Positions 1 through 64,000 of a stretch of 64,000 bases of DNA are shown here, piece after piece. The position numbers and the translations under genes are program-made. The DNA is from Sulfurospirillaceae bacterium (lineage in GTDB: Bacteria > Campylobacterota > Campylobacteria > Campylobacterales > Sulfurospirillaceae). The notes under the pieces were generated by a model, which worked only from the letters and a program-made list of their open reading frames with translations, had not been told where the DNA came from and made no database searches. The stretch spans positions 62,001 through 126,000 of the forward strand of contig JAQUWL010000002.1 in NCBI GenBank assembly GCA_028692875.1, read 5' to 3'. The stretch's first letter is position 1. Every line of letters starts with the position of its first letter.

Positions 1-628
1 TATCTTCGATGCTTTCAAAATCATCCAAAAGCTTTTTGGCACCTTTTGGTCCAATGCCTTTAACTCCAGGGATATTGTCCGCAGTATCGCCTACCAATGC
101 GAGATATTCATTTATGCGTTTTGGATAGACACCAAATTTCTCAAAACATCCAAGCTCATCTATCTCACTCTTTTTCATCGGGTCATAAATAACAACTTTG
201 CCATCGTCTATCAGCTGATAAAGGTCTTTATCATGCGTCACAATGCGTACTTTGATGTCGTGTTTTTTTGCAAACTTTACCGCCGAAGCTATAACATCGT
301 CTGCTTCAAAACCCTCTTCTTCATAACATTTAAATCCCATCTTTTTAACCCATTCGATAGCCACAGGAAGTTGTTTTTTTAAGTCTTCCGGAGCCTCTGG
401 GCGGTTGGCTTTGTAGTTTACATCTAGCGTATGGCGAAAGTTTTTACCCTTGCTATCAAGTGCAAAAAGAAGATAGTCTGTATCGTGCTCATTTTTAATC
501 GAATAGATAAAATTGGCAAATCCAGTCAAAAGTCCTGTTGGAAAACCTTTTGAGTTACGAAGTGCTGGAAGTGCATAATAGTTTCTAAAAAAAAAGCCAA
601 AAGTATCTATGATGGTTAATATTTTCAA
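1..628 (-). CDS. polA: DNA polymerase I, 5'-3' exonuclease domain (3' part outside window)
   Basis: About 209 N-terminal codons are visible; the rest lies before base 1. This part is the flap/5'-3' exonuclease that removes RNA primers and damaged strands. Visible metal-site segments are IIDTFG (residues 5-10), FALDSKGKNFR, FEADDVIAS and VTHDKDLYQLIDD, followed by the helix-hairpin-helix stretch DNIPGVKGIGPKGAKKL at the window edge. No ATG fits: the nearby ATG runs into TGA. A TTG at 628 follows AGGA by seven bases and gives the usual N-terminus LKILTIIDTFGFFFR. A T9 run encodes the FFF. A stand-alone exonuclease cannot be excluded because the polymerase part is out of view. Confidence 0.85.
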   Translation of the reverse strand, partial: MKILTIIDTFGFFFRNYYALPALRNSKGFPTGLLTGFANFIYSIKNEHDTDYLLFALDSKGKNFRHTLDVNYKANRPEAPEDLKKQLPVAIEWVKKMGFKCYEEEGFEADDVIASAVKFAKKHDIKVRIVTHDKDLYQLIDDGKVVIYDPMKKSEIDELGCFEKFGVYPKRINEYLALVGDTADNIPGVKGIGPKGAKKLLDDFESIED

Positions 629-655
629 GACATCTTCCTTCTTACATGTAGAGAA

Positions 656-1465
656 TCAGTAGTGCTCTAGCAGTTTTTCGATAGCACTTGCAAAAGCACT
701 TTCGTTTAACTCCTCTTTTTTGACGATATTTAGAGCAATAGTAATACTTCTCTCGCTTAAAGGCGAATTTACAGGAATAGCAGTCTTGACAACTTTAAGT
801 GCTAGTGCATAAGGCTTAATATCCTCTGGTGCCAAATCATAGCTATCAGAATATCGAATCGCTTCCACCATTTGATTTTCAAATTTCCAATGCTCAAAAA
901 TCTTAGCGGTAACTTCTCCACTTGTTGTTCCCACAAACATCTTTTCTACTTGAGCTATATTTACAGCGGATTGTATCTCGGATTTAAACTGATAAGTTTC
1001 ATCATTTTTAACAACCTCATCAGCTATAAGTATCTTGCCTGTCTCTTGAAGCAATGAAGCCAAAAAAAGAGTATCCAGCTTGGAGGAATCAACTTTCTTG
1101 TACCAATTTAACATCAAAGAGCTTTGAAGTCCTGATATATCGGCAAACTCTTCAGCACTAATGCCATAAGGTTCCATATCTACGTTAAGCAATTTTTTGA
1201 CCGAAATATCCGCAGTAAGTGAGCGTGTAGTAGACATACCAAAAAGAGCAACTGCTTGCAAAACACTTTTGATTTCACGTCTAAAGCTATATAGTGGCGA
1301 GTTGGCAACTTTAAGAAGATTTGCAACTAACATCGGATCTTCTTCAACTATCTTTGCCAATTGTTCAACGCTGGCATTTGGGTTGCTACACAAAGCACTT
1401 ATTTGGTGAAAACTCTTAGGCAGAGGGGGCAAAGTTTTGATGCGGTCAACGATTTCGTCTAACAT
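656..1465 (-). CDS. HDOD domain protein
   Basis: 269 residues, almost all one HDOD domain, a non-catalytic relative of HD phosphohydrolases found in signalling and regulatory proteins. Family marks are the opening LPPLPKSFHQISALCSNPN, EDPMLVANLLKVANSPLYSF (about residues 42-61) and the helical core with LLQETGKILIADEV. It lacks a GGDEF, EAL or receiver partner, so its output is unknown. It lies about 30 bp upstream of polA on the same strand and may be cotranscribed with it, with a TACATGTA palindrome between them. A role in stress or motility signalling is only a family-level guess. Confidence 0.85.
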   Translation of the reverse strand: MLDEIVDRIKTLPPLPKSFHQISALCSNPNASVEQLAKIVEEDPMLVANLLKVANSPLYSFRREIKSVLQAVALFGMSTTRSLTADISVKKLLNVDMEPYGISAEEFADISGLQSSLMLNWYKKVDSSKLDTLFLASLLQETGKILIADEVVKNDETYQFKSEIQSAVNIAQVEKMFVGTTSGEVTAKIFEHWKFENQMVEAIRYSDSYDLAPEDIKPYALALKVVKTAIPVNSPLSERSITIALNIVKKEELNESAFASAIEKLLEHY

Positions 1466-1548
1466 AGGCTCTCTTTATAAGTAAAGAATTTGAGATGATT
1501 ATATCAAAAAAGCCTATAATCTATCCTTTGACGCAACCAGACAAATTG

Positions 1549-1570
1549 GCCCCTTTTGGTTTCAAGGGGC
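1549..1570 (-). terminator. Hairpin downstream of the DASS symporter gene
   Basis: Inverted repeat GCCCCTT / AAGGGGC with an eight-base loop lies between the symporter stop codon and the HDOD start. In the minus-strand RNA it is followed by CAATTTG, so the U-tract is weak; it may terminate transcription or only stabilise the 3' end. A TACATGTA palindrome sits next to it at 1573-1580. Confidence 0.4.
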
Positions 1571-1584
1571 TTTACATGTAAGAT

Positions 1585-2931
1585 TTAAATAAAATACTGC
1601 CAAAAAAAGTAGGATACCGCAATTATTGCTACTACACCGATAAGATTAAATACCAAACCGTATTTTGCCATTGTTTTAACATCTACCGCACCCGTACTCA
1701 TAGCAATAGCATTTGGCGGAGTAGCTATTGGGAGCATAAAGGCATAACTCGCACAAATGGTTGCCGTCATCAATATCAAAGTCATATCCATATTTGATGC
1801 CTGTCCAAGCGAATAAATAATCGGCAAAGCAATAGAAATCAATGCTGTATTGCTGGTTACTTCTGTTGTAAATGTTATCAAAAGTGCTACACAAAGCAAG
1901 ATGGCAAATGGTGGCAAAGATGTTATAACCAACAAATGTGTTGCTATCGCCGAAGCCAATCCGGTCTTTCCAAATGCAGCCGCAATTGCAAAACCAGCAC
2001 CAAACAAAAACATTATCTCATAAGGCACTCTTTTGTTGTCTTGCCATGTTAAAAAACCTATTTTTGGAACGAACATTAAAAGACCAAAACTTAACAAAAT
2101 AACTTTCTCATCAAGCCCTAGCCCACTATAGTATGGCTTAATTGGGGAGTTAACTAACAATAGCAAAATCAAACCACCCAATATTTTCAAAAGTCTTGAC
2201 TGCTCTTTTGTTAGCGTTTTGTGCTCCATATCTATACTTGCCGTATCAATACCCTTTGCTCCAATAGACAAAACGTAAGTCATTAAAATAAGCATAATTA
2301 CCGCCAAAGGAATAGTCAATCCCATCCATTTTGTAAAAGAAATCAACTCCAGACCTTTTGACTCCATAAATCCCATCAATATAAGGTTTGGAGGTGTGCC
2401 TATTGGGGTTATTATTCCACCTATGCTTGCACCATATGCTATTGCCAAAATAAGCCTTACTTTAAGTCTCATATCTTCCGTTAAAAAAGAGGCAATAGGA
2501 ATCAAAAGCAACGCAGTTGTTGTATTTGATAGAAATGAACTCAAAACAGCAGCAGAAGTTGCAAGAGCACCAATCAATCCCAAAGTAGTGGATGGAAAAA
2601 CTGCTGTTATTTTAGATGCGATGACCTTGTGAAGATTGATTTTTTCTGTTGCAACTGCCAATAAAAAACCACCTAAAAATAGAAATATTGTTGATTTTGA
2701 ATAATTAGCAGTAGTAGCGCCGGTTTCCAAAACTCCAAGCGCAGGAAAAAGAACTATTGGCAAAAGAGATACAACTCCGATGGGCAAACCCTCATTTGTC
2801 CAGAGCGTCACTAAAAAAACAATAACTCCCAAAAGTTTAGCCTGTGTTGGGCTAAACGCAAATAGTGCAAGCCCAAACCCAATCAAACCCAAAACAATAC
2901 CTAAAACAATATGCTTAATATTCTTATCCAA
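1585..2931 (-). CDS. DASS/SLC13-family sodium:anion symporter
   Basis: A polytopic inner-membrane carrier of about 448 residues, of the divalent anion:sodium symporter family that moves dicarboxylates, sulfate or related anions. The two pseudo-symmetric halves each show the family signatures: LSNTTTALLLIPIA with ITPIGTPPNLILMG in the first, and EVTSNTALISIALP with ATPPNAIAMSTGA in the second. These SNT and TPPN motifs bind substrate and sodium. I chose the TTG at 2931 because AAGGAG lies six bases before it; a TTG two codons upstream overlaps that site. The substrate cannot be told from sequence. The universal stress gene lies just upstream. Confidence 0.88.
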   Translation of the reverse strand: MDKNIKHIVLGIVLGLIGFGLALFAFSPTQAKLLGVIVFLVTLWTNEGLPIGVVSLLPIVLFPALGVLETGATTANYSKSTIFLFLGGFLLAVATEKINLHKVIASKITAVFPSTTLGLIGALATSAAVLSSFLSNTTTALLLIPIASFLTEDMRLKVRLILAIAYGASIGGIITPIGTPPNLILMGFMESKGLELISFTKWMGLTIPLAVIMLILMTYVLSIGAKGIDTASIDMEHKTLTKEQSRLLKILGGLILLLLVNSPIKPYYSGLGLDEKVILLSFGLLMFVPKIGFLTWQDNKRVPYEIMFLFGAGFAIAAAFGKTGLASAIATHLLVITSLPPFAILLCVALLITFTTEVTSNTALISIALPIIYSLGQASNMDMTLILMTATICASYAFMLPIATPPNAIAMSTGAVDVKTMAKYGLVFNLIGVVAIIAVSYFFWQYFI

Positions 2932-2981
2932 ATCCAACTCCTTTTTTCGCTTATTATCTTAATACAATCCAAAAACAGATA

Positions 2982-3833
2982 TTAATGTGCTGTCAAAACA
3001 GGTATTTGTGTATGTTTTAACATGTAAGTCGTAAGACCTCCGAACATCTTTTCTTTAATACGATTCACGCCATATGCCCCCGCAACTATAAGCCCATAAT
3101 TTCCCTCTACGGCCTTATTTAAAAGAGCTTCTCCGACTATCTTCGTAGGACGCACGACCGAGCATTGTGCCTTTATATTGTGAATTTCAAGATACGACTT
3201 AAGCTCTTCGACACTAGGTCTAAGATTTTTCGTATCATCTCTTGTTACAATCATAACATCTTTGGCTCTTTTTAAAAATTCTAAAGCTCCATCAATAGCC
3301 CTTGACGCTTCTGTGCTAGCATTCCAAAAAACAATAATCCTCTCAGGGTTAAACTGTTTTAAAACCCTAGGAATCATAATTACCGGCTTTCCACTATATA
3401 GAACAGCTGCCTCAAATGTTGCTGTAGGTACATTTTCTGGTGGACACACGGCTATAACCATATCGCATAATTTACTATACTGTGCAACAACCTCACCCCT
3501 CACTCCCTGCTCTACAAGCAAAGAGGCGGAGGCACTGCCATCGCATACTACATCAGAGGTTACTTTTACGTTCATCTGTGAACATATTTTTTCAAATACC
3601 TCCTTGTATCTTTGCGATGTCTGCATTTCCATATCATGAGTGATTTTTGCCATCTGCTCAACTAAATGTTTTGGTGCAAACACATCAGATGAAATAACTC
3701 TTTGAGGTGTTGATTCTACCCTTAAAACTTCCAAATGAGCCTCTAAAAATTTAGAAATTAACAAGGCGCCTCGTATGCGTTCTTCCAATTCCTCTCCACC
3801 TCCAAGTGGCAAAAAAAACTTTTTGGGAAGCAT
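2982..3833 (-). CDS. Tandem universal stress protein (UspA family)
   Basis: 283 residues with two Usp folds in one chain. The second fold is the clearer: PERIIVFWNASTEASRAIDG, then GLIVAGAYG followed by the nucleotide-binding loop residues GG and T in MFGGLTTYM, and the typical end TQIPVLTAH. The first fold (FFLPLGGGEELEERIRGAL) has lost a recognisable ATP loop, common in tandem Usps. Start ATG 3833 is preceded by AAAAGGAG at six bases; the TTG just upstream is too close to that site. Exact role unknown; probably stress or energy-state sensing in the cytoplasm. Confidence 0.85.
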   Translation of the reverse strand: MLPKKFFLPLGGGEELEERIRGALLISKFLEAHLEVLRVESTPQRVISSDVFAPKHLVEQMAKITHDMEMQTSQRYKEVFEKICSQMNVKVTSDVVCDGSASASLLVEQGVRGEVVAQYSKLCDMVIAVCPPENVPTATFEAAVLYSGKPVIMIPRVLKQFNPERIIVFWNASTEASRAIDGALEFLKRAKDVMIVTRDDTKNLRPSVEELKSYLEIHNIKAQCSVVRPTKIVGEALLNKAVEGNYGLIVAGAYGVNRIKEKMFGGLTTYMLKHTQIPVLTAH

Positions 3834-4010
3834 CAATTACTCCTTTTAAGATATAGTCCAAACATCCGCTACCTCTTTCCAATAACAACTTTATCCAAAA
3901 ACAAGTATAATAAAAACTTATGTAGAGCTTATGTAAATGTAAATTTTTAATACAAAAGAAGAGATATAAAATGACTACGAGGCTACCAAAAGTAACATCA
4001 AGGAGAGTTT

Positions 4011-6821
4011 TTAGCTCATCCCCAATGCTTTTGATAAAAATTTTCCGGTATAACTTCCGCTTCGCAGATGGTTTAATGCTACGGCGATCGGAGAGCCGAT
4101 ATCTACTATTCGCCCTCCTCCGCTACCGCCTTCTGGTCCCATATCGATGATGTAGTCGGCATTTTTGATAACATCCATATTGTGCTCTATAACCAAAACA
4201 CTATTGCCAAGCTCCGTCAAATGGTGCAAAACCTTCACTAAACGGTCAGTATCGGCAAAATGAAGTCCAGTCGTTGGCTCATCCAAAATATAAAGCGTCT
4301 GTCCTGTATCTTTTTTGCTCAACTCTTTAGAGAGCTTTATGCGTTGTGCTTCGCCTCCGCTAAGTGTTGTGGCATTTTGTCCTAGGGTAATATATCCTAG
4401 TCCTACATCAATCAGAGTTGAAAGTATTTGGTTGAGCTTTGGAATGCTTTCAAAAAATGAAAATGCCTCTTCAACGCTCATTCCTAGCACATCTGAGATG
4501 GATTTGCCTTTGTGTTTTATCTCTAGCGTTTGTGCGTTGTAGCGATGACCTCGACACGAATCGCACTTAACCATAATGTCTGGCAAAAAGTGCATCTCTA
4601 TCTTTATCTCGCCATCGCCTTGACACTTTTCACATCGTCCGCCTTTGACATTAAATGAAAATCTTCCGACCTTATAGCCTCTTACTTGTGCCTCTTTGGT
4701 TTTAGCAAAAAGCTCTCGTATCTCATCCATCAAACCAGTATAAGTTGCTGGATTGCTTCTAGGAGTTCGCCCTATCGGGCTTTGGTCAAGATAGATGACC
4801 TTATCCAACTGCTCAAGCCCTATACACTCGACACCAGCGACTTTTTGCACCTTTTTGGCACGATTGAGCAACTCTTTGGCAGTAGGCAAAAGCGTTTGAA
4901 GTATAAGCGAGCTTTTACCACTTCCGCTAACACCCGTAATACATACAAGATTTGATAGTGGTATCTTTACATGTAGGTTTTTAATGTTGTTTAGAGTGAC
5001 ATTGTTTAGCTCTAGCCAATGTTTCTGCTCTCTGTTGCTTTTATACTCTATCTTTTTTTCGCCACTCAAATACATCGCCGTCAATGTTTTTGATTTTCTA
5101 AGCTCATCAATGGTTCCAGAAAAGACGATTTGTCCGCCATATTTTCCAGCCCCTGGTCCAATGTCCACAACAAAATCAGCTGATTCTATTGTCTCTTTAT
5201 CATGCTCTACAACTATAACCGAGTTGCCTTTTTTTTGAAGATTTTTTAGTGTTCTTATGAGCTTCAAGGTATCTCTTTCATGCAGTCCAATGCTCGGCTC
5301 ATCTAGCACATACATAACGCCCGTCAATCCACTTCCTATCTGCGAAGCGATTCGGATACGTTGCGCCTCTCCTCCACTGATGGTTCTCGCATCTCTTCCA
5401 AGTCCGATATATCCCAGACCTACATCGTAAAGGAAAAATAGTCGCTCCCTAATCTCCTTAAGAATAGACGAGGAGATAAGTTTGTGTTGAGCCTTCATGT
5501 ATGAAAAATTGCTCTCGTCTTTAAAAAATTCAAGTGATTTTTCAATAGGCATATCCAAAATATCGCCTATGCTTTTGTCTGCAACCCTAACAGAAAGACT
5601 CTCTTTTTTAAGACGATAACCTTTACATGTATCGCATGTTTTTTCACTCATATACTCACTTAACTCTTTATCGTCCTTGAGCATATCATAGGCAATCTTT
5701 AGCACACCATCCCATTTTCTAGTCAACTTATGATGTTTCCAGTGAAACACTGCCATCTCGACTCCGCCGTGCAAAATCGCCTTTTGCTCATGTGGCTCAA
5801 GCTCTTCAAAAGGAGTCTTTGTGTCAATATTTGCCCCTTGACAATAGGCTTGTAAAAATTTTGAGTAGTAGCTTTTGTTAAAGCCATAAAAAATCTTAAT
5901 AGCACCTTTTTCGATACTCAAATGCTCATCAATCACCTTGCTTATATCGATAGCATAGCGTATGCCCAAACCATCACATGTGGGACAAGCACCTTTTGGA
6001 GAGTTGAACGAAAACGACAACGGCTCCAGTGGCTCAAAGCTTATTTTGCAGTCAAAACACGCCAAGTGTTCGCTGTAATGAATATGCGCCTTATCGCATC
6101 CAACCTCTTCATGATTTAAAATCTCTATCTCAACCTCGCCGTAACTCTCCGATAGTGCTTTTTCAACACCTTGAGCGATACGCTCCTTGTTTTCCTCGCT
6201 TATAACAACTCTATCAACTATAACTTTAAGTGTATGTTTTTTGGTTTTACTAAGCTCTATCTCTTCATCAAGACGTGCTTGCACACCGTCTATCATCGCT
6301 CTAACATAACCTTTTTGGCGAAGAGTTTCAATAAGGTCAGAAAAACTTCCTTTCTTCTCTCGAATCAATGGTGCCAAAATGATAATTTTTGCATTTTCTG
6401 GCAGTTTTAAAACCTGCTCTATAATATCGCTCACACCCATTTGAGATATAGGTTTACCGCATTGGTGGCAAGACTGAACACCTACTCTGGCATAAAGAAG
6501 TCGCAAATAGTCGTAAATCTCAGTAATCGTTCCAACAGTAGAGCGAGGATTTTTGCTTGTAGTTTTTTGATCAATCGCGATAGCTGGAGTTAGTCCTTCT
6601 ATCTTCTCCACATCAGGCTTTCCGATTCTGTCCAAAAATTGCCTTGCATAAGAGGAAAGTGACTCGATATAACGCCTCTGTCCCTCGGCGTACAAAGTAT
6701 CAAAAGCCAATGTACTTTTACCGCTTCCGCTAAGTCCAGTAAAGACAACGAGTCTGTTTTTGGGGATTTCTAAATTGATATTTTTTAGATTATTCTCTTT
6801 GGCACCATATATTTTTATCAT
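4011..6821 (-). CDS. uvrA: Excinuclease ABC subunit A
   Basis: UvrA, the damage-sensing ATPase of nucleotide excision repair; it dimerises, loads UvrB and then leaves. At 936 residues it is full length. Visible: first Walker A GLSGSGKS (29-36), a second at about 630 (GVSGSGKS), two ABC signatures (TISGGEAQRIRIA and TLSGGEAQRIKLS), and two zinc modules, CFDCK with CPTC and CEKCQGDG with CDSCRGHR. It starts seven bases after the TauE-family gene stops being read on the other side of the junction (6828), and overlaps nothing. Two TACATGTA copies lie inside the gene. Confidence 0.97.
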   Translation of the reverse strand: MIKIYGAKENNLKNINLEIPKNRLVVFTGLSGSGKSTLAFDTLYAEGQRRYIESLSSYARQFLDRIGKPDVEKIEGLTPAIAIDQKTTSKNPRSTVGTITEIYDYLRLLYARVGVQSCHQCGKPISQMGVSDIIEQVLKLPENAKIIILAPLIREKKGSFSDLIETLRQKGYVRAMIDGVQARLDEEIELSKTKKHTLKVIVDRVVISEENKERIAQGVEKALSESYGEVEIEILNHEEVGCDKAHIHYSEHLACFDCKISFEPLEPLSFSFNSPKGACPTCDGLGIRYAIDISKVIDEHLSIEKGAIKIFYGFNKSYYSKFLQAYCQGANIDTKTPFEELEPHEQKAILHGGVEMAVFHWKHHKLTRKWDGVLKIAYDMLKDDKELSEYMSEKTCDTCKGYRLKKESLSVRVADKSIGDILDMPIEKSLEFFKDESNFSYMKAQHKLISSSILKEIRERLFFLYDVGLGYIGLGRDARTISGGEAQRIRIASQIGSGLTGVMYVLDEPSIGLHERDTLKLIRTLKNLQKKGNSVIVVEHDKETIESADFVVDIGPGAGKYGGQIVFSGTIDELRKSKTLTAMYLSGEKKIEYKSNREQKHWLELNNVTLNNIKNLHVKIPLSNLVCITGVSGSGKSSLILQTLLPTAKELLNRAKKVQKVAGVECIGLEQLDKVIYLDQSPIGRTPRSNPATYTGLMDEIRELFAKTKEAQVRGYKVGRFSFNVKGGRCEKCQGDGEIKIEMHFLPDIMVKCDSCRGHRYNAQTLEIKHKGKSISDVLGMSVEEAFSFFESIPKLNQILSTLIDVGLGYITLGQNATTLSGGEAQRIKLSKELSKKDTGQTLYILDEPTTGLHFADTDRLVKVLHHLTELGNSVLVIEHNMDVIKNADYIIDMGPEGGSGGGRIVDIGSPIAVALNHLRSGSYTGKFLSKALGMS

Positions 6822-6827
6822 TTCAAC

Positions 6828-7565
6828 CTAGCCATTAAAAATTTTATTGAGTGTCAATATAAGCATAATAATATAAAGACCTAGCAAAAGTTTTTTTTGC
6901 ACTTTTTTATCTACTGTGTGTGAGCGTTTTGCCCCAAAATATACTCCAATCAACGAGCCAAGACCAACCGCTAAACCCGCCATATAATCCACATGTCCAT
7001 TTGCCGAAAGACTTATAAAGCCAGAAATTGAGCCAAAAATAATAAAAAATAGTGTAGTGGAGACCGCTTGTTTGATATGCCAATTTAAAAAACCAACCAA
7101 AATAGGCGTTAAAAATATCGCTCCACCCGTTCCCGTGCTGATAGCAATAGCTCCAACAAATGCACCGATGCCAAACAACAACGGTTTTGAATGGTTTGGC
7201 GTGCTTTTGGGCTCAATCGGAGCTGTAAAAAACTTGTAGATAGAGATTGCCAATATGCTTGCAAACAAAATCAAAAGAGCGATTCTGGGTAGAAATGTTA
7301 CAATCGAGCCACTAAAAGATGCACCCACCAATGCGCCAAGCCCTAAAAAAAGACCATTGCCTAGATGAAGCATACCGCTTTTATGATTTACATAAGAGCC
7401 AAAAATAGAGCTAAAAATCATCTGCATTACCGATACGCCGATAGCAGTTTTGATATCAAACCCTAAATACATAAGCGATGGAACCAAAATCGTACCACCT
7501 CCGATACCAAAAAAGCCTGATGAAAACCCAACGATAATGCCAAAAAATCCAAGCCCTATAAGCAT
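6828..7565 (-). CDS. TauE/SafE-family membrane exporter
   Basis: 245 residues, nearly all hydrophobic, with about eight predicted membrane segments in two repeats. Each half opens with a glycine-rich motif of the TauE/SafE (DUF81) family: GFSSGFFGIGGGTILVPSLMYLG near residue 15-37 and GAFVGAIAISTGTGGAIFLTP in the second half. Members export sulfite, sulfonates or other small organic sulfur anions. The substrate here is not determinable, though sulfite export would suit a sulfur-oxidising organism. It is immediately upstream of uvrA and probably cotranscribed, without an obvious functional link. Confidence 0.8.
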   Translation of the reverse strand: MLIGLGFFGIIVGFSSGFFGIGGGTILVPSLMYLGFDIKTAIGVSVMQMIFSSIFGSYVNHKSGMLHLGNGLFLGLGALVGASFSGSIVTFLPRIALLILFASILAISIYKFFTAPIEPKSTPNHSKPLLFGIGAFVGAIAISTGTGGAIFLTPILVGFLNWHIKQAVSTTLFFIIFGSISGFISLSANGHVDYMAGLAVGLGSLIGVYFGAKRSHTVDKKVQKKLLLGLYIIMLILTLNKIFNG

Positions 7566-7680
7566 CTTAACCTACTTGTATTGATGTTGGGCATTGTACT
7601 TAAACCCCTCTTAATATACGATTTAATAATATTGCAACAAAACATCATTCAATCAATTAAGTTAAAGCAAAACAATACGT

Positions 7681-7686
7681 TATAAT
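7681..7686 (+). promoter_or_regulatory. Probable -10 element of the 71-residue protein gene
   Basis: A perfect TATAAT lies 20 bases before the ATG, preceded by AT-rich sequence with no good -35 box, as is usual for sigma-70 promoters in this phylum. AAAAAAGGG five bases before the ATG serves as the ribosome-binding site. Confidence 0.55.
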
Positions 7687-7706
7687 GGTGTAAAAAAAGG
7701 GTTTGT

Positions 7707-7922
7707 ATGTCGCAAAAAAATGCTTCTAATTTTATAAATACAGTTATGGATTTTGCCATTATTACCGTGATAAGTTTGGTTATTTTTTACACAACATCAC
7801 TTTTGGGTGCACCTCTTTGGCTAAGCATTGGACTGGTTGTTGTATGGGGTGGCGTTACAGGATACAAACCAAAAATGTTTAGAAATACTCTTAAGTTTCT
7901 ATACAAAGACGAGGAGCAATAG
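7707..7922 (+). CDS. Small two-helix membrane protein, function unknown
   Basis: 71 residues with its own promoter (TATAAT at 7681) and ribosome-binding site (AAAGGG). Two hydrophobic segments, about residues 17-34 and 37-51, are separated by a short LGAPLW turn, and the tail is basic then acidic (KPKMFRNTLKFLYKDEEQ). It is a lone plus-strand gene between two minus-strand genes and converges with glnS. I do not recognise a family. Codon use and signals make it more likely real than spurious. Confidence 0.65.
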   Translation: MSQKNASNFINTVMDFAIITVISLVIFYTTSLLGAPLWLSIGLVVVWGGVTGYKPKMFRNTLKFLYKDEEQ

Positions 7923-7945
7923 TTAACTTTTTGCTATCTATTGCT
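7915..7945. terminator. Hairpin between convergent genes
   Basis: AGCAATAG (7915-7922) and CTATTGCT (7938-7945) form an eight-base stem that contains both stop codons, with a T-rich loop. It may serve as a bidirectional terminator for the small membrane protein and glnS. The flanks are only moderately U-rich, so this is uncertain. Confidence 0.4.
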
Positions 7946-10184
7946 TCAGTTTCTTTGACACGAGTTCACTTACTAATGCTGGATTTGCTTTTCCGCCACT
8001 ATTTTTAAGGACTTGCCCTACAAAAAAGCCAAAAAGATTGGTATTACCTGCTTTATATTTGGCAAGATTTTCAGGGTTTTTTGCCATCACTTCCTCAATC
8101 ATAATGGCGATAATAGCAGGGTCGCTGATTTGTTTCAAGCCTTTACGCTCAACAATGGCTTTTGGTTTTTCACCTGTGTGTACCATGGCTTCAAAAACCT
8201 CTTTGGCAATTTTAGAAGAGATGACGCCTTCATCAAGCATTATTACCAACTCCGCTACTTCAGTGGCGCCAAAGCTTAGTGGTAGCTCTTTTTTAAGTTC
8301 TCTGGCAACTTCGTTGGCGACTAGATTGGCAAGTGTTGTTGGGCTTTTTACATGTAAAAGCGTTGCTTCGTAAAATGAAGATAGTTTTTCATCACGTGCG
8401 AGAGTATTTGCTATTTCGCTATTGAGTTCAAGCTCTTTGGTATATCTATCAAAGCATTTTTGCTCAGCCTCACTTAAAGGTGTTATCACGCCCTCAACAT
8501 GTACCTTTTTGACCTCTAATTTCATTGTAGGCTCTGGCACTTCAGCTTTTTTCGCCCACGAATCTTTAAGCCCTACGATTTTGTTAAACACAGGGTGCGC
8601 ATCGGTATAATCCATCGGGTCAGCGTAAAAATAGCCTTGTCTTTCAAACTGAAAACGAACATCGACTTTTTCACAAATGACAGAGGGTTCTATAAAGGCA
8701 TTTTTATTGACATGTAAAGAATCAGGATTCAAATCTTCCACGTTTTCTGGCGCATCGACTTTGTATAAACGCTCATAAAGTCTGACTTCGATTTGTTTGG
8801 CATGTTTCGCACTCACCCAGTGAATCGCACTTTTGGTTTTAATGCCACTCGTGTCCGAACCACTTTTAGAATCAGGATGGTAGGTGGCTTTTAACTCGAC
8901 AATAGAGCCATTTGCATCTTTTACGACCTCTTTACATGTAAGAATGTAGGCGTGTTTAAGGCGCACGGGTTGGGTTGGCGTGAAGCGGTGGTAGCCCTCT
9001 ATCGGGTTTTCCATAAAATCGTCACGCTCGATGTAAATCTCACGGGAGAAAGGCAATTTTCGTGAACCCTCTTTGGGTACATCGTGTGGGTAATACGAAG
9101 CGTCTATCTCCTCTTCGCCCTCGTAGTTTTCGATGGTCACTTTTAAAGGGTCAAGCACACACATCACACGAGGCACTTTTTGGTTTAAATCATCTCGTAT
9201 GCAAAATTCCAGTTGCGCCACATCGACCATGGAATTGGCTTTAGCGATGCCGATTTGCTCACAAAAGTTGATGATAGACTCTGGCGTATAGCCTCGTCGT
9301 TTATAGCCTGCAATGGTGGGAAGGCGTGGGTCGTCCCAGCCGTTTACGTAATTGCCATTCACCAGTTCTAAAAGCTTTCGTTTGCTCATGACCGTGTAGT
9401 TGATGCCAAGACGTGCAAATTCGTGTTGATACGGACGAGGTGGGGTAAGCTCCAAAGCATCTAAAACCCAGTCGTAAATGTCACGGTTGTTTTCAAACTC
9501 TAAGGTACAGATGGAGTGTGTCACGCCCTCAATGTAGTCGGATAAACAGTGCGCAAAATCGTACATGGGATAGATGCACCATGTATCTTTCGTTCTAAAA
9601 TGGTGGGCATGACGAATGCGGTACAAAAGTGGGTCACGCATCTTCATATTCGCTGCACTCATGTCGATTTTGGCTCTTAGAACGTGCTCGCCATCTTTAA
9701 ATTTTCCCTCTTTCATCCCTTCAAAAAGGGCTAAGTTCTCTTCAATACTACGGTTCGCATACACGCTTCTACGCCCAGCTTCCATCACGCTTCCTCGGTA
9801 CTCTCGTATCTCTTCTTCGTTTAAGCTATCGACGTAAGCTTTGCCCATTTGGATGAGTTGTACGGCGTAGTCATAGAGCTTTGGAAAATAATCAGACGCA
9901 TAACGAACCTTACCATTCCATTTAAATCCTAGCCATGTCACCGCATCTTTGAGCGCTTCAACATACTTTGTATCTTCCGTAGTAGGGTTGGTGTCGTCCA
10001 TGCGAAGATTACACTGCCCAGCATAATCACGCGCAATGCCAAAATTGATACAAATAGACTTCGCATGTCCAATGTGCGGAAAGCCATTAGGCTCAGGAGG
10101 AAATCTCGTGACAATGTTTTGATACTTGCCTGATTTTAAATCTTCTTCAATTTTTACACGTAAAAAATCTTTACTCTCACTCAA
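7938..10184 (-). CDS. glnS: Glutaminyl-tRNA synthetase with C-terminal YqeY/GatB-like domain
   Basis: Charges tRNA-Gln directly with glutamine. The class I core covers roughly residues 1-555: RFPPEPNGFPHIGHAKS with HIGH at 37-40, the VMSKRK loop near residue 265, and the two beta-barrel anticodon domains. Residues from about 575 to 748 form a second domain (VARELKKELPLSFGATE..., ending NPALVSELVSKKLKQ) that resembles YqeY and the GatB tail, as fused to GlnRS in Deinococcus. Most Campylobacterota I know make Gln-tRNA through GatCAB. The gene is visibly GC-richer than its neighbours (three 60-base lines hand-counted at 42-48% against 32% at 13681-13740), suggesting acquisition by transfer. Confidence 0.95.
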   Translation of the reverse strand: MSESKDFLRVKIEEDLKSGKYQNIVTRFPPEPNGFPHIGHAKSICINFGIARDYAGQCNLRMDDTNPTTEDTKYVEALKDAVTWLGFKWNGKVRYASDYFPKLYDYAVQLIQMGKAYVDSLNEEEIREYRGSVMEAGRRSVYANRSIEENLALFEGMKEGKFKDGEHVLRAKIDMSAANMKMRDPLLYRIRHAHHFRTKDTWCIYPMYDFAHCLSDYIEGVTHSICTLEFENNRDIYDWVLDALELTPPRPYQHEFARLGINYTVMSKRKLLELVNGNYVNGWDDPRLPTIAGYKRRGYTPESIINFCEQIGIAKANSMVDVAQLEFCIRDDLNQKVPRVMCVLDPLKVTIENYEGEEEIDASYYPHDVPKEGSRKLPFSREIYIERDDFMENPIEGYHRFTPTQPVRLKHAYILTCKEVVKDANGSIVELKATYHPDSKSGSDTSGIKTKSAIHWVSAKHAKQIEVRLYERLYKVDAPENVEDLNPDSLHVNKNAFIEPSVICEKVDVRFQFERQGYFYADPMDYTDAHPVFNKIVGLKDSWAKKAEVPEPTMKLEVKKVHVEGVITPLSEAEQKCFDRYTKELELNSEIANTLARDEKLSSFYEATLLHVKSPTTLANLVANEVARELKKELPLSFGATEVAELVIMLDEGVISSKIAKEVFEAMVHTGEKPKAIVERKGLKQISDPAIIAIMIEEVMAKNPENLAKYKAGNTNLFGFFVGQVLKNSGGKANPALVSELVSKKLKQ

Positions 10185-10322
10185 CTTATTGACCTTTTTG
10201 ATTTGAAACTCTCACAGAAGTGTATTTTATCAAACTAGAGCTTATAGCACCATAGATAAGCTACTTGTAAAATATTCATAAAGCTTGAAATAGACTTAAT
10301 AAACAATTTAAACAATTTAAAT

Positions 10323-10328
10323 TATAAT
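10323..10328 (+). promoter_or_regulatory. -10 element of the cheX-fliN-fliO operon
   Basis: A perfect TATAAT overlaps an upstream ATG at 10327. A transcript starting about seven bases downstream could not use that ATG, which places the real start of the first gene at 10357. Confidence 0.5.
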
Positions 10329-10356
10329 GTATCCACTAAAATATAGATGGAAAAAG

Positions 10357-10785
10357 ATGAAAGAAGCTGTTATTCAGGCAACTGAAAATTTTTGCTCCGA
10401 CATACTGTGTACGATTCCACAAAACGCAAAAACAAGAGGTCGAAATCTTTATGGCTCTGCAATATCTCTGTATGAAAATAAAAAAGAGCATATCTGGTAT
10501 CTGTTTTTTAAGAAAAACACTCTAAACGAGATAGCAAAAAATCTTCTTTTTGAAGACAACTTGTGCGAAGATGACCTAGATGACCTTTTGAAAGAGATTT
10601 CAAACCAAATTATTGGCTCAGCAAAGGTAATTTTGGAAGGCGAAAACCCGCATATTGACTATCGACTGGGTGTGCCTGAGTTTTTAGGCAATATATCGGA
10701 GCCTTTTCCGATAAAGTTGGAAGAGTTTTTGCTTTATAAAATAAAAAACCGAACCTTTATCATCGGCAAAAGGAATAATAATTGA
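10357..10785 (+). CDS. CheX-like chemotaxis/flagellar protein
   Basis: 142 residues of the CheC/CheX/FliY fold (MKEAVIQATENFCSDILCTIP...). Members dephosphorylate CheY-P or sit at the flagellar switch. The helix DDLLKEISNQIIGSAKVIL holds the E-x2-N arrangement of the CheC/CheX active site, and the protein ends in a short beta-rich tail. It overlaps fliN by four bases (TTGA), so the two are coupled. The ATG at 10357, with GGAAAAAG before it, is preferred to the ATG at 10327, which lies in the -10 box. Whether it acts as phosphatase or structural partner of FliN is not clear. Confidence 0.78.
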   Translation: MKEAVIQATENFCSDILCTIPQNAKTRGRNLYGSAISLYENKKEHIWYLFFKKNTLNEIAKNLLFEDNLCEDDLDDLLKEISNQIIGSAKVILEGENPHIDYRLGVPEFLGNISEPFPIKLEEFLLYKIKNRTFIIGKRNNN

Positions 10786-11090
10786 ATCCAGAAGACCAAG
10801 AGTATATCGAGAAAAAACTCTTATCGGGCTATGAGAACTTGCTTGATATCAGCGTGGATTTCATTGCAGAGCTTGGCACAACTCATTTGAGCGTACAAAA
10901 ACTTCTCAAACTAGAAAAAGGCTCGGTTATAGATTTGGACAAACCAGCTGGCGAAAGTGTTGAGTTGTATATCAATAATAAAATTTTTGGAAAAGGTGAA
11001 GTAATGGTTTATGAGAAAAATCTTGCGATTCGTATCAATGAGATTCTTGATTCAAAAACTGTTATTCAGTACTTTAAAAAAGAGAATTAA
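10782..11090 (+). CDS. fliN: Flagellar motor switch protein FliN
   Basis: 102 residues with the SpoA/surface-presentation-of-antigens fold: LLDISVDFIAELGTTHLSVQKLLKLEKGSVIDL, ESVELYINNKIFGKGEVMVYEKNLAIRINEIL. FliN forms the base of the cytoplasmic C-ring with FliM and binds CheY-P and the export apparatus. It begins at a TTG overlapping the previous stop codon, with AAAAGGA seven bases upstream, and its own stop overlaps the next ATG. The three-gene overlap indicates one operon. Confidence 0.92.
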   Translation: MNPEDQEYIEKKLLSGYENLLDISVDFIAELGTTHLSVQKLLKLEKGSVIDLDKPAGESVELYINNKIFGKGEVMVYEKNLAIRINEILDSKTVIQYFKKEN

Positions 11091-11953
11091 TGAAAATTTT
11101 TATCGCTCTAGCGTTTCTGATTTCATACATACAAGCATCCAATCTTCTAACTCACAATATATACGAGAGAACCGACAGGGTCGATATTATGCTCTCTTTT
11201 GACACACCATACGAAGGCACAATTTTTCAAAAAACAGAAGAAAGCGGGGTTACGCTTACTATTAACGACCTCTCTTATGATAAAGTGGTTGAAAAAAATA
11301 TTAACTCTTCAATAGTGCAAGAGTTTGCCATGAAGCCAGAGAAAAACTCCATTAAAATTTTTCTTAAAAGCGACAAACCTATCGCCGTTATAGCTTCAAA
11401 AACTGTTGATGGTTTTGGACTAAGAATTCGTAGCAAAACAATATCCGAATCACCAACAAAAACACAAAATACAAAAAATACCACCACGAACAACTCCCCT
11501 TCAACACTAGAAGATAGCTCTTTAGTGGATTATAGATATATTTTGGTTATTGTTTTTTTAACTATTATGATAGGTGTTATGTTTTGGATACGAAAAAATA
11601 TTGGCCAATACAACACCAGCAAAATATCCAAAGGCTCTTGGCTATTTCCTCCTGAAAAAAAATCAACCATACCAAATGAGGTTGTACTGCTTCATAAAAA
11701 ACCGATTGACGCAAACAATAGTGTTGTATTGTTTGAATTTGCTGGCGTAAGGTATCTTGTTGTCACGGGAAACTCAAATCTTTTGCTAGAAAAGTTTAAA
11801 AATGGAGAGATAAAAGATGAATCTGATTTTGAAAAAGTTTTTGAGGACAACAGAAGAAAATTAGATGACTATCTCAAACTTCAAGATGCCAGAACAACTC
11901 CGCAGAGAACAAAATCATCTCAAGACTACATTACAAAATTAGAATCGTACTAA
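11090..11953 (+). CDS. FliO-like flagellar export protein with periplasmic N-terminal domain
   Basis: 287 residues. A signal peptide (MKIFIALAFLISYIQA) is followed by a beta-rich periplasmic domain to about residue 120 that looks like an AMIN fold (VDIMLSFDTPYEG, GFGLRIRSKT), a Thr/Asn/Ser linker, one membrane helix (YILVIVFLTIMIGVMFWI, about 151-168), and a cytoplasmic FliO-like domain (VVLLHKKPIDANNSVVLFEFAG) ending in a charged coil. Canonical FliO is a short membrane protein that helps assemble the FliP export pore; the enlarged periplasmic part appears typical of this phylum. Position after fliN supports the call, but overall sequence similarity is weak. Confidence 0.68.
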   Translation: MKIFIALAFLISYIQASNLLTHNIYERTDRVDIMLSFDTPYEGTIFQKTEESGVTLTINDLSYDKVVEKNINSSIVQEFAMKPEKNSIKIFLKSDKPIAVIASKTVDGFGLRIRSKTISESPTKTQNTKNTTTNNSPSTLEDSSLVDYRYILVIVFLTIMIGVMFWIRKNIGQYNTSKISKGSWLFPPEKKSTIPNEVVLLHKKPIDANNSVVLFEFAGVRYLVVTGNSNLLLEKFKNGEIKDESDFEKVFEDNRRKLDDYLKLQDARTTPQRTKSSQDYITKLESY

Positions 11954-11968
11954 GATTACTTCCAAAAA

Positions 11969-12337
11969 ATGAAATCCTTTAGCGTAACCGAAAAAGATGC
12001 GAGAGTTAAATACATTCGAGCATTAGAGCGATTTTTGGGAAGTTGTGCAAATGCCCTAAAAAATGAAAGTTTTGATTTAAAGTTGTTTGAAAAACGTGTT
12101 GAAAAAAGCCTTAAAACATTGAGAAAAGCCGAACCTGTTAGACTTGACTCTACCTATACAAACGCTTTACATAACTACGTTGAGCTGGTTTTGCGCACGC
12201 TTAACAATGAAGAAGACGATGCTGAGTCAAAAAGAAAAGTTTTACTAAAAGAGGTAAATCTAATAGAAAAAGAGCGTAATCGAAGCAGTTACAAAAAAGA
12301 TAAACACAAAGAGCAAGGTTTTAATGACGGATATTGA
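11969..12337 (+). CDS. Small charged helical protein at the end of the flagellar operon
   Basis: 122 residues, strongly charged and predicted alpha-helical from end to end (KDARVKYIRALERFLGSCANALKNE..., ending KKDKHKEQGFNDGY). It begins 15 bases after the FliO-like gene on the same strand, so a flagellar or chemotaxis link is plausible. I do not recognise a family. Only five bases separate its stop from that of dusB on the opposite strand. Confidence 0.6.
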   Translation: MKSFSVTEKDARVKYIRALERFLGSCANALKNESFDLKLFEKRVEKSLKTLRKAEPVRLDSTYTNALHNYVELVLRTLNNEEDDAESKRKVLLKEVNLIEKERNRSSYKKDKHKEQGFNDGY

Positions 12338-12342
12338 TAATA

Positions 12343-13281
12343 TTAGTTGCCAAAAAAGTTTACTATCTCCTCTTTCATAATGCTTTCATCCTCAATTCTA
12401 TTTATGCGATTTCTAAAATCAGACGCTCCAGCAAGCCCTTTTGAATAAGTATGCAGATGTTTTCTAAAAATACAAACGCCTTTTTGCCCATAAAACTCAA
12501 CCATTCTTTCGTAGTGGTCTGTTACTATCTCTAGGATTTTACTTTTATCCACATGGTGCAGTTCGTTTTTGATTTGATAAAATATCCACGGATTGCCTAT
12601 TGCGCCTCGCCCTATCATTAGACTTTTACAGCCTGTTATCTCTTTTACATGTAAGGCTTTTTCATAACTTGTGATATCGCCATTTGCGATAACAGGAATC
12701 TTTACAGACTCTCTAGCTCTTGCGATTGCCTCGTAGTCGACCTCCGCCTTATAGGCTCCAGCTCTGGTTCTTCCATGTACACTCATAAAATCCGCTCCGC
12801 CTTGCTCGCAAACTCTAGCAATCTCTTCTGGTATTTTAGTGTTAAATCCTAGCCTTACTTTTGCACTCGTGTATCGCTTGTTTGAATATTTTTTTATAGT
12901 CTCAAGAATGGCTTGCATTTTGGGAAGATTTAGCAACAAAGAGGAGCCTGCCTCTTGCGATACAACCTTTGGAACAGGGCATCCACAATTTAAATCAATA
13001 CCAGCAATCCCTTCAATATCATTTAGTATCAGTACCGCTTCTTTTATAACATCAATATCTGAGCCTGCGATTTGAACGATATATGGCACTTCAAGAGGGG
13101 ATTTTTTAATCATCTCAAATGTTTTGGCGGAGTTGTATTTTAGGGCGTTTGAGCTTATCATCTCAGAAAAAGTAAGATCTACTCCAAACTTTTTAACAAC
13201 ACTACGAAACGGAAGGTCGGTAAATCCAGCAAGGGGAGCCAAGGCAAGAATGCCTTGGGTAAAATCTATCTCATCACTCAT
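12343..13281 (-). CDS. dus: tRNA-dihydrouridine synthase, DusB type
   Basis: 312 residues; an FMN-dependent TIM-barrel enzyme that reduces specific uridines of tRNA to dihydrouridine. Marks: LAPLAGFTDLPFR near the start, DLNCGCPVPKV holding the catalytic cysteine, KVRLGFN, SVHGRTRAGAYK and MIGRGAIGNPWIF for phosphate binding. ATGA overlap with the upstream membrane-protein gene. The order dus, membrane protein, dksA-like, rlmH, accD, IMPase matches what I recall from C. jejuni. One TACATGTA lies inside. Confidence 0.93.
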   Translation of the reverse strand: MSDEIDFTQGILALAPLAGFTDLPFRSVVKKFGVDLTFSEMISSNALKYNSAKTFEMIKKSPLEVPYIVQIAGSDIDVIKEAVLILNDIEGIAGIDLNCGCPVPKVVSQEAGSSLLLNLPKMQAILETIKKYSNKRYTSAKVRLGFNTKIPEEIARVCEQGGADFMSVHGRTRAGAYKAEVDYEAIARARESVKIPVIANGDITSYEKALHVKEITGCKSLMIGRGAIGNPWIFYQIKNELHHVDKSKILEIVTDHYERMVEFYGQKGVCIFRKHLHTYSKGLAGASDFRNRINRIEDESIMKEEIVNFFGN

Positions 13282-14291
13282 GCAGTCAAAAATTTATCGA
13301 TATCAATACTCTTTCCATGATCTCTTAGGAAAACAACTGTCTTAAATCTAACAAATTCATCAGGATCAGAATTGTCTAAAATGTCTTTTATTTTATCAAT
13401 CATTTGCAAATCATAAAGCACATACAAATACGCATCTGCAGCAACTGAGCCTTTTGCATTGTAAAGTTTTTCAAAAAGTGCAATAAGTGCATCTGGGGAG
13501 AGTTTTATCTTAATCTCTCTAGCCAACTCAAGGTAATCTTCCCTATCGGCATTGAACTGCTCTAGCATATTTTCAATAGATGCGATATCCATCTCAAAAT
13601 TGTCTTTCTCATCCAAGTAGCGCTCCATCATACGTCTAAAAGTACGTTTGTTTGGAGTAAAGTTATATTTTTTCACCTCATTGAAACTTGCAAAATCAAG
13701 CAGAGCATCATACGCTTTTTCACATAACTCATTATCAAAATCTTTGCAATTTTTCAAAATCTCAAGTGCATATTTAGGCTCATCTTTGAGTCTATTTATA
13801 CTGTTTTGAATTTTAATTTCATTTTCTGATGAAAGTTTGTATTTTTTAATGTCTTCATATTTTCCATCACGAATCAAATCAACCATTTGACATACTTTTT
13901 GCAACTCAACATCTTCAAGTTCGCCATCTTTTGGGATTTTATTATACTTCATAAGCTTTAAAATTTGCCCTGGCAATTTAAAAAACTCACTCTTGTATGA
14001 AGCATTTATATCTTCGCCTAAAATTTGATTTTTTGTTGCTATTTTGAAAGTGTCAAAATCTTTTTTCAAAGACCTTTTGTATAAAAAATCTTTAAAATTG
14101 TAAAACATCAAATGTGGAATTGTTCCAGCAACAAGAACAGCAACTGGCAATACTACCCAAACAGCAACCGGCAGTGTTAGAGAAAAGCCTAGTAGCTCCA
14201 AGGTATAATTGTCTCCATTGAAGCTGTAAACATAAAGACCGATTCCCAAAACGTAAATGACCGTTAAAAGTATATAGCGCTTGATTCCCAT
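13278..14291 (-). CDS. Membrane-anchored helical-repeat protein, function unknown
   Basis: 337 residues. Two membrane helices near the N-terminus (YILLTVIYVLGIGLYVYSF and a second around AVWVVLPVAVLVAG) are followed by a long cytoplasmic helical region with repeat-like helical pairs (EDVELQKVCQMVDLI, NRLKDEPKYALEILKNC, CEKAYDALLDFASF). This suggests a TPR/HEAT-like scaffold on the inner membrane. ATG 14291 has AAGG eight bases upstream; the longer reading would start inside the dksA-like gene. It is conserved in this position in relatives, but no function is known to me. Confidence 0.75.
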   Translation of the reverse strand: MGIKRYILLTVIYVLGIGLYVYSFNGDNYTLELLGFSLTLPVAVWVVLPVAVLVAGTIPHLMFYNFKDFLYKRSLKKDFDTFKIATKNQILGEDINASYKSEFFKLPGQILKLMKYNKIPKDGELEDVELQKVCQMVDLIRDGKYEDIKKYKLSSENEIKIQNSINRLKDEPKYALEILKNCKDFDNELCEKAYDALLDFASFNEVKKYNFTPNKRTFRRMMERYLDEKDNFEMDIASIENMLEQFNADREDYLELAREIKIKLSPDALIALFEKLYNAKGSVAADAYLYVLYDLQMIDKIKDILDNSDPDEFVRFKTVVFLRDHGKSIDIDKFLTA

Positions 14292-14305
14292 AGTTAATAC
14301 CTTAA

Positions 14306-14665
14306 TTATTTGCTTTTTGCTGATTTTTCTATTATCTCTCGGCACACGATACAATATTTGGCATGTGCTTTAACTTTAAGACGCTGAAAACCTATCTCCT
14401 CTTCGCACATTTCGCATATACCATATGTTTTATTTCTAATTTTATTGAGAGCAAACTCTATCTCTCCTAGCTCTTTCATCTGTTGAGCGCTAATAGCTTG
14501 CTCAATCAAACGATCCGTGCTTACTGCGGCATGATCTGCCTCATCGCCAACATCTGTATCTTTTAAATCCTCTATCTCTCGCATAGAATCTTCGATATTT
14601 TTCTTAATTTGAACTTTTCGCTCTTTTAGTATATCTTCAAAATACTTTAGCTCATGCTCTCTCAT
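14306..14665 (-). CDS. dksA: DksA/TraR-type C4 zinc-finger regulator
   Basis: 119 residues: an N-terminal coiled coil (LKYFEDILKERKVQIKKNIED) carrying DVGDEADHA at the tip region, then a C4 zinc finger CEMC...CIVC with ICEMCEEEIGFQRLKVKAHA. DksA-type proteins insert the coiled coil into the secondary channel of RNA polymerase and tune rRNA and amino-acid promoters with ppGpp. The Asp residues of the tip appear kept. It starts with AAGGA eight bases before the ATG. Confidence 0.9.
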   Translation of the reverse strand: MREHELKYFEDILKERKVQIKKNIEDSMREIEDLKDTDVGDEADHAAVSTDRLIEQAISAQQMKELGEIEFALNKIRNKTYGICEMCEEEIGFQRLKVKAHAKYCIVCREIIEKSAKSK

Positions 14666-14688
14666 TAAATGCTTCCTTTTGACGAACT

Positions 14689-15147
14689 TTAATTTTTATG
14701 ATAGGGATGGTTATTTTGAATACACAACCCTCGATAAATCTGCTCCAACAAAACTACCTTAGCAATCTTGTGCGCATATGTTAATCTACTCAAGCTTATA
14801 ATCCTTTGAGTTTTTGTCAAAAATTCACTCTCAAGACCAAAAGCACCACCAATAAAAAAGTTTACTGTTGCTTCTTGACTAAAAATCTCGCTAAATTCAA
14901 AGCTATCCATCTCTTTTCCTAAAACATCCAAAGAGACATTGAATCCTTTCAGATATGGCTCATAAGCTCTACTATAAGATGCTTTTGCCTCTTGCTCGCC
15001 TCGCACTTGAGCTTGCGAAATATCTTTGGAAAATATCTTTATCTCCTCAACATCGGCAAACCGAGATATCATCTTTTGATACTCTTTTCCTAGTGTCTCT
15101 ATGGCACCATTGGCACTTTTTTCGATAGTGAAAATCTTAATCTTCAT
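14689..15147 (-). CDS. rlmH: 23S rRNA pseudouridine-1915 N3-methyltransferase
   Basis: 152 residues of the SPOUT (knotted) methyltransferase fold that methylates pseudouridine 1915 in helix 69 of the large ribosomal subunit. Visible: FFIGGAFGLESEF for SAM binding and the signature tail LTYAHKIAKVVLLEQIYRG with NNHPYHKN. ATG 15147 gives MKIKIFTIEK, the usual start; the longer reading adds residues from inside thiE. It overlaps thiE by 11 bases, so the genes are coupled. Confidence 0.93.
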   Translation of the reverse strand: MKIKIFTIEKSANGAIETLGKEYQKMISRFADVEEIKIFSKDISQAQVRGEQEAKASYSRAYEPYLKGFNVSLDVLGKEMDSFEFSEIFSQEATVNFFIGGAFGLESEFLTKTQRIISLSRLTYAHKIAKVVLLEQIYRGLCIQNNHPYHKN

Positions 15148-15715
15148 ACAATCCAGAACCAATAGCATTATAGGCAACATTTTCTATCACGTCATCACGC
15201 AATACACCGCCGATAGCAACAACCGGCTTGAGAGAAAAGCCTGCAATAAGTCCTAGCTTTTCTTTCAAAACGACCGCATCACTTTTGGTGCTCGTCGCTC
15301 TATAAGCACCCAAGCCAACATAGTCTACATCCAGAGTATTGGCCTCTAAAATCTCCTCTTTGTTGTGCGTTGAAATGCCTAAAATCTTATCGCCGATAAC
15401 ACCACGGACATAATTTATCGCCTCTTTTTTAGACAAAGAAAAAGACACGATGTCCTCTTGCCCCAAATGCAAACCATCACACAAATAGACCAAATCAATT
15501 CTATCATTAACGATAAGTGGAGTAGAAGGAAGAAGCGATTTAATACTCAACAAATCCGTCTTCTGCTCTTCCGCATCGCCTAGCTTGTTTCTATATTGAA
15601 TCATGCTTACATGTAGAGCCTTACATGTAGAGATAAACCTCTCAATACTATAACCTTTTTTAGCAAGAGTGGCTTTATCGAGCAATGCGTACAGTTTTAC
15701 TGTTTGAGTTTTAAT
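15137..15715 (-). CDS. thiE: Thiamine-phosphate synthase-like TIM barrel (start uncertain)
   Basis: Joins the pyrimidine and thiazole halves of thiamine. Motifs: GLHLGQED, LGISTHNKEE, DYVGLGAYRATSTKSDA and PVVAIGGV. The first ATG-like start is TTG 15685, but that removes the first beta strand KLYALLD encoded just upstream. The frame is open to an ATT at 15715 with GGGGAG five bases before it, giving IKTQTVKLYALLDKATL. I therefore extend to 15715; CTG 15691 and TTG 15685 remain possible. It overlaps accD and rlmH. Two TACATGTA copies lie only six bases apart in it. Confidence 0.8.
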   Translation of the reverse strand: MKTQTVKLYALLDKATLAKKGYSIERFISTCKALHVSMIQYRNKLGDAEEQKTDLLSIKSLLPSTPLIVNDRIDLVYLCDGLHLGQEDIVSFSLSKKEAINYVRGVIGDKILGISTHNKEEILEANTLDVDYVGLGAYRATSTKSDAVVLKEKLGLIAGFSLKPVVAIGGVLRDDVIENVAYNAIGSGLYED

Positions 15716-16575
15716 TCAAACTCCCCTTTCTTACAATGCTCGCCCAAATAAACTAGCATGTCCGCAATCGTTTTTTTCATCTTTGTACGTGTCACTATCA
15801 TATCAATCAAACCATGCTCAAGCAAAAATTCTGCCCGCTGGAACCCCTCAGGCAAATCCGCCCCAATAGTCTGCTTGATAACACGCTGTCCTGCAAAACC
15901 TATTAAAGCCCCTGGTTCTGCCATAATAATATCTCCAAGCCATGCAAACGAAGCACTAACGCCTCCCATTGTTGGATCAGTCAATACGGAGATATAAGGC
16001 AGTTTGGCATAGGATAGTTTTGTAAGCGCTGCTGATGTTTTTGACATTTGCAAAAGAGAAAAAGTGCTCTCTTGCATTCTTGCGCCTCCGCTGGCACTGA
16101 CGATAACCAAACCCTCTTTATTTGCGATGGCTCGATTAATCGCTCTTACTATTTTTTCGCCCTCAACAGAGCCTAAACTTCCGCCCATAAAACTAAAATC
16201 AAACACAACTATTTGAGCATTCACGCCCTCTATCTTACAGCTACCAGATACAATAGCCGATGTTCTTTTGGTCTTAGCTTCGCTCTCTTCGATGCGTTTT
16301 TTATATGATTTTTTATCCACAAATTTTAAAGGATCGACTGGAGCAAGATTGGCATCATACTCAACAAATGTACCCTCGTCGCACAGCTGATTGATTCTTT
16401 GGGTTGATGATATACGCATATGAAAACCACATTTTGGGCAGACATTGCATTGATTTTCAACCTCTTTATAATACATGATTGATTGGCATTGAGGGCACTT
16501 TACCCAATGGCTTGGTGCTTCGCTAGGAGCAGGTTGCACTTTACGTATCTTGCTCAAAATTTCTCCAAATCTCAT
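15697..16575 (-). CDS. accD: Acetyl-CoA carboxylase carboxyltransferase subunit beta
   Basis: 292 residues, typical length. AccD with AccA transfers the carboxyl group from biotin to acetyl-CoA, the first step of fatty-acid synthesis. The N-terminal zinc ribbon is complete (C27-x2-C30, C46-x2-C49). The crotonase-like core has VIVSASGGARMQESTFSLLQ and the oxyanion-hole glycines in PTMGGVSASFA. The biotin-protein ligase that supports this pathway is encoded at 41.2 kb. Gene neighbours rlmH and IMPase-family match relatives. Confidence 0.97.
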   Translation of the reverse strand: MRFGEILSKIRKVQPAPSEAPSHWVKCPQCQSIMYYKEVENQCNVCPKCGFHMRISSTQRINQLCDEGTFVEYDANLAPVDPLKFVDKKSYKKRIEESEAKTKRTSAIVSGSCKIEGVNAQIVVFDFSFMGGSLGSVEGEKIVRAINRAIANKEGLVIVSASGGARMQESTFSLLQMSKTSAALTKLSYAKLPYISVLTDPTMGGVSASFAWLGDIIMAEPGALIGFAGQRVIKQTIGADLPEGFQRAEFLLEHGLIDMIVTRTKMKKTIADMLVYLGEHCKKGEFELKLKQ

Positions 16576-16607
16576 CTCTTTTAGCTTCCTCTTTGATTAA
16601 AATTAGT

Positions 16608-17330
16608 TCAAAAATTCCAAACGATATTAGAGATTTTATCGAAAATTTCCTTATCTTTGCTTACGAGAAAAATATCATCTTTTTTTATACAAAAGAGATT
16701 CTCACACATATATTCTCCTGCGCTAATGTCGTAAATTCTAGTTTTTCCCTCATAAAGCACAAAAGAGACATCATGTGCATAAGCCAAAGATAGAGCAAAA
16801 GCACCAGGAGAGCGATACTTTACCTGTGCATTTTTCAACTTAGTAGCAACATCTTTGGAGCAATAAGAACGCTCAAAAATACCAACTTTTGCACCTTTGT
16901 TGATACAAACATCACGGTACTTTTGCTTACCCAAAAAACCTCTTGTGAAACTATATCCATCTTTGATAAAAATCTCCGCATTAGCAAGATTGACAATAAC
17001 AGCTTGAGTGCATTTTCCATTCTTCGTGTAAGCTACAGAAGTACCATAATAAGGGATGCCAGATACTAGATTTTCGCTACCATCTATCGGGTCAATAATA
17101 ATCAAGGCATCTTCTTCGCCCTTGATTTCGCCCACCTCTTCAGAGATAATGGTGCCGTATTTTTGAAGATGTTTAATAAAAATATTCTCCGCCATAATAT
17201 CAATTCCAACACTTATATCCCCACCCGCACCTTTGCAAAAAGAGCGGTAAAACTCCTCTTGCAAACCGTTGGCTCTAAGTAGTAAATATATCTCTTTGTT
17301 AGCAGATATAACAGCGTTTATAAAATTCAC
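16608..17330 (-). CDS. Inositol-monophosphatase-family phosphatase
   Basis: 240 residues, GTG start with AAAAAGAG six bases upstream. Metal-binding motifs of the IMPase/CysQ/HisN family are present: EEVG near residue 57, IIDPIDGSEN near 78-86, and a C-terminal RIYDISAGEYM in place of the usual W-D-x-A-A-G. Possible substrates include inositol phosphate, histidinol phosphate, PAP or fructose-1,6-bisphosphate, and the sequence does not decide. It lies between accD and gltD on one strand, as in C. jejuni near the accD-like locus. Confidence 0.82.
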   Translation of the reverse strand: MNFINAVISANKEIYLLLRANGLQEEFYRSFCKGAGGDISVGIDIMAENIFIKHLQKYGTIISEEVGEIKGEEDALIIIDPIDGSENLVSGIPYYGTSVAYTKNGKCTQAVIVNLANAEIFIKDGYSFTRGFLGKQKYRDVCINKGAKVGIFERSYCSKDVATKLKNAQVKYRSPGAFALSLAYAHDVSFVLYEGKTRIYDISAGEYMCENLFCIKKDDIFLVSKDKEIFDKISNIVWNF

Positions 17331-17342
17331 ATGTTGCTCTTT

Positions 17343-18725
17343 TTAGCCCAATAGGCTTTTGATAATAAAACCAGCCGCACACTTGCCATCTTGAGCTGCC
17401 GTAACTACGAGATCAGAGCCTCTTTGACAATCTCCTCCAGCATACACCCCAGACTTGCTTGTTTGATAATCTTCGCCGACAATAATCCCGCCCCACTTGT
17501 TAACTTCTATACCATTTTCTGCTAAAAAAGGTGGTTTACTAGCCGAAAAACCTAAGGCAAAAATAACTACATCCGCATCTACTCTAAAATCCCCACCCTT
17601 GACAATCTCCACACACTGTCTTCCAGAGGCATCTTTTGCTCCTAACACGGTACGCTGAACATCTATTCCAACGACTTGATTTTCACTATTTATCAACACC
17701 TCTTTTGGAGAAACATTGAAGATAAACTCAGCACCCTCTTCTATAGCATTTTTAAACTCTTTTTTACTTCCAGGCATATTGTATTTATCTCGTCTATACA
17801 AACAAGTAACACTCTTAGCACCCTCTCGGATGGAGCTTCTCAAACAGTCCATAGCCGTATCTCCACCGCCAATAACAACAACATTTTTATTTTTAACATC
17901 AAATTTTTTATCGTACGCTTCGCCAAAAAATTTCTTTTGGATGCTCCTTAGAAAATCTATAGCTAAAAATACCCCATTTGCATTTTCATTGTTTATTTTG
18001 GCCTTTTTTGAAACCTCTGAACCAATACCCAAAAAAACAGCATCGTGCGAGCTAGCTATATCGTCAAAAGAGATATCTTTGCCAACATCAACATTTACAT
18101 GTAACTTCATTCCGGCTTCCTGTAGCCATCCGATTCGTCTTGCAACTACATCTTTATCTAGCTTAAAACCAGGTATTCCGTACGTCAAAAGTCCGCCTGC
18201 TTTTGCTTGACGCTCATACATATCCACGCCAATTCCTGCACGCAAAATATATGTTGCAGCAGATAAACTAGCTGGGCCCGAGCCAATAATAGCAACTCTT
18301 TTCTTACTTAAAACGCCAGGAAATTCTGGCTTTAACCCCTTTTTAAATCCCTCTTCAGAGATAAAAATCTCAATTGCACCGATGGTTATAGCTCCATAAC
18401 CATCGTTTAGCGTACAATCTCCCTCACAAAGTCTATCTTGCGGGCAAATCCTTCCTGTAATCTCCGGAAAAGGATTGCTCTCGTTTGATAATTTAAAAGA
18501 TAATTCTCGCTTCATACTACTAGTTGTTCTTAGCCAATAGGGTATATAGTTGTGCAAAGGGCATTTGCTGTGGCAAAATGGATCGCCACACTGAACACAC
18601 CTATCCGCTTGCAAAGAGGCTTCCTCTTTTGTAAAAATCTCGTATATCTCTTTAAAATCTTTAATTCTATCACCACTAGAGCGCTTTTTTGGCCCCATCC
18701 TATCGATATTGATAAAATTTTGCAT
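17343..18725 (-). CDS. gltD: Glutamate synthase small subunit
   Basis: 460 residues. Passes electrons from NAD(P)H through FAD and [4Fe-4S] centres to GltB. N-terminal cysteines CVQCGDPFCHSKCPLHN and CPQDRLCEGDC are the iron-sulfur ligands. Two dinucleotide folds follow: IIGSGPASLSAATYILRAG for FAD and VVIGGGDTAMDCLRSSI for NAD(P)H. GDCQRGSDLVVTAAQDGK closes the FAD site. One base separates it from gltB, so both are in one operon that would assimilate ammonia with glutamine synthetase encoded elsewhere. Confidence 0.96.
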   Translation of the reverse strand: MQNFINIDRMGPKKRSSGDRIKDFKEIYEIFTKEEASLQADRCVQCGDPFCHSKCPLHNYIPYWLRTTSSMKRELSFKLSNESNPFPEITGRICPQDRLCEGDCTLNDGYGAITIGAIEIFISEEGFKKGLKPEFPGVLSKKRVAIIGSGPASLSAATYILRAGIGVDMYERQAKAGGLLTYGIPGFKLDKDVVARRIGWLQEAGMKLHVNVDVGKDISFDDIASSHDAVFLGIGSEVSKKAKINNENANGVFLAIDFLRSIQKKFFGEAYDKKFDVKNKNVVVIGGGDTAMDCLRSSIREGAKSVTCLYRRDKYNMPGSKKEFKNAIEEGAEFIFNVSPKEVLINSENQVVGIDVQRTVLGAKDASGRQCVEIVKGGDFRVDADVVIFALGFSASKPPFLAENGIEVNKWGGIIVGEDYQTSKSGVYAGGDCQRGSDLVVTAAQDGKCAAGFIIKSLLG

Positions 18726-18726
18726 A

Positions 18727-21700
18727 TTAGTCTCCTTCTCCCGGATTTAATGGCAATTTTGTCATATCTTTAGGCCTAATCATCCAAAAATCCCTAACCA
18801 CATGACGGAAATTTTCCAATATATTGATGGCTTTAACACTTGATGTCTCGTTTATATGCGTTCTAATATATCGCTTCAAAAAGTGTCTTGCTTCATCGCC
18901 CTCGTCCGTATCTATACGTGTTGCCACAACAAGCTCTTGATTTAACTTATCGATAAAATCTCTATTTTCATCGTAAACAAAGGCGATACCACCTGTCATA
19001 CCCGCACCAAAATTTACGCCAGTATTTCCAAGTATGATTACCACGCCACCTGTCATATACTCACAAGCATGGTCTCCGGTTCCCTCAACAACCGCAGTGG
19101 CACCAGAGTTTCTAACACAAAAACGCTCTCCAACGTTACCCGCAACATAGAACTTTCCGCCAGTAGCACCATAAAGACAAGTATTTCCTGCACAAGAAAA
19201 TCCTCTACCTTGATATTGTGGAGTGATAATGATTTTGCCACCATTCATACCTTTACCAACATAATCATTGGCAGTTCCCTTAACTTTAATCGTAATGCCA
19301 TTAACTAAAAATGCTCCCAAAGATTGACCTGCAACACCTGTTAGCTTAAAGGATATACTGTCATCGCTAAGCCCTTTATTGCCGTAATATTTAGCAATCT
19401 CACCACTAATTAGCGTTCCAAAACTTCGATTTGTATTACATATTTGTTTTTCAACAACAATCTTCTCTTCAGGATTTTCGATAACTTTGTAGATATTTTT
19501 TAATATACCTTTTTCAAACTCGTTTTTATCAAAAGGATTATTTGGGGTACCTTTGTGCGTATTTGGACCCTCAAGCCTCATCAGAACAGAAGAGAAGTCA
19601 AACTTGTTGGCAAATTCATCATCTACTACTTTCAATAAATCCGAACGCCCAATAATGTCTTCCATCTTCTTGTATCCCAAAGATGCAAGAATCTCTCTTA
19701 CATCTTCAGCCAAAAGAGTAAAGAAATTTACTAGCTTATCTACAGTTCCTACAAAATGCTCCCTAAGTCTCTCATCCTGCGTTGCCACACCCATCGAGCA
19801 ACAATTAAGATGGCAAACTCTCAAAACCTTACATCCAATAATAGTTAAAGAAAGCGTTCCAAATGCATAACTTTCAGCACCCAAAAGGGCTGCTTTAACG
19901 ATATCCAAACCAGTCTTTAGACCGCCGTCTGTCTGAAGATGAACACTGTCTCTTAAATGGTTTGCTTTGAGTGCATTGTGTGCTTCGCTAAGCCCTAATT
20001 CCCAAGGATTTCCCGCAAATTTAATCGACGTTAGTGGAGCCGCACCCGTCCCTCCATCGCCTCCTGAGATAATAATTTTATCCGCATACGCTTTAGCAAC
20101 ACCCGCTGCAATCGTTCCAACCCCTGCTGTGGAAACCAATTTCACCGTAATAATCGCATCAGGATTAATCTGCTTCATATCAAAAATAAGTTGCGCCAAA
20201 TCCTCAATCGAGTAAATATCGTGGTGTGGCGGAGGAGAAATCAGTGTCACACCCGGAATGGTATAACGAAGACTGGCAATGAGTGGTGTCACCTTATGCC
20301 CTGGAAGCTGTCCACCTTCCCCTGGTTTTGCCCCTTGTGCCACTTTGATTTGAATCTCAGTAGCGGAGCGTAAATACTCAGGCGTTACACCAAAACGACC
20401 CGATGCAATCTGTTTAATTTTAGAGTTTTTATGAGTTTTAAGACGCTCTGGTGACTCTCCGCCCTCTCCGCAGTTTGACATACCACCTATTTTATTCATA
20501 GCTTCCGCTAAAGCCTCATGAGCCTCTGGAGAGATTGAGCCCAAACTCATCGCCGCAGTTGCAAAGCGTTTAAAAATTTGCTCTTTAGACTCCACCTTAT
20601 CAATTGATATAGGCTCCTTGTCTGAGCTAAGCTCAAAAAAGTCTCGAACCATCTTAAGCCCTCTTTTGTTAATCAAAGAGGTTAATTCTTGAAAATCCTT
20701 ACGCTCTCCAGTTGTTGACGCTTTATGAATTGCATGTACCACAGAAGGACCATAATCATGATACTCTGAACCATCAATGTGCTTATAAAAACCGCCTATC
20801 TCAAGTGGAAATAATTTTTTTGCAGAATCCAAATCAAAAGCATTGTTGTGATTTTTAACAACCCTCTCTTCAATATCTTCATATCCAAGACCTGGCACCA
20901 AAGAGTAGGCATCGGAAAAACACTCTTTAACAACATCTTTGGATAGCCCTATTACATCAAAGAGTGAAGAGTTTCTATAGGAGGCGATTGTGGATATTCC
21001 CATTTTAGACATAATTTTTAGTAAGCCTTGATTTATAGCATGATGAACGTTCTTTAAACTTGTTTTTGTCGAATATGCTCCAAGTTCATTTTTTTTGCAC
21101 TCGTCCAAAACAGTTGCATATAACATGTAAGGATATATCGCACTTGCACCAAACCCTATCATGCATGCACAAGAGTGAGAATCCAAAGCCTCTCCTGATA
21201 TAGATATGATGGAGACTTGTGAGCGTATCTTCTCCTCCAAAAGTACTTGATTTACTCTGCCTAAAACCATTAACATGGGGATGGGCTTAAACTTTGAATT
21301 CATTCCCCTGTCGTCCAAAAATACTATCTTAATATTATCATTTTTAACAGCCTCAACAATATCATATACCAAATCTTCCAAGCTGCCCTTTAGGTTGTCT
21401 TCAAAAAGAGTTGAAAATGTTCTATTTTTGTACTCTGGCTTGTAGCGTGGCTTGCTCTTTTCTCCGAACGACATAAGTACTTCAAGTTTTTCTTGCATAA
21501 AAATAGGAGATATGGATTTGATTCTTGCAGAGTGCTCCTCATTCTCATCTAAAATATTACGTATTTCGCCAAATCCTGTATTGAGACTCATAACTACTTT
21601 TTCACGAATAGAGTCAATCGGTGGATTTGTAACTTGTGCAAACTTTTGTTTAAAATAGTCACTAAAATTTCTCTGTACCTTACTAAATGCCGCGACAGGA

Positions 21701-23151
21701 GTGTCATCTCCCATGGAACCAGTGCCCTCTTTGCCATCTTTCATCATAGGCTCAAGCACTATATTTTTATACTCTTGCGTAATATTAAAAAATCTCTGTT
21801 CCAACTCAAGCAACGAGCGAGCATAATCGCCGGTCTTCACAAAAGGCACTTCTATAAACTCTTGAAGGTAAACTAAATTCTTATTAAGCCACTCGGTATA
21901 GGTATTTGAGTGTTTGAGATAGTCGTTAATGTCGTCATTTTTCATAATTTTGCCAAACTTCAAATCAACACCAACCATCTCGCCACTTTGCAACCTACCA
22001 CGCTCAAGAATATTCTCTTCGTCAATATCTAACACTCCATATTCGCTTGATATGATTATTCTGTCATCTTTTGTAATAATAAATTTAGCAGGTCTCAAGC
22101 CATTTCTGTCCAAAACACACCCAACATATCGCCCATCTGTAAAAGAGACAGCAGCAGGACCATCCCATGGTTCAAAGTTAATACTAGAATACTCATAAAA
22201 GGCTCTTAACTCCGAATCAATATGAGGAGCATTTTGCCAAGGGGCTGGAATCAAGGAGCGAACAGCTTTAAAAAAATCAAACCCATTGGCAATCATAAAC
22301 TCAAACATATTGTCCAAGCTTGCACTATCACTCACGTCAGAGTTGGTAATAGGAAACAGTTTTTGTAGCTCGTCTTCTGAAAAAATAGTGCTTTTAACCA
22401 CTTCGCTTTTGATTTTTGCTTGAAATCTATTGGCTGAAATTGAGTTAATCTCGCCATTATGAGCAAGTGTTCTAAAAGGCTGAGCTAATTTCCATTTTGG
22501 CAAAGTATTTGTGGAAAATCGTTGGTGAAAAAGTGCAAAAGAGGTTTTAAATTCATTGTCACACAAGTCCATATAAAAACTTTTGATATGCGTTGGCATA
22601 ACTAAGCCTTTATAGGAGATAACATGGCTTGAAAAAGAAGCAATATAAAAATCCAAATCACTCGCAAGTTTTTTCTCTATCTCTTTTCTCGCCAAATACA
22701 AAAGTGCGTCAAATCGTTTTGTTGCCACCAAAGATGACGAGGAGACAAAAATCTGAACTATCTGAGGAAGGGTATCAAGAGCTTGCTTTCCCAATGCCTT
22801 AATATCAATGGGAACTTCTCTATAAAGCAAAATTCTCAAATCATTTTGCTCACAAGTCTCTTCAAATATCTTGCGTTGTTTGTCGTTTTGCAAAAAAACC
22901 ATAGCAACAGCAAACTGTTTAGGCAAATCAACACCCAGTTTTTTAGCCTCTTGCTTCATAAATGAGACAGGCATGGAAAATAGCAATCCGCTACCATCCC
23001 CACTCTTGCCATCTGCTGCTATAGCACCTCTATGCATCATTCGCTCTAGTGCACAAATGGCATCTTCGGTATTACTGTGTGTAGGATTGTTTTTAATATT
23101 TGCGATAAGTCCGAAACCGCAGTTATCTTTAAAGCTGGTTATAAGATTCAT
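18727..23151 (-). CDS. gltB: Glutamate synthase large subunit
   Basis: 1474 residues, full length. An N-terminal glutamine amidotransferase would become active after removal of ten residues, exposing Cys11 (DNCGFG). The central FMN-binding synthase domain has GEGGESPERL, PGEGGQLPGHKV and a [3Fe-4S] site around residues 1106-1118 (CKVLRVCHLNCC). The C-terminal GXGXG beta helix includes GKGMNGGKIIITP and GATGGKFYVAGNVGERF. It makes two glutamates from glutamine and 2-oxoglutarate. AAGG precedes the ATG by seven bases. No TACATGTA occurs in its 4.4 kb. Confidence 0.97.
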   Translation of the reverse strand: MNLITSFKDNCGFGLIANIKNNPTHSNTEDAICALERMMHRGAIAADGKSGDGSGLLFSMPVSFMKQEAKKLGVDLPKQFAVAMVFLQNDKQRKIFEETCEQNDLRILLYREVPIDIKALGKQALDTLPQIVQIFVSSSSLVATKRFDALLYLARKEIEKKLASDLDFYIASFSSHVISYKGLVMPTHIKSFYMDLCDNEFKTSFALFHQRFSTNTLPKWKLAQPFRTLAHNGEINSISANRFQAKIKSEVVKSTIFSEDELQKLFPITNSDVSDSASLDNMFEFMIANGFDFFKAVRSLIPAPWQNAPHIDSELRAFYEYSSINFEPWDGPAAVSFTDGRYVGCVLDRNGLRPAKFIITKDDRIIISSEYGVLDIDEENILERGRLQSGEMVGVDLKFGKIMKNDDINDYLKHSNTYTEWLNKNLVYLQEFIEVPFVKTGDYARSLLELEQRFFNITQEYKNIVLEPMMKDGKEGTGSMGDDTPVAAFSKVQRNFSDYFKQKFAQVTNPPIDSIREKVVMSLNTGFGEIRNILDENEEHSARIKSISPIFMQEKLEVLMSFGEKSKPRYKPEYKNRTFSTLFEDNLKGSLEDLVYDIVEAVKNDNIKIVFLDDRGMNSKFKPIPMLMVLGRVNQVLLEEKIRSQVSIISISGEALDSHSCACMIGFGASAIYPYMLYATVLDECKKNELGAYSTKTSLKNVHHAINQGLLKIMSKMGISTIASYRNSSLFDVIGLSKDVVKECFSDAYSLVPGLGYEDIEERVVKNHNNAFDLDSAKKLFPLEIGGFYKHIDGSEYHDYGPSVVHAIHKASTTGERKDFQELTSLINKRGLKMVRDFFELSSDKEPISIDKVESKEQIFKRFATAAMSLGSISPEAHEALAEAMNKIGGMSNCGEGGESPERLKTHKNSKIKQIASGRFGVTPEYLRSATEIQIKVAQGAKPGEGGQLPGHKVTPLIASLRYTIPGVTLISPPPHHDIYSIEDLAQLIFDMKQINPDAIITVKLVSTAGVGTIAAGVAKAYADKIIISGGDGGTGAAPLTSIKFAGNPWELGLSEAHNALKANHLRDSVHLQTDGGLKTGLDIVKAALLGAESYAFGTLSLTIIGCKVLRVCHLNCCSMGVATQDERLREHFVGTVDKLVNFFTLLAEDVREILASLGYKKMEDIIGRSDLLKVVDDEFANKFDFSSVLMRLEGPNTHKGTPNNPFDKNEFEKGILKNIYKVIENPEEKIVVEKQICNTNRSFGTLISGEIAKYYGNKGLSDDSISFKLTGVAGQSLGAFLVNGITIKVKGTANDYVGKGMNGGKIIITPQYQGRGFSCAGNTCLYGATGGKFYVAGNVGERFCVRNSGATAVVEGTGDHACEYMTGGVVIILGNTGVNFGAGMTGGIAFVYDENRDFIDKLNQELVVATRIDTDEGDEARHFLKRYIRTHINETSSVKAINILENFRHVVRDFWMIRPKDMTKLPLNPGEGD

Positions 23152-23293
23152 GAAATAACCTTTGTTTAGATTTCTTAAAATGACCTATTTCTAAAGTCAA
23201 AATCGCTCGGATAATATAACAAAATAACTTATTTTATACTTAATAACCAAATAATGGGAAATGAATAAAAATTCATATCATAATAAATATTAA

Positions 23294-23334
23294 TTTACAA
23301 TTAATTATATATTTTTTATTTTACAATTAATTAT
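23294..23334. repeat. 15-base direct repeat in the gltB-recO intergenic region
   Basis: TTTACAATTAATTAT occurs at 23294-23308 and again at 23320-23334, 26 bases apart (about 2.5 helical turns), in the very AT-rich divergent region between gltB and recO. It could be a pair of operator sites, or simply low-complexity sequence. The rest of 23152-23377 shows only promoter-like elements. Confidence 0.35.
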
Positions 23335-23365
23335 TATAATTTATATTCATTTAATAATTTGTTGC

Positions 23366-23371
23366 TAAAAT
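23366..23371 (+). promoter_or_regulatory. Extended -10 immediately before recO
   Basis: TTGCTAAAAT has the TG-n-TAAAAT form of an extended -10 and ends six bases before the recO ATG. A transcript from it would begin at or next to the start codon. Another candidate -10, TATAAT, lies at 23335-23340. No Shine-Dalgarno sequence is visible before recO. Confidence 0.4.
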
Positions 23372-23377
23372 TGCCCG

Positions 23378-23995
23378 ATGCAAGGCTATATTATTAACAT
23401 CAACAGAGTAAAAGACGAAGATTTGATTGTAACCGTCTTAACATCAAACAGCATCAAAACACTGTATCGCTTTTACGGTGCACGGCACTCAACTATCAAT
23501 CTAGGCTACAAAATCGACTTTGAATCCCAGCACTCTTTAAAATCATCAATTTCACAACTAAGAAACATTCTTCATTTGGCAGAGCAGTGGAATAAAGATT
23601 TTAATCGTATGTATATTTGGCAGGCTTATGTAAGACTTTTTTACCTTCACCTAAAAGATATTGACACACTGGATAGTTTCTATTTTGACCTCTTGGAGAG
23701 CTCCTCTATGCTATGGGGCAAGCAAAATCCAAAGCGTGTCGCAATAGAATCTTATGTGAAACTACTTGAATACGAAGGAAGGATGCGTGATGATTTTATC
23801 TGTTTTGCCTGCGAAGAGGCTATTCAAGGGCGCGTTGCTCTACTAAGAGGCTTTCTTCCAATTCATCAATCATGTGCCAATATGGATGGCTATGACTTCT
23901 TACATGTAAGAGAATTGCTTGAAAACAAAAGCACGCTTCACATGGAGGAAAATGATGTGGATCGCCTATGGAAGACTATATTGCAAGGGCTATAA
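23378..23995 (+). CDS. recO: DNA recombination/repair protein RecO
   Basis: 205 residues, the short form seen in Campylobacterota. RecO anneals SSB-coated strands and helps load RecA at gaps. An OB-fold start (MQGYIININRVKDEDLIVTVLT, YRFYGARHS) is followed by a helical domain (LHLKDIDTLDSFYFDLL) and a cysteine-bearing region CFACEEAI...HQSC that could bind zinc. There is no ribosome-binding site before the ATG. One TACATGTA is inside. The converging gene downstream ends two bases away. Confidence 0.85.
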   Translation: MQGYIININRVKDEDLIVTVLTSNSIKTLYRFYGARHSTINLGYKIDFESQHSLKSSISQLRNILHLAEQWNKDFNRMYIWQAYVRLFYLHLKDIDTLDSFYFDLLESSSMLWGKQNPKRVAIESYVKLLEYEGRMRDDFICFACEEAIQGRVALLRGFLPIHQSCANMDGYDFLHVRELLENKSTLHMEENDVDRLWKTILQGL

Positions 23996-23996
23996 G

Positions 23997-24419
23997 CTAC
24001 TGCCCGATAATTTTCCAGCCAGTTCCATAGGGATTGTTCGGGCTATCTTCTTTGTATTTACTTCCAGCACCATAGGGGTTGTTTATACTATCTGGCGAAT
24101 ACTTATTTCCATATTTTCCGTAAGGATTGGATATGGATTCTGGGTCGTATTTATTGTTGCTAAGTTTTCCTCGATAGTTACCTTGCGAATCATAAAGCTT
24201 TGGAGCCTCTGTCGCATAAGGATTGTTTGGAGATTTATTGCTATATTTACTACCAAACTTTCCATAAGGATTATTGATGCTTTTTGAGTCGTATGGGTTT
24301 CCTGCTCCATATTGATTTTTGGTCGAATTTGGCGCATAAGGGTTTGTGCTTAAATTTCCCAAGTACTCCGCATACAAGCACGAAACACACAGTATAAAAA
24401 TAGATAGAACCCTACACAT
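23997..24419 (-). CDS. Secreted NPYG-repeat protein, function unknown
   Basis: 140 residues. A signal peptide (MCRVLSIFILCVSCLYA) is followed by about 120 residues rich in Asn, Tyr, Gly, Ser and Pro, made of repeats such as SINNPYGKFGSKYS, SPNNPYA, SISNPYGKYGNKYS and SINNPYGAGSKY. ATG 24419 is preceded by AAAGGAG six bases away; longer readings start inside ttcA. Similar repeats occur in small exported proteins of many bacteria, with no function known to me. Cysteines in the signal peptide do not form a clear lipobox. Confidence 0.75.
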   Translation of the reverse strand: MCRVLSIFILCVSCLYAEYLGNLSTNPYAPNSTKNQYGAGNPYDSKSINNPYGKFGSKYSNKSPNNPYATEAPKLYDSQGNYRGKLSNNKYDPESISNPYGKYGNKYSPDSINNPYGAGSKYKEDSPNNPYGTGWKIIGQ

Positions 24420-24438
24420 TGCCATCTCCTTTACAAAC

Positions 24439-25206
24439 CTAATCCAACTCTTCACAATCCAAATACTGCTCTTGACAAAAGCTAGATACATTTATATTTT
24501 CAAACGCTTTTTTCAACGACACAAAAAGTGCATTGTTTTCTTTTTCCATAGAAACCAACATCTCTTTTGTCTGTGCTCTTACTATTGGCATTTTAACATC
24601 AAACCGCATTGCAGGACAAGCCTCATCTCCAATAACTGGCATCCCAGCGTCTTTTGCACACTCTCTTAGCTGTCTCTCTCTTACATGTATTAGCGGACGA
24701 ATTACCCAAAGACCATTTTTCGCCTTGTAAATCGGCGGCATAGAGCGAAGAGCGCCATTGTAAGAAAAGTTCATAAAAAAACTCTCGACCGCATCATCAA
24801 GATGATGAGCGAGTGCAATTTTTTTGTAGCCTTTCTCTAGCGCATATGTATATAAAGCACCTCTTCTCATGCGCGAAAAAAAGCTACAAAAAGAGGAGTT
24901 ATGGCGGATTTTATCTTTTGCTAAATCAAAAATTTTTGTATCACAAATCTCATGATCTATGCCATGCTCTAGACAGTGCTCATGCAAAATTCGCAAATCT
25001 TCGCCCATACCATAAGCAATGGTAACTGCTTTAAACTCAAAATCAAATGGAGCCACACGCTGCATGTGTTTTAGAGTATGTGCCAATGTCAAAGAGTCCT
25101 TTCCGCCACTTAGTCCGAGCAATATCTTATCGCCCTCTTGAATGAGGTTATATCTAGCATTGGTTCTGCCAACAGTTCTTAAAAGTCTTTTACTGATTTC
25201 AATCAT
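24439..25206 (-). CDS. TtcA-like PP-loop ATPase with altered cysteine motif
   Basis: 255 residues of the TtcA/TilS N-type ATP pyrophosphatase family; TtcA thiolates C32 of tRNA using an [4Fe-4S] cluster. The PP-loop SGGKDS is at 33-38, and ALAHHLDDAVESFFMN and RRGALYTYA match the family. The usual C-x2-C before SRxRRG reads C107-S-F-F110 here, so one cluster ligand is missing; a later Cys is in DEACPAMR. Substrate may differ from that of classical TtcA. ATGA overlap with mtnN. Confidence 0.78.
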   Translation of the reverse strand: MIEISKRLLRTVGRTNARYNLIQEGDKILLGLSGGKDSLTLAHTLKHMQRVAPFDFEFKAVTIAYGMGEDLRILHEHCLEHGIDHEICDTKIFDLAKDKIRHNSSFCSFFSRMRRGALYTYALEKGYKKIALAHHLDDAVESFFMNFSYNGALRSMPPIYKAKNGLWVIRPLIHVRERQLRECAKDAGMPVIGDEACPAMRFDVKMPIVRAQTKEMLVSMEKENNALFVSLKKAFENINVSSFCQEQYLDCEELD

Positions 25207-25895
25207 GGTTGCATTTTATCCAACATTGAGATTACAAACTCTGCACTGATTTTAGCAGAGCTTTGCAAAAATTCATCAAAACTCATTCCCGCATCATGAT
25301 CCGCACCATCGCTGATTGCTCTTAGGATAAAAAATGGCACGTTTAGAGAGTCACAAACTACTGCAACAGAGGCACCTTCCATCTCAAGTGCATCAGCATC
25401 AAATGTTTTACCTATCCACTCTTTGCGTTCGCTATTACAGACAAACTGATCTCCTGTGGCAATAATTCCGCTTTTAAGAGCAATACCTTTTTCGCTGGCT
25501 ACTTGATACGCAATATCCCTAAGATTTTCATCACTTTCGACATAAACACTGCCCTCTGGCACATATCCAAAAGGGTGACCAAACGCACTAATATCCAGGT
25601 CATGTTGTGCCAATTTTGTCGCCACAATCAAATCTCCAATACCCAAATCACTGCTAATAGCCCCAGCAACTCCTGAAAAAAGAAGTTTTTGAGCTCCAAA
25701 TTTCTCAATCATAGTTGATGCCGTTAAAGAAGCATTGACTTTGCCTATCTTACTATACGCAATAATCAAATCCAACCCCTTATAGGAGGTTAAAAAATAT
25801 CTATTTTTTGCAAATTCTACAGTTTCGTATTTTCCAAAAAAAGCCAATAACGGCTCTATCTCCTCAACCATTGCACCCATAATTGCAATATTCAT
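25203..25895 (-). CDS. mtnN: 5'-methylthioadenosine/S-adenosylhomocysteine nucleosidase
   Basis: 230 residues of the Pfs/MTAN family. It removes adenine from methylthioadenosine, S-adenosylhomocysteine or, in this phylum, aminodeoxyfutalosine of menaquinone synthesis. Visible: MGAMVEEIEPLL at the start, LLFSGVAGAIS, FVCNSERKEW, ALEMEGASVAVVC for the ribose and RAISDGADHDAGMSFDEF with the catalytic aspartate. It lies in the fabD-CN hydrolase-mtnN-ttcA chain with overlaps or short gaps. Confidence 0.94.
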   Translation of the reverse strand: MNIAIMGAMVEEIEPLLAFFGKYETVEFAKNRYFLTSYKGLDLIIAYSKIGKVNASLTASTMIEKFGAQKLLFSGVAGAISSDLGIGDLIVATKLAQHDLDISAFGHPFGYVPEGSVYVESDENLRDIAYQVASEKGIALKSGIIATGDQFVCNSERKEWIGKTFDADALEMEGASVAVVCDSLNVPFFILRAISDGADHDAGMSFDEFLQSSAKISAEFVISMLDKMQP

Positions 25896-25905
25896 CTCTA
25901 TCCCT

Positions 25906-26670
25906 TTAGTTTAATCTTAACATATATTTTTGTGCTCTTGAAAGCTGTTTATCCACAACGCAATCCAAAAATTCTTCCTCAAAAAGTTTGGCCTTACATG
26001 TAACCTCTCCTTTTGGATTTAACACTCTAGAGCCTCCCCAAAAACCGAGCCCATCTTCAAAACCAACACGATTTACAAACGCTACATGTGAGCCTGAAAG
26101 TATAGCAGAAGAGGATAAAAGAGATTGCCATTGACTCTCTATCATTAGACCATTTTCGCCAAAACCTCTCGCAGGTGAATTTGCAATAACCAAAACCAAA
26201 TCTGGCTTGACGCTAGCTAAGGCATGAATAATGGAAGAGTCAAACATCTCTTCGCAAATAACCATCATGGTTGTACCAAAACGTGTCTCAAACGGGCTTA
26301 TAGAATCACCTTTGAAGAAAAATCTTGCCTCTTGAAACAGACCATAATTTGGCAATGCACTCTTGTGATGAATATGTGCCACTTTCCCATCACAACAGTA
26401 AATGGAGCTGTTAAATATTTTATGTCCCAACCTAAGTGCACAACCAAAAACAACATCAACACCTATACTTGTTTTTGCAAAAAACTCAACTTCTTCAAGA
26501 CTATAAGCATCTTCAAAGACCGCATCTTTGAGCAAATAGCCGTTGATGCAAAGCTCTGGAAAAACCAATAAATCTGCATCTTTGCGACCATTTGCAACCA
26601 TTGCTTCAAAATCCTTGACACAAATTTTTTTTAATTTAGGTGCAACTTGAGCCAAAATAATTTTTATCAT
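25906..26670 (-). CDS. Carbon-nitrogen hydrolase (nitrilase superfamily)
   Basis: 254 residues. The Glu-Lys-Cys catalytic triad is complete: E39 in FPELCINGYL, K in HHKSALPNYGLFQEARFF and Cys in MMVICEEMFDSS. Such enzymes hydrolyse amides such as omega-amides, carbamoylputrescine or glutamine. The substrate is unknown; the LLKDAVFEDAYSLE and PNYGLFQEARFF segments resemble the glutaminase domain of NAD synthetases. It overlaps fabD by ATGA, so expression is coupled to fatty-acid synthesis. Confidence 0.85.
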   Translation of the reverse strand: MIKIILAQVAPKLKKICVKDFEAMVANGRKDADLLVFPELCINGYLLKDAVFEDAYSLEEVEFFAKTSIGVDVVFGCALRLGHKIFNSSIYCCDGKVAHIHHKSALPNYGLFQEARFFFKGDSISPFETRFGTTMMVICEEMFDSSIIHALASVKPDLVLVIANSPARGFGENGLMIESQWQSLLSSSAILSGSHVAFVNRVGFEDGLGFWGGSRVLNPKGEVTCKAKLFEEEFLDCVVDKQLSRAQKYMLRLN

Positions 26671-27590
26671 ATCTGGGATAAAACCTGCTCTAAACTTTGC
26701 ATATCCACAATACTATGTGTTGGCTTATCGCAAATACGCTTATTGAGTCCCTTTAGAACCGTACCGCCAAACTCAATAAAACATTCTGTTGTCTGACTTA
26801 CATGTAGAATAGATTGTTTATATTTAACTGGTCTGACCAACTGTTGCGACAAAAGCTCAATCGCCTCTTTTTTGGAACAATACTCATTGGCACTAACATT
26901 GGAGACAACAGGGGCACAAAAAACATCCCCAATCCACTGTTGCATATACTTTCCAAGTTCCTCTTGTGCACTTTCCAAAAGAGGACAGTGGCTTGCAACA
27001 GACATTGGCAGAAGAACAGCTCTTTTAGCGCCTTGTTCTTTGAAAACCTCTTCAAGACTCACTAGGTCATTTTTATCGCCCGCAACAACTATTTGACCTT
27101 CGCTATTGTAGTTAGCTGGCCAAACTTTTTTTGACAATGCTCTTTGTGCTTCAGTTATTTCCTCAACTTTTTCATCATCGATTCCAACCAATGCCATCAT
27201 TCCAGCATTTATAGATGAGCAAGCTTTTTTCATCAAAAGACCTCTTTTGTGAACCAACTCTAGTGCATCTAAAAAATCCAAAGCACCTGAAGCACTAAGT
27301 GCACTAAACTCTCCCAAAGAGTGTCCCAAAAATGATTTTGGCGACTTTTTACAAGCATCATTGAACAATCTATACGCAATAAGACTAACTAATAAAATAG
27401 CAGGTTGCGTATATTCAGTCTGCTCTAGGCACTCATTTTCTTCAAACAAAAGTGATTCAAACTCAAAACCCAATCTTTTATTGGCTTTAAAAAACATCTC
27501 TTTCGCCACCTCTGAGTGGTCATAAAAATCCTTACCCATTCCTATTTTCTGGCTACCTTGTCCAGGGAAAAGAAAAACCATATTATCCAT
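26667..27590 (-). CDS. fabD: Malonyl-CoA:ACP transacylase
   Basis: 307 residues. Moves the malonyl group from CoA to acyl carrier protein to feed fatty-acid chain elongation. FPGQGSQKIGMG opens the protein, GHSLGEFSAL carries the nucleophilic serine (about residue 88), ASHCPLL carries the catalytic histidine, and VRPVKY and FIEFGG complete the fold. It is in the slyD-Fis-like-fabD-hydrolase-mtnN run on one strand. Confidence 0.96.
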   Translation of the reverse strand: MDNMVFLFPGQGSQKIGMGKDFYDHSEVAKEMFFKANKRLGFEFESLLFEENECLEQTEYTQPAILLVSLIAYRLFNDACKKSPKSFLGHSLGEFSALSASGALDFLDALELVHKRGLLMKKACSSINAGMMALVGIDDEKVEEITEAQRALSKKVWPANYNSEGQIVVAGDKNDLVSLEEVFKEQGAKRAVLLPMSVASHCPLLESAQEELGKYMQQWIGDVFCAPVVSNVSANEYCSKKEAIELLSQQLVRPVKYKQSILHVSQTTECFIEFGGTVLKGLNKRICDKPTHSIVDMQSLEQVLSQI

Positions 27591-27613
27591 CTATAAAAAC
27601 CTTTACATGTAAA

Positions 27614-28384
27614 TTAAATTTCTATTGTATATTTTGTTTTGTATTCATTAATTTTTTTGCGCAGTGTATTTCTATTGAGCCCAAACTTTTCACTAATCGC
27701 AAGTTGCGATCCAAATTTTGCATATCCAGCTCGTATTATTGGCACATCAAAAAGATGCAAAAATTCACGATAATCACTTCTTCCGCCGATTTTGTTGTAT
27801 AAAAACTTCTCCAAAACCATCATAATTTCATTTTCTCCCCAAAAATTCATTATGTACGCACTAAAAACAGAACGCTTTAAGGAATACCCATTTTGACTTA
27901 AATCCAAAACAATATCTTTCGAAGCTATTTTTTTTAGCTCTTTTGTACCAAAAACATCAGAGGCTTCTTTCAAAAATTTTTGAACCAAAGGCTCTATATC
28001 TTCGCACCTTTCTGAAAGTGGTGGAATAAGAATATTGAGGCTAAAAAAATCATCAAAAACACCAGGAGGTAAAGCACAATCTGCAGTTGCAATTACTCTT
28101 GTTTTATGCAAATCAAGTGCATTTTTTAATCTTTTATAACTTTGAATTTTATGAAAATCTTTAATAATTAAATCGGGGAAGCCTGCTGATATCATAGTAA
28201 GCAACTCATCAAAAGATTCGCCTGAGACTATTGGAACTGATAAAATATGAGATGCCAATGTTGTTTTTCCAACACCATTTTCGCCAGATATTAACGCATT
28301 GACATTTAAAGCTTTAAGTAAATTTGCTGATTTAAGAGCCTCCAAAGAGGCTCTTGAGTATGCAATAAAACTAGCGTGTTCCAC
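27614..28384 (-). CDS. Fis-type HTH regulator with a reduced AAA+ domain
   Basis: 256 residues from a GTG that lies inside slyD. A P-loop SGENGVGKT (33-41) and a weak Walker B (LIIKDF) belong to an AAA+ core of sigma-54-activator type, with PPLSERCEDIEPLV matching the family. The GAFTGA loop that contacts sigma-54 is absent, and the core is short. The C-terminus is a Fis/NtrC-like helix-turn-helix (QLAISEKFGLNRNTLRKKI). It probably binds DNA without activating sigma-54. The position between slyD and fabD is not one I recall from C. jejuni. Confidence 0.72.
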   Translation of the reverse strand: MEHASFIAYSRASLEALKSANLLKALNVNALISGENGVGKTTLASHILSVPIVSGESFDELLTMISAGFPDLIIKDFHKIQSYKRLKNALDLHKTRVIATADCALPPGVFDDFFSLNILIPPLSERCEDIEPLVQKFLKEASDVFGTKELKKIASKDIVLDLSQNGYSLKRSVFSAYIMNFWGENEIMMVLEKFLYNKIGGRSDYREFLHLFDVPIIRAGYAKFGSQLAISEKFGLNRNTLRKKINEYKTKYTIEI

Positions 28385-28970
28385 AACATCCGCCACCATT
28401 AGAGTGACCATTGTCATTTCCGCAACAAGAACCATTTTCAAAATCATCATCTGTAATGTGGCAACTGCCACCTGAATTTGAACCACAGCCACATCCGCTA
28501 GAAACATCACCAACATAACCATTCATTATTTCATTGGCCGTAGCATCTCTTACTTCTAAAATCTCTACTGAAAACAATAAATCTTTACCTGCAAGAGGAT
28601 GATTGAAATCAATTTCTACAATTTCATCACTAAAACTTTTAACAAGAACTTGAACAGTTTCACCATTCTCCCCTTGTCCATAAAGTGTCATACCCACCTC
28701 CAACTCCAATCCAGCAAACTGCTCTCTTGGTAATGTTTGCAAAGCGTTTTGGTCATATTCTCCATATGCATCTTTCGCCAAAACCTTTATTTCTGAGCTA
28801 TCACCTGCGGATAACTTTTTAATCTCCTCTTCCAATCCCGGAATAATCTGTCCTTTTCCGACGATAAAAGAAAGAGGGGCAGCTTCTAAGTTTGAATCTA
28901 AAACATCTCCACTCTGGACATCTTTTAGTTCATAACTAATAGAAACTACTTTATTTTCACCTATTCCCAT
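28371..28970 (-). CDS. slyD: FKBP-type peptidyl-prolyl isomerase, SlyD-like
   Basis: 199 residues. FKBP core with an inserted IF chaperone domain: VSISYELKDVQSGDVLDSN, PLSFIVGKGQIIPGLEEEI, DAYGEYD and DFNHPLAGKDLLFSVEI. A C-terminal tail of about 45 residues is rich in Cys, His, Gly and Asn (SSGCGCGS, GSCCGND, GGCCGTR), the metal-binding tail that in SlyD supplies nickel to hydrogenase and urease maturation. AAGGGAG is five bases before the ATG. The tail overlaps the start of the next gene. Confidence 0.93.
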   Translation of the reverse strand: MGIGENKVVSISYELKDVQSGDVLDSNLEAAPLSFIVGKGQIIPGLEEEIKKLSAGDSSEIKVLAKDAYGEYDQNALQTLPREQFAGLELEVGMTLYGQGENGETVQVLVKSFSDEIVEIDFNHPLAGKDLLFSVEILEVRDATANEIMNGYVGDVSSGCGCGSNSGGSCHITDDDFENGSCCGNDNGHSNGGGCCGTR

Positions 28971-29083
28971 GTAGTCTCCCTTATTAGTAAAGAATTGATT
29001 TTATCATAAAATTTTTGTATAAGCCCTTATAGGGAATAATTACGCGAGCGATAAAAAGAGAATTCAAAAAACTTACAAATGTT

Positions 29084-30001
29084 CTATTGCTGATTTTTCG
29101 TAAGTTTTTTTGCCTCAGAAGAGTCTGGGTAGCCATCTTTCAATGCTTTAAAAAAACCCTTAGCTTCTTTGCTCTTCCCAAGCTTTTCAAAAGAGATTCC
29201 CGTATGGTAAAGCAATGTTGGCACATACGATGCCTTGTCGTAAAGTGCTATACTCTGCTTGTAGTGTTCTATTGCGGATGCATAAGATTTTTGAATAAAA
29301 GCAATCTCTCCTAGGTAAAAATTTGCCTTAGCTGGCTTGTAATTTCTCTCTAAAAGATTTTCATAATGCACCTTGGCATCATTATATGCTTTCTTTTCAA
29401 AAAGCTCATCAGCATCTTTTGCAATAGTTCCTGAATCTTTGGTTTTAAGAGTATCTTTTGTTTTCTTCTCTGCCGATTTTCCTAGTTTTTCATTAACCAT
29501 GTTTTCAAATGCTTTTTGCGAAGCTACAAATGCATTAAATTTATCTTTATCAACATAATTTTTATTAATAGAGTCTATTAATAGTCCCAATTCGGTAATG
29601 GCTATTTTAATTTTTTCTTGATTTTCTTCTTGAATTGCTCTGCCCTCAGAGGAATACTCTTTAAGCTCAATGAGATCTGAGCGAATAATCTCTATATCTT
29701 TGGTTTTTTCATCCAAGCTTCGTATTTTTTCATCAATTTTGCCTATTTTTAGACTAATTGATTCAGTTACAGAGCGAAGCCCTTCGTATCCTTCGTTAAT
29801 TCTTGAAAGCTCAACTTGGACACCACCAACGCTCTTGTTTAAATTGGTTACTTTTTCATTATTTTGGAGAATTTTTTTTTCGGCCGGAGTAAGTCCATAT
29901 GGATTTTTACTATCCAAATCACCAGCACCATAAACAGAAGGTTCAATAGCTAGCACTGCCAACGGCAGTGCTAGTAAAAATAAGATGATTGTTTTGCTCA
30001 T
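29084..30001 (-). CDS. cpoB: Tol-Pal accessory protein CpoB/YbgF
   Basis: 305 residues. Signal peptide (MSKTIILFLLALPLAVLA), an N-terminal coiled coil (about 45-160, trimerising in homologues), then tetratricopeptide repeats (AYNDAKVHYENLLE, YKPAKANFYLGEIAF, YASAIEHYKQSIAL, EAKGFFKALKDGYPDSSEA). CpoB links the Tol complex to peptidoglycan synthesis during division. It is 12 bases after pal, at the end of the tolQRAB-pal operon. Confidence 0.88.
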   Translation of the reverse strand: MSKTIILFLLALPLAVLAIEPSVYGAGDLDSKNPYGLTPAEKKILQNNEKVTNLNKSVGGVQVELSRINEGYEGLRSVTESISLKIGKIDEKIRSLDEKTKDIEIIRSDLIELKEYSSEGRAIQEENQEKIKIAITELGLLIDSINKNYVDKDKFNAFVASQKAFENMVNEKLGKSAEKKTKDTLKTKDSGTIAKDADELFEKKAYNDAKVHYENLLERNYKPAKANFYLGEIAFIQKSYASAIEHYKQSIALYDKASYVPTLLYHTGISFEKLGKSKEAKGFFKALKDGYPDSSEAKKLTKNQQ

Positions 30002-30013
30002 TTATTAATTTGG

Positions 30014-30544
30014 TTATGGAAGGATTTTAAATTCTGCTCTTCTATTTTTATCCCAACATGCTTTGTTTTTGTCAGTACATGTAGGATTACTTTCTCCGTA
30101 ACTAACTACCATTAATCTCTCAGCGTTAACGCCTTGTGCCGCCAAAGCATCTTTAACACTTTTTGCTCTTTTAAGACCCAACGCATAGTTGTACTCATCT
30201 GTTCCCCACTCGTCACAGTTGCCTTCAACCTTAACTGAAAAATTATTAGCCTCTTTGCTGTTAAACAAAACTGCATCTTGCTCAATACTTGATTGTTGAT
30301 CTTTTCTAATATTGAACTTGTCAAAATCAAAATAGATAACTTTAGTATTCGCTTCTAAAGATGCAATCAATCTTGCAAGAGAGCTTCCATCATCAGACAC
30401 ACTTGGAGTCGCTCCCACAGAGTCTGAAACACTTGATACTTTTGTGTCAGCCGATTTTGTTGTGTCCACCTCAGGGCTTTTTTGACTACAACCAGTCAAA
30501 ACCAACATTGCAACAGCAACACTCATCAAAACAATATTCTTCAT
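30014..30544 (-). CDS. pal: Peptidoglycan-associated lipoprotein Pal
   Basis: 176 residues. ATG 30544 has AGGA eight bases upstream and gives MKNIVLMSVAVAMLVLTGC, a lipoprotein signal with lipobox LTGC. The OmpA-like C-terminus has IYFDFDKFNIRKDQQ, VEGNCDEWGTDEYNYALG and LKRAKSVKDALAAQGV with the diaminopimelate-binding residues, ending in VSYGESNPTC. Pal holds the outer membrane to peptidoglycan and is moved by the Tol motor encoded upstream. One TACATGTA is near its 3' end. Confidence 0.96.
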   Translation of the reverse strand: MKNIVLMSVAVAMLVLTGCSQKSPEVDTTKSADTKVSSVSDSVGATPSVSDDGSSLARLIASLEANTKVIYFDFDKFNIRKDQQSSIEQDAVLFNSKEANNFSVKVEGNCDEWGTDEYNYALGLKRAKSVKDALAAQGVNAERLMVVSYGESNPTCTDKNKACWDKNRRAEFKILP

Positions 30545-30614
30545 AACCAGATCCTTTTTCAATATGATATAAAATCTCGGAATTATACCATTTTTTTATT
30601 TTATTTTTTCAATT

Positions 30615-31883
30615 TTACCAATCAATTGATTGAATTTTTCCTGTTTTTAGAGGAAAATGATACGTTTTATTTGCATTTAGCCTTATAACACCCAACGCAC
30701 TCTCATTTTTATAGTTTTTAATAAACATAATTGTGTCCGGATCAGTAGCAAATCTTGGAAATAAATTTTGCCCTGTAGAGGTCAGTTGTCTAATATAATC
30801 TGTTTGTGTAGAGATTAAATACAGATTAAACGTACCTCCTCCGAATTCACTTTTGTCTTCTCTGCTTGAATATACTATATAGTTATCAAATGCTGAACAT
30901 GAGTTATTGTTTTTTCCGTGATAAACCATTTGCTCAACATTTTTACTGTTAATGTTTTGTGCGAAAATATTAGGATACCCTAATCTGTCAGAAACAAAAA
31001 CAATTCGCTTATCATTGTCTACAAAACTACCGCTAACATCTATGCCAGAATAATCTGTAATTTTATCTGCTCTCTTTGTCGCAAGATCATACAAATAAAT
31101 ATCTGCTTGATCTTTTGGTGCCATTGTTAGAAGCAATTTTTTGCCATCTCTTGAGACATCCGAACAAACCAACATGCCAGAGCCAGATACAATTTTAGTT
31201 CTGCTACCATTTTTTAATTCTACTTTATATATGGATGGGTCCTTCCCTGCATAAGAAGTATAATAGAAAGAATCTTGTATTTTATTTGCCCATTTAGGAA
31301 AAATATTCAAGCCACCCTTGACAATAGTCTTTTGAAAACTCAAAGTGTAGTCCGAAAGAACAATTTCACTCTGTTTACTCTGGGTATATTTAGCAAAAAT
31401 AACAAACTGCTCCATCCACGCTATAGAAGGAGCACCTATATGAGCATTCACGTCAACACTTATCTTATGTGCCAAAAATGGATATCTGCTCCCATCGGCT
31501 ATCTTGTAACTTTTTTCGCTATTAGTTTCTCCGGTTTTTGCATTAATCAATTTTATATTTGCAAATACCGCCTCTAAACTTTTTGATAGTTTAAACCTAA
31601 GAATCAAATCTGGTTTTTTGTCTGACAAAAAGTTTTCAACTGGCCCGCCCTCATAGCTACTTTGCAAATAATCTTCAACTACTCTAAAATGGCTACTTAC
31701 CTTCAAGTCGCCTACAAGTATTTTAAAAAATTTTATTCTTAAGTCTTTATCCACATCCTGTGCAGTTGCATCTTGAATCGCAATTTTTGGCAACGAGTCC
31801 ATCTTTTTTACAACTTCAACTGTCGCATCAGCGGCAAATAAAGTTGAAACAAACAACAAAACAGAAAGAATCTTTTTAAACAT
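30615..31883 (-). CDS. tolB: Tol-Pal system protein TolB
   Basis: 422 residues, periplasmic. Signal peptide MFKKILSVLLFVSTLFAADA, an N-terminal domain (KDLRIKFFKILVGDLKVSSHF), then a six-bladed beta propeller with WD40-like strands (SGSGMLVCSDVSRDGKKLLLTMA, DQADIYLYDLATKR, IVFVSDRLGYPNIF). TolB binds Pal and TolA. The second of two ATGs (31883) is better spaced from TTGGAG. It is the fourth gene of the Tol operon. Confidence 0.92.
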   Translation of the reverse strand: MFKKILSVLLFVSTLFAADATVEVVKKMDSLPKIAIQDATAQDVDKDLRIKFFKILVGDLKVSSHFRVVEDYLQSSYEGGPVENFLSDKKPDLILRFKLSKSLEAVFANIKLINAKTGETNSEKSYKIADGSRYPFLAHKISVDVNAHIGAPSIAWMEQFVIFAKYTQSKQSEIVLSDYTLSFQKTIVKGGLNIFPKWANKIQDSFYYTSYAGKDPSIYKVELKNGSRTKIVSGSGMLVCSDVSRDGKKLLLTMAPKDQADIYLYDLATKRADKITDYSGIDVSGSFVDNDKRIVFVSDRLGYPNIFAQNINSKNVEQMVYHGKNNNSCSAFDNYIVYSSREDKSEFGGGTFNLYLISTQTDYIRQLTSTGQNLFPRFATDPDTIMFIKNYKNESALGVIRLNANKTYHFPLKTGKIQSIDW

Positions 31884-31886
31884 CAT

Positions 31887-32663
31887 CTACTCCAATATAT
31901 CTTTAAATTCCACTTGCATCTCAAAAACATTTCCACTTTCATATTTTGGAAATTCAACATCTTGCATCGATCTTAAAAAATCTTGCAACTTCGCATTGAA
32001 GGAGTCATTATACGACAAAGAAACTATTTTAAAACTAAAAACCCCTTCCTTGTCTACTCTCACAAGAACCTTTCCAGTGTTTCCAGAAACTGTTTCTACT
32101 GTTCTCTGCCAGTTTTCCTCAAGGATTTCTTGAACTTTTCCAATAAAGGGATCAAATTTTCCATCTCTTTTTGATGAGATAAGATGTTTTTGTTCCTCAA
32201 AATTTAAAGACTCTGCAATCTTTGAAGCTTTATTTTCACTAGGCTTCTCTTCGCTTTTTTCTGGTTTTTTTCTAGAACTCTCTTTTTGCTGAGATTGTTT
32301 TGATTGAACTGGGGGAAGTTTTGTGGTATCTATTTTTTCAAAAAGCCCTTGTATGGAAGCACTTTTGATTGACTCTTTTTTAGAAGTTGCCTCTTTTGGC
32401 TTCTCTACTTCCTTTGGCTTTTCAACCTCTTTAGGCTTAATAGGTTCTTCTTTCTCAATTTTTTTGGCGGTTTTAGGCTTATCTGATTTTGCATCTTTTC
32501 GCTCCACCAAAGTCACATTTAGTAAATTATCTTTTTGCGATGTATAGTTTACAATCTCTCTTTTGGCACTACTTAGGACTATCATAAAAACTATTAGCAA
32601 GCCAACATATAAAGATAAAGATAAAGTCCAGCCCGCGGTGGAGTATTTTGAGGCATCAAGCAT
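31887..32663 (-). CDS. tolA: TolA/TonB-like energy-transducing protein
   Basis: 258 residues. One membrane helix (SLSLYVGLLIVFMIVLSSA, about 14-32), a long periplasmic spacer rich in Lys, Glu and Pro (KPKEVEKPKEVEKPKE), and a C-terminal domain (FIGKVQEILEENWQRTVETV, KVLRVDKEGVFSF-type strands) typical of TolA/TonB. Position between tolR and tolB makes it TolA in role, bridging the TolQR motor to TolB-Pal; a TonB function for receptors cannot be excluded from sequence. Confidence 0.86.
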   Translation of the reverse strand: MLDASKYSTAGWTLSLSLYVGLLIVFMIVLSSAKREIVNYTSQKDNLLNVTLVERKDAKSDKPKTAKKIEKEEPIKPKEVEKPKEVEKPKEATSKKESIKSASIQGLFEKIDTTKLPPVQSKQSQQKESSRKKPEKSEEKPSENKASKIAESLNFEEQKHLISSKRDGKFDPFIGKVQEILEENWQRTVETVSGNTGKVLVRVDKEGVFSFKIVSLSYNDSFNAKLQDFLRSMQDVEFPKYESGNVFEMQVEFKDILE

Positions 32664-32668
32664 AAAGA

Positions 32669-33058
32669 TTATCCGTTTGTTTCTAGGGAAATATTACTAA
32701 AACCAGCCTCTTTTATGCTTTTTAAAACAAACATAACATCCCTATAAGCAAGACCTTCATCTGCTTTGATGTAGACTATGCTGTTAATTTTATACTGTTT
32801 TTTAAGCATTACAAAATTGTCTGGAAATTCTGAAATTTTAAAGACATCATTTTTTAAATAAACTTTTCTGTCTTTCGTTACGCGAATCTCCAGCTCTGGA
32901 AGCTTGCTAACCACAGATGATTTACTACCATCAGGCAGTTTAATCTTCTCTTCATAAACAAGAGCTGGCGTGGTAACCATAAGTATAGCCAACAACACCA
33001 GCATAATATCCACCAACGGTGTTATATTTAAATCAGGCGTTTCTTCCCAATTAATCAT
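32669..33058 (-). CDS. tolR: TolR/ExbD-type motor protein
   Basis: 129 residues. Cytoplasmic start MINWEETPDLNITPLVDIMLVLLAILM includes the membrane helix with the proton-bearing Asp (PLVDIMLVLL), followed by a periplasmic domain (LPELEIRVTKDRKVYLKN) that closes around the pore. It overlaps tolQ by eight bases. Together they use the proton gradient to move TolA. Confidence 0.93.
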   Translation of the reverse strand: MINWEETPDLNITPLVDIMLVLLAILMVTTPALVYEEKIKLPDGSKSSVVSKLPELEIRVTKDRKVYLKNDVFKISEFPDNFVMLKKQYKINSIVYIKADEGLAYRDVMFVLKSIKEAGFSNISLETNG

Positions 33059-33650
33059 TTTTTGCTACTTCTTTTTTTGATTCAACATTGGAGAGAAGTA
33101 TATCAATCTCTCGTTGCACATAGATAATTACTTCATACCCGCAACGCTTTAAAAATATATTTGCACTATATGCTGGAATTGCTACAAATATACCTGCCCC
33201 CGTAGCAACAAGTGCCTCACTGATGGCTGGGGCTATAACGCCGAGCGAAGCACTTCCAGATTGTCCAAGACCACTAAACGTCTCTAGGATAGAAACAACA
33301 GTCCCAAACAAACCAACAAAAGGTGACGTTGAAGCGATAATAGCCAAAAGCCACAAGTCATCGCTTGCATTTTTTTCCGCAACATTTTTGCAAACATTGA
33401 GCAATTTTTCAGATGAACCAGAAACACTGGAGCACCTTCTTAAAATAGAGTCATCTCGTACATTTTTAGCTCCCATTAACATGGCTTCCAATGAGTTTTT
33501 TTCTGTGGATAGCCAACTACTGAGATAAAAATATCTGCTAAAAAGCACTTTAAATGTCAATAAAAAATAAATCGACAACCAAACCAAAACAACAACAGTT
33601 ACAAAACTACTTCTTGAAAAATAGTTTAAAAAAATATCAATTGACGACAT
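33051..33650 (-). CDS. tolQ: TolQ/ExbB-type motor protein
   Basis: 199 residues with three membrane helices: FVTVVVLVWLSIYFLLTFKV, DLWLLAIIASTSPFVGLFGTVVSIL and VIAPAISEALVATGAGIFVAIPA. The TSPFVGLFGTV and ALVATGAGIFVAIPA motifs are those of the ExbB/TolQ pentamer that holds ExbD/TolR. It starts five bases after atpC, without a strong ribosome-binding site, so it may be translated by coupling with the ATP synthase message. Confidence 0.94.
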   Translation of the reverse strand: MSSIDIFLNYFSRSSFVTVVVLVWLSIYFLLTFKVLFSRYFYLSSWLSTEKNSLEAMLMGAKNVRDDSILRRCSSVSGSSEKLLNVCKNVAEKNASDDLWLLAIIASTSPFVGLFGTVVSILETFSGLGQSGSASLGVIAPAISEALVATGAGIFVAIPAYSANIFLKRCGYEVIIYVQREIDILLSNVESKKEVAKND

Positions 33651-33655
33651 TTGTG

Positions 33656-34051
33656 TTAATATTTTCCTACCCTAGAGATAGATTCTATTTTCGCCGTTGC
33701 CGTAGCAATAGCAACATCTGAGTCACTCATGCTCTCTATCAGCTTTTTTGCGGTTTCAATAGAATTTGCAATCTCGCTATCACTACCACCGCCTATAGAG
33801 ACTGCACCATCCGCTAGGATAGTAACTGATTTTTCATCAACTTTTGCATGACCCCAATTTATTGCCACTACCTCGTGAGAACCACTTGATAATTCAATAT
33901 CAATTACTCCGGCTTGAAGTAACGATACCAAAGAAGCGTGGCCCGGCAAAACGCCGAACTCACCTTCGCTACCAGGAAGTGTTACAGTTTTAACATCTCC
34001 TGAAAATATCTGTCCCTCTGGGGTTACAATTTCTAATTTTAAAGTATCCAT
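33656..34051 (-). CDS. atpC: ATP synthase epsilon subunit
   Basis: 131 residues; last gene of the ATP synthase group. The N-terminal beta sandwich is clear (LKLEIVTPEGQIFSGDVKTVTLPGSEGEFGVLPGHASLVS), followed by a helical hairpin (IANSIETAKKLIES) that can inhibit ATP hydrolysis. AAGG is seven bases before the ATG. It is followed immediately by tolQ. Confidence 0.96.
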   Translation of the reverse strand: MDTLKLEIVTPEGQIFSGDVKTVTLPGSEGEFGVLPGHASLVSLLQAGVIDIELSSGSHEVVAINWGHAKVDEKSVTILADGAVSIGGGSDSEIANSIETAKKLIESMSDSDVAIATATAKIESISRVGKY

Positions 34052-34075
34052 AATTCTACCTTACTTTAAAGCTTA

Positions 34076-35485
<1,410 letters not shown>

Positions 35486-35507
35486 TTATATATTTTACAA
35501 ACAGTTT

Positions 35508-36392
35508 TTATTTCATAGATTCTACGCCACTGATAATCTCAATAAGCTCAGTGGTAATAGACTCTTGTCTCGCCTTGTTATATGCCAACGTCAACATGTT
35601 AACGCGATCACTCGCATTGTTTGTTGCATTTTCCATGGCCTGCATCCTCGCACTGTGTTCAGCAGCCAATGAATCAATAAGGGCATAATACATGTTGTAC
35701 TCGAAATATTTTTTCATTAAAGACTCTAATATAGTCTCATCCTCAGCCGGCTCCAACTCCATCAATGATTTTGACTCTACCTTAATCTCTTTTGGCTCCT
35801 CTACAGGAACAATATCAGATATTTTAAGCTCTTGAGAGATCATATTTTTATAACCATTGTGAACCAAAATAATTTTATCAGTAGCTCCAGATATAAAATC
35901 ATCAATCGCTTCTCTGATAATATTTTGTGCCTTTTCGTATGTTGGAGCTGAACTCACGCCAGAAAACGAAGAGAGTAGCTCTATGTTTTGGAAATTAAAA
36001 AAAGCAACGCCTTTTTTTCCAACCGCACGCAATCTTACTTTGACATTCTTTTCCTTATACTCTTCAAGCAATCCGCGAACAGCTTTAATCGTTTGCACGT
36101 TAAAACCGCCACACAAACCTTTGTCGGCAGTTACAAAGATAATGTCAATGTTTTGAATAGCACTTCTCTTCTCAAAAAAGCGACTGTCTATGCCACCAAT
36201 TTTATACTGATTGATTTTGTATGCAATCTCAGATAAAACTTCATTAATCTTATTGGCATAAACTCTAGACTGCTTAGCTGCCATCTCCGCTCGTTTCAAC
36301 TTAGCTGTCGAAACAAGCTTCATAGCTCTCGTCGTCTTTTGAGTGTTTTCAACACTTTTAATCTTTCTTTTTATCTCTTTAAGGTTTGCCAT
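35508..36392 (-). CDS. atpG: ATP synthase gamma subunit
   Basis: 294 residues, the rotating central stalk. Conserved N-terminal helix [43 protein letters not shown] in the globular part, and the C-terminal helix [37 protein letters not shown] that runs through the alpha-beta ring. It sits between atpA and atpD as usual. Confidence 0.97.
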
Positions 36393-36401
36393 AGCTTATC
36401 C

Positions 36402-37919
36402 TTATTTAACAGAAAACGTCGCTTTAAACTCGTTCAATGCCTTTTCCAATAAATCTTCAATTTCTTTATCCAATGCTTTTTTTGTTCTAATTTGTTCAAA
36501 AATAGACGGATACTTAGCCTCTATAAACGGATTGAGCTCAGACTCAAAGCGACCCAAATCTTTAACTTCCATATCATCAAGAAAACCTCTTGATCCTGCA
36601 AAAATGATAAGAATTTGATTTTCTACTGGAAGTGGTGAGTATGGAGGTTGTTTCAATAACTCAACCATTCTCTGACCTCTTTCAAGCTGCTTTCGGCTTG
36701 ATTCATCAAGATCACTTGCAAACTGTGCAAAAGCTTGAAGTTCACGATATTGAGCAAGGTCAAGTCTTAGTGTTCCAGCAACTTGTTTAATTGCTTTAAC
36801 TTGTGCTGCACCACCAACCCTAGAAACGGAAAGACCAACGTTAATCGCTGGACGAATACCAGAGTTAAATAGGTCTGATTCCAAGAAAATTTGACCATCA
36901 GTAATAGAAATTACGTTTGTTGGAATATAAGCAGAAACATCTCCCGCTTGTGTTTCAATAATAGGAAGTGCAGTTAAAGAGCCTGCTCCTAGTTCATCAT
37001 TTACCTTAGCAGCTCGCTCAAGTAGTCTTGAGTGTAGATAGAAAACGTCACCTGGGTATGCCTCACGGCCTGGAGGACGTCTTAAAATCAATGACATCTC
37101 ACGGTAAGCAACAGCGTGTTTCGACAAGTCATCATATACAATTAATGCATGACGACCACTATCTCTAAAATACTCACCCATGGAAACGCCCGCATAAGGA
37201 GCCAAAAATTGCATAGCAGCTGACTCTGATGCACCAGCATTTACGATAATCGTATAGTCCATAGCACCGTGTTCTTCTAGTTTTTTAACAACTTGTGCTA
37301 CGGTTGATTGTTTTTGTCCGATTGCTACATAGATACAAACAACATCTTGACCTTTTTGGTTGATGATAGTATCTAGGGCAACCGTTGTTTTTCCTGTTTG
37401 TCTATCGCCAATAATCAACTCTCTTTGTCCTCTTCCGATTGGAACAAGAGCATCGATTGCTTTTAGACCTGTTTGAAGTGGTTCATGAACTGACTTTCTA
37501 GCCATAATACCATGTGCTTTTTCTTCTACAAAACGTGTTTGTGTTGTCTCAATAGGTCCTTTTCCATCTATTGGATCACCCAAGGAGTTTACAACACGAC
37601 CGACTATTGCCTCGCCGACCGGAACACTCAATAATTTGCCAAGTCTTTTAACCGAAGTTCCTTCTTGAATATTACTACTAATACCCAAAACAACGATACC
37701 AACACTTGACTCTTCAAGGTTAAGTGCCATACCTCTCTCGCCACCTTCAAACTCAACCATTTCACCAGCCATAACATTTTTCAAACCGTAAACATTGGCA
37801 ACACCATCTGCCACAGAGATAACCTTGCCGGTCTCTTCTATATCTACATTGAGTTCGAAGTTTTCAATACGCTCTTTAATGATTGAACTGATTTCATCAG
37901 CTTTCATTTTTGCTCCCAC
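36402..37919 (-). CDS. atpA: ATP synthase alpha subunit
   Basis: 505 residues, the non-catalytic nucleotide-binding F1 subunit. P-loop [16 protein letters not shown] (about 171-186), arginine-finger region [13 protein letters not shown], and [25 protein letters not shown] are typical. GTG 37919 has AAGGAG six bases upstream and gives [12 protein letters not shown], close to the N-terminus of relatives; an ATG at 37907 with GGGAG is the alternative. Confidence 0.97.
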
Positions 37920-37956
37920 AAACTACTCCTTAACATTTTTCTTTTATATTTTCTTT

Positions 37957-38487
37957 TTATATTGCTCTTAAAATATGCTCACTCATTTGAGTCTTCAATC
38001 TATCAAGAGAAAAACTTACTTCAACACCCAAATCATCCAAATTAATTTTAATACCTGGATAATCAGTAATTTTATTATTTAGCTTGATTTGTGCATTAAA
38101 CTTTTTACTAAAATTTTGCTCAAGTATTGCTATTTGCTCTTTTTCGAGCTTGAAATTACTAACAATTTCACCCTCAAAAGAGTTGTTTTTTAGCGATATC
38201 TGATATTTTAGCTCTTTAACAATATTTGGGATTTCATTAAGTCTGTCATTGTGGTTTAGTAATTTTATAAAATTTACAAACTTACTACCACCCTCCTCTG
38301 TCAGCGACAAAACAAAATTTTCTTTGCTTTTTGAATCAATATCTGGAGATAAAACAATCGTATTAAATTTGTCCGATTCAAATGCCACAACAATCTTTCC
38401 CAATGAGGCATAAATCGAAACAACCTCATCTTGATCGCAACTTTTCACTAAAGCATTCACATATTTTTTGGCAATTGAACTACTCAT
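37957..38487 (-). CDS. atpH: ATP synthase delta subunit
   Basis: 176 residues. Helical N-terminal domain (SSIAKKYVNALVKSC, FVLSLTEEGGSKFVNFIKLL) and C-terminal part (KLNNKITDYPGIKINLDDLGVEVSFSLDRL) match OSCP/delta, which ties the peripheral stalk to the top of F1. Its ATG overlaps the atpF stop. Confidence 0.93.
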   Translation of the reverse strand: MSSSIAKKYVNALVKSCDQDEVVSIYASLGKIVVAFESDKFNTIVLSPDIDSKSKENFVLSLTEEGGSKFVNFIKLLNHNDRLNEIPNIVKELKYQISLKNNSFEGEIVSNFKLEKEQIAILEQNFSKKFNAQIKLNNKITDYPGIKINLDDLGVEVSFSLDRLKTQMSEHILRAI

Positions 38488-38999
38488 TACGCCACCTTCT
38501 TTGTGACAATCTTAACAAATTCTTCTTTGCCCAAAGAGATAGAACCCTCTTTAAATAGCTCTTCCAAAACTTCAGAAACCGATGTTCGGATCATCTTCCT
38601 CTTCTCTATGGCAACTTTATCGCCAAAAGATTTCTCCAAGTTTTCGACTTCAGCATGAAAATCTTTTTCTATTTTTTCAACAAGAATCTTAGACTCTTTC
38701 TTAGCTGTCTCGACAATAACTTTTGCACTCACTTTTGCCTCTTCAACTTTTTGTAAAGCCATCTCTTTTTTTGCGTTAGACTCTTTAAGCTTCAGCTGAA
38801 TAGAATCAAGTTTTTTGGCTATATCGCCTTTTCTGCCAAAATAAAACTCCTTTGCTGGCTCTGCAATCATGTAATACAAAATGGCTGCAAAAATAACAAA
38901 GTTGATTGTTCTTGGTACGATATCAGTCTCTCCAGAGCCACCACCAGATGCCAAAGCCAAAACAGGAAGCAACATAAGCAGTAAATATCTTATTTTCAT
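38487..38999 (-). CDS. atpF: ATP synthase F0 subunit b
   Basis: 170 residues. A hydrophobic, signal-like start (MKIRYLLLMLLPVLALA) precedes the real membrane helix (TINFVIFAAILYYMIAEPAK) and a long charged coil (LDSIQLKLKESNAKKEMALQ...). The extra N-terminal segment is usual for b subunits of this phylum. It pairs with b' to form the peripheral stalk. Confidence 0.93.
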   Translation of the reverse strand: MKIRYLLLMLLPVLALASGGGSGETDIVPRTINFVIFAAILYYMIAEPAKEFYFGRKGDIAKKLDSIQLKLKESNAKKEMALQKVEEAKVSAKVIVETAKKESKILVEKIEKDFHAEVENLEKSFGDKVAIEKRKMIRTSVSEVLEELFKEGSISLGKEEFVKIVTKKVA

Positions 39000-39008
39000 C
39001 CTATCTCC

Positions 39009-39431
39009 TTATATTTGATTTAATTTGGCTTTAATGCTTTCGCTATAAAGAGGCATTTGTGCCAATAAACCTTCCTTAAATTCAACTCTTTCCGCTTCAA
39101 GCTCTTTCATGAAAACAGCATTTTGCGATTCAAGTTCACTCTTTCTTTGCTCTATTTTTTTGGCAACAAGCTCTCTTGCTTGAGAGATAGCAGCATCTCT
39201 TATCTTTGCGGCTTCAGCCTTTGCCTCCAAAATAATGCTATCGGCTTTTTGGTAGTAAGCCGTAACATCGCTGGCGTTCTTTCCCGCATTTTCCAAATCA
39301 CTCTTAATGGAATTATTTCGATTGTCGATAAACTCCAAAAGTGGCTTATATAGAGTCTTGTTGAGAACAATCAATAAGACCAAAAACACGGTTCCCGTTA
39401 CCAGCAAAAGTGCCGGGACAATATCCAACAT
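39009..39431 (-). CDS. atpF': ATP synthase F0 subunit b'
   Basis: 140 residues. N-terminal membrane helix (MLDIVPALLLVTGTVFLVLLIVLNKTLYKPLLEFIDNR) then a coiled coil with many Ala, Glu and Lys (EAKAEAAKIRDAAISQAREL). First gene of the ATP synthase group, 130 bases after parB. The presence of separate b and b' genes and the absence of atpB and atpE here are both usual for Campylobacterota. Confidence 0.93.
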   Translation of the reverse strand: MLDIVPALLLVTGTVFLVLLIVLNKTLYKPLLEFIDNRNNSIKSDLENAGKNASDVTAYYQKADSIILEAKAEAAKIRDAAISQARELVAKKIEQRKSELESQNAVFMKELEAERVEFKEGLLAQMPLYSESIKAKLNQI

Positions 39432-39562
39432 ACTTTGCTCCTTTATCTCGGTTTAACACTAACTTTACAATTTCTTATTGGCAATAGCACTTAAGCATTA
39501 CTATAAAAACGTGCGAAATTTTATCATAGCTAAGGAAAATAGTTTATTAAACAAAAAAAATA

Positions 39563-40411
39563 TTAGTCAAGTTGTTTCAAAAATGCACTCACAGAGGCAT
39601 CATCATCAAAACAAATAGTAATAGTGTTGGGTTTTAGTTTTGCAGTAAATCCTAACTGTTTTAGCTTTTCTTTCAGGCTATTGAGTTCTGAAGATATTTT
39701 TTTTATCTCTTTTGCCTGATTTTTGACTTCTGGATTTTTAACTCTCTTAAGCAATGCCTCTGTATCTCTTACACTAAGCTTCTGTCCTAAAATCGTATTT
39801 ACAACCATCTCCTCTTCTTCAGAAGATAGCCCAACTAGTACTTTTGCATGACCTTGCGAAATAGCTCCATCTGCTAAATATTCTTTGGTCTTATCGCTCA
39901 AGCTTAACAATCTCATTGTATTTGTTATTTGCGTTCTGCTTTTATGTATGATTTCCGAGAGACCCTCTTGTGTTATCTTATACTCTTCAATAAGTTCCTT
40001 GTAAGCAATCGCCAACTCTATCGGGTTTAAATCTTCGCGCTGAACATTTTCAATAAGAGCCAATTCTCTTAAATTTTTTGACTCAATATCTGCAACAATC
40101 GCTCTAATGGTTTTAAAACCTGCTATCTTGCTAGCCCTAAGTCTTCTCTCTCCTGCCAAAAGCATAAAGCCATCATTTTTCGCAACGACAATAATCGGCT
40201 GTATCAAACCATGACGCTTGATTGACTCACTAAGTTCTGCTAGTGCGGATTCACTAAAATATGTTCTAGGCTGATACGGATTTGGTGCAATAGCGTCAAT
40301 AAAAATCTCTCTTACAAGCTCTCTTGATTGCTGAATATCTTGTTTATACGCCTCTTCAACATCCTCAATAATAGCACTCAATCCTCTTCCCAAAGCTTTT
40401 TTTGCACTCAT
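39563..40411 (-). CDS. parB: Chromosome partitioning protein ParB
   Basis: 282 residues. The CTPase/ParB N domain has IAPNPYQPRTYF, GLIQPIIV and the GERR loop (LLAGERRLRASKIAG); NVQREDLNPIELAIAYKELI, then a helix-turn-helix (LSEIIHKSRTQITNTMRLLSL) for parS and a C-terminal dimer domain. ATG 40411 has GGTGAG six bases upstream; a TTG two codons earlier overlaps the parA stop. It loads at parS and works with ParA. I did not find a parS sequence by eye in the window. Confidence 0.95.
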   Translation of the reverse strand: MSAKKALGRGLSAIIEDVEEAYKQDIQQSRELVREIFIDAIAPNPYQPRTYFSESALAELSESIKRHGLIQPIIVVAKNDGFMLLAGERRLRASKIAGFKTIRAIVADIESKNLRELALIENVQREDLNPIELAIAYKELIEEYKITQEGLSEIIHKSRTQITNTMRLLSLSDKTKEYLADGAISQGHAKVLVGLSSEEEEMVVNTILGQKLSVRDTEALLKRVKNPEVKNQAKEIKKISSELNSLKEKLKQLGFTAKLKPNTITICFDDDASVSAFLKQLD

Positions 40412-40413
40412 AC

Positions 40414-41199
40414 TCAACTCACCAAAATAGAATTTGCTAGATTTTGATATGCAATGGAACCGGGCGATTGAACATCATATAAAATAATAGGCTTGCCAAA
40501 ACTCGGAGACTCTGCAAGTTTAACATTTCGAGGAATTACAACATACGAAGATGTCTCTTTATCAACAAATAGCTTGTTTTTAAAATGCTGTTTCAAGTCC
40601 GCAAAAACCTGTTTTGAGAGATTGTTTTGAGTGCTGTACATAGTAGGCAAGAAACCTTTAATATCAAGTGTAGGATTAATCGTTTTTTTGATTAATTTAA
40701 CAGTATTTAGCAACTGAGCCAAACCCTCCAATGCAAAAAATTCACACTGTATAGGAATAATCACAGAGTTTGAGGCACTTAGGGCATTTATTGTGATGCC
40801 ACCTAATGCTGGGGGGGAATCAATAATAATATAATCGTATTGGTGCCTTATCTCTTCTATTTTTGTCTTTAAGATAAGCTCTCTACCCTTTGTTTCGGCG
40901 TCGTAAAACTCTTTTTCCACACCAACCAAACCGATATTTGAGGGAGCTACATGTAGCGTTGGAAGTGATGTCTCAAGAATGATTTGCGATAGTTTTTTTC
41001 GACCAATCAAAACGTGGTAGATATTAAATTCATAATCATTTCGATGAAAACCAAGTCCTGTCGTAGCATTGGCCTGAGGGTCAATGTCTATCAATAAAAC
41101 CTTTTTTTCAGCCACAGCCAAAGAAGCAGCAAGATTTATTGCTGTCGTTGTTTTGCCGACCCCGCCTTTTTGATTTGCTATCGCTATAATTTCACTCAT
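40414..41199 (-). CDS. parA: Chromosome partitioning ATPase ParA
   Basis: 261 residues. Deviant Walker A KGGVGKTTTA (11-20), IDIDPQANATTGLG, and Walker B IIIDSPPALGG. ParA moves ParB-parS complexes and here probably also spaces the origin region. A G7 run at 40811-40817 encodes the SPP of Walker B. It overlaps birA by ATGA and parB follows directly. One TACATGTA at 40948 is the only copy between 30.1 and 44.9 kb. Confidence 0.96.
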   Translation of the reverse strand: MSEIIAIANQKGGVGKTTTAINLAASLAVAEKKVLLIDIDPQANATTGLGFHRNDYEFNIYHVLIGRKKLSQIILETSLPTLHVAPSNIGLVGVEKEFYDAETKGRELILKTKIEEIRHQYDYIIIDSPPALGGITINALSASNSVIIPIQCEFFALEGLAQLLNTVKLIKKTINPTLDIKGFLPTMYSTQNNLSKQVFADLKQHFKNKLFVDKETSSYVVIPRNVKLAESPSFGKPIILYDVQSPGSIAYQNLANSILVS

Positions 41200-41831
41200 C
41201 GTAAACTATACACCCTTTTGTTTTCTATCGCTACTGAACCATCTTCGCACAATGTTGCATGCCCCAAAGAGACCAACTTACCATCCAAATGAAAAGAGAA
41301 ATCTTTGCTTTTGGCAAATTCTATCTCATATTTACTAAAAACTTTCTTCCATGTAATTTTTTTTTCTAAGCTTTTCAAAAACAAAGCAACGATTTTTTTA
41401 GGCTCAACACAAATGTCCAAAGAAGCGAAATTATCGGGGCCCACGCCAATATTTATACCAATAGAGCCTATAATATATTGCTTGACTTTAGTAGTAATAA
41501 CTCCCCCTACCTTTGACTCTTTTAGATAAAAATCATTAGGCCATTTAAGCCATACTTTCGAGCCCAAAGCCTCCAAGCACTCTTTCATAATAAAAGAAAA
41601 ATATATAGATATTGAAGCCAGTGGTAAATCCTCTGGCAACTGTTTCTCTTCTACACAAAAGGAGAAAAACAAGTTACCCTCTTCACCATGCCACGCATTA
41701 CCCCTGCTACCAACACCTTCACTTTGAACATCAACCCCTATAGTAAAAGGTGGTGTCAAGCTGGCGTTTTTAATGCCATCAATCGCATATAGATGGGTAG
41801 AGGGCAAATGCTTATACCAATATATCTCCAA
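41196..41831 (-). CDS. birA: Biotin-protein ligase (single-domain BirA)
   Basis: 211 residues, lacking the DNA-binding domain of E. coli BirA, so it is an enzyme only. It attaches biotin to carrier proteins such as AccB. Catalytic segments: YKHLPSTHLYAID, GVDVQSEGVGSRGNAWHGEEGNLFFSF with the biotin-binding GRGR-like loop altered to GSRGN, and VWLKWPNDFYLKESKVGGVIT. The start is a TTG at 41831 inside fmt, with AGG seven bases before it; GTG 41834 is an alternative. Confidence 0.9.
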   Translation of the reverse strand: MEIYWYKHLPSTHLYAIDGIKNASLTPPFTIGVDVQSEGVGSRGNAWHGEEGNLFFSFCVEEKQLPEDLPLASISIYFSFIMKECLEALGSKVWLKWPNDFYLKESKVGGVITTKVKQYIIGSIGINIGVGPDNFASLDICVEPKKIVALFLKSLEKKITWKKVFSKYEIEFAKSKDFSFHLDGKLVSLGHATLCEDGSVAIENKRVYSLR

Positions 41832-42729
41832 CACTTAGCCTTTTGCCGTTAATATAATCCAAAGAACATATAAATTTTTTAGACACAGGTTGGAGTTCAT
41901 TTATTAAAACTGTGCCTTGCTTGCATGCCACTTCAATACCGCTCTTGTGAATAGATAGTATCTTTAAAGGCTCTTCTTGTTTGTGCTTGTTAAAAACGCT
42001 AACACCTCTTAGCTTAAGACCTGAGTCCAAAAAAATTCCTGGCCAATCTTTGTAAGCCAATGATTTTACATACAAAGTATATGCACTCTCGTCTGTAAAA
42101 TTTATAAGTCCGTCTTCTTTTTTGATTTTTTTACAGTGCGTAGCATTAGTATCCACTTGGGATAATGGGGAAATGCTATTAAAATTTCTAAGTGTTGCGA
42201 GCGTTAAAGTTGCAGCACATTCTGACATTTCATCAAAAAGAGCATCCACGCATTTATCTCTTGTTTGAATATAGCTCATCGATAAAATCTTTCCCGTATC
42301 AAGCCCCTCATTCATAAGCATAGCAGTAACACCAGAATAAATCTCTTGATTTAAAATTGCTGATTGGATAGGACTTGCTCCTCTGTATTTTGGCAATAAA
42401 GAGGCGTGAAGATTTATGCAAGGCGCTATATCTAAAATTGCTTTTGGGAGGATTTGTCCATATGCCGCCACCACGATAAAATCTGGTGCAAATGAGGCGA
42501 TATGGGCTTGAGTTTCTTCATTTTTAAGTGTTTTGGGCTGATAAATCTCAATATCAAGCAAATGCTCATTTGCCCACTGTTTGATATTAGGAGGTGTTAA
42601 AACCTGTTTTCTTCCAACAGGCTTATCTTGTTGAGTTACCAGCAAAACAACTTCAAAATCAGCCTGTTCTACAAGTTTTGCAAAAATTTTTGTCGCATAC
42701 TCTGGAGTGCCCATAAACACGATTTTCAA
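41812..42729 (-). CDS. fmt: Methionyl-tRNA formyltransferase
   Basis: 305 residues. Formylates the methionine on initiator tRNA. MGTPEYATKIF at the start, NLHASLLPKYRGASPIQSAIL with the catalytic Asn-His, and MNEGLDTGKIL are the family motifs; a C-terminal OB-like domain follows. TTG 42729 has AAGGA eight bases upstream and gives LKIVFMGTPEYA; longer readings add a basic stretch not found in the family. A perfect 16-bp hairpin precedes it. Confidence 0.94.
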   Translation of the reverse strand: MKIVFMGTPEYATKIFAKLVEQADFEVVLLVTQQDKPVGRKQVLTPPNIKQWANEHLLDIEIYQPKTLKNEETQAHIASFAPDFIVVAAYGQILPKAILDIAPCINLHASLLPKYRGASPIQSAILNQEIYSGVTAMLMNEGLDTGKILSMSYIQTRDKCVDALFDEMSECAATLTLATLRNFNSISPLSQVDTNATHCKKIKKEDGLINFTDESAYTLYVKSLAYKDWPGIFLDSGLKLRGVSVFNKHKQEEPLKILSIHKSGIEVACKQGTVLINELQPVSKKFICSLDYINGKRLSVGDILV

Positions 42730-42780
42730 TTTGTCATTCCTTCGCATATGTTCATTCTTCACATACATGCTTCGGTTCCA

Positions 42781-42816
42781 AACCTATCAAAGTGAAGCAG
42801 TTCACTTTGATAGGTT
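42781..42816. terminator. Perfect 16-bp hairpin at the end of proB
   Basis: AACCTATCAAAGTGAA and TTCACTTTGATAGGTT flank a four-base loop with no mismatch. The proB stop codon lies in the stem. In the proB-to-fmt direction the stem is followed by TGGAACC, not a U-run, so it resembles an RNA-processing or attenuating hairpin more than a simple terminator. Confidence 0.55.
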
Positions 42817-43575
42817 TTCACATGTAAAGAGTGTTCCACCTTTGTGCACACCTTGAAGCATATAGCTTTCAATATCGCTTAAGTCAAAACCACTTGCAAT
42901 AAACATAGAGCGTCCTTTTTTTAAAAGAAAGTCTGCGGCTTTGAGCTTTGTTACAATACCGCCAGTTGCAAACATATAGTTTGGGTTTTTCTCTGTGATT
43001 AAATCATCTTCTTCTATAGCAAACACAACCTTTCGTGCAACTGCATCACTATTTTTGTTCGGGTCTTTATCGTAATAAGCATCTATATCAGATAGTAAAA
43101 TCAACATATCCGCATCAAAATAGTATGCCACTCTTGAGGACAACTGGTCGTTATCTCCAAATACCAACTCCTCTGTTGCGGTTGCATCATTTTCATTAAT
43201 AATAGGCAAAATACCATTTTGTATCAGAGTATCAATAGTGCATTTAGCGTAACGAGTGCGTTTTCTAGAGTCAAAGTCATCGGCAGTTAGCAATAGCTGT
43301 GCACCACTTTTACCAAATTTTTCAAGTTTTTTATTGTACATGGCTATAAGTTGAGGCTGACCAACAGCGGCAATGGCTTGACGGTTATTTAGAACACTTT
43401 TGTCAAGCTTTAGAGTTGAATACCCCGCTGCAACAGCACCAGAGCTAACCAAAATAACCTCGTATTTTTCCATTAAGTTTACTAAAAACTCTACAAGATT
43501 TAAAATCCTCTCCTTGCAAAGTCTATTTTGCTCACTTAAAACGTGTGTTCCAACCTTAACAACGACTCTTTTCAT
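42802..43575 (-). CDS. proB: Glutamate 5-kinase
   Basis: 257 residues, an amino-acid kinase without the C-terminal PUA domain found in E. coli ProB. First step of proline synthesis. [55 protein letters not shown] and [20 protein letters not shown] are present. It overlaps obg by 20 bases. The stop codon lies inside the hairpin 42781-42816. Confidence 0.95.
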
Positions 43576-44662
43576 CTCTTACCCTTGAAACTACGTCCGA
43601 CAAAGCATATTTTATCGGATCAATATTGATTTTTGAAACAGAAGATATAGGCAAAACAAAAAATGGCAAACTCACATCACGCTCATATACATCTTGACCA
43701 TAAGATTCAATATCTTCTCGCACTTTATATTTTGACATAATCCTATTTGGCTTTAATCCAATAAGCTCCATAAAAGAGACTGCCTTTTCATTCACATCTT
43801 CAACGCTCATCGTATCGCAACGTGTAAGTGCGATAGCAAACTCTCTCGCAAAAAGCTCTTTTGAGAATTTTTTTAGCTCCTCTTTAAGAGTATTATACTG
43901 CAATGCCATATCTCTATAATTTGCCATATCACACATAAAAAGTAAAAAATTGGTTCTCTCGATATGCTTTAAAAACTCCAAGCCCAAGCCCTTGCCTTCG
44001 CTTGCACCCTCAATAATGCCAGGAATATCCGCCATCACATAAGAGCGATAATCGTCGGTTTGCACCACGCCTAGCTTTGGAGTTAAAGTTGTAAATTCAT
44101 AATTTGCTATCTCTGGTTCAGCATTGGATATAACCGAGATAAGAGTTGATTTTCCAACATTTGGAAATCCCACCAACCCGACATCGGCAATCAATTTTAG
44201 CTCAAGTCTTACTGACTTTGATTTGCCCTTTCTGCCTGGCTGTGCATATTCTGGACGTTGATTGGTGGAGCTTTTAAAGTGAGTATTTCCAAGACCCCCT
44301 TGTCCGCCCTCTAAAAAAAGTTTGCGCTCTTGATCATCAATCAAATCAAGCAAAACCTCGCCTGTCTCTTTGTCTATCACTTGAGTGCCAGGAGGAACAA
44401 TAACCTCTAGAGATTCGCCAGATTTTCCGTACATTTTACGACCCATTCCCGGCTGTCCGTTTTTGGCCTTAAGATGCTGTGCTCCTCGAAAATGAGATAA
44501 GGTGTGAGTATTTTTATCAACTTTAAAGTATACACTGCCACCACGCCCGCCATCCCCGCCATCAGGACCACCTTGAACAACGTGTTTCTCTCTTCTAAAT
44601 GAAACGCATCCTGGACCACCATTGCCAGAACTAAGCGTTAACTCTACATTGTCTATAAACAT
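43556..44662 (-). CDS. obg: Obg family GTPase
   Basis: 368 residues. Glycine-rich Obg fold ([34 protein letters not shown]) followed by a G domain with GFPNVGKST (about 166-174), [12 protein letters not shown] and TRCD. Obg acts in late 50S ribosome assembly and stress control. It is downstream of rplU-rpmA, separated by a clear terminator, as in most bacteria. Confidence 0.96.
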
Positions 44663-44749
44663 TTAAAGCCTTTTAATACGGAAAATTGGAATTTGTAGCA
44701 TCTACAATAACTAAAAAATAACTACTGGAGATGCTAAAAGCGAAGTAAA

Positions 44750-44772
44750 AGAGCGGTCTTAAAAACCGCTCT
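44750..44772 (-). terminator. Rho-independent terminator after rpmA
   Basis: In the minus-strand RNA the stem AGAGCGGT / ACCGCTCT with a seven-base T/A loop is followed by TTTTACTTCGC. It begins about ten bases after the rpmA stop, separating the ribosomal-protein pair from obg. The loop is U-rich and the U-tract short. Confidence 0.72.
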
Positions 44773-44781
44773 GCGGTAAAA

Positions 44782-45036
44782 TTATGCGGGGATAACAGAA
44801 ACTTTGTTTCTTGTTTTGTCTTTGCGTTGAAACTGCACAAAACCGTCAACAAGAGCATAAATAGTATGATCTACACCTATACCTACATTGTTTCCTACAT
44901 GTACTTTTGTTCCACGCTGACGAATGATAATATTTCCAGCACGTACAAATTCGCCACCAAATTTTTTAACACCCAGTCTACGTCCAGCTGAGTCTCTATT
45001 ATTCTGGGTACTTCCTTGACCTTTCTTGTGAGCCAT
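44782..45036 (-). CDS. rpmA: 50S ribosomal protein L27
   Basis: 84 residues. Conserved N-terminus [20 protein letters not shown] reaches toward the peptidyl-transferase centre; [27 protein letters not shown] is typical. There is no N-terminal extension needing cleavage, unlike Firmicutes L27. It contains one TACATGTA, so even a ribosomal-protein gene can carry the word. Confidence 0.98.
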
Positions 45037-45072
45037 TGATTACTCCTAATGCTTTATTATGTTGTTTGAAGG

Positions 45073-45381
45073 TTAAGCTTTAATGCTTAAAACTTTAACT
45101 CTAGTGTACTGTCTTCTGAAGCCACGCTTGACTTTTGAGTCTTTACGTCTGCGCTTTTTAAAGCTAATAACTTTTTTATCTTTGCCTTCGACAACTACTT
45201 CGAGTTCTACTACAGCACCATTGACGAAAGGTGTTCCCACTTTAAGTTCGCCATCGTTGATAGCTAGAACTTCCGTCACTTCTATTTTCTCTTTTGGCTG
45301 AGCGTCAAGTCTATCGACATTTACATAGTCGCCTACTTGAACTTTATACTGCTTCCCGCCATTTTTAATAATTGCATACAT
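45073..45381 (-). CDS. rplU: 50S ribosomal protein L21
   Basis: 102 residues. [25 protein letters not shown] is the standard start, so ATG 45381 is chosen over longer readings. [26 protein letters not shown] is the usual basic tail. It binds 23S rRNA and forms a pair with rpmA 36 bases downstream. Confidence 0.98.
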
Positions 45382-45508
45382 CCGTATGTCCTTCTGGGAG
45401 AGATTTTTGTTTAAGGAAGGGATTTTATCGAAATCTTCTTTAAGGTAAGATAAAGACAAAACAAAAGAGTGTAAACCAAAAAGAGTAACCATTTTAGTTA
45501 AATTGGAG

Positions 45509-45514
45509 TAAAAT
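45509..45514 (+). promoter_or_regulatory. Candidate -10 for the repeat lipoprotein gene
   Basis: GAGTAAAATTG fits the TAnAAT form common in this phylum and gives a leader of about 50 bases before the ATG at 45573. It lies in the divergent region that must also drive rplU-rpmA on the other strand. Confidence 0.35.
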
Positions 45515-45572
45515 TGCGTTGATTTTTGCCATCATATCAAAATCGGCAAACTATCAACCAAAGGAGACATTT

Positions 45573-45977
45573 ATGAAAAATGGTATTTTAGTATCAATTT
45601 TGGCAATTTTGTTGCTTGCGGGCTGTACGGATAAGGAAAAATCAAACAGCAAGCCAGAAGAAGGCGTTAAGCCTCAAGTCGTAGTGGAGCAAAAATCTCC
45701 AGCTACAGAAGTGGCAAAGCCTGTCGAGCCAGCTCCAAAAGAAGAGACGCTCAAAGAAGAGGCAAAAGCAGAAGAGCCAGCTCCAAAAGAAGAGACGCTC
45801 AAAGAAGAGGCAAAAGCAGAAGAGCCTGTTTCAAAAGAGCAAGAGGCAAAAGAAACTGCCGTAACAACACCTCAAGAGAAGTTTACAGACAACATTCAGC
45901 AAGGCACTATCGATTTAATCGGAACAACAAAATCCCTTGCTGAAAAAACGGTCGCTCAAGAAGAACCAGCAAAATAG
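45573..45977 (+). CDS. Small acidic repeat lipoprotein
   Basis: 134 residues. AAGGAG six bases before ATG 45573. MKNGILVSILAILLLAGC ends in a lipobox (LLAGC), followed by a low-complexity Glu/Lys/Ala/Pro region with two perfect 16-residue repeats (EPAPKEETLKEEAKAE) and a partial third, then a short C-terminal helix (DNIQQGTIDLIGTTKSLAEK). It is probably anchored to the outer or inner membrane and extended in the periplasm. Function unknown. Confidence 0.75.
   Translation: MKNGILVSILAILLLAGCTDKEKSNSKPEEGVKPQVVVEQKSPATEVAKPVEPAPKEETLKEEAKAEEPAPKEETLKEEAKAEEPVSKEQEAKETAVTTPQEKFTDNIQQGTIDLIGTTKSLAEKTVAQEEPAK
45726..45821 (+). repeat. Two identical 48-base tandem repeats
   Basis: Copies at 45726-45773 and 45774-45821 are identical base for base and in frame, each encoding EPAPKEETLKEEAKAE. 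A decayed third unit follows. Perfect identity suggests recent duplication and probable copy-number variation among strains. Confidence 0.9.
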
Positions 45978-45980
45978 AAA

Positions 45981-46016
45981 TAGCGTCGCAATAGCATCAA
46001 AGCTGTTGCGACGCTA
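45981..46016. terminator. Strong bidirectional terminator between convergent genes
   Basis: TAGCGTCGCAA (45981-45991) pairs with TTGCGACGCTA (46006-46016), and the stem continues inward through a G-U pair and AGC/GCT around an ATCAAA loop. In the minus direction it is followed by TTTCTATTTTG. The stop codon of the PAS-GGDEF gene lies in the stem. Confidence 0.8.
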
Positions 46017-47963
46017 CGCCACACTCCAAAGCTCATAGAGTTTTTTATCAATAAAAATTTTCACAACATCTGGGTTAAACTGCTTGCCTGCACAATTTTT
46101 TAGCTCATCAAGTGCGTCTTGTGTACTTTTTGATTTTGCATAAACCCTTTTGCCAACCATCGCATCATACGCATCTACAACGGATAACACTTTAGACAAA
46201 AACGGTATATCAGCCCCCTTAAGCCCTCTAGGATAGCCGTTTCCATCATGCCTCTCGTGGTGAGTTAATGATATCTCTGCAATATATGCTAGACGCGCAA
46301 CTGAACGCAATATGTTATACCCTGTCTCGCAATGTTTTGAAACTTTTTGAATATCATCTTTTGTAAGCTTTCTTTTTTTGGTCAAGATGGACTTGTCAAT
46401 AACAATATTTCCTACGTCATAGTAGGATAAAATATCTTTAAATTTTTCTATCTCCTCTATACCATAAGCGTTTGCAATAGGCTCAGCCAAATCCTTAAGG
46501 CCTCTTTTTCTATAGCCTATATTGTCGATATCTTCAACCATTTGGTCTATTAGGGCTTGCTTAAAAGCGTTACCTTTTAAAAGTTTGTCTTCATACATCT
46601 TCTCCTCTGCAGCCACAAACAAATCGCCTATATTTTGCTTTATATCAACTTTTGTTGCACATCCACAAGCTATGGACATTTGAATTTTGAGATTATGTTT
46701 TTTGGTAGATTTTTCAAGAACTCTAAGACAAAACGCCTCAGCATCTTTTTGTGAAGATTTGGGCAATAAAACCATAAATTCATCGCCACCCCACCTAGAG
46801 ACATTGTCATCCTCTCTACATGTAGACTTTAAAACATCGGCGAAAGCCTTAAGCAAAACATCACCTTCCATATGACCAAAAGCATCATTTGTAAGCTTAA
46901 GACCATTTACGTCAAACATAACAACACTTAAAGGCAAATTTCGTTTGCAATCCATTTTTTTAACTTGCTCTTCAAAAAACCTACGATTGTGAAGCCCTGT
47001 AAGTGCGTCATAATAGCTCAATTTCTCTATGGCTTTGTGCTGATTTTTAATCTCAGATATATCAAAAAAGATGGTAGCAAATCTATTTTTTTCAGGGCTG
47101 AAGACTTTTACCAAAAAATATTTCCCAATATCTTGAGAAAAATTTTCAATCATACGAGCCTCGCCACCAAGCGCCACCTCACCATAAGTTTTTATCCAAT
47201 GCTTCTCAAGCTTAGGCAAAACCTCCAAAGCTCTTCTGTAAACAATATCCTCTTTTTTAAGCCCCGTAAAATCTTCAAATGCCCTGTTTACATATAAAAA
47301 TCTATAATCTATCGCCTTTCCTAAGTCATCACAAATAATCTCATGCGAAGCAAATCCCTCTTGCATATTTTCCAATAATGCCCTTATCTCATCGTTGCTT
47401 TTTTGGAGTGATTTTCTAGCTTTTCTTAGCTCTGATGTCTTGCTAAACAAAAGATAGATGGCTAAAAATTGAGCCAAAACAAACGCAATCAAAACAATAA
47501 AAAATAGTCTTTTTCTCTGCTCAAGTTGCTCTTCTAGCTGTTTTTGAGAGGTTATGTCCTGAATAATTGAAAATAAAAATGTCTTACCATCACTCAAAAT
47601 AGGATAAGAGTAAACATCAACTGTTTTTATCTCGCCTGATTTTATTTTATGTTTAAAGATAAAATGATTTTTGCCTTGCTCTAGTGCCTCTTGACGCTCG
47701 TTTTCTACTTTTTCGTGGGACAATATATTGATATCTTGAATGTGCATTGATGTTATCTCGTCAAGCGAATATCCATAAAACGACAAAGCCGCTTTGTTAG
47801 CATGCTTAATCAATCCACCGTTTGGCTCAATCACTAACATAATAGAGCCGTGGTTTTGAAAAAGGTCGTTATAATCTATCTTTTTTTCAGAAAAAGAGCT
47901 AGATGCAAACAAAAAAAGGGTGGAAAATAAAAATACAACAAAAATTTTGCTTATACTTTTCAC
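46014..47963 (-). CDS. PAS-PAS-GGDEF-HD-GYP c-di-GMP signalling protein
   Basis: 649 residues. Signal-like start, a PAS domain (about 35-145), a membrane helix (LFFIVLIAFVLAQFLAIYLLF, about 152-172), a second PAS, then GGDEF with an intact RWGGDEFMVLLP (about 386-397) and a C-terminal HD-GYP. The GYP motif is intact (HHERHDGNGYP, about 565), but the HD position reads YYDVGN (about 513) in place of HD-x-GK. It can probably synthesise c-di-GMP; hydrolysis is doubtful. The PAS input outside the membrane suggests sensing of a periplasmic signal. Confidence 0.88.
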   Translation of the reverse strand: MKSISKIFVVFLFSTLFLFASSSFSEKKIDYNDLFQNHGSIMLVIEPNGGLIKHANKAALSFYGYSLDEITSMHIQDINILSHEKVENERQEALEQGKNHFIFKHKIKSGEIKTVDVYSYPILSDGKTFLFSIIQDITSQKQLEEQLEQRKRLFFIVLIAFVLAQFLAIYLLFSKTSELRKARKSLQKSNDEIRALLENMQEGFASHEIICDDLGKAIDYRFLYVNRAFEDFTGLKKEDIVYRRALEVLPKLEKHWIKTYGEVALGGEARMIENFSQDIGKYFLVKVFSPEKNRFATIFFDISEIKNQHKAIEKLSYYDALTGLHNRRFFEEQVKKMDCKRNLPLSVVMFDVNGLKLTNDAFGHMEGDVLLKAFADVLKSTCREDDNVSRWGGDEFMVLLPKSSQKDAEAFCLRVLEKSTKKHNLKIQMSIACGCATKVDIKQNIGDLFVAAEEKMYEDKLLKGNAFKQALIDQMVEDIDNIGYRKRGLKDLAEPIANAYGIEEIEKFKDILSYYDVGNIVIDKSILTKKRKLTKDDIQKVSKHCETGYNILRSVARLAYIAEISLTHHERHDGNGYPRGLKGADIPFLSKVLSVVDAYDAMVGKRVYAKSKSTQDALDELKNCAGKQFNPDVVKIFIDKKLYELWSVA

Positions 47964-48034
47964 ATCCTCCCCTATGATTTTTTTTGAACTTTAGAGCAAT
48001 TCTACGATATTTTTCGTCTATTTTTGCTAAAAAT

Positions 48035-49480
48035 CTAAATAGCAAAATCAGTATAATACTCTATCTGCTCTTTTGTCATAATGCGGATAAAGTTGGTGCT
48101 TCCTTCAACCCCAGCAGGAAAGCCCGCCGTGACGATATATTTTTTCTCTTTATCGACATATCCACCACTTACTCCTCTTTGAAGAGTGTCGGCTAGCATA
48201 ATGTTTAGATTGTTTTTTTCGATACTAAATATGGGCTCTATACCCCACGCTATCGTTAAAAAACGGGCTGTTTTCTCATCATGTGTAACCGCATAAATAT
48301 CTGGCTTGATTCTATATCTGCCCAATTTTTGAGAAGATTTTCCTGAGCCTGTTAGAGAAATAATGCCCGTAACATCAAGGTCTACCGCCAACTTTGCCGT
48401 AGCTGAAGAGATAATATCCGTATCGTCCATAAATACATATCTGTCAAATTTGTTATAAGGGTATATAGACTCTGTCTCTTTTATTGTATTTGCCATAACT
48501 TCGACTACATGTACAGGATTTTTGCCGATCGCACTCTCTTCTGAAAGCATTACCGCATCGGTTCCATCAAGAACTGCATTTGCAACGTCACTTATCTCTG
48601 CGCGCGTTGCCATCTCATTTTCAGCCATCGATAAAAGCATCTGCGTTGCGGTAATAACAGGCTTTGAGGCTATGTTTGCTTTGCGAATAATCTTCTTTTG
48701 AATACTTGGCACCTTATAGTAAGGTACCTCAATACCCAAATCCCCACGAGCAACCATAATGCCGTCACTTACAGAAATAATCTCGTCAATATTTTCAACA
48801 GCATCAAATTTTTCGATTTTTGCGAAAATATGTGACTTTGAGCCATGTGACGTCAAAATATCCCTAACTTGCAAAACATCTTTTGCGCTTTGTACAAACG
48901 AGACTGCTACAAAATCAATATCATTTTGTGCGCCCCACAACAAATCTTTTTTGTCTTTTTCGGTAATAACATCAATATTGATAACTGTATTTGGAAAATT
49001 TACACCTTTGTTTGATGACAACTTTCCACTGTTTTCTATTTGCGTTACAATCTCATTTTTGGCACTTATGACTTTTGCTCGGATGTTTCCATCGTACAGA
49101 TAGATATACTCGCCCTCTTTCATCATTTCTAAGATTTCTGGCTGATTTATACATAAAACATATTCGCTTTCGCCTATTTTTTTGCCAACAATAATCTCTT
49201 TAACAAATCTCACAGTATCGCCGGACTTAAGATAAAAATCCTCCTCAAGCTTGCCAACACGAATTTTTGGTCCGCAGATATCTTGCAATACGCCAACTTT
49301 TCTACCCGATATCTTTTCCGCTTCTCGAATTTTTTTAAGAGTAGAGAGATGATACTCATGAGTACCGTGGCTAAAATTTAAACGAAACACGTTTACGCCA
49401 GCATTTATAAGTCCCTCTAAAATTTCAATACTATCACTTGCTGGTCCAACAGTTGCTAAAATTTTTGTTTTCTTCTCCAT
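48035..49480 (-). CDS. pyk: Pyruvate kinase
   Basis: 481 residues. Makes pyruvate and ATP from phosphoenolpyruvate. MEKKTKILATVGPASDS start with AAGGAG six bases upstream; NVFRLNFSHGT, IFAKIEKFDAVENIDEII with the catalytic lysine, VARGDLGIEVPYYKVP and the TATQMLLSM motif are all present. The presence of Pyk suits sugar or glycogen use, or anaplerotic control, in an otherwise autotrophic lineage. One TACATGTA inside. Confidence 0.97.
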   Translation of the reverse strand: MEKKTKILATVGPASDSIEILEGLINAGVNVFRLNFSHGTHEYHLSTLKKIREAEKISGRKVGVLQDICGPKIRVGKLEEDFYLKSGDTVRFVKEIIVGKKIGESEYVLCINQPEILEMMKEGEYIYLYDGNIRAKVISAKNEIVTQIENSGKLSSNKGVNFPNTVINIDVITEKDKKDLLWGAQNDIDFVAVSFVQSAKDVLQVRDILTSHGSKSHIFAKIEKFDAVENIDEIISVSDGIMVARGDLGIEVPYYKVPSIQKKIIRKANIASKPVITATQMLLSMAENEMATRAEISDVANAVLDGTDAVMLSEESAIGKNPVHVVEVMANTIKETESIYPYNKFDRYVFMDDTDIISSATAKLAVDLDVTGIISLTGSGKSSQKLGRYRIKPDIYAVTHDEKTARFLTIAWGIEPIFSIEKNNLNIMLADTLQRGVSGGYVDKEKKYIVTAGFPAGVEGSTNFIRIMTKEQIEYYTDFAI

Positions 49481-49639
49481 ATATTTCTCCTTTTTTGGAA
49501 CATTATAGCTTGGAGTTATTACCAAATTAAAACTATAAACACTTCCTCATTAGTATAGCTTTTTGTTCATTCAACTAAAGTAAATTGTAGATAATGTAAA
49601 ATACCAAAATTTTATATATCTTAGGTTGCAAGCTTAAAC

Positions 49640-50683
49640 ATGCATACTATCCGCAATGAATTTCTAATTATCTCTGCCGAAAGTAGGCTAGGTGCAGATA
49701 AAATTTTTAAGCTCTCCAATCTCATTATGAGCTTTAAAGATACTATCGAAGCAAGAAAGCTCAAAGGCGTTTTTGTCTCTTTAAAATCAATTTCACTCAA
49801 GGATAAAACCTTAGAATTATCTAAACTAACATCTACGCTTGATAAAATCTCCCTTGACTTAAACACCCAGATAATAATTGGAGATTATTCAAAAGAGGTA
49901 TTTGAGATCCTAAAATCACTAACAAAAAAGACTCAACTAAAACTTTTTCAAAACATCGACTCAGCAACACTTTTTTTAAATCCAAAATCTTTTAAAACGG
50001 TTCAGAAAGTTTTGCTTTTTGACGAAGACAACGAAAACTGCGACAAGATATCTTCAGAACTCCGCAAAATAAATTGTATCATTGTTTACGCTAAAAATTT
50101 AGAGGATTTCAAGCAAAAAGCTCAAGACAAAAGCCACACGATAACACTTACTCAAAATGCTATCAACCTAAAAAAAAGCGAGTTTCAAGAGACACACAAA
50201 AGCTTGTCGCTAACCAAGGAAGTTATCCTTAATTTGCCTATTTTTGTCGATATCGCTGTAGAAACACTAACCATGGTCACATCAAAAAATGCCAGCAAAC
50301 TTAACCATGAAATCAGAAAATTTAATGAGAACCTGCCACAAGACTGCGTAAGCTCCATAATGTGTTTCAAGGGCGATTTGCAGGGGTGTTTTATACTATT
50401 ATTTCCAAGGCAAAGTGCTCTTTTTGCAACATCTGCAATGTTAAATGAGAAGGTTGACAATGCAAGCATCAACAGTGCAATGGACGCAATTGGAGAACTT
50501 TGCAATATTATTACCGGCAGTGTTAAGGCAAAACTTTCAGATAAAAATATCAAAGTTATTTTTGAGTTACCAAAAACCTTTGCTTCGCTTCAAAGTGCAA
50601 TGCTAAATATTCCGCAAAACAACGGTATTTGGATAACTATGAATCTTGAAAACAATCCATTTTATATATTTATAGCCAAATAA
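49640..50683 (+). CDS. Multidomain protein with C-terminal CheX domain
   Basis: 347 residues. The C-terminal part (about 195-347) is CheX/CheC-like, with GDLQGCFILLFPRQSALFATSAML and the D-x3-E-x2-N signature in DAIGELCNIITGSVKAKL, so CheY-P phosphatase activity is plausible. Residues about 118-165 look like a degenerate receiver (VQKVLLFDEDNENCDKISSEL), and the first 110 residues resemble a STAS-like alpha/beta domain. No strong ribosome-binding site. It converges with a DUF1566 gene. Confidence 0.72.
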   Translation: MHTIRNEFLIISAESRLGADKIFKLSNLIMSFKDTIEARKLKGVFVSLKSISLKDKTLELSKLTSTLDKISLDLNTQIIIGDYSKEVFEILKSLTKKTQLKLFQNIDSATLFLNPKSFKTVQKVLLFDEDNENCDKISSELRKINCIIVYAKNLEDFKQKAQDKSHTITLTQNAINLKKSEFQETHKSLSLTKEVILNLPIFVDIAVETLTMVTSKNASKLNHEIRKFNENLPQDCVSSIMCFKGDLQGCFILLFPRQSALFATSAMLNEKVDNASINSAMDAIGELCNIITGSVKAKLSDKNIKVIFELPKTFASLQSAMLNIPQNNGIWITMNLENNPFYIFIAK

Positions 50684-50690
50684 ACATCTG

Positions 50691-51110
50691 CTACTTGATT
50701 GTGCGAACACAACGATTTTGATTTTTTAGCTCTTTGGATAATGGCATAACGATACCCATTGACAAATTTACTGCGTCAATGTACTCTTTTTTTTGTGAAT
50801 TTTCAGTAGATGACCAATAAAATCCCTCATGAGAGTAGGCTAAGTATTGGTTCTGAAGATTTAAACCTCTTAGCTCTTCAACTGTTGGCAATCTCCAGTC
50901 TTTAAATCCTGCCAATTTTAGACCTTCGCAATATTTTTTTGCACCTTCCCATGATACTCTTGCCTCTTCAGCATAAGCATTGTCTTGCCATAACAAAGGT
51001 GCTTTTCTATCTTTAAACACACCAGAGTTGACATCTTTTTTTGCCGATGGAGCCGCTTGAGACACACTCGCCAAAAGAGCTACCACGCAAATCAAATAAG
51101 AAAACTTCAT
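50691..51110 (-). CDS. Exported DUF1566/Lcl-domain protein
   Basis: 139 residues. Signal peptide MKFSYLICVVALLASVSQA, then a C-terminal DUF1566 fold: APLLWQDN, AKKYCEGLKLAGFKDWRLPTVEELRGL, GFYWSSTEN and NRCVRTIK. The fold resembles C-type-lectin-like surface domains. AAAAGGGGA precedes the ATG. Function unknown; probably periplasmic or surface-exposed. Confidence 0.82.
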   Translation of the reverse strand: MKFSYLICVVALLASVSQAAPSAKKDVNSGVFKDRKAPLLWQDNAYAEEARVSWEGAKKYCEGLKLAGFKDWRLPTVEELRGLNLQNQYLAYSHEGFYWSSTENSQKKEYIDAVNLSMGIVMPLSKELKNQNRCVRTIK

Positions 51111-51179
51111 ACTTCCCCTTTTGCTAAAATAAATTGACGAGATTGTATCACATCAAAAGAAACAAAAATTAAATAAACT

Positions 51180-51863
51180 TTATATTTTTTGCATAACTAA
51201 AATAATTTTGTCTGCTTTTTGTGAAAAAAGAGAGAAAGGAATAGTCTTAATAAGTTTAAAATGTGGTGTTTTTTTAAATACTGACGTGTCGTGAAAATAC
51301 TGCAAAATAGTACCCTCCTCTTTGCGATACAAAGAGCCTTCCTGTTCAAAAAAAGTTATATCCGTTTTCAAAATCTTTTTTTCATAATTTGCATCGATGC
51401 ATAAAAAATTCTCCGAAGAATTGTGGCACATCACGCCTTGTGCCACCTCTTCAAAACCATATTGGCTGTTTATATCTGCTAAAAAATATCCATTTTTGCG
51501 AACTCTTTGTCCAACTTGTGAAAAAAAATCATCCAACTCTTCTGGCAAAATATAATTTAAAACATCAGCAACTGCACAAGCTACATCAAAGTTTTGCGAG
51601 ACTTCACAAAGCTCTTGAGCCCTAGCATTCACGCCAAGCTCGCATGCTCTTTTAACCATCTGAACACTTCTGTCAACTCCAAAGGCTTCATAGCCCTCCT
51701 CGCTCAAATGTTTCAAGAAAACACCATTTCCGCAACCAATATCCAAAATAGTCTTTACATGTAAAGGTTTTAAAAGTTTTAAATATCTCTCATAAAGCGT
51801 TTCATATGCTTCGTAAAAACCTATTAGAGGCTCTATTTTGGCATACAGATCAAGCGAACTCAT
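51180..51863 (-). CDS. SAM-dependent methyltransferase (class I)
   Basis: 227 residues. SAM-binding motif ILDIGCGNGVFLKHL (about 40-54), GVDRSVQMVKRA for the ribose-binding acid, and VACAVADVLNYIL. Substrate unknown; C-terminal beta strands resemble small-molecule or UbiE-like methyltransferases. It is 12 bases after the malate:quinone oxidoreductase gene and probably cotranscribed. One TACATGTA inside. Confidence 0.82.
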   Translation of the reverse strand: MSSLDLYAKIEPLIGFYEAYETLYERYLKLLKPLHVKTILDIGCGNGVFLKHLSEEGYEAFGVDRSVQMVKRACELGVNARAQELCEVSQNFDVACAVADVLNYILPEELDDFFSQVGQRVRKNGYFLADINSQYGFEEVAQGVMCHNSSENFLCIDANYEKKILKTDITFFEQEGSLYRKEEGTILQYFHDTSVFKKTPHFKLIKTIPFSLFSQKADKIILVMQKI

Positions 51864-51874
51864 CTTTTTACTCC

Positions 51875-53218
51875 CTATTCAACCAAATCCTCATCAAATG
51901 CTTTATGGTCAAATGTTTTTTGTAACTTTTCGCACACCAAAAGAGCATCTCTTTTTGCATTACCCAAACAACTCGTAGCTCCAGGGCTTGGTGTCATATT
52001 GAACAATATGCCAGTTTGCGGATTAATACTTGCTTCTCCTAGCATAAGTTTTTGATTTTTTTTGTCAATAACTTGCGGTCTAACACCGCCGAAACCATCA
52101 GCATATCTTATTTCGTCAAGTTGCAAAGAAGGTACAATTTTTCGTGCATCTTCTAGGAAAAACTTCTTGTTAAAGTATGGAATTTCAAACAAAAAGTTAC
52201 GCAAAGTATAGTTGCGAATATCACTATCGGTAAGCATATCATAAAAGACTTTCGCAACATTTTTATCAAAACTAAGTGTTTTTATAAAATCCACAACCGT
52301 ACTATTTCCGTGATATCTCTCAAGTTTTGGCAACGCCAATGCTGTTGGCCCAAACCTAGTATAACCATTTACCAAAATATCTGGATCGCCGTGAAGTGCT
52401 GCAAATGGAAGTTTTGGGTTTTGCACCATGTAGACTTTGCCATTGAGTATTTTTTTTGTAGTTAGGTAGAAACTTCCCGCTATTGGCAAACATCCATAAT
52501 CCAATCCATGCCCCATCTGATGAGCCAAATACAAAGAGTGTGCACCAGCATTGACCACAACGAAGTCCGCCGTAAACGTATCTTTGGAAGTTTGAACTAT
52601 ATGCATATCTCCAAGCTGCTGTATGCTGAGAACTTGTGAGCTTAAAAATACATCTGTGTCTTTATCTTTGATTTTAATAGCATTTTCAATTAGACTTTGA
52701 GCCATTGCACCAAAATCAACTGTTGTATATTGACCTTTTTCTACACCAACACCGATGATAGGCTCAGCTCGCTCATTGCCATTTTCATCAAATACAACCT
52801 TTGGCTCAATCTGCGCCAATTTGTCTTTTTCAAACACTTCTAAGTACGGATAAAGCTCTTTAAACTCTTCGTATCTAGCCCTCATGTAAGCCACTTCTTT
52901 CTCGCCAACACCAATAGCCATTTTTTGATGAGAAAACATAAATTTGTCTTGATATCCATACTGCAAACAATACTTCACAATCATATCAGCAGTATGTTTT
53001 ACTTTTTTCGCCTTATCTAGTGTGTAGTTAGTTTCTATGTCTCCAAAATGGATTGTTTGAGAGTTACATGTACCGTTAGAGTTTAGCGTTGCGATGCCGT
53101 CATATTTCTCGACAAGGGCGATTTTTTTAATATCTGTATACTTTGCGAGCTCATAAAAAAGAGCTGCTCCAGATATTCCGCCACCAATTACCAAAACATC
53201 ATAATGATTTTTTGTCAT
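51875..53218 (-). CDS. mqo: Malate:quinone oxidoreductase-type FAD protein
   Basis: 447 residues. N-terminal FAD site VLVIGGGISGAALFYELAKY, then TCNSQTIHFGDIETNYTLDKA, GVEKGQYTTVDFGAMAQS and a C-terminal SPGATSCLGNAKRDA. It matches the short Mqo-like proteins of this phylum (such as the H. pylori one, from memory) that pass electrons from malate to menaquinone at the inner membrane. A related FAD-dependent oxidoreductase cannot be excluded. One TACATGTA inside. Confidence 0.82.
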   Translation of the reverse strand: MTKNHYDVLVIGGGISGAALFYELAKYTDIKKIALVEKYDGIATLNSNGTCNSQTIHFGDIETNYTLDKAKKVKHTADMIVKYCLQYGYQDKFMFSHQKMAIGVGEKEVAYMRARYEEFKELYPYLEVFEKDKLAQIEPKVVFDENGNERAEPIIGVGVEKGQYTTVDFGAMAQSLIENAIKIKDKDTDVFLSSQVLSIQQLGDMHIVQTSKDTFTADFVVVNAGAHSLYLAHQMGHGLDYGCLPIAGSFYLTTKKILNGKVYMVQNPKLPFAALHGDPDILVNGYTRFGPTALALPKLERYHGNSTVVDFIKTLSFDKNVAKVFYDMLTDSDIRNYTLRNFLFEIPYFNKKFFLEDARKIVPSLQLDEIRYADGFGGVRPQVIDKKNQKLMLGEASINPQTGILFNMTPSPGATSCLGNAKRDALLVCEKLQKTFDHKAFDEDLVE

Positions 53219-53285
53219 ACGCTTCTTCCTTGTTGGATTTAGAGCGCATATTTTACCTTATTAACACAAATGCGTGATGTAAAAA

Positions 53286-53657
53286 TTATGTAACAGCTAT
53301 CGCCTCAATCTCTATCAATGCATTTTTTGGAAGTGTCTTTACAGCAACTGTGCTACGTGCTGGTTTGTGCGTGGCAAAAAAAGTACCGTAAACTTCATTA
53401 ACCACTGCAAAATCATTCATATCAGCCAGAAACAGTGTTGTTTTTACAACATTTTCAAGTCCAGCGCCAGCCTCTTTTAAGACTTGTGTTAGATTTTCAA
53501 GGACTTGAGCTGTCTGTTCTCTTATTCCTTTTTCTACAAAACCTCCATTTGGAGTTAATGCTATCTGTCCAGAAGTAAAGATGAAATTTCCAACTTTGAT
53601 AGCTTGTGAATAAGGTCCGATGGCACTAGGTGCTTTGTTTGTTGCGATATATTGCAT
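53286..53657 (-). CDS. ridA: RidA-family enamine/imine deaminase
   Basis: 123 residues. Family marks: [57 protein letters not shown] and the arginine in [22 protein letters not shown]. RidA clears reactive enamines such as 2-aminoacrylate made by PLP enzymes. It lies 19 bases downstream of dapE. Confidence 0.95.
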
Positions 53658-53676
53658 TGTTTATCCTTTTTGTGGT

Positions 53677-54780
53677 CTAAAATGAGTGAATAACTGCTTT
53701 AAAAACATCACTCAACTGCTCAACTTCTTTTATGGGGCATCTTTCGTTTCTTGCGTGAATAGTATCATTTACAACACCAAACTCCACTGTTCTAACTCCA
53801 AATTCCGCCAAAAATCGTGCATCACTAGTGCCTCCAGCAGTAGATGGCTGTGGCTCTTCACCTACTATCTGGCTTATTGCACTTGATAAAATTTTAACAA
53901 CCTTGGAGTCTTTTTGCGTCACAAAAGGCTGAGCTGTTTGAGAGAGGATAAGCTTAAATTCCAAACCCTCCAGCATCCCCTCAAGATACTTTTGAACATC
54001 TGCTTGAGCCGTCTTGGTCGAATTTCTTACATTGAACATCATCTTAAGATATCCTGGTGTTACATTGGTAACTTCCATACCACTTCTAATATCCGTTACA
54101 ATCAATTTACTAGGTGCAAAATTGTCATCACCTTTATCAAAACAGTGAGTTGTAAGCTCTCCCAAAAAAGGAGCTATCATATTTATACTATTGTGTGATT
54201 TTTCTGGATAAGCAGCATGCCCTTGCACACCAAATATTTCTAAAGTTCCATTGATGGAGCCTCTTCTTCCAATTTTAAAAACATCACCAAATCTCTTTTC
54301 GCTTGTAGGTTCAGCAACGATACAAAAATCTGGTAAAAAGTTCTTTTTTTTCAAGTAATGCAAAACCTCGATAGTCCCATGTTTTGCATCCCCCTCCTCA
54401 TCGCTAGTTAGCAAAATAGAAAGTGTTCCTCTAAACTCTTTTGCCTCTTTGCACGCATTTAAAAAAGCACATACTCCGCTTTTCATATCTTGTGCCCCTC
54501 TAGCAAAAACTATCCCATCTTTAACAACTGGTTCAAAAGGATTGCTATCCCATCCATCTCCAGCAGGAACAACATCAATATGTCCAGCAAAACATAGATG
54601 CTCGCCTTGCGAAAATGTTTTATACAAAAAAATATTTTTTGTGTTTTGCACATCCACTCTAATCGCACTAAAGCCAGCCATATACTCTTGAATAAACTCA
54701 AAAGCTCCATCATCATCAGGCGTGATGGACTTAAATCGCAAAAGTTTTAAAAAAAGCTCTTCACATGTTATTTTATTCAT
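53677..54780 (-). CDS. dapE: Succinyl-diaminopimelate desuccinylase
   Basis: 367 residues, zinc peptidase M20 family. Zinc ligands and catalytic residues: FAGHIDVVPAGDGWD, ARGAQDMKSGVCAFL, SDEEGDAKHGT, VAEPTSEKRFGDVFKIGRRGS and the C-terminal TSDARFL with EFGVVNDTIHARNE. It releases LL-diaminopimelate for lysine and peptidoglycan. The DapC-like aminotransferase of the same pathway is at 60.3 kb and MurC beside it. ATG overlaps the stop of the GGDEF-EAL gene. Confidence 0.95.
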   Translation of the reverse strand: MNKITCEELFLKLLRFKSITPDDDGAFEFIQEYMAGFSAIRVDVQNTKNIFLYKTFSQGEHLCFAGHIDVVPAGDGWDSNPFEPVVKDGIVFARGAQDMKSGVCAFLNACKEAKEFRGTLSILLTSDEEGDAKHGTIEVLHYLKKKNFLPDFCIVAEPTSEKRFGDVFKIGRRGSINGTLEIFGVQGHAAYPEKSHNSINMIAPFLGELTTHCFDKGDDNFAPSKLIVTDIRSGMEVTNVTPGYLKMMFNVRNSTKTAQADVQKYLEGMLEGLEFKLILSQTAQPFVTQKDSKVVKILSSAISQIVGEEPQPSTAGGTSDARFLAEFGVRTVEFGVVNDTIHARNERCPIKEVEQLSDVFKAVIHSF

Positions 54781-56357
54781 TAAAAATCTCTCAATTTTGA
54801 ATTTGGCTCGCCGAGATAAAATCCTTGAAACTCATCCACGCCTAAAGCCTTGCATTTACTATAAACGCTTTCATTACAAACATACTCTGCAATTGTTTTA
54901 ATATCTAGTTTTTTTGCAAATATAACTATAGCACTAACAATCGCTTCGGATTTCTTATCCTTGTCTATTTCTCGAATCAAGGAGCCGTCTATTTTGATGT
55001 AGTCAGGTTGCAACTTTAGCAAATACGAAAAATTGCTATATCCTGTTCCAAAATCATCAATCGCAATTTTTACTCCCATACGCTTAACTCTATTAATAAA
55101 AATCTCCACCCTATCAAGACTCTCTATACTCTCATCTTCCAAAATCTCAAAGATAACCTGCTTGGCAACGCCATACTCTTTTAGCTTTGATACTACATAA
55201 TTGCTAATATTGCTATCGGTCATATCTCTAGCGAGCAGATTTAATGAAATAATTTTTTCCGTACCAGAAATCTCTTTAAAACTTTTATCAATAAGCATTT
55301 TTTCTATCTCGGCATAACGCTTTACTTTTTTGGATATGTTTAAAAAAAGACTAGGTGCAATAGCCTCTTCGTGATCATTTAAAATCCTAACCAAACACTC
55401 ATGCTTAACAACTCTTTGCATATTGTCAAAAATAGGCTGATAGTATGGAACGATAAGCTCTTTATCCAAGGCTCTTTTTATAGAATTTGACCACTTTATC
55501 TGCTCTGCATACAAAGTTGTTTTTTCTATCTTTTGGAAATAACAAAGATAGTCAATTTCACGCTTTTTTGCTTCAAAAAGAGCCATCTCTGCCTTTTCAA
55601 AAACGTCTTCTTTTTCAAGCGAAAACCCTATGGCAACATTAAGCTCTATTGGGTTTTGAATACTGGGAACACGAATCATCTTGCCCTTGAGAAGTTGCGT
55701 AAGCTCAATAGCCATCTGCTCATAACGCTCCACATCTAACAGAGCATCCTCTAAAAAACCAAACTCATCAGAGCCGACTCTGTATAGTTTTATCTTTTTT
55801 TTGGTAGCAAACTCTTTAAGTAAATTGGAGACTTCAATCAATACAAAATCCGCAACAGAGCGACCATAGTACTCATTTATATCTCTAAAACCATCAATGT
55901 CAAGCAACACAAGTTTTGGCTCACTCATATTTTCCAAATCACGCTCAAGTGCTTTTCGGTTGTCTAGTCTTGTAAGGGAATCAACATAAAGCTGATGAGC
56001 AAGTTTTTCACTAGAAACATCAAGCAGATGCTCCAATTCTTCAATCTGCTGCCCCTCTTTGCTCAACTTCTTTACAACAATACTCACATTTGAGATGATT
56101 TTGCGAGATACAAAAAAGACGCATATGCCCATCACAATAGCTAAAAATAATGAAGCATAAACTAGATGAACTTGATGCTTTTTAACGCTTGATTGAATTA
56201 ATAAACGTGTTGCCTCGTCAACTTGGCTAGCAACTTCACGAAAACAGTAGTGATTTGTTATCAAAAATATCAAAAAAAATAGTATCACGGAGAGAACTAC
56301 AAAGACAACTGGAGAAAAAACAAAAAAATTTGATAAACCAGACTTATGATTAGACAC
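54780..56357 (-). CDS. Membrane GGDEF-EAL protein with altered GGDEF
   Basis: 525 residues. Two N-terminal membrane helices (FSPVVFVVLSVILFFLIFLI and VHLVYASLFLAIVMGICVFF), a GGDEF domain and an EAL domain. The GGDEF signature reads GSDEF (about residue 194) and the domain is shortened, so cyclase activity is doubtful. The EAL part keeps the metal and loop residues (IAIDDFGTGYSNFSYLLKLQ, DYIKIDGSLI), although EAL itself reads ECL and the last loop IAEYV, so phosphodiesterase activity is possible. GTG start. Confidence 0.85.
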   Translation of the reverse strand: MSNHKSGLSNFFVFSPVVFVVLSVILFFLIFLITNHYCFREVASQVDEATRLLIQSSVKKHQVHLVYASLFLAIVMGICVFFVSRKIISNVSIVVKKLSKEGQQIEELEHLLDVSSEKLAHQLYVDSLTRLDNRKALERDLENMSEPKLVLLDIDGFRDINEYYGRSVADFVLIEVSNLLKEFATKKKIKLYRVGSDEFGFLEDALLDVERYEQMAIELTQLLKGKMIRVPSIQNPIELNVAIGFSLEKEDVFEKAEMALFEAKKREIDYLCYFQKIEKTTLYAEQIKWSNSIKRALDKELIVPYYQPIFDNMQRVVKHECLVRILNDHEEAIAPSLFLNISKKVKRYAEIEKMLIDKSFKEISGTEKIISLNLLARDMTDSNISNYVVSKLKEYGVAKQVIFEILEDESIESLDRVEIFINRVKRMGVKIAIDDFGTGYSNFSYLLKLQPDYIKIDGSLIREIDKDKKSEAIVSAIVIFAKKLDIKTIAEYVCNESVYSKCKALGVDEFQGFYLGEPNSKLRDF

Positions 56358-56432
56358 TAAACCTCTTTTGTATTGATTTGGTTTATTCTATACTATTTTT
56401 GATAGATTTTTAATTAATGAAGATTTTACACT

Positions 56433-58637
56433 TTAAAGCTTGATTACGGTTGCACCATACCCGCCCATATTTATAGGTGCATCATCAAAGGAGACTATTG
56501 AAGGATAGGTAACTAAAAACTCTCTTACTGCATATGCCAGTTTGCCCGTTCCTATGCCGTGATATACTATTACCTCATCAAATCCAGCAATCAAGGCATC
56601 TGATAAAAATTTATCCAATTTCTCAAGTGCCTCCTCTGCTCTTAGTCCATGCAAATCAAGCATCATAGACGCACTAGGAGTCTCTTTGGAAATATGAATA
56701 TTTTTAGGAGGATTTTTAATGCTTTGAGTGGTACTTTTTTTCAATGCACTCAAAGGCACCCTTAGTGTTAAACCATCACAATCTACTGTTGCAATATCTT
56801 TGCGAATGGATACAATTTTTCCTTTTGAGTTGCCATATTTTATACTCTGCCCAACCTCAAAATTTTCAACACTCTTTGGAAGTGCTATCTTTTGTGTCTC
56901 TTTTTTAAAAGTATTGGCTTTGTTAAGCAGACGATGCGACTCTTTAACATCTTGTGACTTAATCGCCTTTTTCGCTTCATTTATAGCACCGTGAAACTCT
57001 TTGAGCATCTTAGCTTGAGCGTCTTCATAATCTTTTATAACATTTTCCCTCTCATCTTTAAGAGAGTTTTTAAGTTTTTGCACTTCATCTAGCTTGTCTT
57101 GAAGTTCACGAGATTGTCTTTTCATCTCAAGCTCAAGGTCGATATTTTTCTGAATCAGCTCATTGAGTTTTTCCTTGTCTTCTCCGTAAAGCTCTCTAGC
57201 TTCACTTATCAAAGAGTGGGGAACACCATATCGGATGGCGGTTTCAAAAGCATAACTCTTGCCAATCGTTCCTTTGAGAAAACCGTAGGTAGGGCGTTGA
57301 TTTTTCTCATCATAAACTGCCGCCAAAAGCTCGACTTCATCGTGTGTTGCAAGCAAAGAAGCAAGACGTTTATGATGTGTTGTTATGACGATTTTCATCT
57401 CTTTTTCGACTAATTTTTCTATCATAACTTTAAAAAGACTTGCCGCCTCATCCGCATCTGTTCCTAGCTCTATCTCATCCACGCCAATAAGTGAAAACTT
57501 TTTTGCAAACAATTTGCTAAACTCACTCATACGTCCAGCAAAGGTTGATATATCATTTTTGACATTTTGAGGGTCATCCACGATAGCAAGTATCTCTTTA
57601 AAAGAGCCGATTTCAGACTTTTGAGAATCTATCTTCATAGGCAAAAGGTATTTTGCTAGCAAAGTCGCACTTAGGATGGATTTTAAAAGCATCGTTTTTC
57701 CGCCAGCATTTACGCCTGTTATCATCAGCACTCTTTTGGAAAAATCAATATCAATAGGCTTAGGCTCTTTGATGGCAGGATGGCAAAAACGGTGCAATTT
57801 TATAGCGTGATTGCGCTTAGGCAATACAAATTCCATATCGTTTGCCTTAGCAAAAGAGACTCTTGCAAAGTAGGCATCGAAACGGTCAAATTCTCTGTTT
57901 ATGTATGTAAGAAATTTTAAAAATTTTAAAAATTGAGTCGAAATCTCTTTGGCATATTTGTAAATCAACTCCTCTTTTTTGTCCACAAGCTCACTCTCTT
58001 TGGATATGAGTTTTGAAAGTGCTTCTGGCACAACATAGAAAAATCCACCGCTACTTCTGCCAATAACATTGCCCTTTAAAGCGTGGTTAAATCCACCTCT
58101 AAGCAAAAGTGCTTCTTGATCATTTACATAGTGTATCTGCCTATCTACAAGATACATCGCCACTTTAGCACTTGATATAATGCGTCTAAGCGTTGTGCTT
58201 TTTTCCTCTTTGATGACTTTTAAGGCTCGCTCAATATGCAAAAACTGCTCATCCACAGAGGATTTTAACTCGCCTTTTTCATCAAAATAGTCACAAATAC
58301 GCATAATTTCAACTGGGATAAGGATTTTTTCCATCCACTCGCCAAGATGATTCTCTTTTAAAATCGTCTTAAGATAAGCAAAATAGTTAATGATACGCAC
58401 AAAAGCAAAAATCTCTTGAATTCGCAAAACTCCTTGCTTTCCAAGATGTATTAGAGGTGTATCTAGGGCTTGAACTTTTGGAAGAGGCTTTAAAGTAGTG
58501 GCTTGAAACAACTCCTCTATCAATCTATAATGAATAGCGGAGTCGCCCTCTATAAAAAACGGTTTTTCACGTGCCAAAAAAAGCTTAAACGACTCAGCAT
58601 AGTCGCCAAGATCAAGTTTTAAAAAGAGATTTTCCAT
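56433..58637 (-). CDS. mutS2: Endonuclease MutS2
   Basis: 734 residues. ATPase core with MITGVNAGGKTMLLKSILSA (about 303-322), a Walker B SLIGVDEIELGTDADEAASLF, a coiled-coil stalk (ELEMKRQSRELQDKLDEVQKL) and a C-terminal Smr nuclease domain with LDLHGLRAEEALEKLDKFL and VYHGIGTGKLAYAVREFL. MutS2 suppresses recombination or rescues collided ribosomes and carries no mismatch domain. The order mutS2-membrane protein-murC agrees with C. jejuni from memory. Confidence 0.94.
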   Translation of the reverse strand: MENLFLKLDLGDYAESFKLFLAREKPFFIEGDSAIHYRLIEELFQATTLKPLPKVQALDTPLIHLGKQGVLRIQEIFAFVRIINYFAYLKTILKENHLGEWMEKILIPVEIMRICDYFDEKGELKSSVDEQFLHIERALKVIKEEKSTTLRRIISSAKVAMYLVDRQIHYVNDQEALLLRGGFNHALKGNVIGRSSGGFFYVVPEALSKLISKESELVDKKEELIYKYAKEISTQFLKFLKFLTYINREFDRFDAYFARVSFAKANDMEFVLPKRNHAIKLHRFCHPAIKEPKPIDIDFSKRVLMITGVNAGGKTMLLKSILSATLLAKYLLPMKIDSQKSEIGSFKEILAIVDDPQNVKNDISTFAGRMSEFSKLFAKKFSLIGVDEIELGTDADEAASLFKVMIEKLVEKEMKIVITTHHKRLASLLATHDEVELLAAVYDEKNQRPTYGFLKGTIGKSYAFETAIRYGVPHSLISEARELYGEDKEKLNELIQKNIDLELEMKRQSRELQDKLDEVQKLKNSLKDERENVIKDYEDAQAKMLKEFHGAINEAKKAIKSQDVKESHRLLNKANTFKKETQKIALPKSVENFEVGQSIKYGNSKGKIVSIRKDIATVDCDGLTLRVPLSALKKSTTQSIKNPPKNIHISKETPSASMMLDLHGLRAEEALEKLDKFLSDALIAGFDEVIVYHGIGTGKLAYAVREFLVTYPSIVSFDDAPINMGGYGATVIKL

Positions 58638-58981
58638 TATTGGTCTATTTTACAATCCAAAACATCTATAACTACGCCTTTAAAGTGCGTAACGTGACCT
58701 AACGGTACAAACACCGATGTTCCGCTGGAAAAAAGAAACTCTTTTGAAGTCACATTAATATCTTTACATGTAAGGATTTTTCCTTGCTCAAAAGCACTTA
58801 CGATAGCTCTTTTTCTCTCTTGTGTATTCAAAAGGCTCGCTTCGTAAAACCAGCCAGCTAAAACAACAATACCGATGCCTAAAAGCAAAAATATTTTCGC
58901 TTTTTTTGACAAAGTTTCACTATCTAATGAAAAAATAAAAACTATTAAAACAGTAACAAGTAAAAAAAGAATGATTTGCAT
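58637..58981 (-). CDS. Small inner-membrane protein between mutS2 and murC
   Basis: 114 residues. Two membrane helices (IILFLLVTVLIVFIFSL and IFLLLGIGIVVLAGWFY) and a soluble C-terminus with beta strands (KILTCKDINVTSKEFLFSSGTSVFVPL). TAATG overlap with murC and overlap with mutS2 show one operon. Conserved in position in relatives; function unknown to me. One TACATGTA inside. Confidence 0.78.
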   Translation of the reverse strand: MQIILFLLVTVLIVFIFSLDSETLSKKAKIFLLLGIGIVVLAGWFYEASLLNTQERKRAIVSAFEQGKILTCKDINVTSKEFLFSSGTSVFVPLGHVTHFKGVVIDVLDCKIDQ

Positions 58982-60291
58982 TAAATGATACCCCTTAGTT
59001 GATAGCTCAAATCTCCTGCGCCAAAGCCGATAACCAAACCATCATCTAGTTTTGCGCACGATTTGGCATCTTTGATTGCCTCAATAGAAGATTCACTCCT
59101 TTTGACGCAATCCACCAACATCAAATTATACCGTGCAAACTCTTTTTTAAAGTCTATTTCTATCTCTTTTTCTCCAACTTTCCAAACCGGCAAAATAATC
59201 AATCTATCAACTCCCTCGAAACAGCTCACAAAAGCCTCCAGATTGTCGATGGTTCTTGAGTATTTGTGCGGTTGCCAAATAGCAGTAATCTTTGAAAATC
59301 CCATCAACTGCGAGTATTTTTTGACCGATTCGATAGTTGCTCTAATCTCTGTTGGATGGTGCCCATAGTCATCTATGAGAGCAAAATTTTTCTCTACATG
59401 TAGGATATCAAACCGCTTCTTAATGCCTTTAAAATTTTTTAGCTTTTCTCTTATAAGCTCAACATCCATCTCATTTAGTGCTGCCAAAATCGCCAAAGAA
59501 GCGTCTATCGCCATATGTTCTCCGATGCCCCAAACCTCAAAACGCCCCAAATCCTTCAACACAAAAGAGGTAAAAGGCTCATTGTCTCGCATAACTGTTT
59601 GGATATCTTTTATATCACGGCTTGGATAAAGACGGATTGCCTCAAGACTCTCCAGCGTGCCTAAAAACTCATCTTCTGCATTTATAACTCGAAGTGTTGC
59701 ACTTTGCAAAAAATGCTTATAAGCCCCATAAAAACGCTCATAGTCGTAGTTATAATACTCCATATGTTCTGGCTCAGCATTGGTCACGATGGCGATATAT
59801 GGATTTGAATTTAAAAAACTCTCGTCACTCTCATCGGCTTCAAAAATAACATTGTCGCCATCTCGAAAATACATATTTGTTCCAAACTGTTTGCTCTCTG
59901 CTCCGATGATGACCGTACCGTCTATCAATGACGCCAACATCGCACTTGTGGTACTTTTGCCATGTGCTCCGCAAACCGAAAAAACACGCTTGTCTTTTAG
60001 TATAAATAGCAAAGCCTCTTTTCTAGAAAATGTTGCTATGCCCTTTTTCTTAGCCTCAAGCAATTCGACATTTTCGCCTTTAATCGCAGCAGAATAAACC
60101 ACCAAATCTTGATCTTTGATACACTGCGAACTATGTGGAATCTGTATCTCAATACCCTCTTGCTCAAGCGCAGAAGTAATCTTTGTAGCTCTTATGTCTG
60201 AGCCAGTAACCGTGTATCCTTTTTCTTTTAAAAAACGTGCCAATGCCGAAAGACCAATACCACCAATACCTACAAAATGAACTTTTTTCAA
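58981..60291 (-). CDS. murC: UDP-N-acetylmuramate-L-alanine ligase
   Basis: 436 residues. Adds L-alanine to UDP-MurNAc, the first amino acid of the peptidoglycan stem. HFVGIGGIGLSALARFL, GSDIRATKIT, VCGAHGKSTTSAMLASLI (P-loop), EADESDESFLNSNPYIAIVTNAEPEHMEYY and DYGHHPTEIRATI are typical. TTG 60291 overlaps the dapC stop, with AAAGGA before it. Shorter than E. coli MurC, as usual in this phylum. Confidence 0.96.
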   Translation of the reverse strand: MKKVHFVGIGGIGLSALARFLKEKGYTVTGSDIRATKITSALEQEGIEIQIPHSSQCIKDQDLVVYSAAIKGENVELLEAKKKGIATFSRKEALLFILKDKRVFSVCGAHGKSTTSAMLASLIDGTVIIGAESKQFGTNMYFRDGDNVIFEADESDESFLNSNPYIAIVTNAEPEHMEYYNYDYERFYGAYKHFLQSATLRVINAEDEFLGTLESLEAIRLYPSRDIKDIQTVMRDNEPFTSFVLKDLGRFEVWGIGEHMAIDASLAILAALNEMDVELIREKLKNFKGIKKRFDILHVEKNFALIDDYGHHPTEIRATIESVKKYSQLMGFSKITAIWQPHKYSRTIDNLEAFVSCFEGVDRLIILPVWKVGEKEIEIDFKKEFARYNLMLVDCVKRSESSIEAIKDAKSCAKLDDGLVIGFGAGDLSYQLRGII

Positions 60292-61418
60292 TGGTTTCCT
60301 TTTATAAAATCACTCAAATTTTTCAAAACGCCTGTCATCGTAGAGTTTTTCTCAACCAAGGCTATTCGCACATAAGCATCTGCTATTCCGCCCCTACCAA
60401 GGAAACTTCCTGGTAAAACTTTGATATTTTTTTCCCTATACAAAGCCTTTGTAAAAGCCAAATCATTCTCTACATGTAGCCATACATAAAACGTCGCCTC
60501 GGGCATCGCAACGCCCAATATCTCTTGTGCTGATTTTGCATTAAGAGCGTACTCTTTACGAATAATCTCTACATGTACATCATCACTCCACGCCGCAGCG
60601 GAGGCGTATTGTAAAGGAAGCGGAATGGCAACCCCGACATAGGTTCGATACTGCAAATAGGACTTTAGTATCGCCTCATCTCCTGCGATAAAACCTGAAC
60701 GAAGAGCTGGAGCAGAACTTCGTTTTGATATCGAGTTAATAACAAGCACATTTTTAAATGTATCATTTCCTACATGTAGGCTCGCTTCAAGGAGTGAAGG
60801 CGGTTTTTTGTCGACATATATCTCGCTGTAACACTCATCATTGAGCAAGACAATATCGTGCTTTAACGCAAACTTAACCCACTCGCCAAGCTCTTCAAGA
60901 CTCAATGTTGCCGTAGTCGGGTTATTTGGAAAATTTAAAATAATCAAATCCGCCCCCAGCAACTCTGGCAAACTCATATCTGGTTTAAAATCGTTCTTAC
61001 ATGTAAGGTTGATATGCAAAACTTTGGCTCTACTTGCGATAGCCGCACCCTCATAAATCTGATAAAAAGGGTTTGTGTATGCCATAACTGGATTTGGTTT
61101 GTCGTGAAGCAAAAACTGCGGGAAGTTAAAAAGCACCTCACGTGTTCCAAATGTCGGAATCAGCTCGCTCTCTTTTAGATTCACACCAAAACGACGCTTT
61201 ACAAATCCCAACTGTGCCTCTTTAAGAAAAGGCTCTCCTGCGGTTTTTGGGTATTTGTTGAGCCATTTTGTGTTTTGTCTTAACGCCTCTTGAATAAAAT
61301 CTGGCGTCTCAAACTGTGGCTCTCCGATGGTTAGAGATATGGGCTTGTAGCTAGGATTTGGTACGATATCTTTGAGTAAATCTGTTAGTTTTTCAAATGG
61401 ATAGGGTTCAAAATGCAA
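60288..61418 (-). CDS. dapC: Succinyldiaminopimelate transaminase-like PLP aminotransferase
   Basis: 376 residues, fold-type I aminotransferase. FEPYPFEKLTDLLKDI start, GEPQFETPDFIQEAL, FGTREVLFNFPQ, NFPNNPTTATLSLEEL, NDECYSEIY, and the PLP lysine in VINSISKRSSAPALRSGF. The pathway partner dapE is at 53.7 kb. TTG 61418 with AGG seven bases upstream gives the family N-terminus; the longer reading adds a basic stretch. Four TACATGTA copies lie within 540 bases of this gene, the densest cluster in the window. Confidence 0.9.
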   Translation of the reverse strand: MHFEPYPFEKLTDLLKDIVPNPSYKPISLTIGEPQFETPDFIQEALRQNTKWLNKYPKTAGEPFLKEAQLGFVKRRFGVNLKESELIPTFGTREVLFNFPQFLLHDKPNPVMAYTNPFYQIYEGAAIASRAKVLHINLTCKNDFKPDMSLPELLGADLIILNFPNNPTTATLSLEELGEWVKFALKHDIVLLNDECYSEIYVDKKPPSLLEASLHVGNDTFKNVLVINSISKRSSAPALRSGFIAGDEAILKSYLQYRTYVGVAIPLPLQYASAAAWSDDVHVEIIRKEYALNAKSAQEILGVAMPEATFYVWLHVENDLAFTKALYREKNIKVLPGSFLGRGGIADAYVRIALVEKNSTMTGVLKNLSDFIKGNH

Positions 61419-61687
61419 TGGTTTTCCTTTTTTATATTTTGGATTTTTGGACAATTTTCATAAAATACTTGCAATTCCTCTTTGTCAACATAACTGAGCT
61501 TAAAAATATCATCATCAACTCTTTTAAATTCAAAAATACAATCTCCTAAAGCTCCATCATTATATGCTTCAACACTTATCATATTTTCATCTTTTAAACA
61601 ATCTACGGTTATCAAGTCATACTTATTGCAAATGTATATAATTTCCTCTAACGAATACTGTTTGTTTTTTGTAAAAATTTTTATCAT
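61385..61687 (-). CDS. Unknown 100-residue protein, coupled to the nuclease ORF
   Basis: 100 residues, acidic in its middle (DDDIFKLSYVDKEELQVFYE), AT-rich, with no recognisable family. A short alpha/beta fold is likely (SLEEIIYICNKYDLITVDCL, DGALGDCIFEFKRV). ATG 61687 overlaps the stop of the nuclease-like ORF (ATGA), so translation is coupled, and its 3' end overlaps the dapC start by 34 bases. It could be an immunity or accessory partner, but nothing in the sequence proves it. Confidence 0.6.
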   Translation of the reverse strand: MIKIFTKNKQYSLEEIIYICNKYDLITVDCLKDENMISVEAYNDGALGDCIFEFKRVDDDIFKLSYVDKEELQVFYENCPKIQNIKKENHCILNPIHLKN

Positions 61688-62109
61688 AAAATAGAAGCAT
61701 TCCAATTAATCTGCATAACAGTATTTTCAACTCGTTTGAAATTCATATTTACCAATGGATCTTGGTAAATATTGTGAGATGGATTTTCTTTGAGATTTTT
61801 TACAACAAAAATAAAATATCTATCTTTTAAAAAATTTGCAGCCATGTGCTCTTTATTTGTTAAAATGATATTGCCTCTTATTTCACTAAGCCCTTTTACC
61901 TCAACACCAAAATAACATTTTTTTTCTTCTGAAGCCAACTTAAAATCAAAACCACATCCCATTTTGGTTGTATCTTGAATATCATACCCCTTAAACACAT
62001 CAATAGCTGAAAAATTGTCTCTAAAATATTGTTCTGCTGCTTGTCCCGTAATAAGTCGCTTAGCAAATGAACTTTCTTCCTCTTCTTCACTTTTGGCAAT
62101 CTCTTCCAT
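61684..62109 (-). CDS. PD-(D/E)XK/DUF3883-like nuclease ORF (probable 3' half of a split gene)
   Basis: 141 residues. GQAAEQYFRDNF, then CGFDFKLASEEKKCYFGVEVKG, which supplies the G-x-D...E-V-K pattern of PD-(D/E)XK nucleases, and ILTNKEHMAANFLKDRYFIFVV, resembling the DUF3883 family found in restriction enzymes and Sacsin-like proteins. It starts nine bases after the preceding ORF and is in the -1 frame relative to it. Extending through the A7 tract would join the two. Function would be DNA cleavage or modification sensing; this is inferred. Confidence 0.65.
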   Translation of the reverse strand: MEEIAKSEEEEESSFAKRLITGQAAEQYFRDNFSAIDVFKGYDIQDTTKMGCGFDFKLASEEKKCYFGVEVKGLSEIRGNIILTNKEHMAANFLKDRYFIFVVKNLKENPSHNIYQDPLVNMNFKRVENTVMQINWNASIL

Positions 62110-62117
62110 TAAGATAC

Positions 62118-62450
62118 CTAAATCATGGTCTTCATAAATATTTTTTTAAGTAACAATGAAAAATCTATTAAATTCAATGTATGAAAAACGTCATAAATAT
62201 TTTTACAATATTGTCTAATTTCTCTTTTATGCCGACCTTTTCGTAAATTTGGGAAAAAAGGGTCAAATTCATCTCTATAATTTTTTATTGATGCTGGTTT
62301 AATTGCCAATGCTAAACCGATAATATTAAAGGCTTCCGTAAAATTCTCAAACCCCAAAAATTTCAAACCTTCAACATCAAACTTTGATAAGTATAAACCA
62401 GCTAATATTGCTTTCTCTCTAGCTGTAAGTTTTTTAATATTTTTACTCAA
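62118..62450 (-). CDS. Helical DNA-binding-like ORF (probable 5' half of the split nuclease gene)
   Basis: 110 residues, TTG start with GAAGGG six bases upstream. Helical region LTAREKAILAGLYLSKFDVEG, then SIKNYRDEFDPFFPNLRKG, a motif I recall at the N-terminus of restriction-like and DUF3883 proteins. The last seven residues (IFMKTMI) come after an A7 run; adding one A would read on as NIYEDHDLGILMEEIAKSEE into the next ORF. The complete product would be about 255 residues. It begins inside the reading end of the MoeB-like gene region without overlap. Confidence 0.6.
   Translation of the reverse strand: MSKNIKKLTAREKAILAGLYLSKFDVEGLKFLGFENFTEAFNIIGLALAIKPASIKNYRDEFDPFFPNLRKGRHKREIRQYCKNIYDVFHTLNLIDFSLLLKKIFMKTMI
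62141..62147 (-). other. A7 slip site splitting the nuclease gene
   Basis: In the coding direction CTT AAA AAA ATA TTT ATG leads to TAG. A -1 slip on AAA AAA, or one extra A, gives CTT AAA AAA AAT ATT TAT GAA, open through the start of the next ORF. The upstream end of that frame is closed by a TAA at the edge of the run. Confidence 0.65.
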
Positions 62451-62460
62451 CTCAAACCCT

Positions 62461-63129
62461 TCATGGCTTTGGCATTCCAAACTTCTGGGTTATCAACTCG
62501 CCTTCGTCATTAAAATATAGATAATAAAGCCAATCTTTTTTGACACTGAGTCCCGCAAGATAACGCAGTGCTAGATTTGCTTGAAGTGAAGCGATGTGCA
62601 TAACTATTGGAGCTGCGATGCCTGCTGGTTTTTTATCCGTCACTTTAAACGCACTGAAACTACTTTTGTCAAAAAAACAAACTTGCCCATTGAACGCCTC
62701 AACCGAGCCATAAACCCAAGGCGTATTTTTTGCCTTTGCATACTCATCTATCAACGCTCTTGTTGGAAGATTGTCCGTAGCATCAAGTATCAAATCAACC
62801 TCGATATCCTTACATGTAAAGGCTTCAAGTCGTCCGATATGGGAACTTACCTTCACAAAAGGGCAACGATTTTCTATGACTTCTTTGACGATATCGGCTT
62901 TGTATTTTCCCTCATCGCCTACTTTAAAAGCGATTTGACGGTGGATATTGTGCACGCTCACTGTGTCAAAATCCACCACATGTATCTCGCCTATGCCGGA
63001 GCTTCCAAGTGCAAATGCAAGCGAACTGCCTAGTCCGCCACATCCGATGATAACAACTCTTTTGCTTTGCAGGTTTTGCTGCGTCTTTTCACCCCAAAGC
63101 TCTATTTGTCTATGAAAATACTCTTTCAC
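62461..63129 (-). CDS. ThiF/MoeB-family adenylyltransferase
   Basis: 222 residues of the E1-like superfamily that activates ThiS- or MoaD-type sulfur carriers. VVIIGCGGLGSSLAFALGSSG (nucleotide binding), DFDTVSVHNIHRQIAF with the Arg, and LDATDNLPTRALIDEYA are present. The C-terminal zinc CxxC pairs of MoeB are not visible, so MoeB or ThiF specificity is unclear. GTG 63129 overlaps the previous stop (GTGA) and gives MKEYFHRQIELWG, a usual start. One TACATGTA inside. Confidence 0.85.
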   Translation of the reverse strand: MKEYFHRQIELWGEKTQQNLQSKRVVIIGCGGLGSSLAFALGSSGIGEIHVVDFDTVSVHNIHRQIAFKVGDEGKYKADIVKEVIENRCPFVKVSSHIGRLEAFTCKDIEVDLILDATDNLPTRALIDEYAKAKNTPWVYGSVEAFNGQVCFFDKSSFSAFKVTDKKPAGIAAPIVMHIASLQANLALRYLAGLSVKKDWLYYLYFNDEGELITQKFGMPKP

Positions 63130-63920
63130 AAAAGCTCTCTTTTGAGAACTTGTTTTTTCCATCCCCACATTTTTCGTGCCTCTGCAAGGACATCTTTATC
63201 GACACTTGCAACCAAAATCTCCTCTTTATCGCCCAAACAAAGCTCAATATCGCCAAAAGGGGAAGTCAAACTGCTATGCCCATAAAATCTCCACGCCTCC
63301 GCACCCTCTTTGTATGAGCCGATACGATTGGCTCTTAAGATATATACATTATTTAAAAACGCTCTGCTTTTGATAAGCTCCTGCCATCTTTGCAAAGAAT
63401 CAAACGTCGAAGAGCTAGACATCAAAACGACATCTATATTTTTACGCATAACCTCTTGCCATACAGTATCAAAATGAAGCTCATAGCCATTGACGATAGC
63501 AAAACGAAATCCATCCAATACAAAAATAGGTAAGGAAAATTTTTCTAGCACATTGTCGAAAAATCGCTCCTCGTTCCAATGCTTGTAGTTTATTAAAAAT
63601 TGCTGGTCGTAAAAATGTACCGATCTTGGAGAAAAGCGTGCTGTGCTTTTATATAAATGCTCTCCTTTTATCGTAACTATAGGTGCTACAACATTTATGT
63701 CATACTCTATGCAGAGGCTTTTCAAAATCTCTATTTTATGATTAGATTGCTCTTTTATCATGCTTTTTGGCATCTGCTCTAGCTCTTTGAAAAAGCTATT
63801 GAGTGCATATTCGCTCAAAAGCAATAAATTCACACCCTGTTTTTTACAAATCTTAAAATAATAATCCAACTTCACATCACTCATAGGAAGTGTTGAGAGT
63901 TGTAACGCAGCTATCTTCAT
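63126..63920 (-). CDS. Nitrilase-fold protein lacking the catalytic cysteine
   Basis: 264 residues of the carbon-nitrogen hydrolase fold. The glutamate is kept (E37 in LLLLSEYALNSF) and a lysine is in NYKHWNEERFF, but the cysteine position reads FAIVNGYELHFDTVW with Gly145 where C-Y-D is usual. RANRIGSYKEGAEAWRFYGHSSLTSPFGD fits the fold. It may be a non-catalytic or binding member. It overlaps the MoeB-like gene and probable xseB. Confidence 0.78.
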   Translation of the reverse strand: MKIAALQLSTLPMSDVKLDYYFKICKKQGVNLLLLSEYALNSFFKELEQMPKSMIKEQSNHKIEILKSLCIEYDINVVAPIVTIKGEHLYKSTARFSPRSVHFYDQQFLINYKHWNEERFFDNVLEKFSLPIFVLDGFRFAIVNGYELHFDTVWQEVMRKNIDVVLMSSSSTFDSLQRWQELIKSRAFLNNVYILRANRIGSYKEGAEAWRFYGHSSLTSPFGDIELCLGDKEEILVASVDKDVLAEARKMWGWKKQVLKRELL

Positions 63921-64000
63921 GACTTCTCTCCTTGTTGCAACCTTTCGTACTCAAGTTTTGCACTTTCTATCATCTGTGTCGCCTCTTGAAGTACTCTAAT
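63917..64000 (-). CDS. xseB: Probable exodeoxyribonuclease VII small subunit (C-terminal end only)
   Basis: Only 27 codons and the stop are in the window (IRVLQEATQMIESAKLEYER, then LQQGEKS). The helix with an L-x3-T-x3-S-A-K pattern fits the C-terminal helix of XseB, a short helical partner of XseA. The stop overlaps the next ATG. The fragment is too short for certainty. Confidence 0.4.
   Translation of the reverse strand: MRVLQEATQMIESAKLEYERLQQGEKS

Follow-up and report, generated by a model that had tools for sequence, protein, structure and literature searches.

A frameshifted DUF3883 nuclease gene and its small partner at the moeB-dapC junction of a Sulfurospirillaceae bacterium, a probable broken copy of a restriction-like module

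What occupies the interval between a ThiF/MoeB-like gene (moeB below) and dapC in a Sulfurospirillaceae bacterium with a draft genome assembly of 44 contigs (GCA_028692875.1)? We analysed a stretch of 64,000 nt of contig JAQUWL010000002.1 (positions 62,001-126,000, forward strand), which is called the window throughout. Its minus strand carries, in this order, a carbon-nitrogen hydrolase gene, moeB, ORF1, ORF2, ORF3, dapC and murC, the last labelled by eye and from its neighbours. The three ORFs lie within 61385-62480. Their GC content of about 0.28, compared with 0.39-0.43 in the flanking genes, agrees with the first-pass annotation, which had described an AT-rich accessory insertion of three genes forming a compact defence or toxin-immunity unit. 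We find that the insert is an AT-rich accessory cassette of two genes, not three (Table 1).

Table 1 Features of the moeB-dapC interval, in window coordinates
Feature	Position	Strand	Basis
ThiF/MoeB-like gene, intact, upstream flank	62461..63168	(-)	PF00899, E=6e-46
ORF1, N-terminal part of the predicted nuclease gene	62118..62450	(-)	Alignment to the N-terminal half of full-length homologues
A7 run, site of frame loss	62141..62147	(-)	DNA alignment, one base fewer than four homologues
ORF2 with open upstream stretch, C-terminal part of the predicted nuclease gene	61684..62145	(-)	PF13020, E=4.9e-12; conservation check
ORF3, small acidic partner	61385..61687	(-)	phmmer, E 1.6e-25 to 1.4e-15, five downstream partners
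dapC ribosome-binding site, AAGGA type, common to relatives	61425..61430	(-)	
dapC, intact, downstream flank, TTG start 61418	60288..61418	(-)	NF004494, E=6.7e-186; TTG conserved

The domain content of ORF2 points to a nuclease, as had been read earlier from the residues of one ORF. ORF2 matches the NOV_C/DUF3883 profile with 46.2 bits, against a curated cut-off of 22.1, and its D and E-x-K residues are intact. A passage in PMC3710099 calls DUF3883 a novel REase domain, and one in PMC10609329 treats it as presumably a type IIR group. ORF1 and ORF3 gave no match in Pfam or PADLOC.

Matches to ORF2 were found in 14 of the 298 genomes of the class, the genome under study included, and several matches are open frames of about 250 residues in which ORF1 and ORF2 form a single protein. 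When aligned with these homologues, ORF1 falls on the N-terminal half, and ORF2 together with the open stretch before its ATG falls on the C-terminal half. The DNA alignment places the window one base short at the A7 run relative to four homologous loci (L110, L089, L100 and L104), and the codons past the run continue the protein of the homologues in register. By these alignments, ORF1 and ORF2 are the halves of one predicted nuclease of about 250 residues, split by a one-base deletion, and the single open frame of the subfamily is lost in the window at the run. The ATG of ORF2 is therefore an internal methionine codon, and the gap between ORF1 and ORF2, given before as 9 bases and really 8, is meaningless. 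The separate DNA-binding protein of the earlier reading is not supported. The gene probably begins at a TTG at 62450, 10 nt past the moeB stop, with AGGG 6 nt before the TTG.

The one-base deletion splits the gene and so most likely switches the enzyme off. We regard the window copy as probably inactive, with the caveat that the frameshift may be an assembly error. If the lesion arose in sequencing or assembly, the gene would be intact in the living strain; its position in a homopolymer and the draft state of the assembly fit this explanation. However, the near-invariant W69, retained in 54 of 55 homologues, is altered in the window, one of three such changes among 64 near-invariant columns. 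Damaged copies are also common in the class, where five of the 17 matches besides the window (L036, L045, L046, L048 and L049) have open frames of at most 174 residues. An error is somewhat unlikely in the face of these two observations. Slippage at the same A-run could instead toggle the nuclease off and on, and the second frame is indeed open from the run onward, with the catalytic residues intact and few near-invariant columns changed. Such phase variation seems quite unlikely to us, as the A-run is missing from all four aligned homologues and W69 is altered as well. An intact, distant copy of the nuclease is present in a Helicobacteraceae-type group (genus g32; L037-L044), and in L037 it sits 15 nt behind a gene that we take to resemble lepA.

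A structure model of the full-length homologue in L110 (mean pLDDT 90) is helical in its N-terminal part and ends in a PD-(D/E)XK domain. Assignment to the PD-(D/E)XK class combines this predicted fold with the residues kept in the window. The model matched Hjc, tRNA splicing endonucleases, SPARDA and I-Ssp6803I at Z about 6.5-8.2. The match list is taken up by the C-terminal domain, and no fold is assigned to the N-terminal part, which may recognise DNA. The methyl-dependent enzymes NhoI and Eco15I appear in the list at Z 5.6-5.9, values too weak for use, and a sequence search against solved structures gave no credible match.

ORF3 encodes 100 residues with a pI of 4.95, and its start shares the ATGA at 61684-61687 with the stop of ORF2. 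The earlier description of a last, acidic protein coupled to the nuclease is borne out by this overlap and by homologous partners. A phmmer search of ORFs in the surroundings of 80 homologous loci identified five ORF3 relatives, each directly 3' of the nuclease gene, and judged by this conservation ORF3 is a true gene. The relatives stop at about 71-93 residues, and the homologous core covers approximately the first 71-75 residues of ORF3. As the frame in the window crosses the dapC ribosome-binding site and 34 nt of the dapC coding sequence, the last 15 or so residues are a by-product of the insertion point. The first-pass annotation had noticed this reach into the ribosome-binding site and concluded that the insertion had rebuilt the dapC leader. 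The first part stands; the second does not, since the ribosome-binding site and the TTG match those common to nearly all relatives (L032 has ATG), so that the dapC end of the leader has been kept.

A small ORF begins between -20 and +30 nt from the nuclease stop in 28 of the 80 best of 142 loci. The ORF3 family accompanies the nuclease both beside R-M remnants (L087, L089 and L104) and at remnant-free sites (L100, L110 and the window). In a tree, for which the translations of both halves of the window copy were joined, this copy clusters with those of L110, L089 and L100, all having the ORF3 family. These associations suggest that the nuclease and its ORF3-family partner most likely spread as a unit. 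A small gene coupled to the nuclease gene by an ATGA overlap, with homologous partners elsewhere, is in keeping with a nuclease-immunity or toxin-antitoxin pair, and ORF3 probably restrains or assists the nuclease. Its predicted structure (mean pLDDT 80) gave nothing convincing against solved folds, with a best Z of 5.2. Searching the class with ORF3 gave matches at E up to 0.1 in 27 of 298 genomes, all but its own copy at E 0.01 or weaker; the four that were inspected fall, by eye, in presumably Rrf2-like proteins, and we took them as chance matches. Eight loci (L069, L070, L073, L075, L079, L082, L088 and L097) carry another small partner instead of ORF3; it has about 60-80 residues, CxxC pairs and His, and in most cases its gene overlaps the nuclease gene by 4 nt.

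The junction was compared in 29 other dapC loci (L004-L032), 25 of which have moeB in view upstream on the same strand (the others are L007, L028, L029 and L032). The gap between moeB and dapC is at most 106 nt in 22 of these 25, one of them with a 1-nt overlap, so the insertion is accessory, as had been proposed; in L008, L022 and L026 it measures 752-997 nt. The nuclease was not found in the other 59 relatives searched, one weak match apart, and there is thus no universal conservation of the ORFs at this site. Other inserts are found here. L008 (2648-3601) holds a protein of 317 residues with a HARE-HTH domain, and the ORFs found in L022 and L026 are on the opposite strand. The contig of L007 (1-1400) starts inside an insertion; what directly precedes dapC is the last part of a C5 methyltransferase gene and a gene for an NgoFVII-like restriction enzyme of full length. 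Because an R-M pair or some other restriction-like gene occupies it in two relatives, we regard the moeB-dapC junction as a docking site. In an order-level relative (L184, 1232-2230), two other ORFs of 183 and 147 aa lie in the junction, a further sign of such a site. The defence or toxin-immunity unit proposed at the outset therefore survives in part: the nuclease agrees with it, as do the small acidic protein coupled to it and the restriction-type genes that two relatives carry at this junction, while the unit is not intact, its nuclease being frameshifted. The module may have a defence-like role.

The homologous loci in other genomes suggest what kind of module was broken here. The family was scanned with one genome per species, and all counts out of 80 rest on the best 80 of 142 confirmed loci. 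Their hosts include Bacteroidetes, Patescibacteria, Acidobacteria, Verrucomicrobia, Campylobacter and others, and the mean column identity is 59% over 55 aligned members (55 of the 80 loci). Remnants of C5 methyltransferase (M), restriction (R) or Vsr genes are present in 51 of these best 80 of 142 loci and absent from 29. We searched for M with a profile of 428 positions built from 14 full-length genes. Homology on the plus strand was found in 41 of the best 80 of 142 loci; it is the N-terminal part, lies upstream of the nuclease gene and ends at profile positions 67-350. In 31 of the 41 its end lies within 60 nt upstream of the start of the nuclease ORF, or slightly past that start. Beyond 1.5 kb, a total of 441 kb in these loci gave no M match. 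Two of the 41 are the weakest: L105, with E=3e-3, and L064, where the homology stops 627 nt upstream. As controls, both M ends were reached by the profile in most loci left out of its building, and the background of 29 dapC loci gave M homology in one (L007).

Restriction-gene fragments that lack their 5' end often follow the nuclease gene. In intact HinP1I-type operons, M (331 or 326 aa) and R (253 or 251 aa) are adjacent with nothing between them. HinP1I-type R remnants occur in 11 nuclease loci and begin at residue 38 or later; seven of these loci also have HinP1I-type M, ending by residue 223, with the exception of a second piece in L068 (253-296). For a second R family (PADLOC PDLC03543, 331 positions), the match begins at position 105 or beyond in all six members that we looked at. 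The same arrangement recurs in L035, a distant copy from the order to which the window belongs, with an M fragment, the nuclease and an NgoFVII-like R from residue 108 of 378. One downstream protein, whose locus was not traced, strongly matches a type II REase profile (PDLC03526, E=3.5e-143), so the downstream R is not necessarily truncated everywhere. The restriction fragment family R70 had no plasmid match, and no intact R70 operon was therefore found. To judge from these truncations, the module appears to have taken the place of M-R junctions on repeated occasions. We found no account of this displacement in the open-licence literature.

Could the nuclease be a homing-like selfish element? 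It would then cut R-M loci, and its gene would be copied into the cut with losses of varying extent to either side, so that R-M operons would be its preferred landing place. The left end at the nuclease start codon and the variable loss of M and R suit this explanation, as does L106, where M fragments flank the nuclease gene (4992-5741) on both sides; in L096 the second fragment is weak. By their fragments, L106 and L096 are cases of the nuclease gene lying inside a C5 methyltransferase gene, a minimal insertion without a partner. The homing enzyme I-Ssp6803I is among the fold matches, but a Z of 6.5, as it has, is also reached by unrelated PD-(D/E)XK folds. The spread of the M ends, moreover, shows no common insertion point, and no copy of the nuclease was found in 50,697 phage records or in a viral contig scan. 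We therefore consider a homing element unlikely. Two plasmid homologues were found, both distant.

A modification-dependent, type IV-like nuclease would attack methylated DNA and settle only where the C5 methyltransferase has been destroyed. M is truncated in every one of the 41 loci in which it was seen (among the best 80 of 142), and the genome under study pairs an intact C5 methyltransferase with a broken nuclease, which this explanation would expect to be off. That methyltransferase is the one intact copy of the genome and lies on another contig (L143, 726-2523); a PD-(D/E)XK endonuclease-like gene (PF11645) overlaps its end, and by their arrangement the two are probably a complete R-M pair. 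No Vsr was found in this genome. However, 36 of 42 nuclease-bearing genomes (42 of the 80 loci examined) have a PF00145 match, many of full length, so the data do not support a general conflict of the nuclease with cytosine C5 methylation. It might still clash with a single methylated sequence. We hold the type IV-like explanation to be very unlikely.

Among known systems, the nuclease of the window resembles the DUF3883/NOV_C restriction-type nucleases in its domain, its PD-(D/E)XK residues and its link to R-M genes. It differs from them in that it is short, stands alone, has an N-terminal domain of its own and a coupled small partner, lacks a methyltransferase and is frameshifted in this genome. 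DUF3883 is known as a restriction-type domain; the variant setting of the window feature is new. Orthodox type II R-M systems, of the HinP1I type and others, provide the same operons in many loci, with M and R fragments and Vsr flanking the nuclease. Intact M and R are neighbours of each other, whereas the neighbours of the nuclease are fragments of both. In the window, where C5 methyltransferases were searched for, no cognate methyltransferase is adjacent, and the neighbours are moeB and dapC. The C-terminal end of Tiamat TmtA (PADLOC) is a related NOV_C domain, but the TmtA profiles are 1063-1782 residues long and match only over their C-terminal 100 or so positions, and the window lacks the rest of the architecture. 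A DUF3883 protein of 262-267 residues that shares the two-domain plan and 30-32% identity with the L110 protein is encoded in plasmid R-M clusters, alongside Z1, AIPR and ATPase genes (Hymenobacter and Terribacillus; L050 and L051). These clusters, in contrast, are large and multi-gene, and the Hymenobacter C5 methyltransferase is full length. Free-standing homing endonucleases likewise place a nuclease gene within or beside other genes without a transposase, whereas in the present family the spread M ends show no fixed target site, and no phage copies were found.

We consider it fairly probable that the window carries, at the moeB-dapC junction, a broken copy of a restriction-like nuclease and partner module from a family that displaces R-M systems. 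The first gene would encode a DNA endonuclease of about 250 residues, with a helical N-terminal domain and a DUF3883/NOV_C PD-(D/E)XK cleavage domain, and the second (ORF3) a small acidic partner, stop-start coupled, that probably restrains or assists it. The module lacks a methyltransferase, starts at the start codon of the nuclease, here 10 nt behind moeB, and is probably expressed by translational coupling to the preceding gene. Elsewhere, as the fragments show, relatives have repeatedly supplanted a C5 methyltransferase gene at its 3' end and the adjacent restriction gene at its 5' end. The copy at the moeB-dapC junction is most likely a recently broken restriction-like defence module. The 29 loci without an R-M remnant speak against this reading.

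More tentatively, the DUF3883 nuclease and its partner may be a mobile module that displaces type II R-M operons across phyla. It would enter the M-R junction, remove the M end and the R start in one step and take over the expression signals of the operon, possibly driven by its own cleavage; the window would then hold a broken copy outside an R-M operon. We find this proposal possible but doubtful. Orthodox R-M systems are hard to lose, as cells that cease to methylate are killed by their restriction enzyme. With R lethal in the absence of M, the joint loss of the M end and the R start would fit the demand of survival.

For the window, a presumed three-gene defence unit becomes a broken family member at a docking site. 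If the module does arrive at the M-R junction again and again, in operons and phyla of different kinds, it would be a natural way out of R-M addiction, or a parasite of it, and the loss of the M end and the R start in one step would, if true, offer cells a safe route to drop an addictive R-M pair.

Follow-up and report, generated by a model that had tools for sequence, protein, structure and literature searches.

A split gene between thiF and dapC

The window is a stretch of 64,000 nucleotides from a Sulfurospirillaceae genome. Near its right end, two overlapping frames and a small companion ORF lie on the minus strand between a thiF/moeB-like gene and a dapC-like gene. The features of the locus are as follows.

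62461-63168, minus strand: thiF/moeB-like gene of the host operon, left neighbour of the insertion
62121-62450, minus strand (stop codon at 62118-62120): N-terminal half of the nuclease gene, a helical domain with the motifs GLYLSKFD..., KNYRDEFDP and GxHKR; TTG start with AAGGG upstream
62436-62438, minus strand: codon ATT, placed by DNA alignment opposite the ATG start of the closest relatives (L006-L012)
62232-62234, minus strand: codon for Arg73; Trp occupies this position in 72 of 75 aligned rows
About 62136-62150, minus strand: AT-rich stretch that is one nucleotide short and contains an A7 run; variable linker between the two domains
61684-62148, minus strand (61687-62148 without the stop codon): C-terminal half, the DUF3883/NOV_C nuclease domain, with D169...E184-V-K186 kept
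62107-62109, minus strand: ATG, possible internal start of the C-terminal half
61385-61690, minus strand (61388-61690 without the stop codon): companion ORF of about 100 aa that overlaps the nuclease stop; homologues exist, no Pfam match
60288-61421, minus strand: dapC-like succinyldiaminopimelate transaminase gene of the host operon, right neighbour of the insertion

The A7 run appears as T7 on the plus strand (62141-62147). The first ORF (62118-62450, minus strand) ends with TTA CTT AAA AAA ATA TTT ATG AAG ACC ATG ATT TAG, its stop lying seven codons past AAA AAA A, and the second (61684-62109, open further 5' to 62148) is reached from it by a shift of -1; on both points the first-pass annotation agrees with what is read directly from the sequence. 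An AGG overlaps the stop of the first ORF (62107-62120), just 5' of the ATG of the second, and could permit re-initiation.

The joined -1 reading of both frames gives 255 aa, with NIYEDHDLGILMEEIAKSEE as the bridge across the frame junction. The joined protein matched 80 loci in bacterial genomes, nearly all of them end to end and with a maximum identity of 73%, and in 75 of these a single uninterrupted frame covers the whole match. Because of these matches chance is excluded, and the sequence comparison confirmed that the two minus-strand frames belong to one gene that is one base out of register. The other five loci contain nonsense codons or an insertion. The first-pass annotation had read the locus as a restriction-like nuclease gene, split and rejoined by a one-base change of register, and had called for a search for fused homologues; the 75 unsplit loci are what that search returned. 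Homologues always encoded as two proteins, the pattern it had named as contradicting this reading, were not seen, and no homologous locus is split in two at the linker.

Domain assignment and predicted fold

The C-terminal half matched the Pfam family PF13020 (NOV_C/DUF3883) with an E-value of 5.7e-12 and 46 bits, and the joined protein scored 44.3 bits; with a curated cut-off of 22.1 bits, the window protein falls within the family. TmtA models from PADLOC matched the same stretch, and searches of NCBIfam and PADLOC gave nothing specific other than TmtA. Residues D165, E180 and K182 are invariant in 57 relatives and correspond to D169, E184 and K186 of the window protein (joined numbering), so that the acidic residue and E-x-K pattern of PD-(D/E)XK nucleases is present in the window copy. 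No Pfam family matched the conserved helical N-terminal domain (KNYRDEFDP...FPN.RkGWHKR). The proposal that a DUF3883-like domain is fused to a conserved N-terminal domain was thus upheld by the PF13020 match and by the end-to-end homologues.

The closest intact homologue (L006) was modelled confidently with AlphaFold2 (pLDDT 89.7); the model has helices and, after them, a nuclease-like domain of alpha/beta type. Its best fold matches in the PDB were weak (E 0.03-0.2) and comprised SPARDA complexes, a tRNA-intron endonuclease, EcoRV and Hjc, and a search of solved structures by sequence gave no credible relative. In the literature DUF3883 appears as a novel REase domain (PMC3710099) and, elsewhere, as a group presumed to be Type II R (PMC10609329). 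The intact form is therefore predicted to cleave DNA. The window protein resembles the known DUF3883/NOV_C family, which is linked to restriction-modification (R-M) genes, in its PF13020 and TmtA matches and in its D...ExK residues, but differs in being a stand-alone protein of 250 aa with its own conserved N-terminal domain, and the window copy is broken.

Origin of the cassette and explanations for the break

Homologues of the companion lie directly 3' of the nuclease in six close relatives (L006, L007, L008, L010, L011 and L012). Because the companion directly follows the nuclease in these six, the two genes appear to have arrived together. A model of the companion protein had a pLDDT of 73 and no fold match. 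The composition of the cassette is foreign, with a GC content of 27.9% compared to 37.2% for the window. At least 15 relatives from the same family keep the gene order nitrilase-thiF-dapC-murC with 10-114 nt between thiF and dapC, and the site is empty; in the window, nuclease and companion fill exactly this gap. The closest relatives of the nuclease are found in Patescibacteria, Omnitrophota and other distant phyla, which implies horizontal transfer. No relative was found in a phage collection or among viral contigs. Two plasmid relatives (28-30%) were found, both adjoining Z1-domain defence-like genes.

Other genes occupy the thiF-dapC junction elsewhere. In G022 (L092:517-1467) a HARE-HTH restriction-type protein of 317 aa stands at the same junction, and in L101 and L102 the junction is occupied by other genes, on the opposite strand (PAS, rhodanese).

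Aligned at the DNA level with eight relatives, the window is exactly 1 nt short at about 62136-62150, and the lost base is not pinned to the A7 run. The first-pass annotation had attributed the split to one slip in this run. The register change of one nucleotide stands, but the alignment does not single out A7, and reading through A7 puts Asn at residue 104, where the 75 relatives have F (45), I (11), L (8), E (7) or V (4) and none has N. The full protein could be made or switched on at A7 by programmed -1 frameshifting, by slippage during transcription or by phase variation; in line with this, the second ORF lies in the -1 frame and homology extends along the whole joined protein. However, the zero frame is T AAA AAA A (CTT AAA AAA ATA), so the in-phase A AAA AAA heptamer (X XXY YYZ) is absent. 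The downstream RNA gave a folding z-score of 0.57, with 141 of 200 shuffles folding at least as well, and thus no stimulatory structure was found. The run is not conserved, the longest A run being 6 in the 75 relatives, all of which are unsplit, and runs of at least seven are frequent and harmless across the window. Together with the further lesions described below, these results make slippage at A7 highly improbable; conservation, heptamer phase, folding and residue 104 all speak against programmed slippage and phase variation.

The window copy carries further lesions. It has ATT where the ATG start of the relatives aligns, for which a TTG further upstream could substitute, and it carries the substitution W73R. 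Its terminal branch measures 0.31 compared to 0.064, 0.15 and 0.057 in three sisters (2-5 times longer), and relative-rate chi-square values were 4.3-13.1 against L006 and L008 and 0.8-7.1 against L007. The copy departs at 4 of 70 conserved positions, a number that several intact relatives equal or exceed. The catalytic residues are intact, and dN is much below dS against relatives in both halves.

A sequencing or assembly error, in which the genome is intact and the draft dropped one base, would fit the draft state of the assembly (44 contigs), the position of the break in an AT-rich, homopolymer-containing stretch, the intact catalytic residues and the low dN/dS. Against this, 75 of the 99 A/T runs of at least seven in the window sit within long ORFs that are intact, and among the window's ORFs no further split gene stood out. 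The changed start codon, W73R and the long branch are not errors of that type. We do not favour this explanation and consider it unlikely.

The split might instead be tolerated, the two domains being made as separate polypeptides through translational coupling and working together. The break falls in the linker between the domains, which is variable, an ATG 8 nt past the first stop could start the C-terminal ORF by itself, and dN is well under dS in both halves; the TTG start with its good ribosome-binding site and this ATG would allow two separate polypeptides, which counts against decay. However, none of the homologous loci is coded as two proteins at the linker, G308 and G261 being shattered remnants, and in the window the native start is altered and the branch is long. 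A working split pair is therefore very unlikely.

Most probably, the feature is a decayed copy, now a pseudogene or close to one, of a cassette gained by horizontal transfer. The restriction-like nuclease of DUF3883 type and its companion would have been acquired together and placed flush between thiF and dapC, two co-oriented genes of the nitrilase-thiF-dapC-murC operon, and loss of 1 nt between the N-terminal and nuclease domains would then halt translation after about 110 codons. We infer both the loss of function and the way in which the cassette moves. The loss, if real, would be recent, since dN is far below dS on both halves and the catalytic residues are kept.

Broken copies of the family are common in related genomes of the same phylum. 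They comprise second copies in G178 and G445, three remnants in G337 and the shattered copies of G308 and G261; intact copies occur in G178, G243, G435 and G445. The split itself is thus that of an ordinary decayed copy. The three G337 remnants (L164, L165 and L166) each consist of a 3' nuclease piece and, behind it, a C-terminal remnant of a HinP1I-type gene.

Relatives at restriction-modification operons

Between thiF and dapC in the window there is no methyltransferase (M) or restriction enzyme (R) remnant. The window copy replaces no R-M gene and does not qualify as restriction-replacing in the sense of hrgA. The family pattern is different and deserves a separate look. With an HMM built from eleven full-length C5 methyltransferases (model length 354), an N-terminal M fragment was detected on the same strand and directly 5' of an intact nuclease ORF in 39 of the 80 loci (for example L006, L009, L010, L012, L020, L023, L027, L045, L046, L051, L078 and L083). 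The median gap between fragment and nuclease is 33 nt, sometimes with an ATGA overlap, and the fragments end at HMM positions 33-220 of 354. No full-length M was found with this HMM in the 80 nuclease loci. An intact M whose C-terminus was simply missed was ruled out, because the fragments stop at positions 33-220 of 354, a short distance ahead of the nuclease. No locus has a C-terminal M piece upstream of the nuclease, and such pieces were found just 3' of it in L014 (5768-5905) and L018 (3338-3490); in these two loci the nuclease therefore stands inside the methyltransferase gene.

Further 3' of the nuclease there is often a restriction enzyme that lacks its N-terminus, followed by Vsr. N-truncated enzymes of HinP1I type were found in L006 (128-208 of 208), L078 (111-208), L009, L011, L065, L073, L081 and the Campylobacterota loci, and of HaeII type in L020 and L027; a DUF4928 type was also found. 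As a control, all 15 HinP1I loci without the nuclease, chosen as the best R matches and thus leaning towards intact operons, have a near-full-length M directly 5' of R, in two pieces in one of them. The nuclease type tracks the R type on the tree, with 5 changes compared to 12.3 in shuffles. In L045 and L051, synonymous differences amount to 18% in the nuclease and 76% in the M fragments, and the high similarity is limited to about 813 bp around the nuclease, with M cut at 165 and 135. Since the similarity is confined to the nuclease and the M cut points differ, the nuclease appears to have moved recently as a unit. The M fragments have pN well below pS, as expected if the insertions are recent and hit working M genes, or if the fragments serve some function.

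From these arrangements we infer that members of the family settle where M and R adjoin in C5 R-M operons and may remove the two together. Its members look like mobile 'restriction-replacing' nucleases. We suggest tentatively, and with somewhat less than even confidence, that a mobile nuclease gene takes over C5-cytosine R-M operons in a single step that removes the end of M along with the start of R, which would abolish both activities at once, and that it spreads by flank recombination, in a homing-like manner or as a modification-dependent nuclease incompatible with M. Simultaneous loss of M and R, if true, would be a survivable route to dismantling an addictive R-M system. What is seen in 39 loci from many phyla is a nuclease ORF touching an amputated C5 methyltransferase and often flanked on its opposite side by a truncated restriction enzyme. 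If this reflects targeted takeover, it would offer a testable answer to how cells or selfish genes dispose of R-M systems that are expected to kill on loss, and would add a new example of defence systems in conflict.

The DUF3883 domain, insertion into operons and restriction-replacing genes are already known. In searches of the open-access literature on these topics, no account was found of a DUF3883 nuclease lodged within truncated methyltransferase genes. In Helicobacter and Campylobacter, PabI-family genes are documented to enter operons, to displace resident R genes and to be inactivated by frameshifts (PMC4615327, PMC10273834), and the documented cases of this kind include hrgA and hrgC. 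The present family resembles the PabI genes in flush insertion into a co-oriented metabolic operon, in replacement of resident R genes and in frameshift inactivation. However, the R of the PabI family is a glycosylase with its own M, whereas here a nuclease is found without an intact M alongside. The genes hrgA and hrgC are referred to as 'restriction endonuclease-replacing' genes of Helicobacter and Campylobacter (PMC4615327, citing Ando 2002; PMC4687069). They are alike in that a gene occupies a former R-M position, which at the family level holds for 39 of 80 loci, and in that the restriction-type HARE-HTH gene of G022 sits at the window's thiF-dapC junction. They differ in protein family, and the wider nuclease family replaces the M/R junction of several R-M types. 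A partial resemblance to homing endonuclease genes is seen where the nuclease lies inside a conserved gene and, in the L045/L051 pair, where a segment of about 810 bp appears to have entered different methyltransferase genes as a unit. In contrast to homing endonuclease genes, the host gene here is destroyed with no intron or intein preserving it, the points of insertion differ, and the window copy sits between genes rather than within one.

In many loci, among them L045 (5732-5944), L046 (5729-5953) and L051 (5732-5910), a small zinc-finger-like ORF of a second kind (WECYLCGEE...GNYHPLC), without a Pfam match, replaces the companion 3' of the nuclease. Other C5 methyltransferases are absent from several of the genomes with M fragments and present at full length elsewhere in others. 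The only C5 methyltransferase of the source genome (G000) lies on another contig (C4:23082-23996; L134/L135) and is unrelated to the window cassette; it is full length, and the gene next to it encodes a candidate nuclease of 253 aa that is of a different kind.
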